This document shows, in pieces, positions 1 to 64,000 of a stretch of 64,000 nucleotides of DNA. This stretch comes from Terriglobia bacterium. Its GTDB lineage: Bacteria > Acidobacteriota > Terriglobia > Acidiferrales > UBA7541. The DNA lies in NCBI GenBank assembly GCA_020073485.1, contig JAIQFB010000022.1:62001-126000 (forward strand), read 5' to 3'. Below the pieces are notes generated by a model. The model was not told where the DNA came from, did no database searches, and saw only the letters and a list, made by a program, of their open reading frames with translations. A program made the position numbers and the translations under genes. How positions within the stretch are numbered: position 1 is the first letter of the stretch; each line of letters begins with the position of its first letter.

Positions 1-64
1 TCATACCGGCATTCTCAAGGAAGGAAGTGCGACTGACGGGCTACCCTTCAACAAAAGACGAATG

Positions 65-91
65 ATGGGGATGGGAATCTCCCATCCCCAT
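65..91 (-). terminator. Hairpin terminator after the molybdenum hydroxylase operon
   Basis: A perfect 12-bp inverted repeat (65-76 and 80-91) with a 3-base loop lies 17 bases beyond the stop of the minus-strand catalytic subunit gene. On the minus strand it is followed by a moderately T-rich stretch, so intrinsic termination is plausible though the T run is interrupted. The remaining bases 1-64 show nothing I can identify. Confidence 0.6.
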
Positions 92-108
92 TCGCAATCC
101 TTGACGAG

Positions 109-2367
109 TTAATCCAGCTTCGCCTTGCTTAGCGGCAACTCTCGCACGCGCTTGCCTGTGGCGGCGAAGATGGCGTTGCACAGAGCGGGAATGAAGGGCG
201 GAACGCCCGGCTCGCCGATTCCGGCGGGCGGCGCGTCGCTTTCGACAAGGTGGACATTGGTGCGCACGGGCGCCTCCCTCATGCGCGCAACGGGATAGTT
301 GTTGAAGTTGGATTGGTCGATGGCGCCGTTTGTCGCAGTGATGGAACCGGAGAGCGCGATGCTGGTTCCGAAGACGGCCGCGCCTTCAAATTGCGAACGC
401 GCGGTTTCGGGATTTGTGATCAGACCGGCATCCACCACGGTTTCGACGCGCGGGATATGAACTGTGCCGTCATCGGAGACCTGAACCTCGACGACATTGG
501 CGACGTAGGTCAGGAAACTGCGGTGGACGGCGATGCCCATTCCCGCGCCTTTGGCGAATTTGCGTTTCCCCCAGCCTGATTTTTCCGCCGCAATTTCCAG
601 GACCTTGCGCAAGCGCCCGGTATCGTTCGGGTATTGCTCGTAGTTTCCGCCGTAGTTGGGATTGGCGACGCCGGCCATGTCCACGATGCGGGACGGGCCG
701 ATGAGTTCGAGCATGTAATCCACTGGATCGCGTTTCGCGGCATGCGCGAGTTCATCGGCGAACGTCTGCACGGCGAATGCGTGATAGATGTTCGACACCG
801 AGCGCAGCCAGCCGATGCGGACGTGCGCGTTTGCCGCGCCGTTTTCCACGCGCAGATTGGGAATATCGAACGGAACGTCGGTCATTCCCATGCCCAACTC
901 GAAATCGGCCGCATGGTCTTCGTTCGGGTTGTTCATCGAGAGGATCGGCGGAAACACCGTGCGCTGTAGCCAGGCCGTGGGTTTGCCGGCGGAATCGACC
1001 GCGGCCTTCATGTAAACGGCCGCGACGCTGTGGTAGAAGTCGAAGCGGATATCATCCTCGCGCGTCCAAACCACCTTCACGGGGCGACCAACTTTCTTGG
1101 ACAGGACGGCGGCTTCGGCGACGTAATCGGGCTTGGATTTGCGGCCGAACCCACCGCCGAGCAGCGTGACGTGACAGATCACGTCGTCCTTCGTGATCCC
1201 GCAAGCCTTGGCAACTGTTTCCTGCACGGCTTGGGGATTCTGCGTGGGCGCCCAGGCGGTGACTTTGCCGTTACGAAATTCCGCGACGGCGACAAGTGGC
1301 TCCATGGCGGCGTGCGCCAAGTGCGGCACGTAATAATCGGCCTCGATAATCTTTCCGCCGCTGGCAAATCCGCTGTCCACGTCTCCGTGATTGCGCGCGA
1401 CCTTTCCCGGCGTCCGGGACTTCTCCTGCAATTCCTTGCGGTACGGGTCGGAGTTGTAGCCGGCGTTCGGGCCGTTCTCCCACTCGACGCGCAGCTTCTT
1501 GCGTCCCTGGAAGGCCGCCCAGGTGTTATTGGCGATGACCGCTACGCCACCGAGCGGCTGAAATCCCCACGGGCCCTGGAATGGCTCGACCGAAACCGTC
1601 TGGCTCACGCCGGCGACCTTCAAGGCGTCCCTGTCGTCGAAGGATTTCACTTTTGCTCCGAGGACCGGCGGACGCTCGATCGAGGCGTACACCATGCCGT
1701 CCATGCGCGCGTCCATTCCATACACGGCTTTGCCGGTGACGACTTGCGGGAGATCGTAACTCGGCGAACCCTTGCCGATGTAACGCCACGCGCTCTTGGG
1801 TTTGAATTTCAGGTCCTCGGCTTTCGGCACGGGCAGTTTCGCCGCAGCCGCGGCGAGTTCGCCGTAGCCCACGCGCCGGCCCGTGGGCGTGTGAACGATG
1901 GTGTGCAGGTCGGCCTTGCATTCGTCGGGAGAAACTTTCCATTGATTCGCCGCCGCCCGCGTCAGCATCAATCGGGCGGTGGCGCCGGCCTTGCGCATCG
2001 GTTCATAAAATTCACGGATCGAGTGAGAGCCGTCCGTATTTTGGGAGCCGTAGCGTTCATCCCCTAGAGCCTGCTCGAGCTTCACGCGCTTCCAGTCGGC
2101 TTCGAGCTCATCGGCCAAAATCAGAGGCAGGGACGTGCGGCTGGTGGTGCCCATCTCCGACCGGTGCGCCACGATGTAGACCGTCCCGTCGGGTTCAATG
2201 CCCAGGAAGATGCCGGGATGAAATGTGGAATGGTCGACCCGCGCGTTGCCCGGCAGCCCTTCCGCGTGCAACGATTCGGGCAGATAGCGCACGCTGAGCA
2301 CAAACGCCCCGGCCGAGACCACGCCCTTCAGAAATCCGCGCCTGCTGACATTCTCAATCGTGCTCAT
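109..2367 (-). CDS. Xanthine dehydrogenase-family molybdopterin-binding subunit, Tat-exported (isoquinoline 1-oxidoreductase beta-like)
   Basis: Large catalytic subunit (752 aa) of a molybdenum hydroxylase that probably oxidises an N-heterocycle or aldehyde in the periplasm. The start at 2367 was chosen because it opens with a twin-arginine signal (SRRGFLK near residues 8-14, then a hydrophobic stretch). The reading frame is open to 2754, but that upstream part is the shadow of the 2Fe-2S gene. The C-terminal GIGEPG motif carries the glutamate expected at the Mo site, and GGGFGRKS in the middle is a cofactor-binding signature of the family. The start overlaps the stop of the 2Fe-2S gene by four bases (ATGA), so the pair is translationally coupled. 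No FAD subunit is present, which fits the IorAB-type two-subunit group; those pass electrons to cytochromes rather than NAD. The substrate cannot be read from sequence. Confidence 0.9.
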
Positions 2368-2819
2368 GCCATTTCCCTCGCGGCAGCTTTCACGGCGGCC
2401 CGAATTCGCTGGTAGGTGCCGCAGCGGCAGATATTGCCAGACATGGCGGCGTCGATGTCCTCGTCCGTGGGATTCTTCTTGGTCTTCAACAGCGAGGAGG
2501 CCTGCATCATTTGTCCGGACTGGCAGTACCCGCACTGCGGCACGTTGATTTGCATCCAGGCCTTCTGCACCGGATGCAGTCCGCCCGCGCCCAAGCCTTC
2601 CACGGTTGTAATTTCCACGCCGTCCACCGCGGACATCGGCGTGATGCAGGAGCGCACGGCCACCCCGTCCTTGTGCACGGTGCAGGCGCCGCACAGCGAC
2701 ATGCCGCATCCGAATTTCGTGCCCGTGAGTCTCAGTTCGTCCCGGAGATACCACAGCAACGGCATCGCGGGATCGCCGTCGTAGGAATGATCCACTCCAT
2801 TTACTCTTACTTTAACCAT
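2364..2819 (-). CDS. (2Fe-2S)-binding subunit of a molybdenum hydroxylase (isoquinoline 1-oxidoreductase alpha-like)
   Basis: A 151-aa small subunit carrying two [2Fe-2S] clusters that relay electrons from the molybdenum site. The plant-type ferredoxin motif [12 protein letters not shown] is in the first half, and the second cluster motif CGYCQSGQM...CRCGTYQRI is in the second half. The start at 2819 gives the usual family N-terminus ([15 protein letters not shown]); the frame is open about 48 codons further upstream without family similarity. It has no export signal of its own, so it presumably leaves the cell folded with the Tat-bearing large subunit encoded immediately downstream. Confidence 0.92.
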
Positions 2820-3056
2820 CGTCTGACCTCGAATCTTGAATGACTCCGCCAGCGCCCATGCATTGCAAATGATTGCGTTCTTGAATTCCCCGTCCGGAGT
2901 TTCTTCTCTCCCGCGCAAGTATTTTACACACCACGGCCTGATTCGGCGCGCCAAATTTCCCAAGCGTAATCGTTAACCGGGACGCCCGCCGGTGGGTGGG
3001 ACAGCTTTTGATTTGAATTTTGGCGTGGCTGCGGCTGCTACTGTTCTGAAGGATCG

Positions 3057-4694
3057 CTAAGGCCTTGCATTCTGAGCGGCGGGACTGATTTTCTCCGATT
3101 TATTCCGCCGGTCCGTGTAGTGAATTACCCGATCGTACGCATCCTTGATCAAATCGTTGAGCGGGAGAACGGTGCCATTGACGCGCTGTTCCTCGAGTAA
3201 GGCAAGGTCAACGTCCGAGATCACCATTTGTTCCTGATTGACCGTACCCTCGGCGGCGATCCCGTCGCGGGCGAAGAAATAGTCGGAGGGAGTGAGGATT
3301 GCCGCCTGCCCGTAATGCGTGGCCATGCAGGGAACATCGGGGAGGTTGCCCACGGTGCTCGCCATGGCCACGTAAATTTGGTTTTCGCTCGCGCGGGCTT
3401 GCGCGCAATACCGGACCCGGCAGAATCCCTGCCGCTCGTCGGTGCACGAGGGCACGAAAATGATCTGCGCGCCCGCCTCGGCCAGAACACGGGCAGCTTC
3501 CGGAAATTCGACGTCGTAACAAACCAGGATGGCGACGTTTCCGTAATCGGTATGATAGACGTAGAAACCATGCCCGCGGCTCATCTGGTACGAAGCTTTT
3601 TCCGTCTCGGTGAGGTGCACTTTTTTTTGCCGGTACACCCGGCCATTCGGCGTGAACATGTGCGCTGCATTGAATAGTTGGCCCTCCTGAATGGCCGGGT
3701 GGGTTCCGGCGATGATGTAGAGACCGTTCTCCGTGGCGAGCCGCCGGAAAAGAGCCTCATACTCCGGCGCCAACTGCGCGAGGCGGCGCACCGCCCGGGC
3801 TGCTGCAGGTTCGCGCAAGTAGCTCAGCAACTGCATGGTGAAATATTCGGGGAACAACACGAACTGGCAGCGATACTCCCTGGCGCTGTGAACGAAGAAT
3901 TCGACTTGCGTCGCGAAATCCTCGAAACACTTGATGGGACGCAGCAAATACTGCATGGTTGCGATCCTGACCCGGGACGGCCGCGCGGGCTCGTGGCGCG
4001 TTTCTTCACCCTGTTCTTCCGCACCCTCGGCCTGGCCCGCGGATTGAAAGCTCACCGTTGTCACGTACTCCGGGTTCAGCCATTCCAGCAGCGTGGCGAA
4101 GCCTCTAGAGTCGCTGTCCTCCAGATACCGCGGCACAACGTCCAGGACCACCAGCCCATTCGCGAGTTGAAAGCTGAGCGTCGGATCTTTCCGTTTGCCG
4201 GCGACCACTGCCGCCACGTATTCCTGAGGACTCATCTCCCGGGAGACTTGTGCGTACGCGGGGATGCGCCCGCCTGTCAGCATCCGCTTCAAACCGCGTT
4301 CCCGAACCATTTTTTTGCGCGCATCGTAGAACAGAGAGCCGATGCCAATGTGGCGGGCGGCCGGGTCGACGCACATATCGGCGCCATAGAGTGTTTTTCC
4401 CAGCGGATTGTGAGTGTCGAACGTTCCCTTGCCGGTGATCGCGGACCATCTGGCGGACTCCGCGTAATCATCCCAATCGATGATCAGCGAACTCGCCGAA
4501 CCCAAAACCTGGCCTCTCTCGTCCACCGCAACGAGCTGGCCTTCCGGGAAGACCTCCATGTGATGAGTGAGTTCTTCGGCGCTCCAAGCCAGCGCCTCGG
4601 AATAGACTCGACGTTGCATACTCACCACAGCCTGGATGTCGGCTCCCGTCATCCGGCGGATGGCGATGTTCGGTGTGTGGGTTGCGGCTCCCAT
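3057..4694 (-). CDS. GNAT acetyltransferase-nitrilase fusion protein
   Basis: A 545-aa two-domain protein. Residues about 10-205 form a GNAT-like N-acyltransferase domain, with the acetyl-CoA loop region around ADMCVDPAARHIGIGSLFYD. Residues about 240-525 form a carbon-nitrogen hydrolase (nitrilase superfamily) with the full Glu-Lys-Cys triad: E283 in LFPEYF, K358 in QKKVHL and C392 in LVCYDVEFPE. The linker at 215-240 is charged and low in complexity. The same architecture is known from bacterial YhcX-like proteins of uncertain substrate, thought to be amidases of small metabolites. The gene stands alone on the minus strand. A perfect CRP-like palindrome lies 73 bases upstream of its start. 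Confidence 0.9.
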   Translation of the reverse strand: MGAATHTPNIAIRRMTGADIQAVVSMQRRVYSEALAWSAEELTHHMEVFPEGQLVAVDERGQVLGSASSLIIDWDDYAESARWSAITGKGTFDTHNPLGKTLYGADMCVDPAARHIGIGSLFYDARKKMVRERGLKRMLTGGRIPAYAQVSREMSPQEYVAAVVAGKRKDPTLSFQLANGLVVLDVVPRYLEDSDSRGFATLLEWLNPEYVTTVSFQSAGQAEGAEEQGEETRHEPARPSRVRIATMQYLLRPIKCFEDFATQVEFFVHSAREYRCQFVLFPEYFTMQLLSYLREPAAARAVRRLAQLAPEYEALFRRLATENGLYIIAGTHPAIQEGQLFNAAHMFTPNGRVYRQKKVHLTETEKASYQMSRGHGFYVYHTDYGNVAILVCYDVEFPEAARVLAEAGAQIIFVPSCTDERQGFCRVRYCAQARASENQIYVAMASTVGNLPDVPCMATHYGQAAILTPSDYFFARDGIAAEGTVNQEQMVISDVDLALLEEQRVNGTVLPLNDLIKDAYDRVIHYTDRRNKSEKISPAAQNARP

Positions 4695-4766
4695 CAGCTA
4701 CTCCTGGTTGCCTACGATCCTGCCTCATGATGCGCCCGCATTGCGTTGATCCGCGTCACAGGAACA

Positions 4767-4782
4767 TGTGATCTGCATCACA
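4767..4782. promoter_or_regulatory. CRP/FNR-family palindrome (TGTGA-N6-TCACA)
   Basis: A perfect match to the TGTGA-N6-TCACA consensus used by CRP-family regulators, in intergenic DNA 73 bases upstream of the GNAT-nitrilase start (minus strand). Two other perfect copies exist in this window (7008-7023 and 37514-37529), also only in intergenic DNA. The regulator itself is not encoded here. Confidence 0.65.
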
Positions 4783-5120
4783 TCGGTCGCGACAGCCTCT
4801 TGCCGCCAATTTGCAGTGTTTTTCACCATTCGCGCCAGACATCGTTCCGGGTTTTGCTTCAGGTTAATGCCTGATTTGAAGGCACCCGGTTGGCCCTTGC
4901 TTGACGGGCCCGGAGACGGATCGCCGATCGCGCCGGTCCGCGCGTCAATGCCGTGGCCACGATCGTTTATGACGGAACGTTCGATTCTTCGCTGCGGACC
5001 ATAAGCATGCTTCGAGCGATCGATGTGTTCCGCCGGGTACGCTTCCTCGGCGCGCATTCCCCCGAGGGCGTGTCCGCATTTCCCTTGGCGAGCGGCGTTT
5101 GCCCGTCCATGAAATGCGCG
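4783..5120. other. Intergenic region without recognisable gene
   Basis: Together with 4695-4782 this gap separates the GNAT-nitrilase and cupin genes. Short open frames cross it on both strands, but their translations are arginine- and proline-rich, lack Shine-Dalgarno sites and resemble no family I know. Apart from the CRP-like palindrome I see no structure. Confidence 0.5.
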
Positions 5121-5588
5121 CTATTCGCTGTCCATGTTCACGGCATAGTAGGCGACAGTTTTTGTGGGAACTTCCTTGAACCAGTGCGGCGTTTTGGCGG
5201 GAATGGTAATGACGTCGCCCTTGGTCAGATGGTAGGTGACTCCGCCTTGCAGGGAAGGAGCGCGCATCTGGTCGGGAGCGGTTCGCCGGGCGTCCACCAT
5301 GGTTCCTCCGACCACCAAGGTGGCCTCGCCATCGACCAGGATGAAAACGTGGTTTGTGCGGTCGTGATATTCCACTTCACCCGCTTCCCGCCGCATCGCC
5401 AGCACAATCAAACCCGGATCGGAAACGATCGGCCCGCCCTTGGCCGCCGCGTCGGCCATCACGCTGGAAACTTTTTCGTGGCCGATGTAATGAACCGCCG
5501 CCGGGACGCCGCCTCCCAGCGAATTTGCGGTTACGGTGAAAAATGCCACCAAGGGTAAGGCCGATGCCAGCTTCAGCAAGAACTTCAT
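5121..5588 (-). CDS. Secreted cupin-domain protein
   Basis: A 155-aa protein with an N-terminal signal peptide (MKFLLKLASALPLVAFFTVTANS) and a single cupin barrel covering about residues 55-150. The second cupin motif region (GDVITIPAKTPHWF) carries the histidine and proline typical of the fold. The role is unknown; such small exported cupins may bind metal or a sugar or aromatic ligand. The start at 5588 was chosen because it begins the signal peptide; the frame is open up to 5816 without family similarity. Flanked by intergenic DNA on both sides, so probably monocistronic. Confidence 0.8.
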   Translation of the reverse strand: MKFLLKLASALPLVAFFTVTANSLGGGVPAAVHYIGHEKVSSVMADAAAKGGPIVSDPGLIVLAMRREAGEVEYHDRTNHVFILVDGEATLVVGGTMVDARRTAPDQMRAPSLQGGVTYHLTKGDVITIPAKTPHWFKEVPTKTVAYYAVNMDSE

Positions 5589-5724
5589 CGTTGTTTTCTC
5601 CTGTATCCGGCAGGATTTCAGCGCTGCGGGATCGTCGCGCTTCCTAATTCCGCGCCGCACGGCAACATACAACCGGCCGCGGAGGAATGCAATGTCGCGA
5701 TGAGGTTTCGCATTTGTGGCGCAG

Positions 5725-5780
5725 GCGTCTCGCCGGCGGGCTTGGACGGCGCACAGTTGAAAAAATCGCCGGCGAGACGC
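5725..5780. repeat. Dispersed inverted repeat, family A
   Basis: Perfect 14-bp arms (5725-5738 and 5767-5780) reading GCGTCTCGCCGGCG and its complement, with a 28-base loop and partly matching outer flanks. A closely related single arm occurs at 43092-43120. The gap 5589-5980 holds nothing else I can recognise. Repeats of this sort are common between genes in Acidobacteriota. Confidence 0.7.
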
Positions 5781-5980
5781 CGGCGGCACAGACATCTGCG
5801 TTCTGTGGCGGATCATTCAGGAACCGTGCTCAGGATAAGAATTGTCGGGATAAGGAGGAACGGTTAAAGCAAGACCGGCACAACCACATCGGATGGAACA
5901 GCAATCGCAACAAGCAATCAGTTAGCTTCCCTGCACTACAGCCCATCGCTGGGCACGCTGCGTACTCGCGCCCCGCCCGG

Positions 5981-6850
5981 CTAATTCACACGGAAGCTGA
6001 CTTCCACGCGTAAATCAATCGGTGTCGGCTCGCCATCGAGCACGGTGGGCTCGTACTTCCTCTTGGCAACGGCCTCCAGAGCGGCGGGGATCAGGATGGG
6101 CTGACCGCTCAGCGCCCGCTCCTCTGTAACATTGCCATGCTCATCGATGATCGCGTCGATCACAACCACTCCGGAAATGCGCGATTGGATCGCAAGGAAC
6201 GGATACACGGGATCGAGTCCGTAAATCAATTTCGGCTGCTTTACTTCTCCTCCCACGCGAACCGGCTTTTTGGGTCCTTCCGCAATGGGAGCCGCGGGCG
6301 CCGCAACACCCCTCAGCGTGCCGCCGAGAACCCCTCCCAGAACGCCTCCCACCACTCCACCGGGAATTCCGCCCGGTACGCCTCCTGGAACTCCCGCACC
6401 GGCATCATCCAAGCTTCCGTCGTTCGTCGTCTTCGCGATGGTCCGAGGGATAAAACTGGGAGCCGTCAATTTGCCCGGCACAAACGTGTGAACCGGCGCG
6501 GTGCGCGCTGGGTGCGACATCGCCGGCGAACCCAAAGGTGGAGGAGGAGGCGCGGCTGGAGTCATGGGCGTGGCCAGAAAAGTCAGATTAAGCCTTTGGA
6601 TGTCGAGTCCGCTGGTGAAATACAGGGGAAGAACGAGAAACACTCCCAAAATGGCAAAGTGGACCACGAAGGAGGCGATCCAATCCAGGGGGCTGCGGCG
6701 CTGGTGTACCGAAGTGTGCTCGAGTATTGCCTCTGCCAGCACTTCATGCGTCGGGCCACCTTTGGGCGGCGGTAATTCGATATGCGCCCTTTCCCGTTCC
6801 ACAGGTCGAATTCCTCTTCCTCCCAAAAATATGGCCTGCTGATTGAACAT
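5981..6850 (-). CDS. TonB-family energy transducer with glycine-repeat linker
   Basis: A 289-aa inner-membrane protein that would couple the proton-motive force to TonB-dependent receptors. It has a cytoplasmic N-terminus of about 55 residues, one membrane helix (about 57-79), a proline stretch (about 95-106), a glycine-rich repeat (about 151-181, units GGVPGG, GGIPGG, GGVVGG, GGVLGG) and a TonB C-terminal domain (about 205-289, containing YGLDPVYPFLA and VVIDAIIDEHGNVTE). The start at 6850 was preferred over a GTG at 6871 because a GGGGGTG element precedes it at usable spacing. No exbB or exbD gene lies nearby. The next TonB-dependent receptor is at 13260-15365. Confidence 0.88.
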   Translation of the reverse strand: MFNQQAIFLGGRGIRPVERERAHIELPPPKGGPTHEVLAEAILEHTSVHQRRSPLDWIASFVVHFAILGVFLVLPLYFTSGLDIQRLNLTFLATPMTPAAPPPPPLGSPAMSHPARTAPVHTFVPGKLTAPSFIPRTIAKTTNDGSLDDAGAGVPGGVPGGIPGGVVGGVLGGVLGGTLRGVAAPAAPIAEGPKKPVRVGGEVKQPKLIYGLDPVYPFLAIQSRISGVVVIDAIIDEHGNVTEERALSGQPILIPAALEAVAKRKYEPTVLDGEPTPIDLRVEVSFRVN

Positions 6851-6872
6851 GATAACACCCCCGCCTGCCACT

Positions 6873-6889
6873 TGAACTTTTCAAGTTCA
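6873..6889. promoter_or_regulatory. Short inverted repeat just upstream of tonB
   Basis: Seven-base complementary arms (6873-6879 and 6883-6889) with a three-base loop sit 23 bases upstream of the TonB start, in the expected 5' leader. It could be an operator half-site pair or a leader hairpin. The short arms make chance a real alternative. Confidence 0.3.
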
Positions 6890-7007
6890 TGCGGGAGTAT
6901 CGGGCAGGAAATCCGAGCCTTCCGGTGGGTGCGTTCGCTCTCTTCCCCACGATTTGGATGATAAGAGGGTAATGTTGGATTCGGCGATGATAGGAATCAC
7001 TTCCGGC

Positions 7008-7023
7008 TGTGATGCATGTCACA
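7008..7023. promoter_or_regulatory. CRP/FNR-family palindrome (TGTGA-N6-TCACA)
   Basis: A perfect TGTGA-TGCATG-TCACA palindrome (the core is also self-complementary) between the small secreted protein gene and tonB, 158 bases upstream of the TonB start. Orientation and distance fit control of tonB on the minus strand. Confidence 0.65.
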
Positions 7024-7075
7024 ATTCGGATTTCAGGTATTTTTCCAGGATGAGAGGCGGTGGGCAGCCGGGTGC

Positions 7076-7441
7076 TCAGGAACCTTTGGCCAGGTCCTTG
7101 ATCTGACGCGCAAGTTTTTCGACTTCTTCCGCCTTCTTCAGCAGAGAAAGTGAAAGCACGTCGGTCTGTTCCGTTTTATCGACATCGTCTTTCAATTCCC
7201 TGGCCAACTGCAGCAGATGTTCGGCGTCCTTGCGCAGATTTTTCTGGTTCTCCTCGAGTTGCGCTTTTGGATTCGGCGCCGGAAGGGCCGGGATGCCCGA
7301 AGGCTGGTCGCCTGGGTCGACGCCATCGGGAAGCCGGGGAGACATTGGCGGGGTCCGCCGCTGTGGCGCCGCCCACAGAGGCTTGACCCCAGCCATGACC
7401 ATGGCAAATCCGGATAGAAAAAATCTGCGCCCTGTCTTCAT
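7076..7441 (-). CDS. Small secreted coiled-coil protein of unknown function
   Basis: A 121-aa protein with an N-terminal export signal (arginine pair, hydrophobic core, cleavage near WAAPQ), a proline-rich stretch (about 30-58) and a C-terminal amphipathic helix (about 60-118) likely to form a coiled coil. The start at 7441 is preceded by GGGAGG at good spacing. I do not recognise a named family. It is divergent from the MscS-like gene and upstream of tonB, with the CRP-like site between it and tonB. Confidence 0.75.
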   Translation of the reverse strand: MKTGRRFFLSGFAMVMAGVKPLWAAPQRRTPPMSPRLPDGVDPGDQPSGIPALPAPNPKAQLEENQKNLRKDAEHLLQLARELKDDVDKTEQTDVLSLSLLKKAEEVEKLARQIKDLAKGS

Positions 7442-7502
7442 GCGAACCTCCCTGCCTGCCGCGTTCCGATCAACTCCGTAATTTGAGGGCCGCCCGCGAT
7501 GC

Positions 7503-7508
7503 TATAAT
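7503..7508 (+). promoter_or_regulatory. Candidate -10 box of the MscS-like gene
   Basis: A perfect TATAAT hexamer 14 bases upstream of the ATG at 7523. I do not see a convincing -35 at 16-18 bases, so only the -10 element is claimed. If used, the mRNA leader would be under 10 bases. Confidence 0.4.
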
Positions 7509-7522
7509 CGCACGCGCATAGT

Positions 7523-8206
7523 ATGACTCCAAACGTCTTCAAATGGACCGACATCGCGGTCGTACACGCGATTCGCCTGGGCGCCATTCTGCTGATCGCC
7601 CTGATCCTCAACCGGCTGCTGCGCGTGTTGACGCGGCGCCTGCTCCCGAAAGCCGGCAGCGAGGGCCTGGGAAGAATCGCGCGGATGCGCGAGCAGCACG
7701 TGAAGACGCTGGCAGGCCTGCTGTACAGCGCCGGGACGGCCATCATCCTGATCGGAGCGGTTCTTACGGCGCTGCCGGAATTCGGATTCAACGTCACCCC
7801 CATTGCCGCGGCCGTTCCCAACGGCGAAATTGCGCAGGTCGCGAATCTCAGCCGCGACTGGGGCCAGGTGTTCGTGGACGTCGCCGTGGCTTCTCAGGGA
7901 TCCCCCGACGAGGCCCTTGCCGCACTGGAACGCGTTTCCGCCGAATTGCGGAACGATGCCGCCTGGTCGCCGGTCCTGGTGGACGGGCCCCGCGTCCTGG
8001 GGATCGAAACCTTCGGACCGGCCGGCGCCACGCTGCGTTTGCAGCTTCGCACCGTTCCCGGCCGCCAGGACGATGCCGCGCGCGAGCTCCGCCGCCGGAT
8101 TCAAAATCGCTTCGAACAGGAACGGATTCATTGGGGCGGCGTGCAGCACGTGGAAATTGTGGGAAACGAAAAACTTCAGGGTCTTTCTGCGGGTTCGAAT
8201 TCCTGA
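7523..8206 (+). CDS. MscS-family channel protein lacking the pore helix and beta domain
   Basis: A 227-aa member of the small mechanosensitive channel family. Two membrane helices are visible (about 14-33 and 65-88). The protein then reads GFNVTPIAA, the run into the pore helix TM3, but jumps directly to VPNGEIAQVANLSRDW, which in intact relatives lies about 65 residues further on, after TM3 and the beta domain. The C-terminal alpha/beta domain (about 105-215) is complete. The junction is around residues 94-98 (7802-7816) and the frame is kept. So the gene carries an in-frame internal deletion and the product should not form a normal pore. Either a real deletion or an assembly collapse is possible. 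Confidence 0.82.
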   Translation: MTPNVFKWTDIAVVHAIRLGAILLIALILNRLLRVLTRRLLPKAGSEGLGRIARMREQHVKTLAGLLYSAGTAIILIGAVLTALPEFGFNVTPIAAAVPNGEIAQVANLSRDWGQVFVDVAVASQGSPDEALAALERVSAELRNDAAWSPVLVDGPRVLGIETFGPAGATLRLQLRTVPGRQDDAARELRRRIQNRFEQERIHWGGVQHVEIVGNEKLQGLSAGSNS

Positions 8207-8291
8207 ATCAGAATTGAGCATGTCGCAGGTACCCCTCCAGGCGGAGGAGCATTCACCGCGGAAACCGCTGGCCGTGCGTCCAGGGGAATTT

Positions 8292-9262
8292 CTACCGCTC
8301 CTTGGGACCGTGAGAGGAAAGTTCCAGCGATGCCCGCAGCGCCTCCTCCAATTCGGCCGTGCCGGCAATTACGACGCGGTTTCTTCCCTCCTGCTTGGCG
8401 CGGTACAGCGCCGAATCGGCCAGATGCAGAATCTGACTGACGTGGTAATCGGGCCAATCCCCCGTCGCCACTCCGCCTATGCTTAACGTGATTTTGAGAG
8501 ACCCGGAATCGGTTTCGACGGGACGCCGGAGGATCGCTTCGCGGAGCCGTTCGGCGTTTTCAGCCGATTCCGAACGGCTGCATCCCGGAAGCAGAATCAG
8601 AAATTCTTCTCCGCCGTAACGTCCGACGGCGTCATAGGTGCGGATGTCCGCCTGCATTCTGCTGGTCGCTTCGCATAGCACGCGGTCCCCGGCAAGGTGC
8701 CCGTAGGTGTCGTTGACGGATTTGAAATGATCCAGGTCGGCAATCAGAACGCCGAGCGAAACGCCTTCGCGCGAGGAACGGCTGACTTCGCGCTCCAGCA
8801 TTTCCATGATCGCGCCGCGGTTCCAGACTCCGGTCAGCGCGTCGTGCGTGGCCTTGAAGCGCATGGCTTCGCGCGCCTGGACCAGGCTGTCTTCCAGATC
8901 GAGCAGGCGCATGCCGACGCGAATCCTGGCGCGCAATTCCGCTGGATGAAAGGGCTTGGTGAGGTAATCGTCGGCTCCCGATTCCAGACCCTCGACGACG
9001 CTTTCCTTGGCGTCCTTGGCCGTGAGCAGCAGTATGTAGGTGTAGGGCGCGGGACGCAGCTTGCGCATTTCGCGGCAAACATCGACGCCGTTTTGTCCCG
9101 GCATCATCCAATCCAGCAAGGCCATGCGCGGCGCATCCGGCGATTTCAGATGCTCCCACGCGGCGTTGCCGTCCTCGGCGGTGACCACCTCATACCCCCA
9201 CTTGACTAGAAATCCGCGAAGCATGTGGCGGGAAACGGGTTCGTCATCGGCGATCAATATTT

Positions 9263-9266
<4 letters not shown>
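8292..9266 (-). CDS. Response regulator with diguanylate cyclase (REC-GGDEF) domain
   Basis: A 324-aa PleD/WspR-like protein. The REC domain spans residues about 1-120, with phosphoacceptor D52 in LLDWMMPG and conserved K104. The GGDEF domain spans about 140-305, with an intact GGEEF active site (218-222) that makes c-di-GMP from two GTP. An RxxD motif (209-212) five residues ahead matches the allosteric inhibitory I-site. The start at 9266 overlaps the stop of the hybrid kinase gene by four bases (ATGA), so kinase and cyclase are translationally coupled. The HPt domain of that kinase is the natural phosphodonor. Confidence 0.95.
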
Positions 9267-12448
<3,182 letters not shown>

Positions 12449-12449
12449 A

Positions 12450-13130
12450 TCAGTTCTTCGCGCCGGCCGCGCTGTCAATCACCGCGGCGGCCAAGGACAA
12501 CAATTTCGAGCTGACTTTCAAATGCGCGCGGCTGGCGGCTCCCACGTCTATGGCCACCCGCACGCGGGAATCCTGGATCACAAACTGAATCATTCCCCCG
12601 GATTCGACAAAGTGATCCATGTCCGCGACCGTAAGCACGCTGGAGCCATGCAGGCCCGCCAGGATCGCCGGGAGACGCTTTTTTTCCGACGCACCGATGA
12701 ACAGGATGTGGCAGCCGCGCAAATCCTCGATCGTCGTGAAGTTCTTCACCTCCAGTTCCCGGCCGCGGATGGACTTGCCGGTCACCAGTTGTTTCAAATC
12801 CTCGTCCACCGGGGTGTCCCCCACCACTCCGAGCACCCATTGCGTTTGCGTTACCCTGGCCGCGTCGTCGGGCCAGTCCACGAATTTCAAGAAATTGAAC
12901 AAATACGCCGCCTTGACCTCGGAATCCGTGGGGCCTTGTTGGGCGCGCATGGAGCGCTGCGCCGGCATCCAAACAGCGGCCAGGAAAAAAGCGGCGCCGG
13001 CAAGCCGCGTGCCGAGGCGAAGCGGGCCAAGCGGGCCGCTGGCGCGATCCGTGGCGCGGACAGGCGCCAGGCGTGGAGACCTTCGCTTGAATTTCCAGAA
13101 ACGCCGCACATCACCACCATTGGCCCGCAT
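12450..13130 (-). CDS. YfiR-family (DUF4154) periplasmic protein
   Basis: A 226-aa protein. Residues about 68-220 match the YfiR/DUF4154 family ([17 protein letters not shown] near the start of the domain, then ILFIGASE and [20 protein letters not shown]). In Pseudomonas, YfiR is a periplasmic repressor of the diguanylate cyclase YfiN, linking envelope signals to c-di-GMP. The first 65 residues contain an arginine-rich stretch and a hydrophobic segment (about 42-55) consistent with an export signal. The start at 13130 has no good Shine-Dalgarno site and the true start may be internal. It sits between the TonB-dependent receptor and the hybrid kinase. Confidence 0.85.
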
Positions 13131-13259
13131 GGCACGAATTTACGCGAAGCGCGGCGCAATCCGGCGCCGGCAAGATCCCCATAGTTAGGCGCGCCCGCAC
13201 GGGAAGGGCCCGCCTGCGAACCTGTTCTTTTCCTCCATGACATTTCGGATTCATGGTCC

Positions 13260-15365
13260 CTAGAATCTCCAGCTCACCTGCGCGTAGGCGCTGCGTTTCA
13301 TCTGATTGGCGATGATGGATTGGGTGAAATCCTGAAATTCGAAGTGGTGGTCCTGAAGCAGATTTTGCCCGACCAGGCTGATCGTGCCGCGCTCGGACCA
13401 TCTCCAGGACAGTTGCGTATCCAAACGAGTGTATGCCGGGACATTTTCCCTCGGCAGCGGGCCGGTGAAATAGGCGCTGGCGTCCCAGTCCCATCCGTGC
13501 GGGAAATTGACGCGGGAACGGATTTGGGCGGAATGGCGCGGGGTGCTCCCCTCCGCCGTCGCGATGGAGGTGGTGTCCTGGCTCGCTGGGTCCAGGTGCA
13601 TGTGAATCCGTCCCCACGCGTAACCAGGGCTGAGGCTCCACCAGGGCAGCACTTTCCAGTTGGTGGATATTTCCAGTCCGTGCGCTTCGCCATGCATTAG
13701 ATTTTGAAAGGTCTCGGGAATGACCAGATGCAAGGGAGGCGGAGCCGATTCCAGAAACGGCGCGCCGGGTTCAAGGGTCTGCTGGTTCCTGTAAACGTTG
13801 TAGTAGGCGGCCAGATCCAACGAGACTTTGTCCGAGATGATGGTTCGATACCCCGCCTCATACGCGTACAGGTTCTCGTTCTGGTAATTTGGGTTACCCA
13901 AGATGCTGGCCATGGCGGGAATCCCTCCGGGTCCGGGGAAAGCGGAAACGTTTATGCGGCTCGCGATGTCGGTTTCATTCGGAGTGCGGATGGCGCTGGA
14001 AAAAGCGGCCCAAAGCATGTCGCGATTGTTCACCTGCCACGCCATGCGTGCACTGGGCATGGCCGCCCAGCCCGTGTAGTAGTTGCGTTCCACCTTTGTG
14101 CCCACGGTCAAGTAGAGGCGTTCGGAAACCAGGGCCAATTCGTCCTGCACGAAGGCGCTGAAAAGCGGATCGACGGCCGAAGACGGGTTCAACGAATAGG
14201 CAAGGCCTCCATTTGAACGGGAGATGGAATACCGATAGCCCGCCCCCCAAATGATGTTCTGGCGGTCTCCCCATCGGAAGTGATGCTGGAAATCAACTGT
14301 CAGCGTCTTTCGCGCTTCCATGAGAACATCATCGCGGCGGCTCGCAGTGTACGAGACGCCCAATGTCGTGTCCGACCGCGACGAAAACGCGTGGTTCCAA
14401 ACCGATTGCAGATAGCCCCCCGAAACGCTTACGGGCGCGTCGATATATTGAGAATTGGGAGGGGAAATGGAAATGAGCGTTACGGCCGGGATGTGCTCCC
14501 GGCCGGTGTACATGCTTGCCTGCACCGCGAGCGTGTCCTGGCTGGAAAGCGCGGCGTCGGCTCGAACACCGCCCTTGAGCAATTGCCACCCGTCGCCCCC
14601 GTCCTGGCCGGCGCCATTCGGCAGGTGATTCTGGTTTAGATACTTTGAATAAATCCGGTAGTTAATCTTGTTCTTGTCCAGCGCCCCCCCGTACTGAATC
14701 ATTCCAAAGCCTTGATTCAGATTGCCGCCGCCGGATGTCACCAGCCCGCCCTGCGTTTCCGACGCATTCCTGCTGATGATGTTGATGACGCCGTCGACGG
14801 CGTTGGCGCCCCACACCGACCCGCCCGGCCCGCGAATGACTTCAATTCTCTCGATGTTTTCCAAAGGCACATCCAGGGTGTCCCAGAACACGCCGCCGAA
14901 CGACGGCGCATACACCGCCCTTCCATCCAGCATCACCAGCAATTTATTGCTGAACCGGCTGTTGAATCCGCGCACGCCGATCGCCCAGGTGCTGGATGTG
15001 ATCTGCGCCACGTCCACGCCCGGCACCATGCGCAACAAGTCCGGAATGTTCAGCGCGCCGGAATTGCGAACGTCTTCGCGCTCGATCACGAAGACAGCGG
15101 AAGCGGTTCGCGAGAGTTTCTGCTCGGTCTTGGAAACCGAAGTCACCTTGATATTCATCAGGTCTTCGATATTCATCGCGGTCAGATCCATTTTTTCCCC
15201 GGCATCCAAAGCCGTTTGCTGCGCCATGGCAGGCGGACAACCTGCCGTTAGAACCAACCCATAACCGAGGACGCTGAAAGGGCTTGCCATGACTTCAACG
15301 AAGGCTTTCCGGCACATTCGCCAGACGCGGACACTCCGTGCGGACACGGAAGCACTTCTTTTCAT
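13260..15365 (-). CDS. TonB-dependent outer-membrane receptor
   Basis: A protein of about 701 aa with a signal region, a plug domain (about 60-170: TASAVFVIEREDVRNSG, LLRMVPGVDVAQI, LDGRAVYAPSFGGVFWD, IERIEVIRGPGGSVWGANA) and a 22-strand beta-barrel ending in VSWRF, the terminal aromatic expected for outer-membrane insertion. A short conserved segment before the plug (MNIEDLMNIKVTSVSKTEQK) is typical of receptors found beside sensor kinases. The start at 15365 gives MKRSASV; a TTG at 15383 is possible and neither has a strong Shine-Dalgarno. Ligand unknown. It is the first gene of the receptor-yfiR-kinase-cyclase operon. Confidence 0.9.
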   Translation of the reverse strand: MKRSASVSARSVRVWRMCRKAFVEVMASPFSVLGYGLVLTAGCPPAMAQQTALDAGEKMDLTAMNIEDLMNIKVTSVSKTEQKLSRTASAVFVIEREDVRNSGALNIPDLLRMVPGVDVAQITSSTWAIGVRGFNSRFSNKLLVMLDGRAVYAPSFGGVFWDTLDVPLENIERIEVIRGPGGSVWGANAVDGVINIISRNASETQGGLVTSGGGNLNQGFGMIQYGGALDKNKINYRIYSKYLNQNHLPNGAGQDGGDGWQLLKGGVRADAALSSQDTLAVQASMYTGREHIPAVTLISISPPNSQYIDAPVSVSGGYLQSVWNHAFSSRSDTTLGVSYTASRRDDVLMEARKTLTVDFQHHFRWGDRQNIIWGAGYRYSISRSNGGLAYSLNPSSAVDPLFSAFVQDELALVSERLYLTVGTKVERNYYTGWAAMPSARMAWQVNNRDMLWAAFSSAIRTPNETDIASRINVSAFPGPGGIPAMASILGNPNYQNENLYAYEAGYRTIISDKVSLDLAAYYNVYRNQQTLEPGAPFLESAPPPLHLVIPETFQNLMHGEAHGLEISTNWKVLPWWSLSPGYAWGRIHMHLDPASQDTTSIATAEGSTPRHSAQIRSRVNFPHGWDWDASAYFTGPLPRENVPAYTRLDTQLSWRWSERGTISLVGQNLLQDHHFEFQDFTQSIIANQMKRSAYAQVSWRF

Positions 15366-15718
15366 CGATTTTGCCCGCGACAAGGCAAGGTTATGGCGCG
15401 CCCCCAGTCAATGATCTGCACCGCAATCGCCAAACGAAGACTGGGAACCGCGCATTAACAATCGTGTTATGAATTGATTGCAAGATTAGAAAGGGTTAAT
15501 CATACGTGCGCTGTACACACGAGTTCCAATTCGGATCTCCCCGCACCGGTTTGACTCATATTTTCTAATCCTGTTCTGGAACGACCCGCCCTCGAGGTCA
15601 CACTTTCTCCGTGACTTCACGTTTAATGATTCCTCGGCCGGAATTTCGGCGAGTTCTGAATTGCATTCCCTTCGCCCGGAAACAGTGCCTCCCAACACCC
15701 CCGGGAAAATGTGTTTAA

Positions 15719-15748
15719 AAAGTGAACTTGCGGAATGACATTCACTTT
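15719..15748. promoter_or_regulatory. Inverted repeat upstream of the PHP gene
   Basis: Eight-base arms AAAGTGAA (15719-15726) and TTCACTTT (15741-15748) with a 14-base spacer lie 67-96 bases upstream of the PHP-domain start, in the 449-base gap that separates two divergent operons (receptor operon and glycosyltransferase cluster). It may be an operator for either. The rest of the gap (15366-15814) is comparatively AT-rich and shows no gene. Confidence 0.4.
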
Positions 15749-15814
15749 CCCGTCATTCGTTTGTAATAGGAGCGCGTTACCGTGCGAAAAAGTGCGGGCA
15801 AAAAGGAGAAATGG

Positions 15815-16951
15815 ATGAAACAAAGCCGGACGCAGATATTCACTTTCCCCTCGGAACGGTACGTGACGCGAGCTTTTCATGCCGGCGTTTCCCTCCATAG
15901 CCACACCGAACATTCCCAGGAAAGACTGGACGACTTGCCGCGGTATCTCGATCGCATGCCGGTGGTTTCACAATTTCTGCGCTGGGAGAGAAAGCGATAC
16001 CTGGCCGCGACCGGCGCGAACCTCGATTTCTCGCGTGCCTACTGGAGAGGCCCGCTGAGCGCCCAGTCCGCCTACGAGCTGGAGTGTTCGCAGATTGGGC
16101 GCTTGGGACTCCGCGCGCTCGTCTCTTTGACCGACCACGACACGATTGATGCCGGTTTGTTGCTCCAGGCGGGCCGCCCAGCCGGAGAAATTCCCATCTC
16201 CGTGGAATGGACCGTGCCCTACGAGCAAACTTACTTTCACATTGGTATTCACAATCTGCACTCCACCCTGGCCATATCGTTCATGCAGGAGTTCGCGAAC
16301 TACACGCGCAAGCTGCAAGCCTATGTCCTGGGGCAACTGTTCGAGGCCCTGGAAGCCGACCCTTCCACTCTCGTCGTGCTGAATCACCCGCTGTGGGATA
16401 TGGGCGGCGTTGGGCGGACACAACTCACCGCGAATCTAAGGAAATTCTTTCAAGTCTACGGGCGCCATATTCACGCCCTGGAAATCAACGGGCTCCGAAG
16501 CTGGCCGGAAAACTTGGCCGCCGCCGGCCTGGCCGGGGAATTCGACTACCCAGTAGTAGCCGGAGGCGACCGCCACGGACTCGAACCAAACGCAGTAATC
16601 AATCTCACGCGCGCGAACACATTTGCGGAATTCGCGGAGGAAATCCGAGTGGAACGCTCCAGCGACATCGCCGTTTTGCCGCAGTATCAGGAACCCCTGG
16701 CGTTCCGCCATTTGCTCTGCGCGTGGGATGCCGTTCGCGAGCATCCGCAATTTGCCGGGCGGCAATACTGGGTCGCGCGCGTCTTTGTCGTTTGCGACGA
16801 CGGAGTGGAACGCCCTCTTTCAGCGCTTTGGACCAAGGGAACTCCCGCGTGGATCGACCCTTGCTTAAACGTGATCGGTGTTCTGGCGAGTCCTCCGGTC
16901 CGGACCGCTGCGCGCCTTGCTTACCAGGCAGCCGGGAGCCCAACGCCTTGA
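15815..16951 (+). CDS. PHP-superfamily metal-dependent phosphoesterase
   Basis: A 378-aa protein with PHP-type metal motifs: LHSHTEHS near residue 30, LTDHDTIDAG near 108, VLNHPLW near 190 and AGGDRHG near 250. These histidines and aspartates would bind a di- or tri-metal centre that hydrolyses phosphoesters. The start at 15815 follows AGGAG with 6-base spacing and is clearly better than the GTG at 15782. Its stop overlaps the start of the first glycosyltransferase (TTGA), so the two are coupled; the substrate may be a sugar phosphate or a phospholipid-linked precursor of the glycan made by the cluster. Confidence 0.82.
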   Translation: MKQSRTQIFTFPSERYVTRAFHAGVSLHSHTEHSQERLDDLPRYLDRMPVVSQFLRWERKRYLAATGANLDFSRAYWRGPLSAQSAYELECSQIGRLGLRALVSLTDHDTIDAGLLLQAGRPAGEIPISVEWTVPYEQTYFHIGIHNLHSTLAISFMQEFANYTRKLQAYVLGQLFEALEADPSTLVVLNHPLWDMGGVGRTQLTANLRKFFQVYGRHIHALEINGLRSWPENLAAAGLAGEFDYPVVAGGDRHGLEPNAVINLTRANTFAEFAEEIRVERSSDIAVLPQYQEPLAFRHLLCAWDAVREHPQFAGRQYWVARVFVVCDDGVERPLSALWTKGTPAWIDPCLNVIGVLASPPVRTAARLAYQAAGSPTP

Positions 16952-18153
16952 GCGGCTGGCCACGGGTGGCATTTTTTTCCGACTCATATCACGGTGTGGA
17001 CGGAGTAGCCACGACGTGCCGCAACATCGTCGAGGCCGCGCGACTCCACCAGCTGCCGTTTCTGGCCGTCCATGCCGGGGCGACCCGGCGCAGAGTGAAG
17101 GACGGGCCGGTTGAAATTCTGGAACTGGATCGCGGACCCGTCGCTCTCAACCTCGACCGGCATCTGAAGTTCGACCTGCTATTTTCCTTTCATTACAAGC
17201 GAGTGCTGGAGGCGGCGCGCTCGTTTCGTCCTGACATTGTGCACATTACCGGTCCGGGCGACGTGGGTATCACCGGAGCGCGCGTGGCCTACGCCCTCGG
17301 CGTGCCTCTGGTCGCATCCTGGCACACGAATCTCCACGAATTCGCAGGCAGGCGGCTGGCGAAAATGGTGGCGCCGCTTCCCAAAGCGCAGCGGTGCGCC
17401 CTCGCGGGTGTCGCCGAAAAATATGTTTTGATGGCTTGCCTTCGTTACTATCAGATCGCCGATGTCATCCTGGCCCCCAACAGGGAACATGCGCTGCTTC
17501 TCCAGAACGGGACCAATAAACCCGTCTACCCCATGCGCCGGGGGATCGACACACAGCTTTTTTCTCCTCTGAAGCGCGACGCCAGCGACGGGATCTTCCG
17601 GCTGGGTTTCGTCGGCAGGCTTTGTCCCGAGAAAAACGTGCGCTTGCTGGCGGACCTGGAGCGGGGATTGTGCCAGCGCGGAATTCACAATTACCGTTTC
17701 AGCGTTGTGGGAGACGGGGATGAAAGGCCGTGGCTGGAGCGCAATCTTCAACGGGCCGATTTCACGGGCGAATTGCACGGGGAACTTCTGTCGCGGGCCT
17801 ACGCGAACATGGACGTCTTTGTGTTCCCGTCGGAAACTGACACCTACGGCAATGTGATCAGCGAAGCGATGGCGTCGGGCACGCCGGCGATCGTGACTTC
17901 CAAAGGCGGGCCAAAATACCAGGTGCAGGATGGCGTTACCGGATTTGTCGCGGACAATACGGGAGATTTTCTGACGAGGACAAACTGGCTGATGGCCAAT
18001 CCCCATCAGCACCGGAGGTTTCGCGAAGCCTGCCGCCTGTGGGCCACCGGCAGAACCTGGGACAATGTCCTCGACGACCTGTTGGAAGCGTATCAGGCCA
18101 GCTTTTCCACTCCTTTCATGAATCGCGTGGCGACGGCGCTGGCGGCAAACTGA
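16948..18153 (+). CDS. GT4-family glycosyltransferase (first of the cluster)
   Basis: A 401-aa GT-B fold enzyme of the family-4 type. The N-terminal half has FFSDSYHGVDGVATTCRNI, the acceptor-side loop of GT4 enzymes acting on lipids; the C-terminal half carries FVGRLCPEKNV and DTYGNVISEAMASGTPAIV, where the usual EX7E glutamate pair is D-x7-E. The start is a TTG at 16948 that overlaps the upstream TGA stop and is preceded by GGGAG; the frame is open for 247 codons further upstream, but that part is the shadow of the PHP gene. It probably transfers a nucleotide sugar to a lipid or glycan. Confidence 0.85.
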   Translation: MSGWPRVAFFSDSYHGVDGVATTCRNIVEAARLHQLPFLAVHAGATRRRVKDGPVEILELDRGPVALNLDRHLKFDLLFSFHYKRVLEAARSFRPDIVHITGPGDVGITGARVAYALGVPLVASWHTNLHEFAGRRLAKMVAPLPKAQRCALAGVAEKYVLMACLRYYQIADVILAPNREHALLLQNGTNKPVYPMRRGIDTQLFSPLKRDASDGIFRLGFVGRLCPEKNVRLLADLERGLCQRGIHNYRFSVVGDGDERPWLERNLQRADFTGELHGELLSRAYANMDVFVFPSETDTYGNVISEAMASGTPAIVTSKGGPKYQVQDGVTGFVADNTGDFLTRTNWLMANPHQHRRFREACRLWATGRTWDNVLDDLLEAYQASFSTPFMNRVATALAAN

Positions 18154-18381
18154 CTGGTGCATGTTCTGCGGCACTTGCAGATTTTCCGAGCGGTGCAACC
18201 CAAACGCGTCTGCGTATCTCCTGACTTCGGCATCGTGCCCCATTTCTGTTTCGTCCAGGCTGATACCGGCCGATCCCGTAGCGGTTCGCCTTCGCTCGTC
18301 ATTGCTTCTCAGGACAATATTAAAAGGGTTTTACACTGCTTTCATATGCGTGGCGACTGCCATGTGGCCCACTGGGGCTGG

Positions 18382-19038
18382 ATGAAAACGATCGAAACCG
18401 AAGAAAGGATCGCGCGCGGCCCGTCCCCTCCCCCGGCGCCGCATTGCGAATTGCCGCGCGGGGGCATGGCCACGGATGGCGTCCGGAAAGCGCCAACAGT
18501 CGGAGAAGTCATCGCCGGCCTGGCGCGCCATCCGGTTCGGAATCTTTTTGCCCGGTGGAACTGGAAGGCCGCGCTACTCAGTTCCCTGCTGCGCGGATTG
18601 ATTTTTTTCTGCACAAATTTGATTTCGGGATGGCATGCGGCGGTCGGAGCGCTGCTGGCGGAATTCGCGCTTCGTGCGGCCACTTCCGGTTTTTATGGCG
18701 CGATCACCGAAGCGCTCTCGGCGGCGCAGCCGCCGTGGGCGGCCACGGCCGCGGCCATGGTCGTGCTGCCGTGCCTGGCGCATACGCTGGAGTTTCTCGT
18801 CCATTGGCTGCGGGGAACGCCGAAGCTCGGGCTGAGCATTGGAACGTCCATGATTTTCACGGCATTTTCGACCGCGTTCAATTTATTCGCCATGCGGCGC
18901 GGCGTGCTCATCACCCATGGAGATAGCAAGCCCCTGTCGCATGACCTTGGCCGCGTCCCGCCGCTCTTATGGGAATTCGTGTCCGCCGTGCCGAAAATGA
19001 TCATGCGATTTCTGGCGCGCGTGGTTTCGACGAGGTGA
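18382..19038 (+). CDS. Multi-pass membrane protein of unknown function
   Basis: A 218-aa protein with a short cytoplasmic N-terminus and about four hydrophobic segments (roughly residues 62-85, 95-115, 125-145 and 155-175). I do not recognise a family. The start at 18382 is the first ATG that leaves a reasonable length; the frame runs back to 18157 without similarity or a ribosome site. It lies between the two GT4 genes on the same strand, so a role in export or assembly of their product is an inference from position only. Confidence 0.6.
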   Translation: MKTIETEERIARGPSPPPAPHCELPRGGMATDGVRKAPTVGEVIAGLARHPVRNLFARWNWKAALLSSLLRGLIFFCTNLISGWHAAVGALLAEFALRAATSGFYGAITEALSAAQPPWAATAAAMVVLPCLAHTLEFLVHWLRGTPKLGLSIGTSMIFTAFSTAFNLFAMRRGVLITHGDSKPLSHDLGRVPPLLWEFVSAVPKMIMRFLARVVSTR

Positions 19039-19078
19039 ACGGGACGATTCGCGAAATCCAAACCCAGGGAGGATTCGG

Positions 19079-20395
19079 TTGCCGATCAAGACTCTGCACA
19101 TTACGAATTGCTACCATGCCACTTCGGGAGGAATTCGCACTTTTTACCGCGCGCTTCTCGCCGCATCCAACGAGCACCGGCGGCAACTCCGCCTAATTGT
19201 TCCCGGCCCCGAAGACGGCATTGAGGAAATCGGCGAATTCGGACGGATTTACACGATCCAGGCGCCGAAATCCCCGTTCATCGATTCCGCGTATCGGCTT
19301 TTGCTCCCCCATCTCTACGCCCTGCCCTATCGTTCGCGGCTGCGGCAAATTCTGGAAGAAGAGCGGCCCGACCTGGTGGAGATCTGCGACAAATACACGC
19401 TCTGCTATCTGCCCCCGGCATGGCGGAACGGCTGGGCCGGAAACGCGCCTCCGGCGGTATTCATAGGCCTGAGCTGCGAGCGCATGGACGACAACGTCTC
19501 GGCCTTCCTCAGCGAGAGCCGGCTGGGGCGGCTCTTCGCGAATTGGTATATGCGCTCCATCTACGCTCCGCGATTTGATGGGCACATCTCCAATTCCGAA
19601 TACACGGCGGCAGAGCTGGTGGCGGCGCTCGCCAAGTGCCCGGATCTGCCCGTGCATGTTTGCCCGATGGGCGCGGACTGCGAGAAATTCGGCCCGCACC
19701 GGCGCGACCCTGCAAAACGCCAGGCGCTGCTGGCCGGTTTTCAAAACGCGCCGGCTGGCGGGAGAGATACGCGGCTTCTTCTGTATGTCGGGCGGATCTC
19801 CCGCGAAAAAAATATTTCGCTCCTGGTCGATATGATGGAACTTCTCGCGCGGAATTCACGGGACGACTACGCGCTCTTGATTTTGGGCCAGGGCCAGCTG
19901 GCCAATTGGATCCGGAAGAACATGGACCGCCGCGCGGCTGGCCGCGTGCGCCTGATCGGCCACATTTCCGATCGCGAACGCGTGGCCGATATTTTTGCCA
20001 ATTGCGACGCGCTGATCCATCCCAACCCGCGCAAACCCTTTGGGATCGCGCCGCTGGAGGCCATGGCTTCGGGCCTTCCGGTGGTGGCCCCGTATTCCGG
20101 CGGGGTGCTCTCCTACGCCAACGATTCCAACGCCTGGCTCGCCGAACCCAATGGCGCGAGTTTTGCCGCGGCCGTGCACGGGATATTCGAGGACGATGCC
20201 GCGCGCGGGGGGAAAATTGACCGCGCCATCGGCACCGCCAGCGAATTCAATTGGGCGAGAACGGCAGCACGCTTTTTTGAATTATACGATGGCCTGTTCG
20301 CGCGGCTGCGCCGTTCGCCTTCCGCAGCGCCGCAAGTTGAGGACGCGGCTGCAGCGCAATTGATTTTTAACTCCGATTCGAGCCGCCACGTATAG
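19079..20395 (+). CDS. GT4-family glycosyltransferase (second of the cluster)
   Basis: A 438-aa GT-B enzyme. The N-terminus (TLHITNCYHATSGGIRTFYR) has the glycine-rich acceptor loop. The C-terminal nucleotide-sugar domain shows LLYVGRISREKNISLLVDMM, LIGHISDRERVADIF and NPRKPFGIAPLEAMASGLPVV. The start is TTG at 19079 behind GGAGG. It lacks a signal peptide and acts in the cytoplasm. With the upstream GT4, PHP protein and membrane protein it forms a small glycan-building set. Confidence 0.85.
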   Translation: MPIKTLHITNCYHATSGGIRTFYRALLAASNEHRRQLRLIVPGPEDGIEEIGEFGRIYTIQAPKSPFIDSAYRLLLPHLYALPYRSRLRQILEEERPDLVEICDKYTLCYLPPAWRNGWAGNAPPAVFIGLSCERMDDNVSAFLSESRLGRLFANWYMRSIYAPRFDGHISNSEYTAAELVAALAKCPDLPVHVCPMGADCEKFGPHRRDPAKRQALLAGFQNAPAGGRDTRLLLYVGRISREKNISLLVDMMELLARNSRDDYALLILGQGQLANWIRKNMDRRAAGRVRLIGHISDRERVADIFANCDALIHPNPRKPFGIAPLEAMASGLPVVAPYSGGVLSYANDSNAWLAEPNGASFAAAVHGIFEDDAARGGKIDRAIGTASEFNWARTAARFFELYDGLFARLRRSPSAAPQVEDAAAAQLIFNSDSSRHV

Positions 20396-20413
20396 GCCTA
20401 CCTGGGTGAACGC

Positions 20414-20671
20414 ATGACGATCTGGTTCGAGGGAGTAGGAAGCGCGGCGGCGATGTGCACCACGCTATGCTGGCTGCCGCAGGCCGTGAAAATCATTCGC
20501 GAGAAAAAAACCTCGGGGATCTCACTGCTCACGCAAAGCGTGTTCACGCTGGGAGTCGCCCTGTGGGCGACCTACGGATTACTTCTTAACGATCCGCCCA
20601 TCATTTATGCGAATTTGGTCACGCTTGTGTTTTCGTCGGCCATCCTGATTCTCAAGCTTCGCTATCCCTGA
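20414..20671 (+). CDS. SemiSWEET sugar transporter (MtN3/PQ-loop family)
   Basis: An 85-aa, three-helix protein, the size of bacterial SemiSWEET half-transporters, which dimerise to move mono- or disaccharides. The family PQ motif is present (CWLPQAVKIIREKKTSGIS, residues about 17-35), followed by helices 2 (about 38-58) and 3 (about 62-82). It follows the second GT4 by 18 bases and closes the cluster, suggesting sugar supply to or removal from the pathway. Confidence 0.92.
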   Translation: MTIWFEGVGSAAAMCTTLCWLPQAVKIIREKKTSGISLLTQSVFTLGVALWATYGLLLNDPPIIYANLVTLVFSSAILILKLRYP

Positions 20672-20729
20672 GCGCGCGCTAAACGGCGTCCGGGAAGACC
20701 AGTCTGTTGGCAGGAGGGGCGAAGGCGAA

Positions 20730-20806
20730 TGGAGGCGCGGGTGGGATTTGAACCCACGGATGGAGGTTTTGCAGACCTCTCCCTTAGGCCTCTTGGGTAC
20801 CGCGCC
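20730..20806 (-). tRNA. tRNA-Cys (GCA)
   Basis: Read on the minus strand, the acceptor stem GGCGCGG pairs with CCGCGCC, the anticodon loop is CTGCAAA (anticodon GCA, cysteine), the T arm is GTGGG-TTCAAAT-CCCAC, and the discriminator U is followed by an encoded CCA. All arms fold. It is isolated between SemiSWEET and galT. Confidence 0.95.
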
Positions 20807-20861
20807 GAAGTAATGGAGTATAGCGAAATTCCGGTGCACTTGTCAGCGATTGCACTGGCAC

Positions 20862-21881
20862 TTAGCGCGACGTCGTGGAGCCGACCAGCGCTTCTCGCAT
20901 GAAGCGCGCCGATTCCTCCGGCGGCGTGGGGCAAATATAAAAACCCGTGCCCCACTCGAATCCGGCGACCTTGGTCAGCTTGGGGATGATCTCGATGTGC
21001 CAGTGGTAGTGCTCGTTGATTTCCTCGCCGACTGGCGAAGTATGAATCATCAAGTTGTAGGCCGGACGGTCCAGCACCGCGTCCAGGCGCGCCAAGTTGT
21101 CCTGCAACACCTTGGCGAGCCCCGCATAAATATTGGTCTGATTGTTTTCAAACGACGAGGCGTGCTGTTTGGGCAGAATCCACATCTCGAACGGAAAGCG
21201 GGGCGCGTAGGGAGCCAGGGTCACGAACAGTTCGGTCTGGCCGATCACGCGCACTTTGGATTCCAACTCCTGCCGGATCATGTCGCAGAAAATGCAGCGT
21301 TCCTTGTCAAAATAGTAGTGGCGCGAGCTGTCCACTTCCTCGCGCACGCGCTTGGGGACGATGGGCAGGGCGATCAACTGCGAATGCGGGTGCTCGAGCG
21401 ACGCCCCGGCCGCTTCGCCGTGATTCTTGAAGATCAGGATGTAGCGGAAGCGCTTGTCGTTCTTCAGGTCGAGCATGCGGTCGCGGAAGGCCCACAGGAC
21501 GTCCTCAATCTGCTTGTCCGTCATGGTCGCCAGCGTGCTGCGGTGGTCGGGCGTTTCGATGATCACTTCGTGCGCGCCCACGCCGTTCATGCGGTCGAAC
21601 AACCCTTCGCCTTCGCGGTCCAAATCGCCTTCGATGCCGAGCGCCGGAAATTTGTTGGGAACCACGCGCACTTGCCACCCCGGCGTGTTCGGACCGCTGC
21701 CGTTGCGGCCGTATTGCAGCACCTCGGGAGGCGTCTTCGATTCGTGGCCGTAACAAAAGGGACAGATGCCGATTCCCTTGATCTCCACGCTCTCGCGATA
21801 GAAATCCGAGGGCCGCTTGGCGCGGTCGGTCGAGATGATGACCCATCGTCCGGTGATGGGGTCTTTCCTTAATTCCGGCAA
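20862..21881 (-). CDS. galT: Galactose-1-phosphate uridylyltransferase
   Basis: A 339-aa Leloir-pathway enzyme that exchanges UDP between UDP-glucose and galactose 1-phosphate. The active-site HPHSQ (164-168) contains the uridylylated histidine H166, and CPFC (40-43) plus the downstream ERCIFCDM fit zinc-binding sites. HYHWHIEI near residue 300 is the second histidine-rich motif. The start is a TTG at 21881 preceded by AGGAGG. No galK or galE is adjacent. UDP-sugars made here could feed the nearby glycosyltransferases, but this is speculative. Confidence 0.93.
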   Translation of the reverse strand: MPELRKDPITGRWVIISTDRAKRPSDFYRESVEIKGIGICPFCYGHESKTPPEVLQYGRNGSGPNTPGWQVRVVPNKFPALGIEGDLDREGEGLFDRMNGVGAHEVIIETPDHRSTLATMTDKQIEDVLWAFRDRMLDLKNDKRFRYILIFKNHGEAAGASLEHPHSQLIALPIVPKRVREEVDSSRHYYFDKERCIFCDMIRQELESKVRVIGQTELFVTLAPYAPRFPFEMWILPKQHASSFENNQTNIYAGLAKVLQDNLARLDAVLDRPAYNLMIHTSPVGEEINEHYHWHIEIIPKLTKVAGFEWGTGFYICPTPPEESARFMREALVGSTTSR

Positions 21882-21988
21882 CGATTCCTCCTGGGCTGGA
21901 CACCCACACGGATCCGAAACGGACGCCGCTGAAAAATGTTTATTCTAATCCCGAAGGCCCGCGAAGCCTTGTGCAACACACAAAAATC

Positions 21989-22462
21989 CTACTGGGCGGA
22001 AAAAGCGCCCTTATGCAGGCGCACGACCGGGGACTGGCCAGGCGGGGCTTCGACGGCAAGGATATCAAACCGGAAAGGGGTTTGTCCCGCGCGGTATTCG
22101 CGCAGGAATTGCCGGGCCATTCTGGAGAGGTGCCGCTGCTTGTCCCGGGTGACGGCGTCCTCGGGGGAACCCACATCGTCGCGCGTCGAAGTGCGCGTCT
22201 TCACCTCGACGAACGCGAGCGTGGCGCCATCGTATCCAACCAGGTCGATTTCGCCTTTCATTCCGCGCGAGGTGAAGTTTCGCGCAATCATGACGTAACC
22301 GTTCCGGCGGAGATACCAGTAGGCGTAGGTCTCGCCTTTGACGCCGGTGCGCCGCGCCTTGCGTCCGGCAGCTGCGGACGTTTCCGGCGCGGAAGATTCC
22401 GCCAGGCCGTTGCGCGCGGCCCAATTCACCAAACCGAACATCGCGCGAGCAAGAATCGGCAC
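21989..22462 (-). CDS. yraN: YraN family (UPF0102) nuclease-like protein
   Basis: A 157-aa protein whose C-terminal 115 residues match the UPF0102/YraN family, a predicted PD-(D/E)xK nuclease-fold group: RTGVKGETYAYWYLRRNGY, then RGMKGEIDLVGYDG...LAFVEVKTR with the E, D and ExK residues. The N-terminal 40 residues are variable. The start is GTG at 22462, close behind AGGAAGGG; an ATG at 22441 is the alternative. Its biological role is still poorly defined in the family. Confidence 0.88.
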   Translation of the reverse strand: MPILARAMFGLVNWAARNGLAESSAPETSAAAGRKARRTGVKGETYAYWYLRRNGYVMIARNFTSRGMKGEIDLVGYDGATLAFVEVKTRTSTRDDVGSPEDAVTRDKQRHLSRMARQFLREYRAGQTPFRFDILAVEAPPGQSPVVRLHKGAFSAQ

Positions 22463-22523
22463 AATCCCTTCCTACGTTCCAATGAAAAAGAGTTTAAGCC
22501 GGTCCAGAAATCTCTTTCTGCCG

Positions 22524-22619
22524 GTTTTCTCTGTGCCCTCCATGTACTCCGTGTTCTCTGTGTTAAAGCCTTGCTCGATCCGCGCAAAAAACGTTTAACA
22601 CGGAGGGCACAGAGAAAAA
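22524..22619. repeat. Dispersed inverted repeat, family E (cacagagg type)
   Basis: Arms GTTTTCTCTGTGCCCTCC (22524-22541) and its complement (22602-22619, with one extra A) enclose about 60 bases. Single related segments occur at 49001-49040 and 53084-53108. It fills most of the space between yraN and the aminotransferase gene. Confidence 0.75.
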
Positions 22620-22643
22620 CATGGGATCGGAAAAAGCGACGCC

Positions 22644-24008
22644 TTACGCGGATTTTCCCACTTCGGCGATGCACTGCCCCAGCGTCCGCGCCGCGAACTC
22701 GGCTTGGTCCAGATCGATCATGAGCGGCGGCGCGACGCGAATCGTGTTTTCTCCCGCGCCCAGCAGGAGCAGGCCTTTCTCGAATGCGCGGTTCACGATC
22801 TCTTCGCGCAAATCTCCGGCGCGCTCCTTGGTTTTCTTGTCGCGCACGATCTCGACGCCGATCATGAGTCCCTTGCCGCGCACGTCGCCGACAATTTTGT
22901 GGCATACGGGCCAGTCCGCCATGTAGTCCATCAGAAATTCGCCCGCGCGCCGCGCGTTTTCGATGTACTGCGTTTCCAGCAGATCCATCGTGGCGAGCGC
23001 CGCGGCGATGCTCACCGGATTGCCGCCGAAGGTCGACGCATGCGCGCCCGGCTTCCAATCCATCAGGCTCGCCCGCGCAATGGTCGCCGAAAGGGGCATG
23101 CCCGATGCGATTCCCTTAGCCACGCACAAAATATCGGGCTCGAGGCCCGCGTGATCCCCGGCCCACCACTTCCCCGTGCGGCCCATCCCGCTTTGCACTT
23201 CGTCGGCCACCAGCAGGATTCCGTGCTTGCGGCAGATGCGCTGCAATTCGATCAGAAATTCCTTGGGCGCGGGCACGTACCCGCCCTCGCCCTGAATCGG
23301 CTCGATGAACACCGCTGCCACTTCCGAGGGATCGACCAGGCGCTTGAAAATTTCCGTCTCCAGAAACGTAGCCGATTCGACGCACGTGCAGGGCGACGGA
23401 TTGCCGTACGGACAGCGGTAGGAATTCGGATAGGGAATGTGGAACACTCCGGCCAGCAATGCGCCAAATCCCTTGCGCTGCACGGCTTTCGATGCCGTGA
23501 GTGAAAGAGCGCCCAGCGTGCGCCCGTGGAAGCATCCGTGAAATGCGATGATCTTGTCGCGCCGGGTGGAATGCCGCGCCAGCTTGATGGCCGCCTCGAT
23601 CGCTTCGGTGCCGGAATTGCCGAAGTAAACCTTCTTGGCTTCCTTGCCGGGAGCGATTCCCGCGAGGCGCTCGGCGAGTTCCACCAAGTTCGGGTAGTAA
23701 AAATCCGTGCCGGAAATGTGGATCAGCTCGGCGGCCTGCTTTTGGATGGCTTCGACCACGCGCGGGTGGCAATGCCCTGTGGAAACGACGGCGATGCCCG
23801 CGGCAAAATCCAGAAACTGGTTTCCGTCCACGTCTTCGACGATTGCGCCGCGGCCGGATTTGGCCACCAGTGGATAGCCGCGCGTGTACGAGGGCGAAAC
23901 GAATTGCGCGTCCTTCGCGATCACGGTCTTCGCGTTGGGACCGGGGAGCGGCGTCACCAGCACGGGCAGCTTGGTTTCGCCGGCAACATCGGCAAGGGGC
24001 TTGGCCAC
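22644..24008 (-). CDS. Class III aminotransferase (acetylornithine/4-aminobutyrate aminotransferase family)
   Basis: A 454-aa PLP-dependent fold-type I enzyme. Visible motifs: FGNSGTEAIEAAIKLAR (phosphate-binding), FHGCFHGRTLGALS, VADEVQSGMGRTGKWW and the PLP lysine in LCVAKGIASGMPLS; STFGGNPVSIAAA lies downstream. A cysteine-rich insert (CPYGNPSPCTC, about residue 215) is found in the acetylornithine aminotransferase family of uncertain substrate. The start is GTG at 24008, seven bases after GGAGG; the frame continues to 24101 without support. No arginine genes flank it, so a role in GABA, ornithine or lysine-type amine metabolism stays open. Confidence 0.88.
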   Translation of the reverse strand: MAKPLADVAGETKLPVLVTPLPGPNAKTVIAKDAQFVSPSYTRGYPLVAKSGRGAIVEDVDGNQFLDFAAGIAVVSTGHCHPRVVEAIQKQAAELIHISGTDFYYPNLVELAERLAGIAPGKEAKKVYFGNSGTEAIEAAIKLARHSTRRDKIIAFHGCFHGRTLGALSLTASKAVQRKGFGALLAGVFHIPYPNSYRCPYGNPSPCTCVESATFLETEIFKRLVDPSEVAAVFIEPIQGEGGYVPAPKEFLIELQRICRKHGILLVADEVQSGMGRTGKWWAGDHAGLEPDILCVAKGIASGMPLSATIARASLMDWKPGAHASTFGGNPVSIAAALATMDLLETQYIENARRAGEFLMDYMADWPVCHKIVGDVRGKGLMIGVEIVRDKKTKERAGDLREEIVNRAFEKGLLLLGAGENTIRVAPPLMIDLDQAEFAARTLGQCIAEVGKSA

Positions 24009-24245
24009 GGAGAGTCCTCCAACGAGTGTGCTCCCGCTTCGATCCGGGAAACCGCAGGACTCGTGTATCCCATGTTGCGACCGGATATACCCCGTCCGCA
24101 AGAGAGGGACCTGTCTCTAATTTACGCCGATTCGCCCCCACTGGCCGAAAAAAGCAAATAGGTGATGTCGTCTTGATATGCAGTAGAGAGGGCGTTTCGG
24201 GAATCGCGGTTTCAGAGCCGGCGCCTGAACCTGCCGCCGGCCTAT

Positions 24246-24310
24246 GTAGCGCTCGCCTTCAAGCGGGCACGCCGGAGTCAAGCACATGCCCGCCTGAAGG
24301 CGGGCGCTAC
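24246..24310. repeat. Dispersed inverted repeat, family B
   Basis: Two 24-base arms (24246-24269 and 24287-24310) complementary at all but two positions, loop of 17 bases, beginning GTAGCGCTCGCC. It lies in the 377-base gap 24009-24385, which otherwise shows no gene. Confidence 0.75.
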
Positions 24311-24385
24311 AATACCGGCCGCAGCCCAGTACACATATGTTTTTTCAGCGCAGCGGATCGCTCGTGGGTGGGACTGAAAAACGCC

Positions 24386-24943
24386 CTAATTTCCCGCGAT
24401 GTAGATGTAGCCCTGCGTCTGCAGATTGGTGATCGTTGTCAGGGCCCACAGATCGACCTGGACCTCGGGGAGCACCGTCGCGGGATCGTACTTTCTACCC
24501 ACCAGTTCCTGCCCGCACACGCGGAAGTCGATTCCCGCCTTCTTCATGCTTTGGATCAGGGCGATGTTCGGATTGTCATGGCCGTCGTTAATCGCCTTGT
24601 AGGCAGCGTTGTTGAGGAAAATGGGGGCGCCGTGGAACACCACCACGATCTTGCGATGATCGGCCGGCACGCCGTTCACGGCCAGCGTATTGAAATACCG
24701 CGCCACGGCGATCAGGCCGGGATTTACTTCGTCTACTTTCTCCGCAGGGTTCTTGATGCCGAAGGCGACCTTGTACGTCGTATTTGGATTGGGCATCTCG
24801 TGCGCGCCGGGAATGTTCGTGGCCACGGGAGCTTCCGGGATCGGCAAGGCTTGCGCGGACTGCGCCAGCGCCGGACCCGAAAATACCGTTAGCGCCGCCA
24901 TCACGGCCACGGCGCACACCATACCGATTGTCAGCTTCTTCAT
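24386..24943 (-). CDS. Periplasmic DsrE/DsrF-like protein
   Basis: A 185-aa protein with a clear signal peptide (MKKLTIGMVCAVAVMAALTV, cleavage after ALA) and a DsrE-like fold over about residues 55-180. IVVVFHGAPIFLNN and the motif RVCGQELVGR, with a single conserved cysteine near 142, are typical of the exported branch of the family. Cytoplasmic DsrE proteins carry sulfur in trans-sulfuration; the function of exported ones is unclear. Monocistronic. Confidence 0.82.
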   Translation of the reverse strand: MKKLTIGMVCAVAVMAALTVFSGPALAQSAQALPIPEAPVATNIPGAHEMPNPNTTYKVAFGIKNPAEKVDEVNPGLIAVARYFNTLAVNGVPADHRKIVVVFHGAPIFLNNAAYKAINDGHDNPNIALIQSMKKAGIDFRVCGQELVGRKYDPATVLPEVQVDLWALTTITNLQTQGYIYIAGN

Positions 24944-25095
24944 TCGAGCCTCCGTCCAGGAAGATTTGCGCTTCCGCACACTCATCTGGAATTTGAAATT
25001 TGGACTCCTCGTGCGCCCATCTTATCCCTTAACCATGCCCTGAACTCAACGAATTTATCGCCAAAACGGGCACCCCCACGGGTAGGCCAGTTGGT

Positions 25096-26535
25096 TCACT
25101 TACGTTTCCAGCGCACGCCGCCGTCGCGCGAATCTTCGAGAATAATCCCGTTCGCGGCAAGCTGGTCACGGATACGGTCGGAGGCCGCAAAATCGCGGCG
25201 TTTGCGAGCGGCTTGGCGTTCGGCAACCAGCGCGTCGATCTCGGCTTCGCTGGGCCCGGCGGAATCCATGCCGAAGCCGAGCGCGCGAAGTTTCTCCGCG
25301 TCGTCGTCGCGCAGCACGGCGAAAATCGCATCGAACGAATCCAGCACCGCCAGCACGGGCGCGGCGTCGCCCTCGAAAAATTCGTCGCGGTCGATGGCGA
25401 TGTTGACGTCTCGCACCAGATCGAAAATCGCCGCGAGCGCCTGCGCCGTGTTGAGGTCGTCCGCAAGTCCTTCCTCGAACTCTTGCCGCGCCTTTGCCGC
25501 GCGCGCCGCCATTGCGGGGGAAGCCCCCGCCGGAAATTTTCCGGTCCGCAGGCGCGAAACAAATGTCCGCAGGCGGTCCACCGAGCTAGCCGCTCCCTGC
25601 AGGCTTTCCGGCGTGAAATTCAGCTGCCGCCGGTATGGCACCGAAGCCAGCAAGAACCGCACGGAAGAAGGCTTCTGTCCGTGAGAAAACAGTTCCCGTA
25701 GCGTCGCGAAATTCCCCACCGACTTCGACATTTTCTCGTGATCCACCAGCAGATGCTCGGCGTGCAGCCAGTAGCGTACGAACGGCTTTCCCGTGGCCCC
25801 TTCGGATTCCGCGATTTCATTCTCGTGATGCGGAAAGGTCAGATCGACGCCGCCGCTGTGAATGTCCAGCGTTTCGCCCAGATACTTCATGGCCATGGCT
25901 GAGCATTCGATGTGCCAGCCGGGGCGCCCCGGACCGATCGCGGTTTCCCAGAAATGCTCGCCGGGCTTGGGCGCTTTCCACAAGGCGAAGTCGCGCACGT
26001 TGTCCTTGTCGTAGCGGTCCATGTCCACACGCGCGCCGGCCTGCATCCCGGCCACGTCGATTTTCGACAGCTTTCCGTATCCCGGAAACTTCGAGATGCG
26101 GAAATACGTCGAGCCTTCGCTGGTATAGGTAAGGCCTTTCGCGGTGAGCCGCTGGATCAGTGCGACCATATCGTCGATGTGCTCGGTGGCGCGCGCAAGG
26201 TGCTCGGGCGGTTCCAGGTTCAGCGCGCGGCGGTCGTCTAAGAACGCCTGAATGTATTTGTCGGTGTAATCCCGGATGCTGACGCCCGCGGCCGCCGATT
26301 TTTGAATGATGCGGTCATCGACGTCGGTCAGGTTCATCACCTGAATGACGCGAAAACCCTTCGATTTCAAATACCGCCGCAGCACGTCCTGAAACACAAA
26401 CGTGCGGAAATTTCCGATGTGGGCAAAATCGTAGACGGTGGGCCCGCAGGTATAGATGCTGACTGCGCCGGGAACCAGCGGCACAAACGGCTCGGTCCGC
26501 CCGCTCAGCGTATTGTGAAATTGGATTTCCGACAT
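25096..26535 (-). CDS. cysS: Cysteinyl-tRNA synthetase
   Basis: A 479-aa class I synthetase that charges tRNA-Cys. Zinc ligand C30 is in [18 protein letters not shown] with the HIGN signature at 39-42; [11 protein letters not shown] holds KMSKS, and [13 protein letters not shown] and [15 protein letters not shown] supply the remaining zinc ligands and the active site. The C-terminal 100 residues form the anticodon-binding helical domain. The start at 26535 matches family N-termini; a start at 26577 would add 14 residues. It is divergent from nadA and about 4.3 kb from the tRNA-Cys gene. Confidence 0.95.
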
Positions 26536-26641
26536 TTGGGCTCGATCACCGCTCTCCAGTGTGGGCTGCGCGCTCATAGCAAACGCGCCATTTTAACCGA
26601 GGTGTCCGCAGGTAGCAAAAGGTCTGTGAGCGCCGGACGGT

Positions 26642-26670
26642 TTGTTTCCCGAAGTGGCGGCGACTATAAT
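26642..26670 (+). promoter_or_regulatory. Candidate sigma-70 promoter of the nad operon
   Basis: A perfect -10 TATAAT (26665-26670) with TTGTTT (26642-26647) 17 bases upstream. The predicted transcript starts around 26677, leaving a leader of about 27 bases before nadA, too short for a riboswitch. Confidence 0.6.
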
Positions 26671-26703
26671 AAAAGGTGGAGCCGCAAGAACCGAATTAAT
26701 CAC

Positions 26704-27666
26704 ATGATCCTCCCGGCACAATCCGAGAATCCGGCCTCCCTGGCGCACCTCGATCTGGAACACGAGATTCCCCGGCTGAAGCGCGAGATGAACGCCGTGA
26801 TCCTGGCGCACTATTATCAGGAGTCGGAGATTCAAGACCTGGCGGATTTCGTCGGCGACAGCCTGCAGCTCTCCCAGCAGGCCGCCGCGACCAAGGCGGA
26901 CGTGATCGTCTTTGCCGGCGTGTTGTTCATGGCCGAAACGGCGAAGATTCTGAACCCGGGAAAGCTTGTTCTCCTCCCCGACTTAAAAGCCGGCTGCTCA
27001 CTGGCCGATGGCTGCCCGGCGGATCGTTTCGCCGAATTTCGCCGGCGCTATCCCGATTCCGTGTCCATCACCTACATCAATTGCAGCGCCGAAGTGAAGG
27101 CCCTGAGCGACATCATCTGCACGTCGAGCAACGCCGAAAAAATCATTCGCCAGATCCCGCCGGAAAAACATATTCTGTTCGCGCCGGACCAACACCTGGG
27201 CCGCTACCTGATGAAAAAGACGGGCCGCGAAATGACGCTCTGGCCGGGAAGCTGCATCGTTCACGAAATGTTTTCAGAGAAAAGCCTGGTGCAGCTCAAG
27301 GAGCGCCATCCGCGCGCGCTGGTCCTGGCTCATCCGGAGTGCCCCGAGGCCGTGCTGCGCCACGCGGATTATGTCGGATCAACTACGGGCATACTGAAAT
27401 ATGCGGTGGCGAGCCCGGCGGCCGAATTCATCGTGGCGACCGAAAGCGGCATCCTGCACCAGATGGAAAAAGCCTGCCCGAAAAAAACGTTTATTCCCGC
27501 GCCCGGCGAAGGCGGCTGCTCCTGCAGCGAGTGCCCCCACATGAAGCTCAACACCATGGAGAAACTGTACCTGTGCATGCGGGATCGCAGGCCGGAAATT
27601 ACCTTGGATGAAACCCTGCGCCAGCGCGCCCTGAAACCGATTCTGCGAATGCTGGAGATGAGCTAG
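26704..27666 (+). CDS. nadA: Quinolinate synthase
   Basis: A 320-aa [4Fe-4S] enzyme that condenses iminoaspartate with dihydroxyacetone phosphate to quinolinate. Typical elements: AVILAHYYQ near residue 30, [15 protein letters not shown]-equivalent [14 protein letters not shown], cluster cysteines in [19 protein letters not shown] and the C-terminal [10 protein letters not shown]. The start at 26704 fits the family length; the upstream open frame lies opposite cysS. It heads nadA-nadC-nadB. Confidence 0.95.
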
Positions 27667-27685
27667 CCGCCGGCGTTCTCTCCCC

Positions 27686-28549
27686 ATGCCTCCCTCCTTT
27701 GACGCTTCCGAGTTCCGCGATTTATTGAAATCATTTCTTGCCGAAGACCTGGGCGCGGGCGACATCACCACGGAGATGACGGTCTCCGCCGCACAACGCG
27801 CGCGCGGCGAAATCATCGCCAAGGCGCCGCTGGTCCTTGCCGGGATCGAATTGTTCGTCGAGGTTTTTCGTCTTCTGGACAAAACCACTTTAACGGAAAT
27901 CATTTGTCACGACGGTGAGGAACTCACGCCAGGAAATGTTCCAGCGCGCGTGTACGCATCCGCCCGCGCTCTGTTGTCCGGCGAGCGCGTGGCCCTGAAT
28001 TTGCTGCAGCGCCTCAGCGGAGTCGCCACGCAGACGCGCCGCTACGTGCGCGCCATCGAAGGCACCGGCGCGAGCATCCTTGACACGCGAAAGACCACGC
28101 CCGGCCTGCGCGCGCTCGAAAAATATGCGGTCCTCGTCGGCGGAGGCAAAAGCCACCGCAGGGATCTCGGCGAAGCCGTTTTGATCAAGGAAAATCATAT
28201 TCGGCTTGCGGGCGGCGTCTCCGCCGCGCTCGCTGCCGCCGAAGCCGCCAGGGGTCGCGCTGCATGGATCGAAATCGAAGTCACGAACCTCGACGAATTG
28301 CGCGAGGCGCTCGCCCACGCGCCCGACGTAATCCTGCTCGATAACATGAGCCCGGCGCTGGTGAGGCAGGCCGCCGACCAGGTTCACGCGCGCAATGCGC
28401 AAAGAAAAATTCTCACGGAAGCCTCCGGGGGAATCACGCTCGCCAACGTGAGAGAATTCGCCGAGGCGGGCGTCGATTGGATTTCCGTCGGCGCTCTGAC
28501 GCATTCCGCTCCGGCCGTCGATTTAAGCTTTGAGATCGAGCCCGAATAA
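27686..28549 (+). CDS. nadC: Nicotinate-nucleotide pyrophosphorylase (carboxylating)
   Basis: A 287-aa quinolinate phosphoribosyltransferase, the last committed step from quinolinate to nicotinate mononucleotide. Motifs: DLGAGDITTEM near residue 17, LNLLQRLSGVATQTRRYV, ILDTRKTTPGLRALEKYAVLVGGG with the substrate-binding arginine and lysine, LIKENHI, IEIEVTNLDELREAL and ASGGITLANV. It begins 19 bases after nadA and ends 21 bases before nadB. Confidence 0.95.
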   Translation: MPPSFDASEFRDLLKSFLAEDLGAGDITTEMTVSAAQRARGEIIAKAPLVLAGIELFVEVFRLLDKTTLTEIICHDGEELTPGNVPARVYASARALLSGERVALNLLQRLSGVATQTRRYVRAIEGTGASILDTRKTTPGLRALEKYAVLVGGGKSHRRDLGEAVLIKENHIRLAGGVSAALAAAEAARGRAAWIEIEVTNLDELREALAHAPDVILLDNMSPALVRQAADQVHARNAQRKILTEASGGITLANVREFAEAGVDWISVGALTHSAPAVDLSFEIEPE

Positions 28550-28570
28550 TGTTCCCATCGTGTGCGCCAA

Positions 28571-30136
28571 ATGAATAAAACAATTGAAACCGACATCCTC
28601 GTAATCGGCAGCGGCCTCGGAGGCCTCGCCGCCGCTTGGGACGCCGCAAAAATGGGCTGCGAAGTCACGCTGCTCACTCGCGCCTCCGATCCCGAGGATA
28701 GCAACACCTACCGCGCGCAGGGCGGAATCATTTATCGCGGGCGCGACGAGCGCCCCGAGCAACTCGTTGCCGACATTTTATCCGCGGGCGCCGGGCTCAG
28801 CTCGCCCGAAGCCGCCGCCCTGCTCAGCCGCGAGGGTCCACGCCTGGTGAAGGAAATTCTGATCGACGAACTGCACGTGCCGTTCGATCCTTCGCTGGAA
28901 TTTCCCGGAGAACTCGATCTAACTAAAGAAGCCGGCCATTCCATCCCTCGTATTATTCACTTCAAGGACCGCACCGGGTACTCCATCGAGCGGGCTTTCT
29001 TTGAGCGCGTGAAATCTCACCCGAAAATAAAAGTGATCGCGAACGCCACCGCCGTGGACCTGCTGACGCCTTCACATCATTCGACCGAACCCACCGATGT
29101 CTACCGACCACTGACCTGCGTCGGCGCGTATGTGCTCGACCAGACCACGGGGAAAATATTTTCGATCCTGGCCAAGGAAACCATTCTCGCTTCCGGCGGC
29201 CTGGGCAGCGTTTTCCTGCACACCACGAATCCGCCGGGCGCGCGCGGCGACGGCATCGCCATGGCCTACCGCGCCGGCGCGCGCTGCATCAACATGCAGT
29301 ACATTCAGTTCCATCCCACCGCGCTGCTGGCGCCGGACGGATGTTTCCTGATCTCCGAAACGGTTCGAGGAGAAGGCGGCCGCGTCGTGGATCGCCACGG
29401 AAATGAATTCATGCAGAAGTTTCATCCCGCCGGCTCGCTCGCCCCGCGCGACGTTGCCGCGCGCGCCATTTATCAAACCATGCTCGAATCCGGCGAGCCG
29501 TGCGTCTATCTCGACATCACGCACAAGGCCGCCGACCAGCTCCGCGAGCGTTTTCCCGGCATCTACGCCGTGTGCATGGAGCGCGGAATCGACATGACGC
29601 GCGAGCCGATCCCCGTCGTTCCCGCCGCGCACTATAGTTGCGGCGGCATCGCCACCGACGACGCCGGACGCACCACCGTCGACCGCCTGCGCGCCGTTGG
29701 CGAAGTTGCCTGCACCGGCCTGCACGGCGCCAATCGCCTGGCCAGCACTTCCCTGCTCGAATGCCTGGTGTGGGGGACGCGCGCAGGAGCCGGAGCCGCC
29801 GAGCGCATCGCGCGCGGTGATAATTTTTATTTCCCGCAAGTGGCCGATTGGCGCTACGAACATGAACCCGCCGACCCCGCCCTCATCTCCCAGGACTGGC
29901 TCACCATCCAGCAAACCATGTGGAATTACGTGGGCCTGATCCGCAGCGAGAAGCGCCTCAATCGAGCGATGCGCGTCCTGCGCGAGCTGGATCTCGAAAT
30001 CGCGCGCTTTTACGAAAAATGCGAAATCAGCGACTCGATCGTCGGCCTGCGCAACGGAATCCTCACGGCGCTGCTGATCCTCGAGGAAGCCGACCAGGCC
30101 CGCGAAAGCCGCGGCTGCCATTACCGGATTGATTGA
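28571..30136 (+). CDS. nadB: L-aspartate oxidase
   Basis: A 521-aa flavoprotein that oxidises L-aspartate to iminoaspartate for NadA. It has the N-terminal dinucleotide-binding GSGLGGLAAAWDAA, the RAQGGI segment after strand 2, the substrate region around HTTNPPGARGDGIAMAYRAGA and FHPTAL, and the C-terminal GEVACTGLHGANRLASTSLLEC flavin motif. ATG at 28571 gives MNKTIETDILVIGSG; a GTG nine bases earlier is the alternative. Last gene of the de novo NAD operon. Confidence 0.95.
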   Translation: MNKTIETDILVIGSGLGGLAAAWDAAKMGCEVTLLTRASDPEDSNTYRAQGGIIYRGRDERPEQLVADILSAGAGLSSPEAAALLSREGPRLVKEILIDELHVPFDPSLEFPGELDLTKEAGHSIPRIIHFKDRTGYSIERAFFERVKSHPKIKVIANATAVDLLTPSHHSTEPTDVYRPLTCVGAYVLDQTTGKIFSILAKETILASGGLGSVFLHTTNPPGARGDGIAMAYRAGARCINMQYIQFHPTALLAPDGCFLISETVRGEGGRVVDRHGNEFMQKFHPAGSLAPRDVAARAIYQTMLESGEPCVYLDITHKAADQLRERFPGIYAVCMERGIDMTREPIPVVPAAHYSCGGIATDDAGRTTVDRLRAVGEVACTGLHGANRLASTSLLECLVWGTRAGAGAAERIARGDNFYFPQVADWRYEHEPADPALISQDWLTIQQTMWNYVGLIRSEKRLNRAMRVLRELDLEIARFYEKCEISDSIVGLRNGILTALLILEEADQARESRGCHYRID

Positions 30137-30185
30137 AGCCTGACCCGGCACGCACAAGAACTGCGTGATCCCGGCAGCACACCAG

Positions 30186-30201
30186 CGTGAGCCGCGTCAC
30201 A
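30186..30201. promoter_or_regulatory. CRP-like palindrome with one mismatch, upstream of hemG
   Basis: Reads CGTGA-N6-TCACA, one base from the TGTGA-N6-TCACA consensus seen three times elsewhere in the window, 46 bases upstream of the hemG start. Because of the mismatch and the GC-rich context, chance is possible. Confidence 0.35.
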
Positions 30202-30247
30202 GACCTTCCCCTCCCCCTTCCCCGATCATTGGCGTCGGAGGTGAACC

Positions 30248-30958
30248 ATGAGTTCATCACCATTCAATCCCCTGGGACCCGCGCATGACACTTCGCGCGA
30301 TCCGCAGACGGAACTGGAAAGTCGCCCCGCGCGTCGAGCAGGCGTCTTTTTTGCGAGTAAGGAAGACCACACTCGGGAGATCGCCGAACGGATCATGCTG
30401 GATTTGCGGAAGGGCGGATTCGACGTCGACCTGCACGATGTCCGAATTCCCCTTGCGTTCGATTTGAGCCATTACTGTGCGGCCGTGCTGGCCGCGTCGG
30501 TCCACCAGGGAAACCACGAAAAAGAGATGATCCGGTTTGTGAGGGATCACCGGTCGGAACTTGAGCGCATGCCCACGGCCTTTATTTCCGTCACCCTGAG
30601 CGAGGCGGGAGCCGAAAGACGCGAGGCGACGCCGGCCGAGCATATACAGTTCGTCGCCGACGTGAACAAGATGCTGGATACGTTCTTCAAGCAGACGGAA
30701 TGGTATCCCACCTACGTGAAGCCGGTGGCCGGCGCGCTGACCTACTCAAAATACAATTTCTTCATTCGCTTCATCATGAAGCGGATTGCCCGAAAACAGC
30801 GCGCAGATACGGACACCTCACGCGATTATGACTACACCAATTGGATCGAACTCGACAAATTCGTCGAAAATCTGGCGGCGGAGATTCGCATCGCGTCAGT
30901 CGCCGCTAGTTCCCCTGAAAACCCCACGGAAACGGCCAGGAGGGCCAATCATGCTTGA
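30248..30958 (+). CDS. hemG: Menaquinone-dependent protoporphyrinogen oxidase-like flavodoxin
   Basis: A 236-aa flavodoxin-fold protein related to HemG, which oxidises protoporphyrinogen IX with quinone as acceptor in heme synthesis. The flavodoxin core begins at about residue 29 (GVFFASKEDHTREIAERI). The long insertion specific to HemG is recognisable as VAGALTYSKYNFFIRFIMKR (about 159-178), followed by DTDTSRDYDYTNW. The first 28 residues are an extra N-terminal tail. The start has GGAGGTG at good spacing. The stop overlaps the next gene by eight bases. Confidence 0.85.
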   Translation: MSSSPFNPLGPAHDTSRDPQTELESRPARRAGVFFASKEDHTREIAERIMLDLRKGGFDVDLHDVRIPLAFDLSHYCAAVLAASVHQGNHEKEMIRFVRDHRSELERMPTAFISVTLSEAGAERREATPAEHIQFVADVNKMLDTFFKQTEWYPTYVKPVAGALTYSKYNFFIRFIMKRIARKQRADTDTSRDYDYTNWIELDKFVENLAAEIRIASVAASSPENPTETARRANHA

Positions 30959-31637
30959 GAAAAAGCAATCCCCTGTTTCGGTGGCTGCCTCCGCTGTGAT
31001 TGGCGCCGCAGGACTTGCCTATTTCCTGTTCGCGCGCCCGTGGCATTTGCGCTGGGGAGCGACGGACGAAGAGCTTGCCGCTTCGCTGCCGGGCGACGGC
31101 ATTTGCCCGAACGCCGCCGGGCAAGTCACGCATGCCATCACCATCGAAGCGCCCCCGGAAAAAGTTTGGCCGTGGATTGTGCAAATCGGCCAGGACCGCG
31201 GCGGCTTTTATAGCTATACGATCCTCGAAAACATGGTCGGCTGCGAGATGCGCAATGCCGATCACATCGTGCCGGAGTGGCAAAATCGCGCGGTGGGCGA
31301 TACGGTATGGTTTGCAACGCCAACCCATTTCGACGGCGAGGCCCGGATGATCGCCGCGGTCGTGGAACCGCAGCGCGCCCTAGTGCTGGCAACTCCCGCC
31401 GATTGGGAAAGAATCAAGGCCGGCGTCCATGGCGAAGAAACCACTTGGGGGTTCATCCTAAAACCATTCGGCAAGGGAAAAACCCGACTGATCGCACGAT
31501 CCCGTAAAGACGCTCGTCCGGGACTATGGAAGAACACCGCGAACTATACGTTCTGGGAGCCCGCTCACTTCATCATGGAGCGAAAGATGCTCCTTACGAT
31601 CAAGCATCTGGCGGAACGCGACGCGTTGCCGTCTTGA
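30951..31637 (+). CDS. SRPBCC-family protein with N-terminal membrane anchor
   Basis: A 228-aa protein: a hydrophobic segment at about residues 9-27 (anchor or uncleaved signal) and a START-like SRPBCC domain at about 60-220 (ITIEAPPEKVWPWIVQIGQDRGGFYSYTILENMVG). Such domains bind hydrophobic ligands. It begins inside the last codons of hemG behind AGGAGGG, so the two are coupled; a porphyrin- or quinone-related ligand is a possible inference, not shown. Confidence 0.8.
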   Translation: MLEKKQSPVSVAASAVIGAAGLAYFLFARPWHLRWGATDEELAASLPGDGICPNAAGQVTHAITIEAPPEKVWPWIVQIGQDRGGFYSYTILENMVGCEMRNADHIVPEWQNRAVGDTVWFATPTHFDGEARMIAAVVEPQRALVLATPADWERIKAGVHGEETTWGFILKPFGKGKTRLIARSRKDARPGLWKNTANYTFWEPAHFIMERKMLLTIKHLAERDALPS

Positions 31638-31668
31638 TTCGTCCCATCCGGCGCCGCTTACCAACGTT

Positions 31669-31731
31669 GGCTTCAGCCTGCGCGGATTAGATTATTGGCC
31701 ATGCGAAATGTAAACCCCGCAGGCTGAAGCC
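31669..31731. repeat. Dispersed inverted repeat, family C
   Basis: Perfect 14-bp arms GGCTTCAGCCTGCG (31669-31682) and its complement (31718-31731) separated by 35 bases. A related single copy occurs at 58141-58168. It lies between the convergent SRPBCC and helical-protein genes. Confidence 0.75.
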
Positions 31732-31833
31732 TACGCTACGCAAAACCGCTCCTCACCGGAATCGCTTAGTCCTGAAGACACGTAACACGGCCGCCAAAAT
31801 CCAAGTTTTTCGATATTTTTGAGGGAAAACTTA

Positions 31834-32259
31834 CTAATCCAGAATCACGGGTTTGGGCGCGACCGGCTGCGGCTTCAATATCTCGTCAATGAGAAACAGG
31901 TCGGTGAGAAGCGCGCGGAGATGGATCGAAGCGTTCAGGTTGTCGATGAGTTGGGAGCTGATCGTGGCCTGGGCAAGAACCAGTTGAACGGTGGCCAGGG
32001 AATCGCGAGCGTCGCGGTCGAGCACCTCGAGAAAAGCATGGTACCGTTCGGCGGGCTGAAAATTTTCCTGTTTCATGACGGCGGAAAAGACATCGGCCAG
32101 GCCGGTGATGGCCTCCACGGCGCGATCCAAAAAACCGCGCAGTTGGCCGCTGGCCGCGCTGTTTTCCCTGCCGGAAAGTCCCTGCCCGGCATAGGCCAGA
32201 AAAAATTCGTAGCATTCTTCAATCGTGCTGCAGCGGGCGCTTACCTCGTCACGAGTCAT
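31834..32259 (-). CDS. Helical cytoplasmic protein of unknown function next to cytochrome b
   Basis: A 141-aa, mostly alpha-helical protein without signal peptide or membrane segment. I do not recognise the family. Its ATG directly follows the stop of the cytochrome b gene (TAG-ATG), so it is the last gene of the molybdenum oxidoreductase operon. Possible roles are maturation or assembly of that enzyme, in the manner of dedicated chaperones of Tat-exported molybdoenzymes, but this rests on position and size alone. Confidence 0.7.
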   Translation of the reverse strand: MTRDEVSARCSTIEECYEFFLAYAGQGLSGRENSAASGQLRGFLDRAVEAITGLADVFSAVMKQENFQPAERYHAFLEVLDRDARDSLATVQLVLAQATISSQLIDNLNASIHLRALLTDLFLIDEILKPQPVAPKPVILD

Positions 32260-33120
32260 CTAGGCCGGAGCCTTCTTGGACTCCGGGCGTCCCGAGGAGG
32301 CGCCTTCGGCGGCGACGACCCAGCGCTGCGGATCGTGGTGCTCCAGATAATTTTCGCGGCTGATCGAACCGAAGATCATGGATTTGGTGATGAAGAGTTT
32401 TTCCGGCCGGATGGCGAAGTAAATGTGCACCGTGACCAGCGCGACAAACCCGACGCCCGCCAGGCCGTGCAGCACGTACATCCATCCCCAGGTCATGTCG
32501 CTAAACAAATACGGATTGCGCGTGAAGAACGGGGTGCGCACGCGCTTCATCATAAATACGCCGGTGCCGATGGCGGATAGGCCCGCCAGCATCACGATCA
32601 GGTGATAGAGCTTGTTTTCCAGCGGGTACTTGGCGAATTTTTTCGGTTCCTGCGCGGATTGCCCCAGCGCCAGCTTTATCCGGTTTCGCGCGTCCACCCG
32701 GTCCTGCTGGTCCGGCCAGATGGACCAGAAATCCAGCCAGAAGGAAGCGTGGATAATGTGATAGACCACTGAGATCGTCAGAACGATTCCGGCGATCCAA
32801 TGCCATTCGACCCAGGCAAACTGCACGCCCACCTTCGGCAAGAACGCGGTGAACAGCAGCGCGAGCATCGACAGCGCCATGACCGCGTGAAAAAATCGCG
32901 CGCCAAACGAGTGCCGCTGGATTTTTTCGGGAATCCGCGCGGTGTCCACCGAGGAAACGACCGCGGAGTGCGCGGCCGGCTTGGCCATGAATTTTACGTA
33001 AATCGCATGAACAATCAGGAAGCCAACGCCCGCGATGGCGGACACCCACAACAGGCTCCATGCGATGTGAATCGGGACCTCTTGGCCCCACGGACTTGTC
33101 GCCCACTCGATAAGGTGCAA
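32260..33120 (-). CDS. Membrane cytochrome b (formate dehydrogenase gamma/hydrogenase cytochrome b-like)
   Basis: A 286-aa protein with about five transmembrane helices (near residues 13-38, 79-97, 108-128, 175-192 and 205-228) and histidines placed for two b hemes: RHSFGARFFHAVMA, EWHWIAG and VVYHIIHASFW, NKLYHLIVM, and VLHGLAGVGFVALVTVHIYF. The C-terminal 50 residues are cytoplasmic and charged. Such cytochromes take electrons from a periplasmic enzyme into the quinone pool. It starts eight bases after the FAD-subunit stop of the molybdoenzyme, which makes it that enzyme's likely membrane partner. Confidence 0.85.
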   Translation of the reverse strand: MHLIEWATSPWGQEVPIHIAWSLLWVSAIAGVGFLIVHAIYVKFMAKPAAHSAVVSSVDTARIPEKIQRHSFGARFFHAVMALSMLALLFTAFLPKVGVQFAWVEWHWIAGIVLTISVVYHIIHASFWLDFWSIWPDQQDRVDARNRIKLALGQSAQEPKKFAKYPLENKLYHLIVMLAGLSAIGTGVFMMKRVRTPFFTRNPYLFSDMTWGWMYVLHGLAGVGFVALVTVHIYFAIRPEKLFITKSMIFGSISRENYLEHHDPQRWVVAAEGASSGRPESKKAPA

Positions 33121-33128
33121 GTTCCCTC

Positions 33129-34130
33129 CTACGCGGCCGCTCCGCGGATCGCGCGCATGACCAGATTTCTCATCAACGGCACTTTATAGCCGTTGTACTG
33201 CAAAGGCTCGGCGCCCTGAATCGCCAGTTCTCCGGCCATCTTGGCCGTTTCCTCGTTGCGCGGCTTGCCTTGCACGGCGGCTTCGACCGCGGTCAGGCGC
33301 ACCGGATGCGCGGCCACGCCGTTCACAACCAGGCGGATTCGCTCGATCGAACTTCCCGACATCGCCACGGCTGCAGCCACGTTGACCAGCGCGAAGTCCC
33401 ACACTTTCCGGTCGCGCGCTTTTTCAAAATAGAATTGCGACCCGGCCCAGGTGGACGGAATGCGGATGGACGTCAGCAGGTCGCCCGGCTTCAGGATCGT
33501 CATGCGCGTAATGTCGATGGCAGGCCCGACAAAGTAGTCCTCGGCATTGACCACGCGTTCGCCCTTCGGCCCTCGAACCACGAATTTTGCGTCGAGAGCG
33601 ATCAAGGCCGGAGCGGTGTCCGAAGGATTGACCGCCACGCAGCGATTGGCATCCAGGATGGCGTGTTCGCGGTTCAGGCCCGTCGGCGTATCCGCGTAGC
33701 AAATGTTGCCGCCGGCGCGATAGCACGGCCAGCCGCCGCGGTAATACCAGCAACGCGCATCCTGGGAAACGTTGCCGCCGATCGTGCCCTGGTTCCGGAT
33801 CTGCGGAGACGCGGCGGCTTCAGCGGCGTCAGGCAGAATGCCGTACTTCTCGCGAACCACGGGATGGCGCACCACTTCGGTGAGCGTGGTCATCGCGCCG
33901 ATCTCCAGGCCGTTGGCATCCGCGCGAATCCCGCGCAGTTCCCTGACCTGGCTCAAGTCGATAACCACTTCGGGACGCTTGATGCGGTCCTTGAACCAGT
34001 CGAAGCTGTCGAGGCCGCCGGCCAGCACCCAGGCCTTCACCCCGTGCCGCGCCTGCAGTGCGAGCGCGTCATCGACCGACGTGGGTTGAAAGAGTTCGAA
34101 CGCGGGAATTACATCACGAATGACAGCCAT
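33129..34130 (-). CDS. FAD-binding subunit of a xanthine dehydrogenase-family enzyme, with extra four-cysteine segment (PaoB-like)
   Basis: A 333-aa medium subunit of the CoxM/PaoB type. FAD-binding motifs are LAGGLDSFDW (about 36-45) and NQGTIGGNVSQDARC (about 112-126). Between them and the C-terminal domain lies an insert with four cysteines (in DARCWYY, GWPCYRA, GNICYAD and ANRCVAV, residues about 126-165). E. coli PaoB and 4-hydroxybenzoyl-CoA reductase carry an additional [4Fe-4S] cluster in this place. The start is preceded by AGAGGAGA. It lies downstream of the catalytic subunit and upstream of cytochrome b. Confidence 0.9.
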   Translation of the reverse strand: MAVIRDVIPAFELFQPTSVDDALALQARHGVKAWVLAGGLDSFDWFKDRIKRPEVVIDLSQVRELRGIRADANGLEIGAMTTLTEVVRHPVVREKYGILPDAAEAAASPQIRNQGTIGGNVSQDARCWYYRGGWPCYRAGGNICYADTPTGLNREHAILDANRCVAVNPSDTAPALIALDAKFVVRGPKGERVVNAEDYFVGPAIDITRMTILKPGDLLTSIRIPSTWAGSQFYFEKARDRKVWDFALVNVAAAVAMSGSSIERIRLVVNGVAAHPVRLTAVEAAVQGKPRNEETAKMAGELAIQGAEPLQYNGYKVPLMRNLVMRAIRGAAA

Positions 34131-34233
34131 TTTCCGTTCTCCTCTTTAACTTGCGATCACGCCATCCCAGTCATGGCGCAGGGTTCGTTACTCCGGTGGG
34201 CTCCAAGTAGAGCCCACACCCGTTGGTGAATGC

Positions 34234-36747
34234 CTAAATGTTGGCTCTCAGCGGATCCTGCATCGGCTTGCCCGCTTCGAGCGAAGCCAGGATGACATCC
34301 GCCGTAATCGGCGCCCGCCGGAAAATCTCGTCGCCCAGAGCGTCCGAAAGCGCGTTCATGATCGCGGCGCACCCGCCGCCGACCGGAGGCTCGCCAATGC
34401 CGCGCGCGCCGATGGGTGTTTCCGGATCGGGAATTTCCACCGCACCCCACGCCATCTTGTCCGGGATGTCTAGAATCGTGGGAGGCTTGGTGTGATGGAA
34501 CCGCTTGGACACCGGCAGGCCGTAATGCTGGTCATAGACCCATTTTTGTCCGAGTGTGTGGCCGATTCCGAGAATCGAACGCCCAAGAATCTGTCCGCCC
34601 AGCGCGTTCGGATGCAGAACGGTGCCGACATCGGCGTAAGCCAGAAAATCCAAAATTTTATACTGGCCGGTTTCGACGTCCGCTTCCACTTCCGCAAACG
34701 TGGCCACGAAGGAAAACGTATTCCCGTCGTGCGGATAGTTATCCTTGGCCACGGCCAGCAGCCCCTGGCCCGCCAGCGCCGTTGCCGATACCGTCGTAAA
34801 CTTGTTAATGTCCGAGGGCAATTCATGGCCGTCGTACTTGCCACCCAACTGAATGGCGCGTTGCGCGGCTTGCGCCAGAGTCAATCCGGCGCCTCCGCCT
34901 TTTCGGGCCACGCGTTGGTTCGCCACCACGTAATCCTCGGGCTTGCCGCCCAGGTCCTTGGCCGCAATCTCCTGCAATTTCTTGATCGCGTCTGTGGCCA
35001 CCGCGGATGCCGCGCGGGTCATGGCGTGGGTCGTCTGGCTGCCGCCGGAGGGACACGTCCACGGCAGATTCTTCGACGTGTTGCCCCAGGTGATGTCGCA
35101 CTTATCCCAGGGCACACCCATGAGTTCGGCGACCACGCGGTGCACGTCGGTCCAGGATTCCGTACCCAGGTTGCCGACGCCGGACTGGATATAAATCCGG
35201 CCGTCGGGCTTGATAACGAAAAGGCCGTCGAAGCCGATCGTGCCACCCGAATAACTGCTGACGGACACGCCGACTCCGCGCACCTTGGAGCCGACGCGCT
35301 TGCCGGTATTCACTTTCCGCTCGTTCCACTTGAACTGCTCGGCGCCGCGGTCGAGCGCTTCCTTGACGAACGCGCTGGTGGCGTATTGCTGCTTGCCCGC
35401 CACGAGTGGCCCGAACGGAGCTTTGCCCTCGGGCGCGTTGATGCGGCGAAGCGCCACTTGATCGACGCCCAACTTCCGCGCGGCTTTTGCCAGCACCGGT
35501 TCCATGATCGCGATGCCCTGCATTCCGCCCGGAGAGCTTTGCGAAGTGCGCGGAGGCGTATTCGTGAGAATGGTCAAGCCGCGCCAGCGCATGGCCATCG
35601 GCTGGTAGAGAACCGAAACGATGCGCCCGGAGGAGAAGGCGTCGCCGACCATGTCGTACGGCCCGTTGTCGCAAATCACGAACATATCCAGGGCCGTGAT
35701 GCGGCCTTCCTTGGAAAAGCCCACCTTCATGCGCCCGTGCAGGCTGGGACGCGCGCGGCCGATGTAGTTCTCTTCCTCGCGGGTGATGCGCATCATGACC
35801 GGGGCGCCGACTTTTTTGGACAGCAGCGCGGGAATCACCAGCGTGATGTCGCCGGTGATCTTGCTGCCAAATCCGCCGCCCGTATACTCACTGATAAATA
35901 CGACGTTGCTTTGATCGATGCCCAGCCAGCGCGCGATGGCCGGCACGGTCTGAGCCGTGCTTTGCGTGCCGGTGTGCACGAAGACTTTGCCGTTCTGCCA
36001 GTAAGCCATGGTGGTGCGCGTTTCCAGGCACTGGTGGCTGGTGTTCGGCGTGACAAAGGTTTCGTCCAGCACCAGCGCGGCGTTCTTGAAGCCCGCGTCG
36101 ATGTCGCCGACGTGCCACTCTTCGGTCGCCTTGCCCATCGGCAGGCGACCCGACTTAGCGTCTTCAAAATCCTCATTCGTCCATTTCACGGTCTGCAGAT
36201 CGGGCGGCGTCACTGGCGGCCTCTCCCCCGGTTTCGGCGGAGGGGGCGGCAAGCGCACCCAGGCGTTCCCATCCGTTCTGGCATTCGGGCCGCCGGGCCG
36301 CAGGCTGACCAGCGGATCGACTACGAAGGGCAAGGGCTCCAGATTAATTTTAATTTTTTCAATCGCCTCGGCGGCGGTCAGCTCGTCAATCGCGGCCACG
36401 GCCAGAATCGGCTGGCCTTGAAACAGCGGCTCATTGGTCAGCGCCTGATATCCCCGCGGGTTCGCGAGGATGACGGTGCCGTTGTCGGTGATGCTGTTGG
36501 CCGGAGCGGGCAGGTCGTCCGCGGTGAGGATGGCTTTGACTCCGGGCATGGCCAGCGCGGCGCTTGCGTCAATGCTGCGGACGCGCGCATGCGGCATGGG
36601 GCTAAGCGCCAGCTTGCAGAAGAGCATGCCGTCGGCGCGATAATCCTCGGCGTATTTGGCCTTCCCCGTGACTTTCGCATAGAGGTCGCCGGTGGTGTAG
36701 TTCTTTCCGATCAGGTTGTACTTCTTTGGTGGCGTTACGTTTGGCAT
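34234..36747 (-). CDS. Xanthine dehydrogenase-family molybdopterin-binding subunit (PaoC-like)
   Basis: An 837-aa catalytic subunit. The N-terminal domain (GKAKYAEDYRADGMLFCKLALSP) and the cofactor-binding segments TGGGFGSKITGD and the C-terminal RGIGEPPVGGG, with the catalytic glutamate, are all present. There is no Tat signal here; export would depend on the Tat signal of the 2Fe-2S partner, whose stop lies two bases upstream of this start. Together with the FAD subunit this makes a three-subunit aldehyde or aromatic oxidoreductase. Substrate unknown. Confidence 0.92.
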   Translation of the reverse strand: MPNVTPPKKYNLIGKNYTTGDLYAKVTGKAKYAEDYRADGMLFCKLALSPMPHARVRSIDASAALAMPGVKAILTADDLPAPANSITDNGTVILANPRGYQALTNEPLFQGQPILAVAAIDELTAAEAIEKIKINLEPLPFVVDPLVSLRPGGPNARTDGNAWVRLPPPPPKPGERPPVTPPDLQTVKWTNEDFEDAKSGRLPMGKATEEWHVGDIDAGFKNAALVLDETFVTPNTSHQCLETRTTMAYWQNGKVFVHTGTQSTAQTVPAIARWLGIDQSNVVFISEYTGGGFGSKITGDITLVIPALLSKKVGAPVMMRITREEENYIGRARPSLHGRMKVGFSKEGRITALDMFVICDNGPYDMVGDAFSSGRIVSVLYQPMAMRWRGLTILTNTPPRTSQSSPGGMQGIAIMEPVLAKAARKLGVDQVALRRINAPEGKAPFGPLVAGKQQYATSAFVKEALDRGAEQFKWNERKVNTGKRVGSKVRGVGVSVSSYSGGTIGFDGLFVIKPDGRIYIQSGVGNLGTESWTDVHRVVAELMGVPWDKCDITWGNTSKNLPWTCPSGGSQTTHAMTRAASAVATDAIKKLQEIAAKDLGGKPEDYVVANQRVARKGGGAGLTLAQAAQRAIQLGGKYDGHELPSDINKFTTVSATALAGQGLLAVAKDNYPHDGNTFSFVATFAEVEADVETGQYKILDFLAYADVGTVLHPNALGGQILGRSILGIGHTLGQKWVYDQHYGLPVSKRFHHTKPPTILDIPDKMAWGAVEIPDPETPIGARGIGEPPVGGGCAAIMNALSDALGDEIFRRAPITADVILASLEAGKPMQDPLRANI

Positions 36748-36749
36748 GT

Positions 36750-37385
36750 TTACGCCTTCCTCAGATTCTCTGCGCCGCGCATCATGGCGGTGAGAATCTT
36801 GTCATAGTCCTGGCAGCGGCACAGGTTGCCGGAAATCCCGTGGGCTAGTTCCGCGCGCGTGGGGTTGGGATTGGTCTTCAGGTATCCCACTGTCGCCATG
36901 ACAAAGCCCGACATGCAGAACGCACATTGAAAACCCTGTTGATCGATGACGCCCTGCTGCACCGGGTGCAGCGTGCCATCAGGCTTGGCGAGTCCTTCGA
37001 TCGTCTGGATCTTCTTGTCGCGTACGGTGTGCGTGAACACCGAGCAGGAGTAGTACGGCACGTCGTCGATGAGCACCGTGCAGGCGCCGCATTCGGCCTG
37101 GTCGCAGCCGATCTTCGTGCCCGTCAGCCCCAGCTTGTAGCGCAGCGTCATCACCAGCGTCTCTTGCTTCATGACGTCCACGCGCCGCTGCTGCCCGTTG
37201 ACATTGAGCGTGATCAGCCGGTCGACCGCACCGGGAGCCGAAGCCTGGCCCCACACCTTGGAGACGCGGAATAAATAGCTGGTCGACGACACCGCGCCCG
37301 CCGCGATGACGCTCTTGATGACGTCCCGCCTCGAAATTGCATTTGCGTTCGAGGTTTTGGGCTCCGCGAGTTCGTTTTCTGCCAT
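36750..37385 (-). CDS. (2Fe-2S)-binding subunit with Tat signal (PaoA-like)
   Basis: A 211-aa small subunit with a twin-arginine signal (ISRRDVIKSV near residues 18-27, then a hydrophobic stretch to about 40), as in E. coli PaoA. Cluster motifs: GCDQAECGACTVLIDD, and CAFCMSGFV with CRCQDYDKI. It is the first gene of the operon 2Fe-2S, Mo subunit, FAD subunit, cytochrome b, helical protein. The promoter region is shared with the divergent oxidoreductase gene and contains a CRP-like palindrome 129 bases upstream of this start. Confidence 0.92.
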   Translation of the reverse strand: MAENELAEPKTSNANAISRRDVIKSVIAAGAVSSTSYLFRVSKVWGQASAPGAVDRLITLNVNGQQRRVDVMKQETLVMTLRYKLGLTGTKIGCDQAECGACTVLIDDVPYYSCSVFTHTVRDKKIQTIEGLAKPDGTLHPVQQGVIDQQGFQCAFCMSGFVMATVGYLKTNPNPTRAELAHGISGNLCRCQDYDKILTAMMRGAENLRKA

Positions 37386-37513
37386 CGGAAGTCCCCTTTA
37401 TAGATGTGGATGCAACATTGTATACGCCCTGTACTGGGGGTGTGTCAACTGCGCAGATACCACCCTGAAGAAACCGCTGAAAATGGGCCGTCAAGACGCA
37501 CATCACACCCAAA

Positions 37514-37529
37514 TGTGACCTACGTCACA
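37514..37529. promoter_or_regulatory. CRP/FNR-family palindrome (TGTGA-N6-TCACA) between divergent redox operons
   Basis: A perfect TGTGA-CCTACG-TCACA site in the 444-base gap 37386-37829, 129 bases from the PaoA-like start and 301 bases from the PFOR-like start. It could serve one or both. The rest of the gap holds no recognisable gene; a frame on the minus strand across it lacks family similarity. Confidence 0.65.
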
Positions 37530-37829
37530 TCCGCTTTTGCCCCTTCCATAGTAAATATGTTTGTGTTGTGGCCGATATAGCCTGAGAACGCCATGCGCGG
37601 TGATCGGTGGCCGGCCTCCCGGGTTGGGTTCACGGAGGCTTTGTTGGCTGTAATCAGGCGACCCACGGGGTTGGTGCGTCGTTGCTTACTTCCTCGTCGA
37701 GACGGGCCCGTTGCACCGGTTGGAGTTGCAGGCAAAAAAGTTGCCTTGGCGAATGACGGCTCAATCTGATACAACTCAGCCATTGGTTGGGTCCACCGTT
37801 CCCAGGAATCTCTCGGGAGGAACTGTACT

Positions 37830-40800
37830 ATGAAGGTTAAACCTCGTTTTCCCGGCATTCGCGTAACCGCCAATGGAAATCAGCTGGTCTCCTACCACAC
37901 GGAAACACGCATCACGGATGCGGGAATCTTTTTTCCGATTACGCCGTCCACCGAGGGAGGCGAACTATATCAGCAGGCCTTCGCCGAGGGAAAATTGAAT
38001 GTCTTCGGCCAGAGCACCATTGCCATCGAGGCCGAAGGGGAGCACGCCGCACAGGGCGGAGCCATTGCCCATTCGGTCTGCGGGCGCAGGGTCGTCAATT
38101 TTACGTCCGGCCAGGGCGTCGTCTACGGAATCGAGCAGTATTATCACGCGCCGGGAAAATGCTCCACGATGGTCATCGAAGTGGGCGCCCGCGCCCTCAC
38201 CAAGCACGCGCTGAACGTGCACTGCGGCCACGACGACGTGTACGGCTCGCTCGACACGGGTTGGATCACTTTGTTCGGGAAGGACGCGCAACAGGCCGCC
38301 GACCAGGCGCTGATCATCCGGCGGGTGTGCGAACTCAGCCTGACTCCCGGCATGAACGTGCAGGACGGATTCCTCACTTCCCACCTCGAACGCACGTTCT
38401 ACAAGCACGAATCGCAACTGATGCGCGAATACCTGGGCGCTCCCGACGACATCATCGACTGCCCCACCGAAAGCCAGCGCGTGCTGTTTGGCCCGAAACG
38501 CCGGCGCGTTCCGGCCATGATCGATCTGACTAATCCCGTTCTTCTCGGCCCGGTACAGAATCAAGAGCACTACATGCAGGGCGTGGTGGCGCGGCGCAAT
38601 AATTTTACCGAACCTATTTTGCAATTTTTGGAAGAGGCTTACGAAGATTTTGGAAAGCTGACCGGGCGCTACTACGGTCTAATTACGCAGTACAAGACCG
38701 AAGACGCCGATACCGTTTTCGTTTCCCTGGGCTCCGCTGCGGAAAATATCGAAGCGGCCGTCGATTACCTGCGGGAACGCCGCAACGCCAAGGTCGGCTC
38801 GATTCACCTCAACGTCATACGTCCCTTCCCGGAAGCGGCCGTGGTGAAGGCGCTGGCCGGCAAAAAGAATGTCATCATCCTGGAACGCACCGACGAACCC
38901 ATGGCCGGCGACAATCCCATGGGGCGTGATATCCGCACCGCGCTGAGCAAGGCCATTTCAGCCCCGGGACGTCCAACGACGGAAGGCTTGCCGGGGATCA
39001 CGGCCGAGCAGATGCCGCGCCTGTTCGGCGGCACCTACGGCCTGGGTTCGCGCGACTTCCGCCCCGAACACGTGCTGGGCGCATACGAATTTGCCACCGG
39101 CACGCGTGCGCGCAAGGACGGCAAGAAAGCCTCGGACGGCGTCTCGTTCTTCGTGCTCGGCGTCGACCACCCGTACGAAGTGAAGTCCGACGAAACGCCT
39201 TCCCTGCTGCCCGAGGGCTCTGTAGCCGTGCGCTTCCATTCCATCGGGGGATGGGGCGCCATTACCACCGGAAAAAATCTGGGCGCGATCCTTGGCGACT
39301 TGAACGACCTGCTCTACGACCGCGACAAAATCGTGGACGACCTCGGCAATCCCAAGGAAATCATTCACGTCAGCGCCAATCCGAAATACGGTTCGGAGAA
39401 GAAAGGCGCGCCGACGTCTTACTTCATGGTCGCCGCCGCGGAACGCGTGCGCGTGAACTGCGACCTGCGCCACGTGAACGTGGTGCTGTGCTGCGATCCC
39501 AAGGCCTTCACGCACACCAATCCGCTGGACGGGATGTCCGAGGGCGGCTGCCTGGTGTGGGAGTCGGACGAGGAAGGCGAGCAGGCCTGGGAGCGGCTGC
39601 CGCTGTGGGCGCGCAAGCAGGTCATCGAAAAAAATATCCGCATTTTCACCTTGCCGGGCTTCAAAATCGCGCGCAACGCCACCGATCGCGCCGACCTGCA
39701 GTTGCGCATGCAGGGCAACGCCTTCCTCGGAGCGTTCTTCGCTGTATCCCCGCTGCTCGGCGAATTCCGTATCACGCAGGAACAGTTCCGGGACGTGGTT
39801 CACAAGCAATACGTGAAGAAATTCGGACGCCTGGGCGAAGCGGTCGTGAAGTCGAACATGGAAGTCATGACCCAGGGGTTCGAGCAGGTTCGCGAAATCC
39901 GCATCGGCGAAATGCAGGCGCCGGACCGCTCCACGCTGCGCGGAATTCCGCTGTTGCCCGTGGTTCCCGATATGGCGGACGGCGGGAGCTGCGGTTCGGG
40001 TTGCCGCTCGCATCCGATTCCGGCCGGCCAGCACGAGCGCACGCCGGTCACGCGCATCGCCACGTTTGACGCTGAGTATCGATCCAACTACGGGTACAAC
40101 CAGCCGGCCACTCCGTTCATGTCGGTGGGCGTGATGGCCGCCGGCAGCGGCGACACCGCCTCCAAATATGTCGCGCGCCGCGAAACTCCTCTGTACATTC
40201 CTGAGAATTGCACGCAGTGCATGGAGTGCATCGTGGTTTGCCCGGACACGGCGCTGCCCAACTGCTCGCAGGATCTGGGCACCGTGCTGCGCACCGCCGT
40301 CACCAATTACGTGTCCGACGAAGGCGAGCGCCTGAAGATGCTGCACACGCTGCCGGAAATCGAAAAGCGCACGCGCGCCATGATGAAGGAATCTCTAGCC
40401 AACAAGACGTTCACCCCCATCAAGCAGATCATCCACAAGGTGACCAATGAGGTGGACGGATTCTCGGAAGAGGCCAAGCGCCAGTTCTTCGCCATCATGG
40501 AAAAAGTTCCCATGGCCTACGAGAAGGTGAACGCCATCTTTTCGACGCCGGAAAGAAAGATTCCCGGAGGCGGCGGAATCTTTTCCATCTTCGTTTCGGA
40601 CTTGTGCAAGGGATGCGCCGCGTGCGTTACGGCCTGCGGCGAGCACGAAGCCCTGAAGATGGTGGCCGAAACCGAAGCGGTGAACGCGGAACACGAATCC
40701 GGCACGGCCTTCCTGAATCTGTTGCCGGACACGCCGCAAAAATACCTGGGCCTGTACGACAACGAGCGCCCCGAGGATTCCAAGACTGCTGCGCTGCGCA

Positions 40801-42851
40801 ACATGCTGATGGTGCGGCGCAATTACGACGCGCTGGTGTCGGGCGACGGCGCCTGCGCGGGCTGCGGCGAAAAGAGCGTGCTGCGCAGCATCACGGCGGT
40901 CACCGAAGCCTACATGCGGCCGCTGTATCACGCCAAATCCAACCGCCTGCGCGCCAAGGCCGGCGAACTGGAAAAAGCGGGCGTGCAGAAGCTCGCCGAA
41001 CTCAAGGCGCGCAGCCAGGAAGAGTACGACCTGTTCCGCCTGACTGTCGCGCACATGCTGATGGGCCTGGGCGGCGAGGATGAAAAGGACACCAAGGGGC
41101 GCATCGCGGCGCACGGACCGATTTCGGACAAGGAAATCGTGGACGCCGTCGTCGCCGTGATGCTGAACGAGGCGTTTAACCACACGAACCTGCAGGCCAT
41201 CGACGGGCGCCTCGCTAACGGGATGTCCGTAATGGCCATGGCCGCGCACACCGGCTGCAACACTGTGTATGGATCGACGCCTTCAAACAACCCGCATCCC
41301 TATCCCTGGATGAACTCTCTGTTCCAGGACGGTATCACCGTCGGCTGGCTGATCGGCGAGAGCTTTATTCTCGATCACGGCCGCAGGTCGGTCATTCCCG
41401 AGCGCCTGGCCGACGCGCTGCTGCAGCGCACGGAAAAAGTCATCACCGCGCGCGAATACTACGAATTCACGCACTTCTCCGACGCCGTGATGACCGACCA
41501 GGAGATTCACGAGCTTCCTAAAGTGTGGGTCGTCGGCGGCGATGGCGGCATGGGCGACATCGGCTATCAGAACATGTCGAAGGTGATTCTCCAGAACCGG
41601 CCGAACGTGAAAGCCCTGATGCTCGATACGCAGGTCTATTCCAATACCGGCGGGCAAAACTCGGACTCGACGCCCATGCTCGGCGGAAACGACATGAACG
41701 TCTTCGGGACCGCCACACAGGGAAAGAATGTCGAGAAGAAAACCGTGGCCGAAACGTTCTTGGCGGGCCACGGGTCGCCGTTCATCGCGCAGGTGTCGAT
41801 CGCCAACGCGCCGAAACTTTACCGCGCCATTCTCGAAGGTCTGGAATACCGCGGCACCGCGTTCTTCCAGTGCTTCACCACCTGCCAGCCCGAACACGGA
41901 GTTTCCGACGACATGGCGCTCGACCAGGCCCAGCGGGTTCGCGATTCGCGCGGGGCTCCCGAATTTGTCTTCGATCCGAAGCTCGGCGAAACCTATGCTG
42001 AAGCGCTCGACCTGAAGGGCAATCCTTCGATGGAGAAGGACTGGTACGAGACGAAATTCAAGGACACGAACGAACCCTACCGCTACACCGTTGCGCACTG
42101 GTGCACCACCGAAGCGCGCTTCCGCAATCACCTGAAGAAAATCAGAAAGGACGAAGCCGACAAGCTCATCTTCCTGGAAAATATGCTCGTGCGGATCACG
42201 CAACAAGACGTGGTCTACCGCCGCTACCTCACTCCCGGCCACCGGTCCTTCATTCCTGACTTCGGCGTGTACATCAAGGTGCCCGGTGCCAATGGCGGCG
42301 TCGAGTATCGCTCGCTGTCGCGCCAACTGGTCCTGTTCTGCGTGGAACGCCGCAAAGCCTGGCGGTTACTCCAAAGCAAGGCGGGCATCGAGAATAAGGA
42401 GTACAAAGCCCAGCGCTCCATTCTTGCGGACATGGATTCCGGCAAGATCACCAAGGAAGACCTCTTCGTGCGCGCCGAAGAATTGATGAAGGAGCGTGTC
42501 GCAGCCCTTACTCCGGCTCCGGCCGCTGCTCCGGCACGCCCCGCGGCTCCCGCCCAGGCGGCTGCCGCTGTTGCTCCGGCCCGCGCCGTGCTTCCCGTCC
42601 CCGCGGCGCCCAAACCGCAAGCGTTGGCCGCGAAACAGCCGCCCAGCAGCGCGGCGCGACCCGTCCCGGAGCCGCAGGTATCGAAGAGGCCCGTGGTAAC
42701 CACCGGAGCCGACGACGTCATCGACATGGGCATTTGCCCGCTCTGCGAGGAAACGCTGAAACTTGCGTATCCCGATGCCGTGGACATCGGCGGACAGCTC
42801 GTTCACGCGTCGTGCGCTGCAAAAATGGTGGAGCATACACGGGGAGATTAG
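37830..42851 (+). CDS. Giant 2-oxoacid (pyruvate):ferredoxin oxidoreductase-like fusion protein
   Basis: A 1673-aa single-chain protein with the NifJ order of domains: alpha/PYR domain (about 1-420), gamma domain (about 460-680), ferredoxin-like part with two [4Fe-4S] motifs (C794, C797, C800, C804 and C926, C929, C932, C936) and the thiamine pyrophosphate domain (GACAGCGEKS near 1008, GDGGMGDIGYQN near 1236, YSNTGGQNSDSTP). It would split a 2-oxoacid to acyl-CoA, CO2 and reduced ferredoxin. NifJ is usually about 1170-1200 aa; the surplus is in the stretch between the two cluster motifs, in an insert in the TPP domain and in a C-terminal tail: an alanine-proline linker (about 1560-1610) and a small C-x2-C...H-x2-C zinc-ribbon-like module (1636-1662). 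The start has GGGAGG. Confidence 0.85.
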   Translation: MKVKPRFPGIRVTANGNQLVSYHTETRITDAGIFFPITPSTEGGELYQQAFAEGKLNVFGQSTIAIEAEGEHAAQGGAIAHSVCGRRVVNFTSGQGVVYGIEQYYHAPGKCSTMVIEVGARALTKHALNVHCGHDDVYGSLDTGWITLFGKDAQQAADQALIIRRVCELSLTPGMNVQDGFLTSHLERTFYKHESQLMREYLGAPDDIIDCPTESQRVLFGPKRRRVPAMIDLTNPVLLGPVQNQEHYMQGVVARRNNFTEPILQFLEEAYEDFGKLTGRYYGLITQYKTEDADTVFVSLGSAAENIEAAVDYLRERRNAKVGSIHLNVIRPFPEAAVVKALAGKKNVIILERTDEPMAGDNPMGRDIRTALSKAISAPGRPTTEGLPGITAEQMPRLFGGTYGLGSRDFRPEHVLGAYEFATGTRARKDGKKASDGVSFFVLGVDHPYEVKSDETPSLLPEGSVAVRFHSIGGWGAITTGKNLGAILGDLNDLLYDRDKIVDDLGNPKEIIHVSANPKYGSEKKGAPTSYFMVAAAERVRVNCDLRHVNVVLCCDPKAFTHTNPLDGMSEGGCLVWESDEEGEQAWERLPLWARKQVIEKNIRIFTLPGFKIARNATDRADLQLRMQGNAFLGAFFAVSPLLGEFRITQEQFRDVVHKQYVKKFGRLGEAVVKSNMEVMTQGFEQVREIRIGEMQAPDRSTLRGIPLLPVVPDMADGGSCGSGCRSHPIPAGQHERTPVTRIATFDAEYRSNYGYNQPATPFMSVGVMAAGSGDTASKYVARRETPLYIPENCTQCMECIVVCPDTALPNCSQDLGTVLRTAVTNYVSDEGERLKMLHTLPEIEKRTRAMMKESLANKTFTPIKQIIHKVTNEVDGFSEEAKRQFFAIMEKVPMAYEKVNAIFSTPERKIPGGGGIFSIFVSDLCKGCAACVTACGEHEALKMVAETEAVNAEHESGTAFLNLLPDTPQKYLGLYDNERPEDSKTAALRNMLMVRRNYDALVSGDGACAGCGEKSVLRSITAVTEAYMRPLYHAKSNRLRAKAGELEKAGVQKLAELKARSQEEYDLFRLTVAHMLMGLGGEDEKDTKGRIAAHGPISDKEIVDAVVAVMLNEAFNHTNLQAIDGRLANGMSVMAMAAHTGCNTVYGSTPSNNPHPYPWMNSLFQDGITVGWLIGESFILDHGRRSVIPERLADALLQRTEKVITAREYYEFTHFSDAVMTDQEIHELPKVWVVGGDGGMGDIGYQNMSKVILQNRPNVKALMLDTQVYSNTGGQNSDSTPMLGGNDMNVFGTATQGKNVEKKTVAETFLAGHGSPFIAQVSIANAPKLYRAILEGLEYRGTAFFQCFTTCQPEHGVSDDMALDQAQRVRDSRGAPEFVFDPKLGETYAEALDLKGNPSMEKDWYETKFKDTNEPYRYTVAHWCTTEARFRNHLKKIRKDEADKLIFLENMLVRITQQDVVYRRYLTPGHRSFIPDFGVYIKVPGANGGVEYRSLSRQLVLFCVERRKAWRLLQSKAGIENKEYKAQRSILADMDSGKITKEDLFVRAEELMKERVAALTPAPAAAPARPAAPAQAAAAVAPARAVLPVPAAPKPQALAAKQPPSSAARPVPEPQVSKRPVVTTGADDVIDMGICPLCEETLKLAYPDAVDIGGQLVHASCAAKMVEHTRGD

Positions 42852-42854
42852 GCC

Positions 42855-42876
42855 AGTCCTCGGCGGAGCCAAGGAC
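42855..42876. repeat. Hairpin directly after the PFOR-like gene
   Basis: AGTCCT and AGGACT arms enclose a second short GGC/GCC pair, giving a compact stem-loop four bases after the stop codon. No T run follows, so it is not a standard terminator. Confidence 0.4.
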
Positions 42877-42904
42877 TAAGTCCTATTGTCCGGCATTGCT
42901 GCAA

Positions 42905-43020
42905 GCCCCGTCAGGGGCGAAAGAAAGTACCCAGCGCGCAAGCGCTGGGTAGGCCTCGCGAAAAAGAAGAGCCCCGTAGGGGCGGCACAAAGTGAGCTAT
43001 GTGCCGCCCCTAGGGGGCTC
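42905..43020. repeat. Cluster of palindromes, family F
   Basis: Three consecutive hairpins: 42905-42918 (GCCCC/GGGGC), 42929-42950 (9-bp arms ACCCAGCGC), and 42969-42988 with 43001-43020 (20-base arms, one mismatch). The last is followed by TTTA and may also end transcription of the PFOR-like gene. A further family A arm follows at 43092-43120. Together they fill the 356-base gap up to the flavin reductase. Confidence 0.75.
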
Positions 43021-43207
43021 TTTACATGATTGCCCGGCATTCCCAACGTTCCCACGGTGGACTACGTTGTACTGTCCCTCCGGGACTTTGGAAAAATCGC
43101 CGGCGAGACCCCGGCGCCACGAAATACCGGCGTGCCCGAGAAAGTCGCGGGACAGTCAGAAATTGAAAATCGCCGGCTTGCGTGCTCCTCCGAAATGCCT
43201 CGCTCCT

Positions 43208-43867
43208 TTAAATTTTTCCCGGCGATTTGGCGGCGGTTCCCGTCTTCTGCTCCCATTCTTTAAGAGGAATGCGCGGCAACTCAAATAAATCGGAAGTCCG
43301 GGCGTACCAACCGGTGCCGTGCATGCGCCCGATCAGCTTCAGGTTGGGCGTATCGATGTAATGCTTCGAGGCGTCCAGCACCAGATTGTCGCGGACGTGC
43401 ATGGCCACCACGTGGCCCAGCACCAACCCGCTTTCCCCCAGTTCGACAATCTGCATCAGCTCGCATTCCATAGCCACGGGGCTTTCCGCGATGCGTGGCG
43501 GCTTCACACGCACCGAAGCCACCGGAGTCAATCCGGCCATGGATAGCTCATCCACGCCGGGATCAAAATCGATGGCTGTGATATTCATTTGTTCCGCATT
43601 TTCTTCCGACACAAGATTCACCACGAACTGCCCGGTCTCGCGAATATTGGCGCGGCTGTCCTTGGCCTGCCCCGGCCTGCGGCTTCCAATCCCAATTCCC
43701 ACCACCGGAGGATCTCCGGCAAAGGCATTAAAGAATGAAAACGGCGCGGCGTTGATCACGCCCTTAGCGTCCTGGCTGACGACCCAGGCGATCGGGCGCG
43801 GCGTCACCGTCGAAACCAGAAGCTTGTAGCATTCCCGGGCCGGGATATTCGCAAAGTCGAACAGCAT
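43208..43867 (-). CDS. Flavin reductase-like FMN-binding protein
   Basis: A 219-aa protein of the flavin reductase (DIM6/NTAB, split-barrel) family. Typical N-terminus: YKLLVSTVTPRPIAWVVSQD, AAPFSFFNAFAGDPPVVGIG, then DSRANIRETGQFVVNLVSEE. It probably binds FMN and reduces it or a small substrate with NAD(P)H. The start at 43867 is preceded by GGGAGG; the frame extends to 43990 without support. It converges with the PFOR-like gene across the repeat cluster. Confidence 0.85.
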   Translation of the reverse strand: MLFDFANIPARECYKLLVSTVTPRPIAWVVSQDAKGVINAAPFSFFNAFAGDPPVVGIGIGSRRPGQAKDSRANIRETGQFVVNLVSEENAEQMNITAIDFDPGVDELSMAGLTPVASVRVKPPRIAESPVAMECELMQIVELGESGLVLGHVVAMHVRDNLVLDASKHYIDTPNLKLIGRMHGTGWYARTSDLFELPRIPLKEWEQKTGTAAKSPGKI

Positions 43868-43987
43868 GGAGTGTCCTCCCAAAATGAAGTTCCTATAGTA
43901 ATCCCGCTCGAGGGAACCTGAAGCAGGAATTGAATTAAAGATACCCCGCAGTAGGAAGCTCAAGGGTGGGGCACTATTGGTTGACCA

Positions 43988-44020
43988 CACGTAAAATACG
44001 TGCTACACGTATTATACGTG
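43988..44020. promoter_or_regulatory. Twin palindromic operators of the toxin-antitoxin pair
   Basis: Two 15-base palindromes, CACGT-N5-ACGTG, at 43988-44002 and 44006-44020, with centres 18 bases apart, 22 bases ahead of the antitoxin start. Toxin-antitoxin operons are normally autorepressed at such paired sites by the ribbon-helix-helix antitoxin. TATTAT at 44010-44015 inside the second palindrome may be the -10 box. Confidence 0.7.
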
Positions 44021-44041
44021 ACCTAGTGCGTCCGTGTTCGA

Positions 44042-44296
44042 ATGGCGACTACAAAGAACAACAGCAAACAGAATCTGACGATCAGCCTCGACCGGGAAGC
44101 GATCCGCAAGGCAAAGATTGTCGCCGCACGCCGCTCCACTTCCATCAGTGGGCTGCTGGCCCGCCAAATTGAAATTCTGATCGGTGAAGAGGAAGCCTAC
44201 GAGCGCGCCGAACGGCAGGCTCTGACCTTGCTGGACGAAGGATTTCATCTGGGTGGAAAAATACAAACCAGCCGCGATGATCTCCATGAGCGGTAA
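44042..44296 (+). CDS. Ribbon-helix-helix-type antitoxin
   Basis: An 84-aa protein. The N-terminal part (LTISLDREAIRKAKIVAARRSTSISGLLARQI) fits a ribbon-helix-helix DNA-binding domain; the C-terminal part would wrap the toxin. It overlaps the PIN toxin gene by 11 bases and is preceded by twin palindromes, the classical layout of a VapBC-like module. Confidence 0.85.
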   Translation: MATTKNNSKQNLTISLDREAIRKAKIVAARRSTSISGLLARQIEILIGEEEAYERAERQALTLLDEGFHLGGKIQTSRDDLHER

Positions 44297-44711
44297 GACC
44301 TTCATCGATTCCGATGTCCTGATCTACGCTCATGACAACGACGCGGGGGAGAAGCAGCAAATCGCAAGAGGTATTCTGCGAGAACTTTGGAGCGAGCGGA
44401 CAGGCGTCCTGAGCGTGCAGGTGCTTCAGGAGTTTTATGTTAACGTCACGCGAAAGATCGCCATTCCCCTGCCGAAAAATTTGGCGAGGCTTGTGGTCAC
44501 CAGCTACTCGTTGTGGTGCGCGGAAACCACTCCCGCGGAAATCGCCGCGGCGTTCCGGATCGAGGACGAATCGCAAATCGGCTTCTGGGACGCCCTGATT
44601 GTTTCCTCCGCCGAAAAAAGCGGGGCCACGCGAATCTTGTCGGAAGATTTGAACGCGGGGCAGCGCATCACCGGCATTTTAGTGGAGAACCCGTTTGCCG
44701 ATATTCATTAG
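44286..44711 (+). CDS. PIN-domain toxin (VapC-like ribonuclease)
   Basis: A 141-aa PIN domain protein. The acidic residues of the active site are visible: D8 and D10 in TFIDSDVLIYAHD, E49 in VQVLQEFYVNV, and D101 in IGFWDALIVSSA, plus D119 in ILSEDLNAGQ. VapC toxins cut tRNA or rRNA. Start at 44286 inside the antitoxin gene. No other gene of the module follows. Confidence 0.9.
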   Translation: MSGKTFIDSDVLIYAHDNDAGEKQQIARGILRELWSERTGVLSVQVLQEFYVNVTRKIAIPLPKNLARLVVTSYSLWCAETTPAEIAAAFRIEDESQIGFWDALIVSSAEKSGATRILSEDLNAGQRITGILVENPFADIH

Positions 44712-45068
44712 TGTAGTGGGAAAGGCGGACCTTTGACTTCACTTCGACAGGACCGCATGGAAATTGCGGCCGGCGTGGGAACATTGGAATACGCGAAATC
44801 CCCGCAATGGGCGGCCCTGACGCGGGTTTCGTCTTTACTTCGCGCGCAGTGCGTGATAAGTTGTTTTCCCGTAACCGCCATCGTAGCGCCAGGCGGCTGG
44901 GCCACTGCTAAACGACCCTTCAGCGATTTTGTCGCAGTTCTCGTCCTTCCCAGGAAATGGAACCCGTCTCTGCAGGCATTTGGGCTTATTCGAGGTCCCA
45001 GCGTTCGCACGGCGGAGACATTTTTTGCATGGGGCTCCAGATAAAGCCCGAACCCTAAAGGTGAAATC
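44712..45068. other. Intergenic region without recognisable gene
   Basis: Between the PIN toxin and smc. Open frames exist on both strands (for example a plus-strand frame 44733-45044), but the translations have no known family features and no ribosome site. I see no hairpin or promoter that I would defend. Confidence 0.4.
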
Positions 45069-48000
45069 TTGCTAAAACTGCGCAAAGTCGAACTGGTTGG
45101 CTTCAAGTCGTTCTGCGAAAAGACACATATTACATTCAGCGGCAGCGGGCTGACCTGCATCATCGGACCGAATGGCTGCGGCAAATCCAATATCGTGGAC
45201 GCTATCTCCTGGGTACTGGGCGAGCAGAGCCACAAATCGCTGCGCGCCGAGCGCATGTCGGACTGCATCTTTAACGGCACGGCCAAGCGCCCACCCATGG
45301 GGTTGTCGGAAGTCACCTTGACGCTGGTCGATCCGGAACTGGCTGCGGCCGCCGAGTTTGTGCTGGGAAGCGGCGCCGATGATGCGATTGCAACGGGTCC
45401 CGTGGGCGTGCCGGAGAGCGCTTTCGGCGGGTCCAATCAAAGGCCTAACACAGAAGACATCGAGATCACGGAGAGCAGAGAGATAAGCGAAGGCGTCGAA
45501 AATGCGGTTGCGGCGGACGATGCGCCTGGGACAGAGGCGGGCGAGCAAGAAGCTTCGAGCAAACCGGAATTCCTCAAGAAAAAGCGCGAGCAAAAACCGG
45601 CGATGAATCTGAAGCCCGGCGAAGTGGTTGTAGGGCGGCGGTTGTACCGCTCTGGGCAAAGCGAATATCTCATCAATGGGCGCGTGGCGCGGCTGCGTGA
45701 CATTCAGGACTTGTTCATGGGCATCGGCCTGGGGCCAGACTCCTACGCCATCATCGAGCAGGGCCGCATCGGCCAGATCCTCAGCTCCAAGCCCACCGAC
45801 CGCCGCGCCATCATCGAAGAGGCTGCGGGCATCACCAAATTCAAGACCAAGCGGCGGCTGGCCGAAGCGAAGCTGGAATCCTCCAAGGTCAATCTCTCCC
45901 GCATCAACGACATTTACGTGGAAGTCGAAAAGCAACTGGCGTCGCTGAAGCGCCAAGCCTCGAAGGCGCGGCGCTACGCGGAGATTCGCGAGCAGATGCG
46001 CGGCTTGCTGCGCCAGGTGCTGGCCAGCAAAGCCAAGGAACTGGATCTGGAGGCCGAGCGCCTCGCGGGCTTGCTGGGCGCGATTTCGCAGCAGGAATCA
46101 CAGGAAGCGCAATCGGTGAGCCAGTGGGAAGCCGAGCAGGAGCGGCTCAGCGCGCGCACCTATGAACTCGAAGGCGAACTGCGGCAGCACCAGAACGTGC
46201 TCGGGCAAACCTCGCTGGAGCTGGACCGCAGCGAGAACCGCATCCTGTTCAACCGCCAGCGCACTGCGGAACTTACGGGCCGCCTGCAGCAATTAAATGT
46301 GGAAATCGAACAGGCCGCCGCGCAATCCGCGCAAGTGGAAGCGCGCGACGCGGCGCACGGCGAGTCGGTGGCCGCGCTGCGCGGCGAAGTTTCGCGCGTC
46401 GAATCCATTCTGGCCGGTCTGACCGCCGCGTCCGCGGAACTTTCCGGCGCGCATGAATCCACCGAAGCGCGCATCGCCGCGCTGCGCCGTTCCGCCGCCG
46501 ACCTGGGCGAGGAATTAACGCGGCTGCACGGCGACCAGGCCCAGGCCGAGCAGGCCTTGGCGCACCACATCCAGAGCGTCGAGCGGTACGAGCGGCAGGA
46601 ACAGCAGTTGCTCGAGGAGTCGCTGCACCATCGCGAACGCGCGCAAGCCGCGGACCTGCACTGGCAATCCGTGCTCGAGCGTTCGCGCAGCCTGGAAGAA
46701 ATCGTGCGCAACGCGCAGGCGCGCATTTCCGCGCTGCGCCACGAGCAGCACGAGATCACGGCGCGCGCCGAATCCGCGCGCGATGCCCTCGCCGGAGGCC
46801 GCGCGCGGCGCGCTTCGGTCCAGCAGATCTTGAACGACCGCTCCTACACGGCCGATGCGGTGCAAAAATTATTCGCCGCGCATCAGAGCAAAGAGGAATC
46901 GGACGGCTTCCGCGCCGTCGGTGTGCTGGCCGATTACGCTGAAGTCGAGCAGAAGTATGAAGGCGCCATCGAACAGTTCCTGCGCGATGAACTCGAATAC
47001 GTGGTGGTGGAAACGTTCGACGTAGCGCGCGCCGGTATCGCGCTGCTGCGAGAGGAAGTCGGCGGGCGCGCCACGTTCTTCGTCGATTCCCTTCGCAAGC
47101 TGAACCTGCAGCCGAACGAACCCATCGTGCCGTTTGAAATCGAAAAGGAAACCGTTTCGCGCCTCGACCGACTGGTCGAGTTCCGCGATCCCCTGGGCCC
47201 CGCGGCCAAGCAGTTCCTTCCGCGCCTGCAATCGGCGTTTCTGGTGGAGCAAGCCGAGGTCGCCGAACGGCTGGCGCGCGAAAATCCCGCGTATTCGTTC
47301 GTGATTCCGGACGGCACCACGTATCAGGGCCGCGTGGTCAGCGGCGGGCGCCCGTCGGAGTCCGGCCCTTTGGGAATGAAACGTGAATTGCGTTCGCTGG
47401 ACGGCGAAGTTCTGCAACTGGAACGCGAGGCTTCGGAAGCGCAAGCGGCGCTGCATCATGTGGAGGAAGAGCTTCGTGCCAGCGAATTGACGCTCGAGCA
47501 GGCCGTGGCGCAGCACGTGGAGTCGGAAAAGCGCGAGGTGGCCGCGACCCTGCAGCGCGATCAGGCCCGCGGCGACATGGTTCGGCTCAGCCTGGAGTTG
47601 AGCTCCTGCCAGACGGAACTGGCCCGCGTGCGCAACGATGCAACCTCGGCGCAGCGACGCGCCGAATCCGCCCAGCAGCGGCGCGGGGAAGTTTTCGCCG
47701 CCCGCGAAGCCGCGGAAACCGAAATTGCCCAGGCCATGGAGCAGCAGTCCACCTTGCGGCAAACCGCGCAGGCCAAGCAGGAAGACTTGGCCGCGCGGCG
47801 CGCCGAGATGGCCGCTCTCGCCGAACGTCTGGCCAGCGCCGAAACCATCGCGGCTCGCATGGCGCATGAACTCCAGGAATTGACGGCACGCCGTGCGGGT
47901 CTGGTCGTGCAACACGATTCCCTGCAACAGGAACAGGCGCAACTGGCCGGGCAAACCGCCGAACACCAGCGGCAAGTGGAATCCCTACGCGCCGAAAAAC

Positions 48001-48938
48001 TGCGTCTGGAAGCGCGCGGCGCGGAAATGGAGCAGGAGTTCAACCACACCCGCGTGCGCGCCACGCAAGTGGACGATTCCCTGCGCATGGCCCGTCAAAA
48101 GCTCGGCGATTTCCGCGAGGAGCGCTCCAAACACGAAATCGAGCGCGCCCGCAACGATTCCGAGCGCGAGCACTTGCGCCAGTCCTGCATCGAGGAACTC
48201 AATCTGCAGCCGGAAGATTTGATCGCAGAATTCCCCGCCCTGCTTTCGGGCGAGGATCTCCGCGCCTCCGACGCCCAGTATCACGAAATGAAGGTCCGCA
48301 TCGAATCGATGGGCCCGATCAATATGATGGCGCTCGAGGAATACAACGACTGCGAGCAGCGGTTCGGATTCCTGGGCCGCGAACGCACCGACCTGCTGCA
48401 ATCCATCACCGATACGCAGCAGGCCATGACCGAGCTCGACTTGGTCTGCAAGCAGAAATTCGAGGAAGCCTTCGCGGTCATTAACGCGAATTTCGCGACC
48501 GCCTTCCACACGCTGTTCGGCGGAGGCACGGGCGAGATGCGCCTCTCCGAGCCGGACAGCTCCGGCGAGCCCGGCATCGACGTGGTGGCGCAGCCGCCCG
48601 GCAAGCGCCTGCAGAACGTGCTGCTGCTTTCCGGCGGCGAAAAAGCCATGACGGCGCTGGCGCTGCTGATCGCCATCTTCAAATATCAACCCAGCCCCTT
48701 CTGCATCCTGGACGAAGTCGACGCGCCGCTGGACGAAGCCAACGTCGGCCGCTTCACGAAACTTGTTTCCGAGATGAGCGCGGGCACGCAGTTCATCGTC
48801 GTGACGCACAACCGGCGCACCATGGAAAAGGCGTCGGTGCTCTACGGCGTCACCATGCAGGAACCGGGCGTCTCGAAACTCGTGTCGGTCCGCTGGGACG
48901 AGCCCGCGGCCGCGCAAGCCGCGACCAACGCCGCCTGA
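45069..48938 (+). CDS. smc: Chromosome segregation ATPase SMC with head insertion
   Basis: A 1289-aa condensin subunit. Walker A GPNGCGKSN (33-41), two long coiled coils flanking a hinge (about 610-770), signature LLSGGEKAMTAL and Walker B FCILDEVDAPLDEANV near the C-terminus. B. subtilis Smc is about 1190 aa. Part of the extra length is an acidic, low-complexity insert at about residues 91-183, between the strand EVTLTLVD and GRRLYRSGQSEYLING in the N-terminal half of the ATPase head. The start is TTG at 45069 behind AAGGTG. No scpA or scpB lies next to it. Confidence 0.95.
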   Translation: MLKLRKVELVGFKSFCEKTHITFSGSGLTCIIGPNGCGKSNIVDAISWVLGEQSHKSLRAERMSDCIFNGTAKRPPMGLSEVTLTLVDPELAAAAEFVLGSGADDAIATGPVGVPESAFGGSNQRPNTEDIEITESREISEGVENAVAADDAPGTEAGEQEASSKPEFLKKKREQKPAMNLKPGEVVVGRRLYRSGQSEYLINGRVARLRDIQDLFMGIGLGPDSYAIIEQGRIGQILSSKPTDRRAIIEEAAGITKFKTKRRLAEAKLESSKVNLSRINDIYVEVEKQLASLKRQASKARRYAEIREQMRGLLRQVLASKAKELDLEAERLAGLLGAISQQESQEAQSVSQWEAEQERLSARTYELEGELRQHQNVLGQTSLELDRSENRILFNRQRTAELTGRLQQLNVEIEQAAAQSAQVEARDAAHGESVAALRGEVSRVESILAGLTAASAELSGAHESTEARIAALRRSAADLGEELTRLHGDQAQAEQALAHHIQSVERYERQEQQLLEESLHHRERAQAADLHWQSVLERSRSLEEIVRNAQARISALRHEQHEITARAESARDALAGGRARRASVQQILNDRSYTADAVQKLFAAHQSKEESDGFRAVGVLADYAEVEQKYEGAIEQFLRDELEYVVVETFDVARAGIALLREEVGGRATFFVDSLRKLNLQPNEPIVPFEIEKETVSRLDRLVEFRDPLGPAAKQFLPRLQSAFLVEQAEVAERLARENPAYSFVIPDGTTYQGRVVSGGRPSESGPLGMKRELRSLDGEVLQLEREASEAQAALHHVEEELRASELTLEQAVAQHVESEKREVAATLQRDQARGDMVRLSLELSSCQTELARVRNDATSAQRRAESAQQRRGEVFAAREAAETEIAQAMEQQSTLRQTAQAKQEDLAARRAEMAALAERLASAETIAARMAHELQELTARRAGLVVQHDSLQQEQAQLAGQTAEHQRQVESLRAEKLRLEARGAEMEQEFNHTRVRATQVDDSLRMARQKLGDFREERSKHEIERARNDSEREHLRQSCIEELNLQPEDLIAEFPALLSGEDLRASDAQYHEMKVRIESMGPINMMALEEYNDCEQRFGFLGRERTDLLQSITDTQQAMTELDLVCKQKFEEAFAVINANFATAFHTLFGGGTGEMRLSEPDSSGEPGIDVVAQPPGKRLQNVLLLSGGEKAMTALALLIAIFKYQPSPFCILDEVDAPLDEANVGRFTKLVSEMSAGTQFIVVTHNRRTMEKASVLYGVTMQEPGVSKLVSVRWDEPAAAQAATNAA

Positions 48939-49000
48939 TTTGCCACGGAGGCATGGAGACGCCGAGAAATGAGAAGAAATTAATTTTTCTCATCTTTCTT

Positions 49001-49040
49001 TTCTCTGTGTCCTCTGTGTCTTCTGCGCACTCTGTGTTAA
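49001..49040. repeat. Family E repeat segment (cacagagg type)
   Basis: A pyrimidine-rich segment with repeated CTCTGTGT units between smc and purC, related to the arms of the repeat at 22524-22619 and to 53084-53108. Confidence 0.6.
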
Positions 49041-49129
49041 ATCTTTGAATTTTTCCGTGTGCAAAACTTTGCACACTCTCCTTATTTTCCCGTCGCGCTC
49101 CATTTTCCACTTTTCGTTTTTCTTCTCCG

Positions 49130-49157
49130 TTGACATCGCCGGGTGCTGCGCTAGAAT
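49130..49157 (+). promoter_or_regulatory. Sigma-70 promoter of purC
   Basis: A perfect -35 TTGACA (49130-49135), 16-base spacer and -10 TAGAAT (49152-49157), giving transcription from about 49164, about 23 bases before the purC GTG. No purine riboswitch fits in so short a leader. Confidence 0.7.
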
Positions 49158-49186
49158 ATGCGCCTCTCTGAGGGGACGAGTACCCT

Positions 49187-50086
49187 GTGGCTTCTCCAAA
49201 AATGAACACTATCGTCTGGGAGACGGATCTCCCGGGGATTCATTTTCTCAATCGCGGTAAAGTCCGTGATTTGTACGAGGTGGGCGACCGCCTGCTGATC
49301 GTCGCCACCGACCGGCTCTCCGCCTTCGACGTTGTGCTGCCGACGCCGATCCCCGACAAGGGGCGCGTGCTGACGCAGCTATCGCTGTTCTGGTTCGATC
49401 TGCTGCGCGACGTCCTGCCCAATCACGTCATCACATCGACGGATTTTCCTCCAGAGCTGGAACCGTATCGCGCGCAACTCGAAGGCCGCTCCATGATTTG
49501 CCGGCGCGCGAAACCACTGCCCATTGAATGCGTCGTGCGTGGCTATTTGTCCGGATCGGGCTGGAAGGATTATCGCGCCACCGGAAAAGTCTGCGGAATT
49601 TCCTTGCCGGCCGGCTTGCGGGAATCCGAGCGTCTGCCCGAAGCTATTTTCACTCCCTCCACCAAAGCCACCGCGGGACACGACGAAAATATTTCCTTCG
49701 AGCAAGCCGCTGCAACGATCGGTGAAGAGCTTGCCGAACGCGTGCGCGCCGTCAGCCTGGAAATTTACCGCCGCGCCGTGGCCTACGCCGAACCACGCGG
49801 GATTATCCTGGCGGACACGAAATTTGAATTCGGCCTTTTAGAAAATGAATTGATCTGGATCGACGAAGCGTTGACGCCCGATTCCTCGCGCTTCTGGCCG
49901 GCGGAAGGCTATCAGCCCGGCCGGACACAACCCTCCTTTGACAAGCAGTATGTCCGCGACCATCTCGAGCGCATCGGATGGAACAAACAGCCTCCCGGAC
50001 CGGAACTTCCCCCGGACGTGGTGGCGGCCACACGCGACAAATACCGGGAAGCGTACCGCAAGCTAACGGGCCACGAACTCAAATAG
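49187..50086 (+). CDS. purC: Phosphoribosylaminoimidazole-succinocarboxamide synthase
   Basis: A 299-aa SAICAR synthetase, an ATP-dependent step of purine synthesis joining CAIR and aspartate. Motifs: [29 protein letters not shown] near residues 23-50, [24 protein letters not shown] near 105-128, and LADTKFEFG near 208. It is the longer (about 300 aa) type rather than the short E. coli type. GTG at 49187 was preferred over ATG at 49202 because GAGGGG precedes it. Confidence 0.95.
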
Positions 50087-50141
50087 ATCGCGCCGGCCCC
50101 ACGGCCCGGCTGCGAAACATTCTTGTGCGGAGTGTGCGACG

Positions 50142-50360
50142 GTGAAGGATCAATTGGAAACCCTGGTCGGGCAGATGGTCGAGCGCGGAATTCATTTCGA
50201 TGAGGCCGTGAACGAGTTCGAGAAAAAATTCATCAAGAGGGTGCTGGATAGGTCCCGCGGCAACCAGTCGCGCGCCGCGCGCCTTCTGGGAATCCACCGC
50301 AACACGCTCAGCCGCAAGATCGACCTGTACAAGCTCAGCCAGCGGTCCCATCGCCACTGA
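50142..50360 (+). CDS. Fis-type helix-turn-helix regulator
   Basis: A 72-aa protein: an N-terminal helix (about 1-25) and the Fis/NtrC C-terminal DNA-binding motif (NQSRAARLLGIHRNTLSRKIDLY, about 42-64). It has the size of a stand-alone Fis-like nucleoid or transcription factor. The start is GTG at 50142 with GGAGTG upstream. It follows purC by 55 bases and may be co-transcribed. Confidence 0.85.
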   Translation: MKDQLETLVGQMVERGIHFDEAVNEFEKKFIKRVLDRSRGNQSRAARLLGIHRNTLSRKIDLYKLSQRSHRH

Positions 50361-50405
50361 AACACTCCGGCAGCATCCGCTGAAGACTTGCTGAATAACT
50401 CAAGA

Positions 50406-50487
50406 CATCGTCATTCCGAGCGAAGCGAGGAATCCCTCCTCGGTTTAAATCAAAGAGGGATTCCTCGCTTCGCTCGGAATGACGATG
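50406..50487. repeat. Perfect 33-bp inverted repeat, family D
   Basis: Arms 50406-50438 and 50455-50487 are perfectly complementary over 33 bases, with a 16-base loop; the arm core is CCGAGCGAAGCGAGGAATCC. A diverged copy lies at 58233-58318. The gap 50361-50650 also has a short hairpin at 50548-50567. Confidence 0.9.
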
Positions 50488-50547
50488 CTCTTGGTATTTT
50501 AGCGGCTTCAAACCTTGCGCGGATTTGCGCCTCCCAGTCGAAAAATC

Positions 50548-50567
50548 CCCGGGTCTGAAGACCCGGG
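50548..50567. repeat. Short hairpin, CCCGGGTC arms
   Basis: Eight-base arms CCCGGGTC and GACCCGGG with a four-base loop, in the same gap as the 33-bp repeat. It resembles the gctaca-flanked intergenic elements of family B but is shorter. Confidence 0.5.
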
Positions 50568-50650
50568 CTACAGCAAACGGCACCCGATTGCTGCAGTCCG
50601 CCTCTTCATAGACAGGGATTTTTTGTTCCGTGCCGCAACTTCATTTTCGC

Positions 50651-50683
50651 AAAAAAAATGGCCCCGACACCGTCGGGGCCATT
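50651..50683 (-). terminator. Rho-independent terminator of the TPR-protein gene
   Basis: A GC-rich stem GGCCCCGAC/GTCGGGGCC (50660-50668 and 50672-50680) with a three-base loop, continued by A-T pairs, followed on the minus strand by eight T residues (the A run 50651-50658). It lies 23 bases after the stop of the gene at 50706-52058. Confidence 0.9.
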
Positions 50684-50705
50684 CGTGCATTCGGTTGGAG
50701 AAACC

Positions 50706-52058
50706 TCAGTCGCCAGCAGCTTTCTTGGCCGGAGCCTTCTTGGCAGGGCCCTTCTTGCCGGGCGCAGCTTTTTCTTCCGGCAGATCTTCCGTGTTGATCT
50801 TGGCCTTGTCCCAAGTTAGCAGAAAAGGCGTCTGCGTATAGCCGGTCAGCGTGCCGGTGAAGCGCACCACGGCGTCCTTCTCGAGCTTCTTGGCTTCCGG
50901 CTGGCCAACGATCTTGACTTCCATGTTGGCTTCGGTAGCGGCTTCGATTTCTTCCGGGGTCGCCCCGCGGAATACTTTCAACGTCACATTGTCGCCCTCG
51001 ACCACGGGCGCATCCATCACGCGCACGCCAACGTCCGGATATTCCAGGCCGCAGCTGGCCAGCCACATGACTTTGCCCGCGTCGCCGCCGCCCTTAAGAG
51101 CCGGCAGGAAATTCGCGGTGTCGTCGCGCGCCTTCTGCAGGTCCGCGGCGCTGGGAACATTCAGTGTCGCCGGTTTGTCAGCGGAACTGGTCGCAAGCGT
51201 GATGAGTTCAGTCACTTGATCGTCGACTAGTTTGTCGCAGGAGGGCTGCTGATAGCGGATCAACTGGTTCTTCAGGTAGGTCTGGACCTGCGCGGCGTTC
51301 GGCGCCTTCAGGCCGATGGAGCGCGCCAGTTCCCAGAAACCGTCATTGGCCGCCGGAGGATTCATTTGCAAATCCACCACGCCCAGGCGGAAGTGAGAAA
51401 CCGCGTCGGTCGGATCGATCGTCAACACCGTCTTGTAGAAGCCCGCGGCGCCCGGGTAATCCTTCAGCGAAGTGGATGTCATGGCCGCGATGGAATTCAG
51501 CAGGACCTTGAAGCCCTTCACCTGCTGCGCGAAGGCGTCATCGGCCATCTGGTCGGGCTTCTTCCATTCATCTAGCGTCTTCAAGCCGGCCACGGCCGCG
51601 TCGCGCGCCTTGGTCTGCACGTCCGCGGTTTGTAATTCCTTCATGCCTTGGCCGACGTAGTAAGCCTGTGCGCGCGCCACGTACGCTTCCAGGCGCCCTT
51701 GCGTGTCGACCTTGTCGCCCAGCGCGATCATCTTGTCGGCGTAATCCATGGTGCCGGCGAAATTCTTCAACGCGTAGTCGGTCAGATAATAGTCGCGGTA
51801 AATGTACGGCATCAACGTGGAGTTGGGATACTGCTTGACGAAGGCGTCGAGCTTCGCAATCTTTTGCTGAGGATTCGGCTCCGCGTCCGCGTCTTTATAC
51901 GCGTTGTATTCGGCCAGTGTATAGGTCGGCTTCGCCTGCGCCGCCGCTGCCGGTGCTGCTGCCGCTTGCGGCGCGGCCCACATTTTTCCCGCGCCCGCTC
52001 CTATCCCGATCGCGATCCACAACAGACCGGCGCCCATTACCATCCACTTTCGCATCAT
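50706..52058 (-). CDS. Secreted TPR-like protein with lysine-alanine-proline tail
   Basis: A 450-aa exported protein. It has a signal peptide (about 1-29), an alanine-rich stretch, helical-repeat (TPR-like) region at about 45-270 (KIAKLDAFVKQYPNSTLMPYIYRDYYLT; AGFYKTVLTIDPTDAVSHFRLGVVDL), a small C-terminal beta-rich domain (about 330-425) and a terminal tail of KKGPAKKAPAKKA type. I do not recognise a named family for the whole. It stands alone between a clear terminator and the SDR gene. Confidence 0.75.
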   Translation of the reverse strand: MMRKWMVMGAGLLWIAIGIGAGAGKMWAAPQAAAAPAAAAQAKPTYTLAEYNAYKDADAEPNPQQKIAKLDAFVKQYPNSTLMPYIYRDYYLTDYALKNFAGTMDYADKMIALGDKVDTQGRLEAYVARAQAYYVGQGMKELQTADVQTKARDAAVAGLKTLDEWKKPDQMADDAFAQQVKGFKVLLNSIAAMTSTSLKDYPGAAGFYKTVLTIDPTDAVSHFRLGVVDLQMNPPAANDGFWELARSIGLKAPNAAQVQTYLKNQLIRYQQPSCDKLVDDQVTELITLATSSADKPATLNVPSAADLQKARDDTANFLPALKGGGDAGKVMWLASCGLEYPDVGVRVMDAPVVEGDNVTLKVFRGATPEEIEAATEANMEVKIVGQPEAKKLEKDAVVRFTGTLTGYTQTPFLLTWDKAKINTEDLPEEKAAPGKKGPAKKAPAKKAAGD

Positions 52059-52309
52059 CGGCTTCCAGCCTCCTCGGCAAATTTCTCTAATTCGGATACA
52101 GAGATTGAATGCAGGATTATCCGTCGGTTCAAAGCTCTCGGATTATAGGGAATCCTACTGCACGGTGCAAGCGTCATTCCCTCCGCGTTCCGTCCCAGAG
52201 TAACAGACCACCCGGACGGCGCATCTTCTCCGATCTCGAATGGTATGATGCAAATATCCCGGAAAAGGGAGCCCATTGCAAGAGTGGCGTGTCTGACAAG
52301 GAAGGTTCG

Positions 52310-53044
52310 ATGAACCCTAGTCCAATCGATCGTGAACAACCGCTCGCCGGAATCGTCGCCCTGGTTACGGGCGGCAGCGGTGGAATCGGTCTGGCGATTA
52401 CGCGCCGGCTGGGCCGCATGGGCGCGCGCGTTTCCATCTGCGGGAAAAATCCCTCGAAGCTCGATCGCGCCGCGGCGGAACTTCGCGCCGCCGGCATCGA
52501 GGTTCTGGCGCTGCAAACGGACGTGACTCGCGCGGACCAGATCGCCGGGCTGGTTCGGAAATCGCAACAGACTTTTGGGCCCATCGACATTCTCGTGAAC
52601 AACGCCGGCATCGGACTGTTCGGGCCGTTCCAGGAAAAAAGCGAAGCGGACTGGGACGCCGTCCTGAATACGAATTTGAAATCCGTGTTTCTCGTGAGCC
52701 GCGAGGTCGCCCCGGAAATGATCCGCCGGAAATCGGGCCACATCATCAACATCAGCTCCCTCGCCGGGAAAAACACCTTTGCCAACGGCGCGATTTACTG
52801 CGCGTCCAAATGGGGACTCATGGGCCTGACCGGCTGCCTGGCCGAGGAGCTGCGCGCGCACGGAATCCGCGTGAGCGTGATCTGCCCGGGTTCGGTAGCC
52901 ACGGATTTTTCCGGGCAGAGCGTCAAGGACCCGTCCAAGGCGCTGCAGGCGGACGACGTGGCTCACGCGGTGGCGGCGCTGGTGACGCAGGCGCCCGGCA
53001 GCTTTATCAGCGAAGTGCATATCCGCCCCACGCGGAAGCCGTAG
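52310..53044 (+). CDS. Short-chain dehydrogenase/reductase
   Basis: A 244-aa classical SDR. NAD(P)-binding TGGSGGIGLAI (about 20-30), NNAGIG (about 97-102), catalytic S in NISSLAG, and YCASKWG with Y and K (about 163-167). The residues after strand 2 (CGKNPSKLD) allow NADP. Substrate unknown. The start at 52310 follows AAGGAAGG; the frame runs to 52109 without support. It is upstream of the marR gene on the same strand. Confidence 0.92.
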   Translation: MNPSPIDREQPLAGIVALVTGGSGGIGLAITRRLGRMGARVSICGKNPSKLDRAAAELRAAGIEVLALQTDVTRADQIAGLVRKSQQTFGPIDILVNNAGIGLFGPFQEKSEADWDAVLNTNLKSVFLVSREVAPEMIRRKSGHIINISSLAGKNTFANGAIYCASKWGLMGLTGCLAEELRAHGIRVSVICPGSVATDFSGQSVKDPSKALQADDVAHAVAALVTQAPGSFISEVHIRPTRKP

Positions 53045-53083
53045 CGCTGAAGATTTGCAGCGCCCCCTCCACAAGCCAAAACC

Positions 53084-53108
53084 TTCAACACAGAGGGCAC
53101 GGAGAAAC
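53084..53108. repeat. Family E repeat segment
   Basis: A single arm TTCAACACAGAGGGCACGGA related to the inverted repeat at 22524-22619, between the SDR gene and the marR promoter. Confidence 0.6.
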
Positions 53109-53126
53109 CCTCCCCCACAATTCCTC

Positions 53127-53155
53127 TTGACAATAGTCGTTATAACGAATATTGT
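53127..53155 (+). promoter_or_regulatory. marR promoter with palindromic operator in the spacer
   Basis: A perfect -35 TTGACA (53127-53132), 17-base spacer and -10 TATTGT (53150-53155). The spacer contains the 12-base perfect palindrome TCGTTATAACGA (53137-53148), a form typical of MarR operators. Transcription should begin near 53161-53163, at the ATG (53162), so the mRNA would be leaderless. Confidence 0.75.
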
Positions 53156-53161
53156 TATGAC

Positions 53162-53650
53162 ATGATTTCACGGCGATCCACCCGGGCCCCCAAGCAAGCT
53201 CCCCCGCAGGACCTGGAAGCCCTGGTCTGTGTCAGCCTCATGAAGACGGCCGACCTTCTGGCCCGCGGCGCCGAGGCGCTGCTCAAGACCTCGGGGCTTT
53301 CCGTCACCCAATACAACGTCCTGCGTATCCTGCGCGGCGCCGGCGAACACGGCCTGGCCTGCAGCGAAGTCGGCGAGCGCCTCATCTCCCGCGATCCCGA
53401 CATGACCCGGCTGCTCGACCGCATGGAGAAGCGCGGATTAATTGCCCGCGCGCGAGAAGAAAAAGACCGGCGTGTGGTGAAGACGCGCATCACGCCCGAA
53501 GGGCTGCGGATTCTGGCCGAACTGGACTCGCCCGTCCGTGAACTGCATCACCGGCAATTGCGGCACCTGCCCGCCAAGCAGCTCCGCCAGTTGTCCCTGT
53601 TACTGGAGCGCGTCCGCGCCCATGCGGAATCGCAGGACGCCCTGGAATAA
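53162..53650 (+). CDS. MarR-family transcriptional regulator
   Basis: A 162-aa winged-helix repressor. N-terminal dimerisation helices (about 18-45), helix-turn-helix (LACSEVGERLISRDPDMTRLLDRMEKRGLI, about 66-95) and wing (REEKDRRVVKTRITPEG). It probably represses its own promoter and perhaps yceI and the nitroreductase downstream. The predicted start lies only 6-7 bases after the -10 box, without a Shine-Dalgarno site, so leaderless translation is expected. Confidence 0.92.
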   Translation: MISRRSTRAPKQAPPQDLEALVCVSLMKTADLLARGAEALLKTSGLSVTQYNVLRILRGAGEHGLACSEVGERLISRDPDMTRLLDRMEKRGLIARAREEKDRRVVKTRITPEGLRILAELDSPVRELHHRQLRHLPAKQLRQLSLLLERVRAHAESQDALE

Positions 53651-53716
53651 TTTTGTGAGGGCCGATTTTATTGCAGCACCTTATCCGATGGACCTTCATA
53701 AAGAGGAGAAACGACC

Positions 53717-54304
53717 ATGAATACAGCAGTCATCGCAACACCCCAGAGCACCAAGCCAACCGAGTGGAATATCGACCCGGCCCATTCGGCGGCGCACTTC
53801 AGCGTGCGGCACCTCATGATTTCCAACGTGCGCGGCGAATTCAGCAAACTCACCGGCAATGTCACGCTCGATCCAGCGGACCTGACCCGGTCCACTGTCG
53901 AGGTGAGCCTGGACACTTCGTCGATCAACACGCGGGAACCGCAGCGCGACGAACACCTTCGCAGCGCCGATTTTTTCGATGTCGCCAATCATCCTTCGAT
54001 CACGTTCTGCTTGACGCACATCGCCGCATCAGGCCCGGAAAATTTCAAGCTGACCGGCGATCTGACGATTCGCGGCGTGAGCAAGCAAGTCACCTTTCAC
54101 GTGGAAGGACCGACCCCCTCGGTGAAAGATCCGTGGGGAAATACGCGGTCCGGCGTCGTGGCCACCGCGAAAATCAACCGCAAGGATTTCGGATTGGTGT
54201 GGAATGCGCTGCTGGAAGGCGGCGGAGTCGTGGTGGGCGACGAAGTTTCGATCACCATCGAAGCCGAATTGGTGCAGAAGGCCCCCGTGCCTGCCGGTAA
54301 CTAA
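53717..54304 (+). CDS. YceI family protein (lipocalin-like)
   Basis: A 195-aa protein of the YceI family, an eight-stranded lipocalin-like barrel that binds polyisoprenoids (WNIDPAHSAAHFSVRHLMISNVRG, DLTIRGVSKQVTFHVEG). Unlike E. coli YceI it has no signal peptide, so this one stays in the cytoplasm. AGGAGAAA lies at good spacing. It follows marR by 66 bases; MarR-YceI pairs are often linked to redox stress. Confidence 0.92.
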   Translation: MNTAVIATPQSTKPTEWNIDPAHSAAHFSVRHLMISNVRGEFSKLTGNVTLDPADLTRSTVEVSLDTSSINTREPQRDEHLRSADFFDVANHPSITFCLTHIAASGPENFKLTGDLTIRGVSKQVTFHVEGPTPSVKDPWGNTRSGVVATAKINRKDFGLVWNALLEGGGVVVGDEVSITIEAELVQKAPVPAGN

Positions 54305-54340
54305 GCGCAGCGCCCGGGTCCTAATCCGGGTGGAGACTCA

Positions 54341-54372
54341 AATGGCCGGATGGGCTTGCTCATCCGGCCATT
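54341..54372 (+). terminator. Hairpin after yceI
   Basis: Perfect 12-base arms AATGGCCGGATG (54341-54352) and CATCCGGCCATT (54361-54372), loop of eight, followed by TCTTGTT. A probable intrinsic terminator although the T run is interrupted. Confidence 0.7.
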
Positions 54373-54425
54373 CTTGTTCAAGATGATAGTCAGCCAAACC
54401 ACCGCAAGAGAAGGATCAAATCAAA

Positions 54426-55043
54426 ATGGAAAAGCCGGCGGAGACAAGTACACCAATACATGAATTGCTGGCACGCCGCTGGAGCCCTCGCGCGTTCTCC
54501 GAGCGGCCCGTCGAGCGCGACAAATTGCTGAGCGTTCTCGAGGCCGCGCGCTGGACGCCCTCCTCGCGAAACGAGCAGCCCTGGGCCTATCTCGTCGCGC
54601 CGCGAGAGGACTCCGCGAATTTTGAAGCCATGCTTGCCGTTCTGGCCGACTCCAACCGCCTGTGGGCCCAGAAGGTGCCGGTCCTGATTTTGACCCTTGC
54701 TCACACCCGTTGGGAAAAAGAAGGAACGCCGAATCGCGTCGGGATCTACGATCTCGGCCAGGCCGCTGCCAACCTCGTAGTCCAGGCGACCTCCCTCGGG
54801 CTCTCCGCCCATCAAATGGGCGGGTTCAACGTGGAGGCCGCGCGCGCGCGATTTCATGTCCCCGATGGGTGGGAACCGGTAACGGTCGTCGCCCTCGGAT
54901 ATGGCGCCGAGCCGGACACTTTGCCCGAGGCTCTTCGCGAACGCGAATTGGGCAAGCGCAGCCGCAAACCGCTCGAACAGTTCGTTTTTTCGGGGGCTTG
55001 GGGAATCCCTTCTCCCCTGCTGGAATCAAATACAAGTAAATGA
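54426..55043 (+). CDS. Nitroreductase family protein
   Basis: A 205-aa FMN-dependent oxidoreductase. RRWSPRAFSERPVERDKL near residue 18, WTPSSRNEQPWAYLV near 45 (FMN-binding) and GLSAHQMGGFN near 125. It would reduce quinones, nitro compounds or a flavin-linked substrate with NAD(P)H. Its stop overlaps the start of the DedA-rhodanese gene (ATGA), so the two are translationally coupled. Confidence 0.92.
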   Translation: MEKPAETSTPIHELLARRWSPRAFSERPVERDKLLSVLEAARWTPSSRNEQPWAYLVAPREDSANFEAMLAVLADSNRLWAQKVPVLILTLAHTRWEKEGTPNRVGIYDLGQAAANLVVQATSLGLSAHQMGGFNVEAARARFHVPDGWEPVTVVALGYGAEPDTLPEALRERELGKRSRKPLEQFVFSGAWGIPSPLLESNTSK

Positions 55044-56023
55044 GTGAAACGCTCCAATTCGTGGTCCGGCACGGCTATCTGCTGGTGTTCGCGTGGGTCT
55101 TCGTTGAACAAGCCGGGCTGCCGATCCCCTCGGGGCCGCTGCTCATGGCCGTGGGTGCGCTTGCAGGCATGCGCCAGATGAATTTAGGTGTCGCGGTTAT
55201 GATCGCGGCGGTCGCTGCCATCGCCAGCGATTCGATGTGGTACGAAATCGGCCGGAGGAAAGGAGTCCGTGTCCTGCAGCTTCTTTGCAGGATTTCGCTG
55301 GAGCCCGATTCCTGCGTCCGCCGGACGCAGGTCAGTTTTGGACGGAACGGCCCGCGCGTCCTGCTGGTGGCGAAATTCATTCCCGGACTCAACGCCATGG
55401 CCGCGCCCCTGGCCGGAATCATCCGCATGGGTTGGCGGAGGTTTCTTATTTACGATGTACTCGGCGCAATGCTTTGGGTTAGCGCCTATGCGGTGACCGG
55501 CTTTACATTCAGCGGCGAGCTGGAGCGCGTCGCGGCGCACGCGGCTTATCTGGGAGAGTGGCTGCTGGTGATCGTGGTCGCGGGATTTTCGGCCTACATT
55601 CTCTGGAAATTTTATAAACGCCGGAAATTTTTGAGGAACCTGCGCATCGCGCGCATCACGCCAGAGGAACTGAAGGGAAAAATCGACGCGGGCGAGGACG
55701 TCATCATCGTCGATCTGCGCCACGCCCTGGAATTCGAGGCTCAGCCGGAAACCATTCCCGGCGCTCTGCACATGGACGCCGCGGAACTCGAAGAGGCTTC
55801 CGAAGCCATTCCCCGCGATCGCGAAATCGTATTGTTCTGCGCCTGTCCCAATGAAGTAACCGCCGCGCGGCTTGCCCTGCTGCTGCGCAGCCACGGCATC
55901 ACGCGCATCCGTCCGCTCGCCGAAGGCTACGAAGGCTGGCGCAGCCGCGGCTTTCCGCTAGCCCTGGCCGCGGAGGATCCGATGGTCGCACGGGAACCGA
56001 AGGCCCTGCCCGCCGAAAGTTAG
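55040..56023 (+). CDS. DedA-family membrane protein fused to a rhodanese domain
   Basis: A 327-aa protein. Residues about 1-190 are a DedA/SNARE-associated membrane domain ([15 protein letters not shown], a conserved [18 protein letters not shown], several membrane helices). Residues about 210-310 form a rhodanese domain with the active-site cysteine in LFCACPNEV. The DedA family is linked to lipid carrier flipping and envelope homeostasis; the rhodanese may transfer sulfur or sense thiol state. It overlaps the convergent dcd gene by four bases at its 3' end. Confidence 0.9.
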
Positions 56024-56574
56024 AGCCGCGGCAGGACGATGCCCTGCTGTGATTGGTACTTCCCTTTTTTATCCTTGTAGGAAATTTCGCAATCCTCGTC
56101 GGATTCGAAGAAGAGAACCTGGCACAATCCTTCATTCGCGTAAATCTTCGCGGGCAGAGGCGTAGTATTGCTGATCTCCAGAGTGACAAAGCCTTCCCAC
56201 TCCGGTTCAAACGGCGTGACGTTCACGATGATCCCGCACCGCGCATAGGTGGACTTGCCCAGGCAGATCGTCAACACATTGCGTGGGATGCGGAAATATT
56301 CCACCGAGCGCCCCAGCGCGAACGAATTCGGTGGCACGATGCACACATCCCCCTTGAACTCGACCAGCGACCTCGAATCGAAATGCTTGGGATCGACGAT
56401 CGTCGAATTCACGTTGGTGAAGATGCGGAATTCGTCGGCCACGCGCAAATCGTAGCCGTAGCTGGATACCCCGTAGCTGATCACGCCTTCCCGGACCTGG
56501 CGGTCCTGAAACGGCTCGATCATTTTGTGTTCCAGTGCCATCTTGCGAATCCAACGATCCGGCTTCACCGACAT
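56020..56574 (-). CDS. dcd: dCTP deaminase
   Basis: A 184-aa trimeric enzyme converting dCTP to dUTP for thymidylate synthesis. Motifs: [67 protein letters not shown]. The glutamate of EPEWEG and serine-arginine of GKSTYAR match the active site. The start at 56574 gives a family-length protein. Confidence 0.95.
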
Positions 56575-56727
56575 TCAGAGCCTCCTGGGCAGCGTTTCGG
56601 ATTTGCGCGCCCTATACCGAGTCTATTCCATTCAGACAAAGACGCGCATCTTAACCGAGCGCGTCCAGCTTGACAACCCGCAACTGCATGTCTAGCATAG
56701 CTTGCCGTCTAAGTGCGGGAGGTTGTT

Positions 56728-56994
56728 GTGATTAAGCTGGATATCGTGAATGCGGTGGTCAACAAGACTGGCGTGAGCCGGACCAAGGCCGAGCAGGCCG
56801 TCGAGACCGTTTTCGAGGCCATGAAGAGCGCGCTGGGCAAAGGCGAGCGCATCGAACTGCGCCGCTTCGGCGTTTTCAACGTCCGCCCGCGCAAAACCGG
56901 CATCGGACGAAATCCGCGCACCGGCCAGGAAGTCAGCATACCTCCCGGCAAGGCCGTAAGATTCAAGCCCGGCAAGGAATTGCAGGCTCTCTGA
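56728..56994 (+). CDS. HU-family DNA-binding protein
   Basis: An 88-aa histone-like protein that bends DNA. IVNAVVNKTGVSRTKAEQAVETVFEAMKSALGKGERIELRRFGVFNVRPRKTGIGRNPRTG covers the body and flexible arm, with the GRNP motif. The start was placed at GTG 56728, five bases after GGGAGG; a GTG at 56713 is less well placed. Confidence 0.95.
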   Translation: MIKLDIVNAVVNKTGVSRTKAEQAVETVFEAMKSALGKGERIELRRFGVFNVRPRKTGIGRNPRTGQEVSIPPGKAVRFKPGKELQAL

Positions 56995-57112
56995 TCGACC
57001 AAGCGCACAGAGCGGCGCCTGCGCGGCAAATTCCCCGGATAACTCTCTCGTTTCGTTTCTGTTCCTGCGCCCCTCCCCGCGCATCCAATCTTTATATGAA
57101 CGGACTGCTCTC

Positions 57113-58105
57113 ATGAGCGATCGAAGCGAACTCGATCCTGCTTCTATCGAAACCTTCACTCCCGTCGTGAATACCTGGGAACTGCCGCCGAACACATATT
57201 GGGAAGACCGGCAGGCGCGGCAGCAGAGGAAATCTCTGGCGATGGCCGTGTTGCTGTTCCTGCTGACATTGATTTCCACGCTTGCGGTGGGAGCGCAATT
57301 TGCGTCCGCCTACGCTTCCGGACAATCGCCCGATTTCGACGATTTTTTCTCGACGTACACCGCGCTGGTCGCGCATCCGCAACTATTGCTGGCCGGGGTT
57401 CCGTTTGCGTTCACGCTGATCGGCATTTTGCTCGCACACGAACTGGGGCATTTCTTCGCCTGCCGCTACTATGGAATTTCCGCCAGCTATCCCTATTTCC
57501 TTCCCGCGCCCACGCTGATCGGCACGCTCGGCGCGTTCATCCGTATTCGCTCTCCGATCTACAACCGCAAGGCTCTTTTTGATGTGGGCCTCGCCGGCCC
57601 GGTCGTGGGATTTCTCTTTGCGATCCCGGCGCTGGCCATCGCCGTGCTGTACTCGAAGGTGGTTCCCTTTTCCGAAGCGCATGCGTCGATTGTTTTCGGT
57701 CAGCCGGTGGCGTTGCGCTTTCTGGTCGCGATCTTGCGTCCCGGAGTGCCAGCCGGCGATTTACTGCTGCACCCCATCGGCCGCGCAGCCTGGGTCGGTT
57801 TATTCGCTACTGCGCTGAACCTGCTCCCGGGCGGGCAACTCGACGGCGGACACATCCTGTACTCGGTGGCCAGCAAATATCACAAGAAAATCACGTTGGC
57901 TGTGGCTCTGCTGCTGATTCCCCTGGGCTATTTCTTCTGGCGGGGCTGGATCCTGTGGTCCATCCTCCTGCTGGCAATCGGCTTCCGTCACCCGCCGCTG
58001 CTCAATCGCTGGGAACAACTCGATCGCGCGCGCCTCGTCTGGGCCGGCGTCGCCATCCTCATTTTCATCATGTGCTTCATGCCCATGCCGGTGCTGATCC
58101 GATAA
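57113..58105 (+). CDS. Site-2 protease family (M50) membrane metalloprotease
   Basis: A 330-aa integral membrane protein with the zinc motif HELGH in GILLAHELGHFFACRYYG (about residues 103-120) and the third ligand in NLLPGGQLDGGHILY (about 238-252). Six or more membrane helices. It has no PDZ domain, unlike RseP, and a cytoplasmic N-terminus of about 43 residues. Such proteins cut transmembrane segments of regulators; the target is unknown. Confidence 0.92.
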   Translation: MSDRSELDPASIETFTPVVNTWELPPNTYWEDRQARQQRKSLAMAVLLFLLTLISTLAVGAQFASAYASGQSPDFDDFFSTYTALVAHPQLLLAGVPFAFTLIGILLAHELGHFFACRYYGISASYPYFLPAPTLIGTLGAFIRIRSPIYNRKALFDVGLAGPVVGFLFAIPALAIAVLYSKVVPFSEAHASIVFGQPVALRFLVAILRPGVPAGDLLLHPIGRAAWVGLFATALNLLPGGQLDGGHILYSVASKYHKKITLAVALLLIPLGYFFWRGWILWSILLLAIGFRHPPLLNRWEQLDRARLVWAGVAILIFIMCFMPMPVLIR

Positions 58106-58140
58106 TCCCACATTTCGGATGAGCTCGGATTTATTCTTGG

Positions 58141-58168
58141 TGGCACAAGCTTCAGCCTGTGCGGTTTA
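58141..58168. repeat. Family C repeat, single copy
   Basis: GCTTCAGCCTGTGCGGTTTA at 58149-58168 matches one arm of the repeat at 31669-31731. The copy itself can fold as a short hairpin. Confidence 0.5.
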
Positions 58169-58232
58169 GACGATCGTCCGCTCGGAACACCGAACAAACC
58201 GATCCATCTGTGGAAAAACTTTCTTTTCCCCT

Positions 58233-58318
58233 TCATTCCGAGCGAAGCGAGGAATCCCTCTTCGATTGAAACTCGAAAAAGAAAGATTCCTCGGCGAAAA
58301 GCGCGCCTCGGAATGACG
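58233..58318. repeat. Family D inverted repeat, diverged copy
   Basis: The first arm is the same core CCGAGCGAAGCGAGGAATCC as at 50406-50438. The second arm (about 58283-58318) is related but has a small insertion with a GCGAAAAGCGCG segment, so pairing is imperfect. It lies in the convergent gap between the M50 protease and priA. Confidence 0.8.
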
Positions 58319-58372
58319 GTGTTTTGAGTTTTCCGCAACACGTGAAACCTGTACCATCGAGAGAACTCCGCA

Positions 58373-60856
58373 TCAAAACAAACTCAACGGATCCACATCC
58401 ACCAGAACGGCCTTCTGTGGAATTTCTTTTCCATCGCTGAAGGCCAGCAATTCGGCGAGAACTCGCGTGAGCTGCGCGCGCTTGGGGGCTTTTAACAGGA
58501 ATTGAAAGCGGTACTCTTTCTTCAGCCGCGCCAGCGGCGCCGCGGCCGGGCCCAGAACTTTTACGCCGTGCGATTCCTGCGGCGCGAGAAATGCCGATAG
58601 CTGGCGCGACCACCGAATGGCATTTTCGATTTTCGTGTCGCGCACCAGGATGCTGGCGAGGGCCGTGAACGGCGGGTAGTGCAGCATACGCCGGAATTGC
58701 AATTCCCTTTCAAAAAAGGCTAGGTAATCCTGCCGCGCGGCGAGCTGGATCGCGTAGTGCTCGGGATAATACGTTTCGACCAGAACCTCGCCGGGCAGCG
58801 CGCCGCGTCCGGCGCGGCCGGCAACTTGCGTCAAAAGCTGAAACGTCCGCTCGGCGGCTCGAAAGTCCGGCAGGCTTAGCTGCGAATCCGCGGAGACGAC
58901 TCCGACCAGCGTGACGCGCTGAAAATCGTGGCCCTTCGCCACCATCTGCGTGCCGACGAGAATGTCGATTTTCCCGGACGCGAAATCACCGAGCACCTGC
59001 TGGTAGGCGCGCTTGGTGCGTACCGCGTCGCGGTCCAGGCGAGCGACTTTTGCGCCGGCGAATTTCTCGCGTAATTTTTCTTCCAACTGTTCCGCGCCCG
59101 CGCCGAAAAAATAGACGTGCTCGGACGCGCATTTCGGGCAAGTTTTCGGCACGCGCCGCGTGAATCCGCAGTAGTGGCATTCCAGGCGGTCGCGCTGCTT
59201 GTGGTACGTCAGCGAAATGCTGCAGTTCTCGCATTGGATTCCCGCTCCGCACGCGCGGCAGATCACAAACCAGGAATACCCGCGGCGGTTGATAAGGATC
59301 AAGGACTGCGTTCCCTCGGCCAGGCGCACGCTGATCGCGGCGGTCAGCTTGGCGGAAAGTGCTCCGGCCTTGTGCGTGGCCTTGAAATCCTCGCGCAGGT
59401 CCACGATTTCCACCGGCGCAAGAGGGCGATTCTCCACGCGCGAATCGAGTTGCAGCAACTGATATTTCCCCGAGCGCGCGTTCTGAAAACTTTCCAGCGA
59501 TGGCGTCGCCGACCCGAGCAGCGCGACCGCGCCCTCCAGTTTCGCGCGCACGATGGCCACGTCCCGCCCGTGATACCGCGGCGTTTCTTCCTGCTTGTAG
59601 CTCGCCTCCTGCTCCTCATCCACGACGACGAGGCCCAGATTTTCCAGCGGCGCGAATACCGCCGAGCGCGTTCCCACCACCACGCGCGCCTCGCCGCGCC
59701 TCACGCGCCACCATTCGCGCGCGCGCTCCACTTCCCCCAGCGCGCTGTGCAGCACCGCAACGCTGGGGCCCAGCCGCGCGCGGCACAGCCGCCCCACCCA
59801 CAGCGTCAGCGCAATTTCCGGCACCAGAATCAGCGCCGTTTTGTTCCGCGCCAGCGCCGCTTCCACCGCTCCCAGATACACTTCGGTCTTGCCGCTGCCG
59901 GTCACGCCGTACAACAGGCCCACATGAAAAACGCCCGCATCGATCCAGCTTTTAATTGTTCCCAACTCACGTTCCTGGTCCGCATTGAGGATGTTGGAGG
60001 GCGGCGTGTAGTCGACCTCAAACAGATCCTCTTCGACGGCCAGCGGCTCTTCCCAGCTCTTCAATTTTTCCTGGCGGATCATGCGTTCGATCAGCGGGCG
60101 CGAAACTTTCGCGAGTTTCGCGAGCGCGGGCAGGGGCAAGGGACCGCGCTCTTCGGCCAGCACGTGAAAGATGCGAGCCTCTTTTTCCGTCAGCGATTCG
60201 GGCGCCGCATCTTCTCCTGCAGAAGCGGGAGAAGCCTGATCACTGCTCGCTGAATTCCACGCGACGATTTTTTGCACTCGCGCGGTGCGGTGCACGGCAA
60301 CTTCCCGCGCCTCCAGTTGCTTGCGTCGCAACAGCCGCTCAGCCGCCGCTTCCCCGCCCGGCAATTTCCGCAAACGGTCCGCGCGCACCGGCCGGCCCTC
60401 AATTTCGATCAGCGAGAGCAGCGCCAGTTCCGCAACCTCCGATTCGCTGCGGTTCCCAGCGGCATCGAGTTCCGCGCGCCGCGCGCGCCCCACGTCGGTC
60501 AGGAGGAGTTCCCGCTCATGGCGCAGATCCACCTGCGGCGGCAGCATCGCGCGAAACACTTCCCCCGGCGGCGCCACGTAGTAGCCGCCCACCCAGCGCC
60601 CAAGTTCCAGAAGTTTCGGCGGCAGCGAAGGAATCGGGTCGAGCGCCTCGACAATTTCCTTCACGTTTTTCACGCGCTCGGGATCGGGCCGGCGCGCCGC
60701 AACGGCGGTGACCACGCCGGTCATGGCGCGATTACGGAATGGCACAAGCACGCGGCTGCCCTCAAACACCAATCCTGCAAGCCGCTCAGGAATCGCATAC
60801 GTGAAGAACGAACGCAACGGGACCGGCAGCGCGACTTCGCAATAAGTGAGAGGCAT
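58373..60856 (-). CDS. priA: Primosomal protein N' (replication restart helicase)
   Basis: An 827-aa helicase. Three-prime-binding N-terminal domain, Walker A GVTGSGKTEVYL, DEEQ box in VVDEEQEASYKQEE, and the eight-cysteine zinc module CRACGAGIQCENC...CHYCGFTRRVPKTCPKC between helicase lobes. It reloads the replisome at stalled forks. It is the last recognised gene of the minus-strand operon, 71 bases after the UDG gene. Confidence 0.95.
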   Translation of the reverse strand: MPLTYCEVALPVPLRSFFTYAIPERLAGLVFEGSRVLVPFRNRAMTGVVTAVAARRPDPERVKNVKEIVEALDPIPSLPPKLLELGRWVGGYYVAPPGEVFRAMLPPQVDLRHERELLLTDVGRARRAELDAAGNRSESEVAELALLSLIEIEGRPVRADRLRKLPGGEAAAERLLRRKQLEAREVAVHRTARVQKIVAWNSASSDQASPASAGEDAAPESLTEKEARIFHVLAEERGPLPLPALAKLAKVSRPLIERMIRQEKLKSWEEPLAVEEDLFEVDYTPPSNILNADQERELGTIKSWIDAGVFHVGLLYGVTGSGKTEVYLGAVEAALARNKTALILVPEIALTLWVGRLCRARLGPSVAVLHSALGEVERAREWWRVRRGEARVVVGTRSAVFAPLENLGLVVVDEEQEASYKQEETPRYHGRDVAIVRAKLEGAVALLGSATPSLESFQNARSGKYQLLQLDSRVENRPLAPVEIVDLREDFKATHKAGALSAKLTAAISVRLAEGTQSLILINRRGYSWFVICRACGAGIQCENCSISLTYHKQRDRLECHYCGFTRRVPKTCPKCASEHVYFFGAGAEQLEEKLREKFAGAKVARLDRDAVRTKRAYQQVLGDFASGKIDILVGTQMVAKGHDFQRVTLVGVVSADSQLSLPDFRAAERTFQLLTQVAGRAGRGALPGEVLVETYYPEHYAIQLAARQDYLAFFERELQFRRMLHYPPFTALASILVRDTKIENAIRWSRQLSAFLAPQESHGVKVLGPAAAPLARLKKEYRFQFLLKAPKRAQLTRVLAELLAFSDGKEIPQKAVLVDVDPLSLF

Positions 60857-60927
60857 GTGCGGAAGGTAGTGTAGCAGCAGAAGACTAACCAGAACCTGCC
60901 GAGGCCGGGTTCAGAATAATGGTGGCA

Positions 60928-61788
60928 TCACCGCGAAGGCTTCTTCACTTTCAGCCCCAGATACGCCATGACTTTTTGTAAATCCTTCCAGACTTCCGCT
61001 TTCGCGGCGGGATTGCGCAGCAGGTAGGCGGGGTGATACGTGGCCATCAGCTTCGTATTCCGGTAATCGAACCAGTTGCCGCGGTAACGCGAAATTGGCT
61101 CCTGGATTTTCAATAGCGCCTGCGCCGCGGTCGCCCCCAGGCACACGATCGCTTTGGGAGCGATTACGTCGAGTTGCCGGAACAAGTACGGCGAGCACGT
61201 CGCCACTTCATCTTCCTCGGGCTTGCGGTTTTCCGGAGGCCGGCACTTGACCACATTCGCGATATACACATCCTCGCGCGACAGGCCCATGGCCTCGATC
61301 ATCTGCGTCAGCAATTTCCCGGCGCGCCCCACGAACGGCAGGCCCTGCACATCTTCGTCGTGCCCGGGTCCTTCTCCGACAAACACCAGCTCGGCGCGCG
61401 GATTGCCCGCGCCGTAGACAATTTTATTTCGCTGCTTGGCCAGACGGCACCGCTTGCATTCGCCCAGATGTTCGCGGATAATTTCGAGCGTATCGCCCTC
61501 CACGCGGTCCAGAACCTCGAACATCGACGGCGCATTTACGATCGGAAGCACAGCAACGGGTGGCGCGGGACTCGGCGCAGGAGCAGGAACAGATTTTGGC
61601 GCTGGCGGGGGCACAGGTTTTGGCGCTACGAATACGGATGCGGCGGCGGCCTCCGCCGCGCGCGGCTTAACAGTGCGCTTTCCCATGCTCCTCCGGTCCG
61701 AATAAAACTGGCCAAGATTCAAATCGTCGTAATAGCGAAGCCAGGCTTCCAGTTTTTCGCGGTGAGTTTGCGTGAGGGGAGAATCCAT
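60928..61788 (-). CDS. Uracil-DNA glycosylase (type 4/5, Fe-S)
   Basis: A 286-aa family-4-type glycosylase that removes uracil from DNA. The core covers about 95-285: [19 protein letters not shown] (first two [4Fe-4S] cysteines), the GEGPGHDED active-site loop, [38 protein letters not shown] (remaining cysteines) and HPAYLLRNP. The N-terminal 90 residues are an extension: a short helical segment and a proline-alanine linker. The start at 61788 is eight bases after the coaBC stop; the frame upstream overlaps coaBC. Confidence 0.92.
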
Positions 61789-61796
61789 CGCGGAGT

Positions 61797-63029
61797 TCAG
61801 CGCGCCCGCTGCGTTTCGGGAATTTGCCGCGCCGGACTGCGCAGCGCGCGAAGCTGGTCGAGAATGCGATGCGCCGCGTCGATCTTGGGCATGCGCGGAA
61901 AGGCCTGCTCGCTGCCGTCGCGCGCGTACAGCGTGATGACGTTGGTATCGTGATCGAATCCCGCGCCTTCGGCGGTCACGTCGTTGGCGACGATCAGGTC
62001 CGCCTGCTTGGATTCCAGCTTGCCGCGCGCGTGCCGCGCCACATCGCTGGTCTCCGCCGCGAATCCGATAATGATCCGCTCGCCCTTGGCGCGCGCAGCA
62101 TCGGCCAGAATGTCGGGAGTGGATTCCAGTTCGAGGGTCAGATGTTCGCCGGTGCGCTTGATTTTCTTGGCCTGCGGCGCGACGGGCCGGTAATCGGCCA
62201 CGGCTGCGGCCATGATCAGCGCGGTGGCGCCTGCAAAATGTTCGAGGACCGCGCGGTGCATCTGCTCGGTGCTGCGCACGCAAACAAATTCAACGCCCTG
62301 CGGAGGATCGAGCCGCGTCGGCCCGCTGATCAGGATCACACGCGCGCCCCGCCGCACCGCCGCCTGCGCCAGCGCATAACCCATTTTCCCGGAAGAGCGA
62401 TTGGTGAGATACCGCACCGGGTCCAGGTCTTCGCACGTCGGCCCCGCGGTCACGACCACGGTTTCATTTTGCAGATCGTGTTCGATGCCCAGCCGCGCAC
62501 ATACCGCTTGCGCGATGGCGTCAACCCCGGCCAGCCGTCCCGCCCCCGTCATGCCGCAAGCCAAGTAGCCTTCCTCGGGCGCAACCACATGCACGCCGCG
62601 CGCGCGCAGCGTCTCGATATTTTCCTGCGTCGCCGCGTGCTCCCACATGTTGACGTTCATCGCGGGAGCCACAACCACGGGAGCAGTGGTCGCCAGATAC
62701 AGCGTGGTCAGAAAATCATCGGAGATCCCGCGGGCCATCTTCGCAATGACATTCGCAGTCGCGGGAGCCACCACGAGCAAATCAATGCGCTGCGCGACGG
62801 CGATGTGCTCGATCGCGCTCTCCACATTGGCACCGCCCGACTCGCCGCTAAACAGGTCGGTAATTACTTTTTGTCCGGTAAGCGCTGCGAACGTGAGGGG
62901 GGTGATGAACTCCTGGGCGCTGCGGGTCATCACCACTTGCACATCAATGCCTTCCTGCTGGAGCCTGCGCACCAGTTCGGCGGCCTTGTAGGCCGCCACG
63001 CCTCCGGAGACACCGAGTGCGACACGCAT
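61797..63029 (-). CDS. coaBC: Bifunctional phosphopantothenoylcysteine decarboxylase/phosphopantothenate-cysteine ligase
   Basis: A 410-aa coenzyme A biosynthesis enzyme. Residues about 1-180 are the flavin-dependent CoaC decarboxylase (GVSGGVAAYKAAELVRRL, PAMNVNMWEHAATQENI, ACGMTGAGRLA). Residues about 185-400 are the CoaB ligase (VVVTAGPTCEDLDPVRYLTNRSSGKMGYALAQAA). It lies 16 bases after rpoZ in the gmk-rpoZ-coaBC arrangement common in bacteria. Confidence 0.95.
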   Translation of the reverse strand: MRVALGVSGGVAAYKAAELVRRLQQEGIDVQVVMTRSAQEFITPLTFAALTGQKVITDLFSGESGGANVESAIEHIAVAQRIDLLVVAPATANVIAKMARGISDDFLTTLYLATTAPVVVAPAMNVNMWEHAATQENIETLRARGVHVVAPEEGYLACGMTGAGRLAGVDAIAQAVCARLGIEHDLQNETVVVTAGPTCEDLDPVRYLTNRSSGKMGYALAQAAVRRGARVILISGPTRLDPPQGVEFVCVRSTEQMHRAVLEHFAGATALIMAAAVADYRPVAPQAKKIKRTGEHLTLELESTPDILADAARAKGERIIIGFAAETSDVARHARGKLESKQADLIVANDVTAEGAGFDHDTNVITLYARDGSEQAFPRMPKIDAAHRILDQLRALRSPARQIPETQRAR

Positions 63030-63045
63030 GAATGCTTCCGGCGCC

Positions 63046-63273
63046 CTATTCCTTGCGCCGTTTCCCTTCCTTGTCGTCGTTCTCGCCCGGGATCACGGGC
63101 AACTGATACTCGAGCACGCCCGCGCTGAGTTCCTCGACCGCCACACGAGTGGGCTTATGGGACCGCGGATTCGCCACCAGCGGCATGGCTCCCAACATCA
63201 ACTGCCTTGCCCGCCGCGCCGCTACCACGACGAACGCAAACTTGCTTTCCGGTGCCTGGCTCTCGACCGTCAT
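63046..63273 (-). CDS. rpoZ: DNA-directed RNA polymerase omega subunit
   Basis: A 75-aa omega subunit: FAFVVVAARRARQLMLGAMPLV and HKPTRVAVEELSAGVLEYQLP are recognisable. Omega helps fold the beta' subunit. Start 63273 was preferred over a TTG at 63291; GGAGG lies upstream within the end of gmk, seven bases before this start. Confidence 0.9.
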   Translation of the reverse strand: MTVESQAPESKFAFVVVAARRARQLMLGAMPLVANPRSHKPTRVAVEELSAGVLEYQLPVIPGENDDKEGKRRKE

Positions 63274-63280
63274 AAAATCG

Positions 63281-63910
63281 TCATCCTCCAAAAGATTCCA
63301 GAATCTTGCGCGCGCGCGCGCTCAAGCAGCTTCGCAAACAGCGGGCCGCCACCGCGATCGCCTGTACTTCGCGCCCGGCGCGCTCCACGTCGTCGTTCAC
63401 CACGAGAAAATCGTACTCCGTATACCGCTGCATTTCCTGCTGCGCCCGGTTGAGCCGCCGCTGGATCGCTTCCTCCGGATCCTGATCGCGCGTTCGCAGC
63501 CGCCGCTCGAGTTCATCCCTGGCCGGCGGAAGAATAAAAATGGCCACCGCCGCGGGCAATTTCTTTTTTACCTGTTCGGCGCCCTGCACGTCAATCTCAA
63601 GGACCAGGTCGAGGCCCTTACGTTGCGCCTCGTCCAGCCAGCGGCGCGGCGTGCCGTACCAGTGCTTTCCGAAGACCCGCGCATATTCCAGGAATTCGCC
63701 CTGGGCCGCCATGCGCTCAAATTCGGCTTCGGATACAAAATCATACCATTTTCCGGCGCTTTCCGTGGCCCGGGGCGGCCGCGTAGTGCAGGAAATGGAA
63801 AACATCGTGCCCGGCACTTCCAGCATCTTCAAAACGAGCGTGGATTTTCCCGATCCGGACGGCCCGGAAACGATGAACACCAGCGGCTGCTGTACCTGTG
63901 CGAGCGTCAT
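63281..63910 (-). CDS. gmk: Guanylate kinase
   Basis: A 209-aa nucleotide kinase that phosphorylates GMP. P-loop GPSGSGKSTLVLKML, GMP-binding SCTTRPPRATE and DYDFLV-like lid segment (TEYDFLVVNDDVE). The start overlaps the upstream yicC stop (ATGA). Confidence 0.95.
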   Translation of the reverse strand: MTLAQVQQPLVFIVSGPSGSGKSTLVLKMLEVPGTMFSISCTTRPPRATESAGKWYDFVSEAEFERMAAQGEFLEYARVFGKHWYGTPRRWLDEAQRKGLDLVLEIDVQGAEQVKKKLPAAVAIFILPPARDELERRLRTRDQDPEEAIQRRLNRAQQEMQRYTEYDFLVVNDDVERAGREVQAIAVAARCLRSCLSARARKILESFGG

Positions 63911-64000
63911 TCGATGTTGAGCGCCTGTTCGCGGAGTTTCTCGATGTCCGATTTGATTTCCAGGGCCAGCGTGGTGATCGCCAGGCCCTCGGCCTCGACG
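63907..64000 (-). CDS. yicC: YicC-family protein, C-terminal end (partial)
   Basis: The last 30 residues of a gene that runs off the right edge of the window. The terminal sequence (EIKSDIEKLREQALNIE) matches the conserved end of YicC/DUF1732 proteins, an endoribonuclease family. It overlaps gmk by four bases; yicC-gmk is a common pair. Confidence 0.8.
   Translation of the reverse strand, partial: VEAEGLAITTLALEIKSDIEKLREQALNIE

Follow-up and report, generated by a model that had tools for sequence, protein, structure and literature searches.

A small MscS-type gene in a soil acidobacterium assembly lacks the pore helix and almost the entire beta domain through an in-frame deletion

In MscS channels, the pore is lined by the TM3 helix, while the beta domain joins the subunits. 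The best sequence matches in the PDB to the protein described here are 3t9n and 3udc, both MscS of Thermoanaerobacter tengcongensis. These structures have in common with it the PNGEI linker as well as the C-terminal alpha/beta domain but, unlike it, have a complete pore and beta domain; the match reached an E value of 2.4e-9 for our protein as compared to 3e-34 for its intact orthologue. An alpha/beta domain that, as in our protein, stands without the pore and the beta domain is known from E. coli ABDOM (MscS residues 175-265; PMC4440785), which is nevertheless a laboratory construct devoid of membrane helices and not a natural allele. The free E. coli domain binds FtsZ, and its overexpression leads to the formation of filaments (PMC4440785). 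Another study (PMC12334622) describes TcMscS as keeping a minimal portion of the MscS fold. We found no natural MscS deleted for TM3 and the beta domain in the open-licence literature.

The gene that we analyzed belongs to a soil acidobacterium genome, assembled into 46 contigs with a total of 5.05 Mb, and lies within the window, that is, the whole stretch of 64,000 nucleotides under study. The open reading frame delineated by the initial annotation was confirmed and encodes a product of 227 amino acids (Table 1). As a reference, we used the intact small MscS of a Terriglobia MAG from the same genus, G005 (G005:C176:196098-196973, JAIQFG010000001.1), which is found at the same locus with the same neighbors. 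The two proteins are 93% identical over their shared columns; however, the G005 orthologue has 292 amino acids and contains residues 98-162, encompassing TM3 and the beta domain, which are absent from the window protein.

Table 1. Positions of the gene, its two retained parts, and the deletion junction in the window (a slash marks the break).
Feature	Position	Strand	Evidence
Small MscS-type gene with internal in-frame deletion	7523..8206	+	Open reading frame, 227-aa product
5' part (codons 1-97 plus one base): TM1 and TM2 as N-terminal helices, followed by the first TM3a residues	7523..7814	+	Alignment with L002; AF2 helices 4-45 and 51-87
Deletion junction ...GCCGCGGCCG/TTCCCAACGG...; 195 bp of G005 absent	7814..7815	+	Gapped alignment; orthologue junction sequences
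3' part: end of beta domain (PNGEIAQVANLSRDW) and cytoplasmic alpha/beta domain, undamaged and in frame	7815..8203	+	Alignment; AF2; PDB fold match to MscS/YbiO

The alignment with the syntenic G005 orthologue (L002/L031) revealed a gap of exactly 195 bp, corresponding to 65 codons, which keeps the reading frame and agrees with the in-frame excision of about 65 residues (about 195 bases) that had initially been proposed. The 90 bases on either side of the gap are 87% and 93% identical. The lost segment begins where TM3a starts and stops immediately short of the final strand/linker of the beta domain (IPNGEIAQ...). Thus, the pore-lining TM3 with its glycine/alanine-rich sequence (AGLASLAVGFGAQ...) is missing, as had been claimed, whereas the claim that the beta domain had been removed holds for nearly all of it but not for the last strand/linker (VPNGEIAQVANLSRDW), which the window protein retains. 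Through the join, the protein reads ...ALPEFGFNVTPIAAAVPNGEIAQVANLSRDW..., essentially as given in the initial annotation but with one additional alanine. The family alignment has 39 invariant columns, of which 19 fall within the lost segment.

The loss was also apparent at the level of domain signatures. Neither Pfam MS_channel_2nd (PF00924, beta domain) nor MS_channel_1st (TM2/3) matched the window protein, and a genome-wide search gave no match to PF00924 at this locus either; both were matched by the intact G005 orthologue, the former with 63.7 bits. For PF21082, which represents the alpha/beta domain, the window protein scored 17.6 bits with a cut-off of 21, and the intact orthologue was also unreported at E <= 0.001. 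We then aligned the window protein with 17 MscS homologues from related genomes, to which it is from 93% to 30% identical. The alignment contains one 65-residue gap and no other damage, in line with the proposal that the C-terminal domain continues in frame and is undamaged; the N-terminal helices are likewise intact. The window protein was also matched by NCBIfam NF047601 (E 6e-13), but with 48.8 bits against a cut-off of 500. By sequence relationship, the window protein is of MscS descent. Because TM3 and the beta domain are missing, the short product should be nonconducting and is not expected to form a mechanosensitive channel. Scans for a promoter and a terminator found nothing.

Structure prediction with AF2 yielded two long N-terminal helices followed by a confident alpha/beta domain, with pLDDT values of 76-94 per 10-residue block over residues 111-210. 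Across the join (residues 89-109), the pLDDT was below 50 and no confident structure was predicted. In the model of the intact orthologue, the TM3 helices occupy residues 93-105 and 109-124, and beta strands are found from residue 133 to 164. A Foldseek search with the short model returned structures of MscS and YbiO. The rmsd was large when taken over the whole chain, and 3.1 A for 99 columns aligned with one YbiO chain. Both the model and the fold match agree with the presence of the C-terminal alpha/beta domain in the window protein.

To place the short form among its relatives, we used a comparison set with one genome per species. All five congeners carry the intact form of 292-296 amino acids with a full PF00924 domain. 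Within the family, a match was detected in 72 of the 88 other genomes, always in open frames of at least 274 amino acids in which the match was split at the point of the junction, with the exception of one 47-aa contig fragment. When 399 genomes of the class were searched with a 60-aa query spanning the junction, only the source genome matched it in a single piece; in other genomes, its two halves matched separately, in long frames. The search for the same short form in other Acidobacteriota, which the initial annotation had put forward, returned the source genome only within the family and the class covered here, and no other short MscS form was found in either. The deletion is private to the source genome among the genomes compared.

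We also evaluated the breakpoint itself. The junction had initially been described as GC-rich; however, its composition is not unusual, as the lost stretch has a GC content of 61.5% (in G005), the window gene 64.6%, and the window 60.5%. The junction DNA reads GCCGCGGCCG/TTCCC, and the codon at this position is ATT in three congeners and ATC in the other two. If the ancestral codon was ATT, there is no microhomology at the break; if it was GTT, CCG (3 bp) is shared at most, and the junction could be placed up to 3 bp further left. Repeats at the breakpoint were therefore rejected as the cause. Because a search of the genome revealed no Ku gene, end joining of the NHEJ type is unsupported, and we assume that the deletion would have arisen by another illegitimate event, such as replication slippage. 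Synteny with G005 could be aligned over about 66 kb, in which the gap in the window gene is the only sharp deletion of at least 50 bp with conserved flanks on both sides, as the flanks of a 50-bp gap located outside the window are weaker (0.72/0.88), and the compared stretch contains zero Ns. Having found no comparable case, we rejected the idea that other sharp deletions reveal a poor assembly.

Next, we asked whether the remaining codons bear signs of decay, as nonsynonymous changes would be more numerous in a gene that died long ago. Differences between the source genome and G005 were polarized with four outgroups. The window branch carries two nonsynonymous and seven synonymous changes, one of the two former being the junction codon, as compared to nine and nine on the G005 branch. 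A codon model gave an omega of 0.035 for the window branch versus 0.116 elsewhere, with a log-likelihood gain of 1.1, which was not significant. Thus, neither approach detected relaxed selection on the remaining codons. This implies that the deletion occurred recently as measured against the split from G005, that it is not real, or that constraint on the short form persists. Of these three readings, persisting constraint is the least simple, because no other genome has the short form. The lack of relaxed selection would be equally expected if the deletion existed only in the assembly.

The lost segment together with its flank had no other match in the 5.05-Mb assembly, where only the retained end of the window gene was recovered, and the genome contains no intact small MscS of the window type. 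It does have two MscL genes and one PF00924 match, which belongs to a different, roughly 650-aa MscS-like protein on contig 45; all five congeners likewise have a match that scores similarly. Because these channels remain, the loss of the small one is plausibly tolerated.

Taken as a whole, the locus is probably a loss-of-function allele of the small MscS gene that arose by a recent, private in-frame deletion and is tolerated through the remaining channels. A single 195-bp deletion, either in the lineage of the genome or in the sampled strain or population, would have removed codons 98-162 from its only small MscS-type gene. The frame would have been kept by chance (one in three), so that a 227-aa protein could still be produced in which TM1-TM2 lead directly into the cytoplasmic alpha/beta domain, and the two MscL and the larger MscS-like protein would make the loss tolerable.

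The assembly shows the deletion, and we infer that it is present in the organism's own DNA. It is less likely, though by no means negligible, that the organism has an ordinary 292-aa MscS and that the gap was created when the assembler picked a minority variant, closed a gap wrongly, or used a chimeric read. Such an error would fit with a genome in 46 contigs, with the intact gene in every relative, and with remaining codons that are as conserved as those of working channels. The initial annotation held that orthologues of normal length at this locus would indicate an artefact; such orthologues do exist, but they are equally expected for a real deletion that is private. Assemblers collapse at long repeats, the other usual causes of artefacts being chimeric reads and wrong gap closure. 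As the junction has no collapsible repeat, with 0-3 bp shared, a repeat-driven collapse is unlikely, and both the exactly kept frame and the lack of Ns argue against an error of assembly. Given that there is neither a junction repeat nor a second such gap in about 66 kb, these sequence comparisons favor a real deletion over an artefact.

We regard it as very improbable that the short form has been selected as a functional non-channel, whether as an alpha/beta domain anchored in the membrane for partner binding or as a subunit that dampens other MscS-type channels. The preserved frame with both flanking parts and the low omega of the window branch are in keeping with such a role, as are the alpha/beta domain, which is predicted to fold alone, and, by analogy, the FtsZ binding of the free E. 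coli domain (PMC4440785). However, if the deletion is recent, a low omega is to be expected from the period that preceded it, and the join has no confident predicted structure. Moreover, the short form occurs in no other genome of the family or of the 399 of the class, and there is no intact small MscS of the window type to act on; the non-channel or dominant partner suggested initially thus received no positive support. That the short form is still a channel, with TM2 or a junction helix replacing TM3, is scarcely credible, as the glycine-rich TM3a and TM3b are gone together with nearly half of the invariant positions. TcMscS is reportedly reduced outside TM3 and the beta domain and keeps both. 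In favor of a surviving channel stands the existence of small MscS variants with reduced domains, such as TcMscS (PMC12334622).

As a private in-frame deletion, the allele would be an ordinary example of gene decay. It also cautions that a protein may have lost its active core even though the open frame still has a plausible length. Should the short form prove to be fixed and conserved in sister strains, it would offer a natural test of the role of the MscS cytoplasmic domain apart from conduction.

Several further features of the window were recorded. A 22-bp indel near position 34190, which appeared as a frameshift, was dropped because it is located within long frames that are probably not genes. 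Positions 17079-20728 hold about 3.65 kb here, whereas G005 has about 21 bp at the corresponding point of the synteny, reflecting either an insertion here or a deletion there. On the minus strand, positions 5981-6871 encode a protein named TonB-type by inspection, in which a Gly/Val/Pro-rich repeat stretch (GGVPGGIPGGVVGGVLGG...) separates an N-terminal helix from the C-terminal domain. Also on the minus strand, at 8292-12478, a response regulator-GGDEF protein adjoins a hybrid sensor kinase of 1071 aa, which has two receiver domains and ends in an Hpt-like part, again as judged by inspection.
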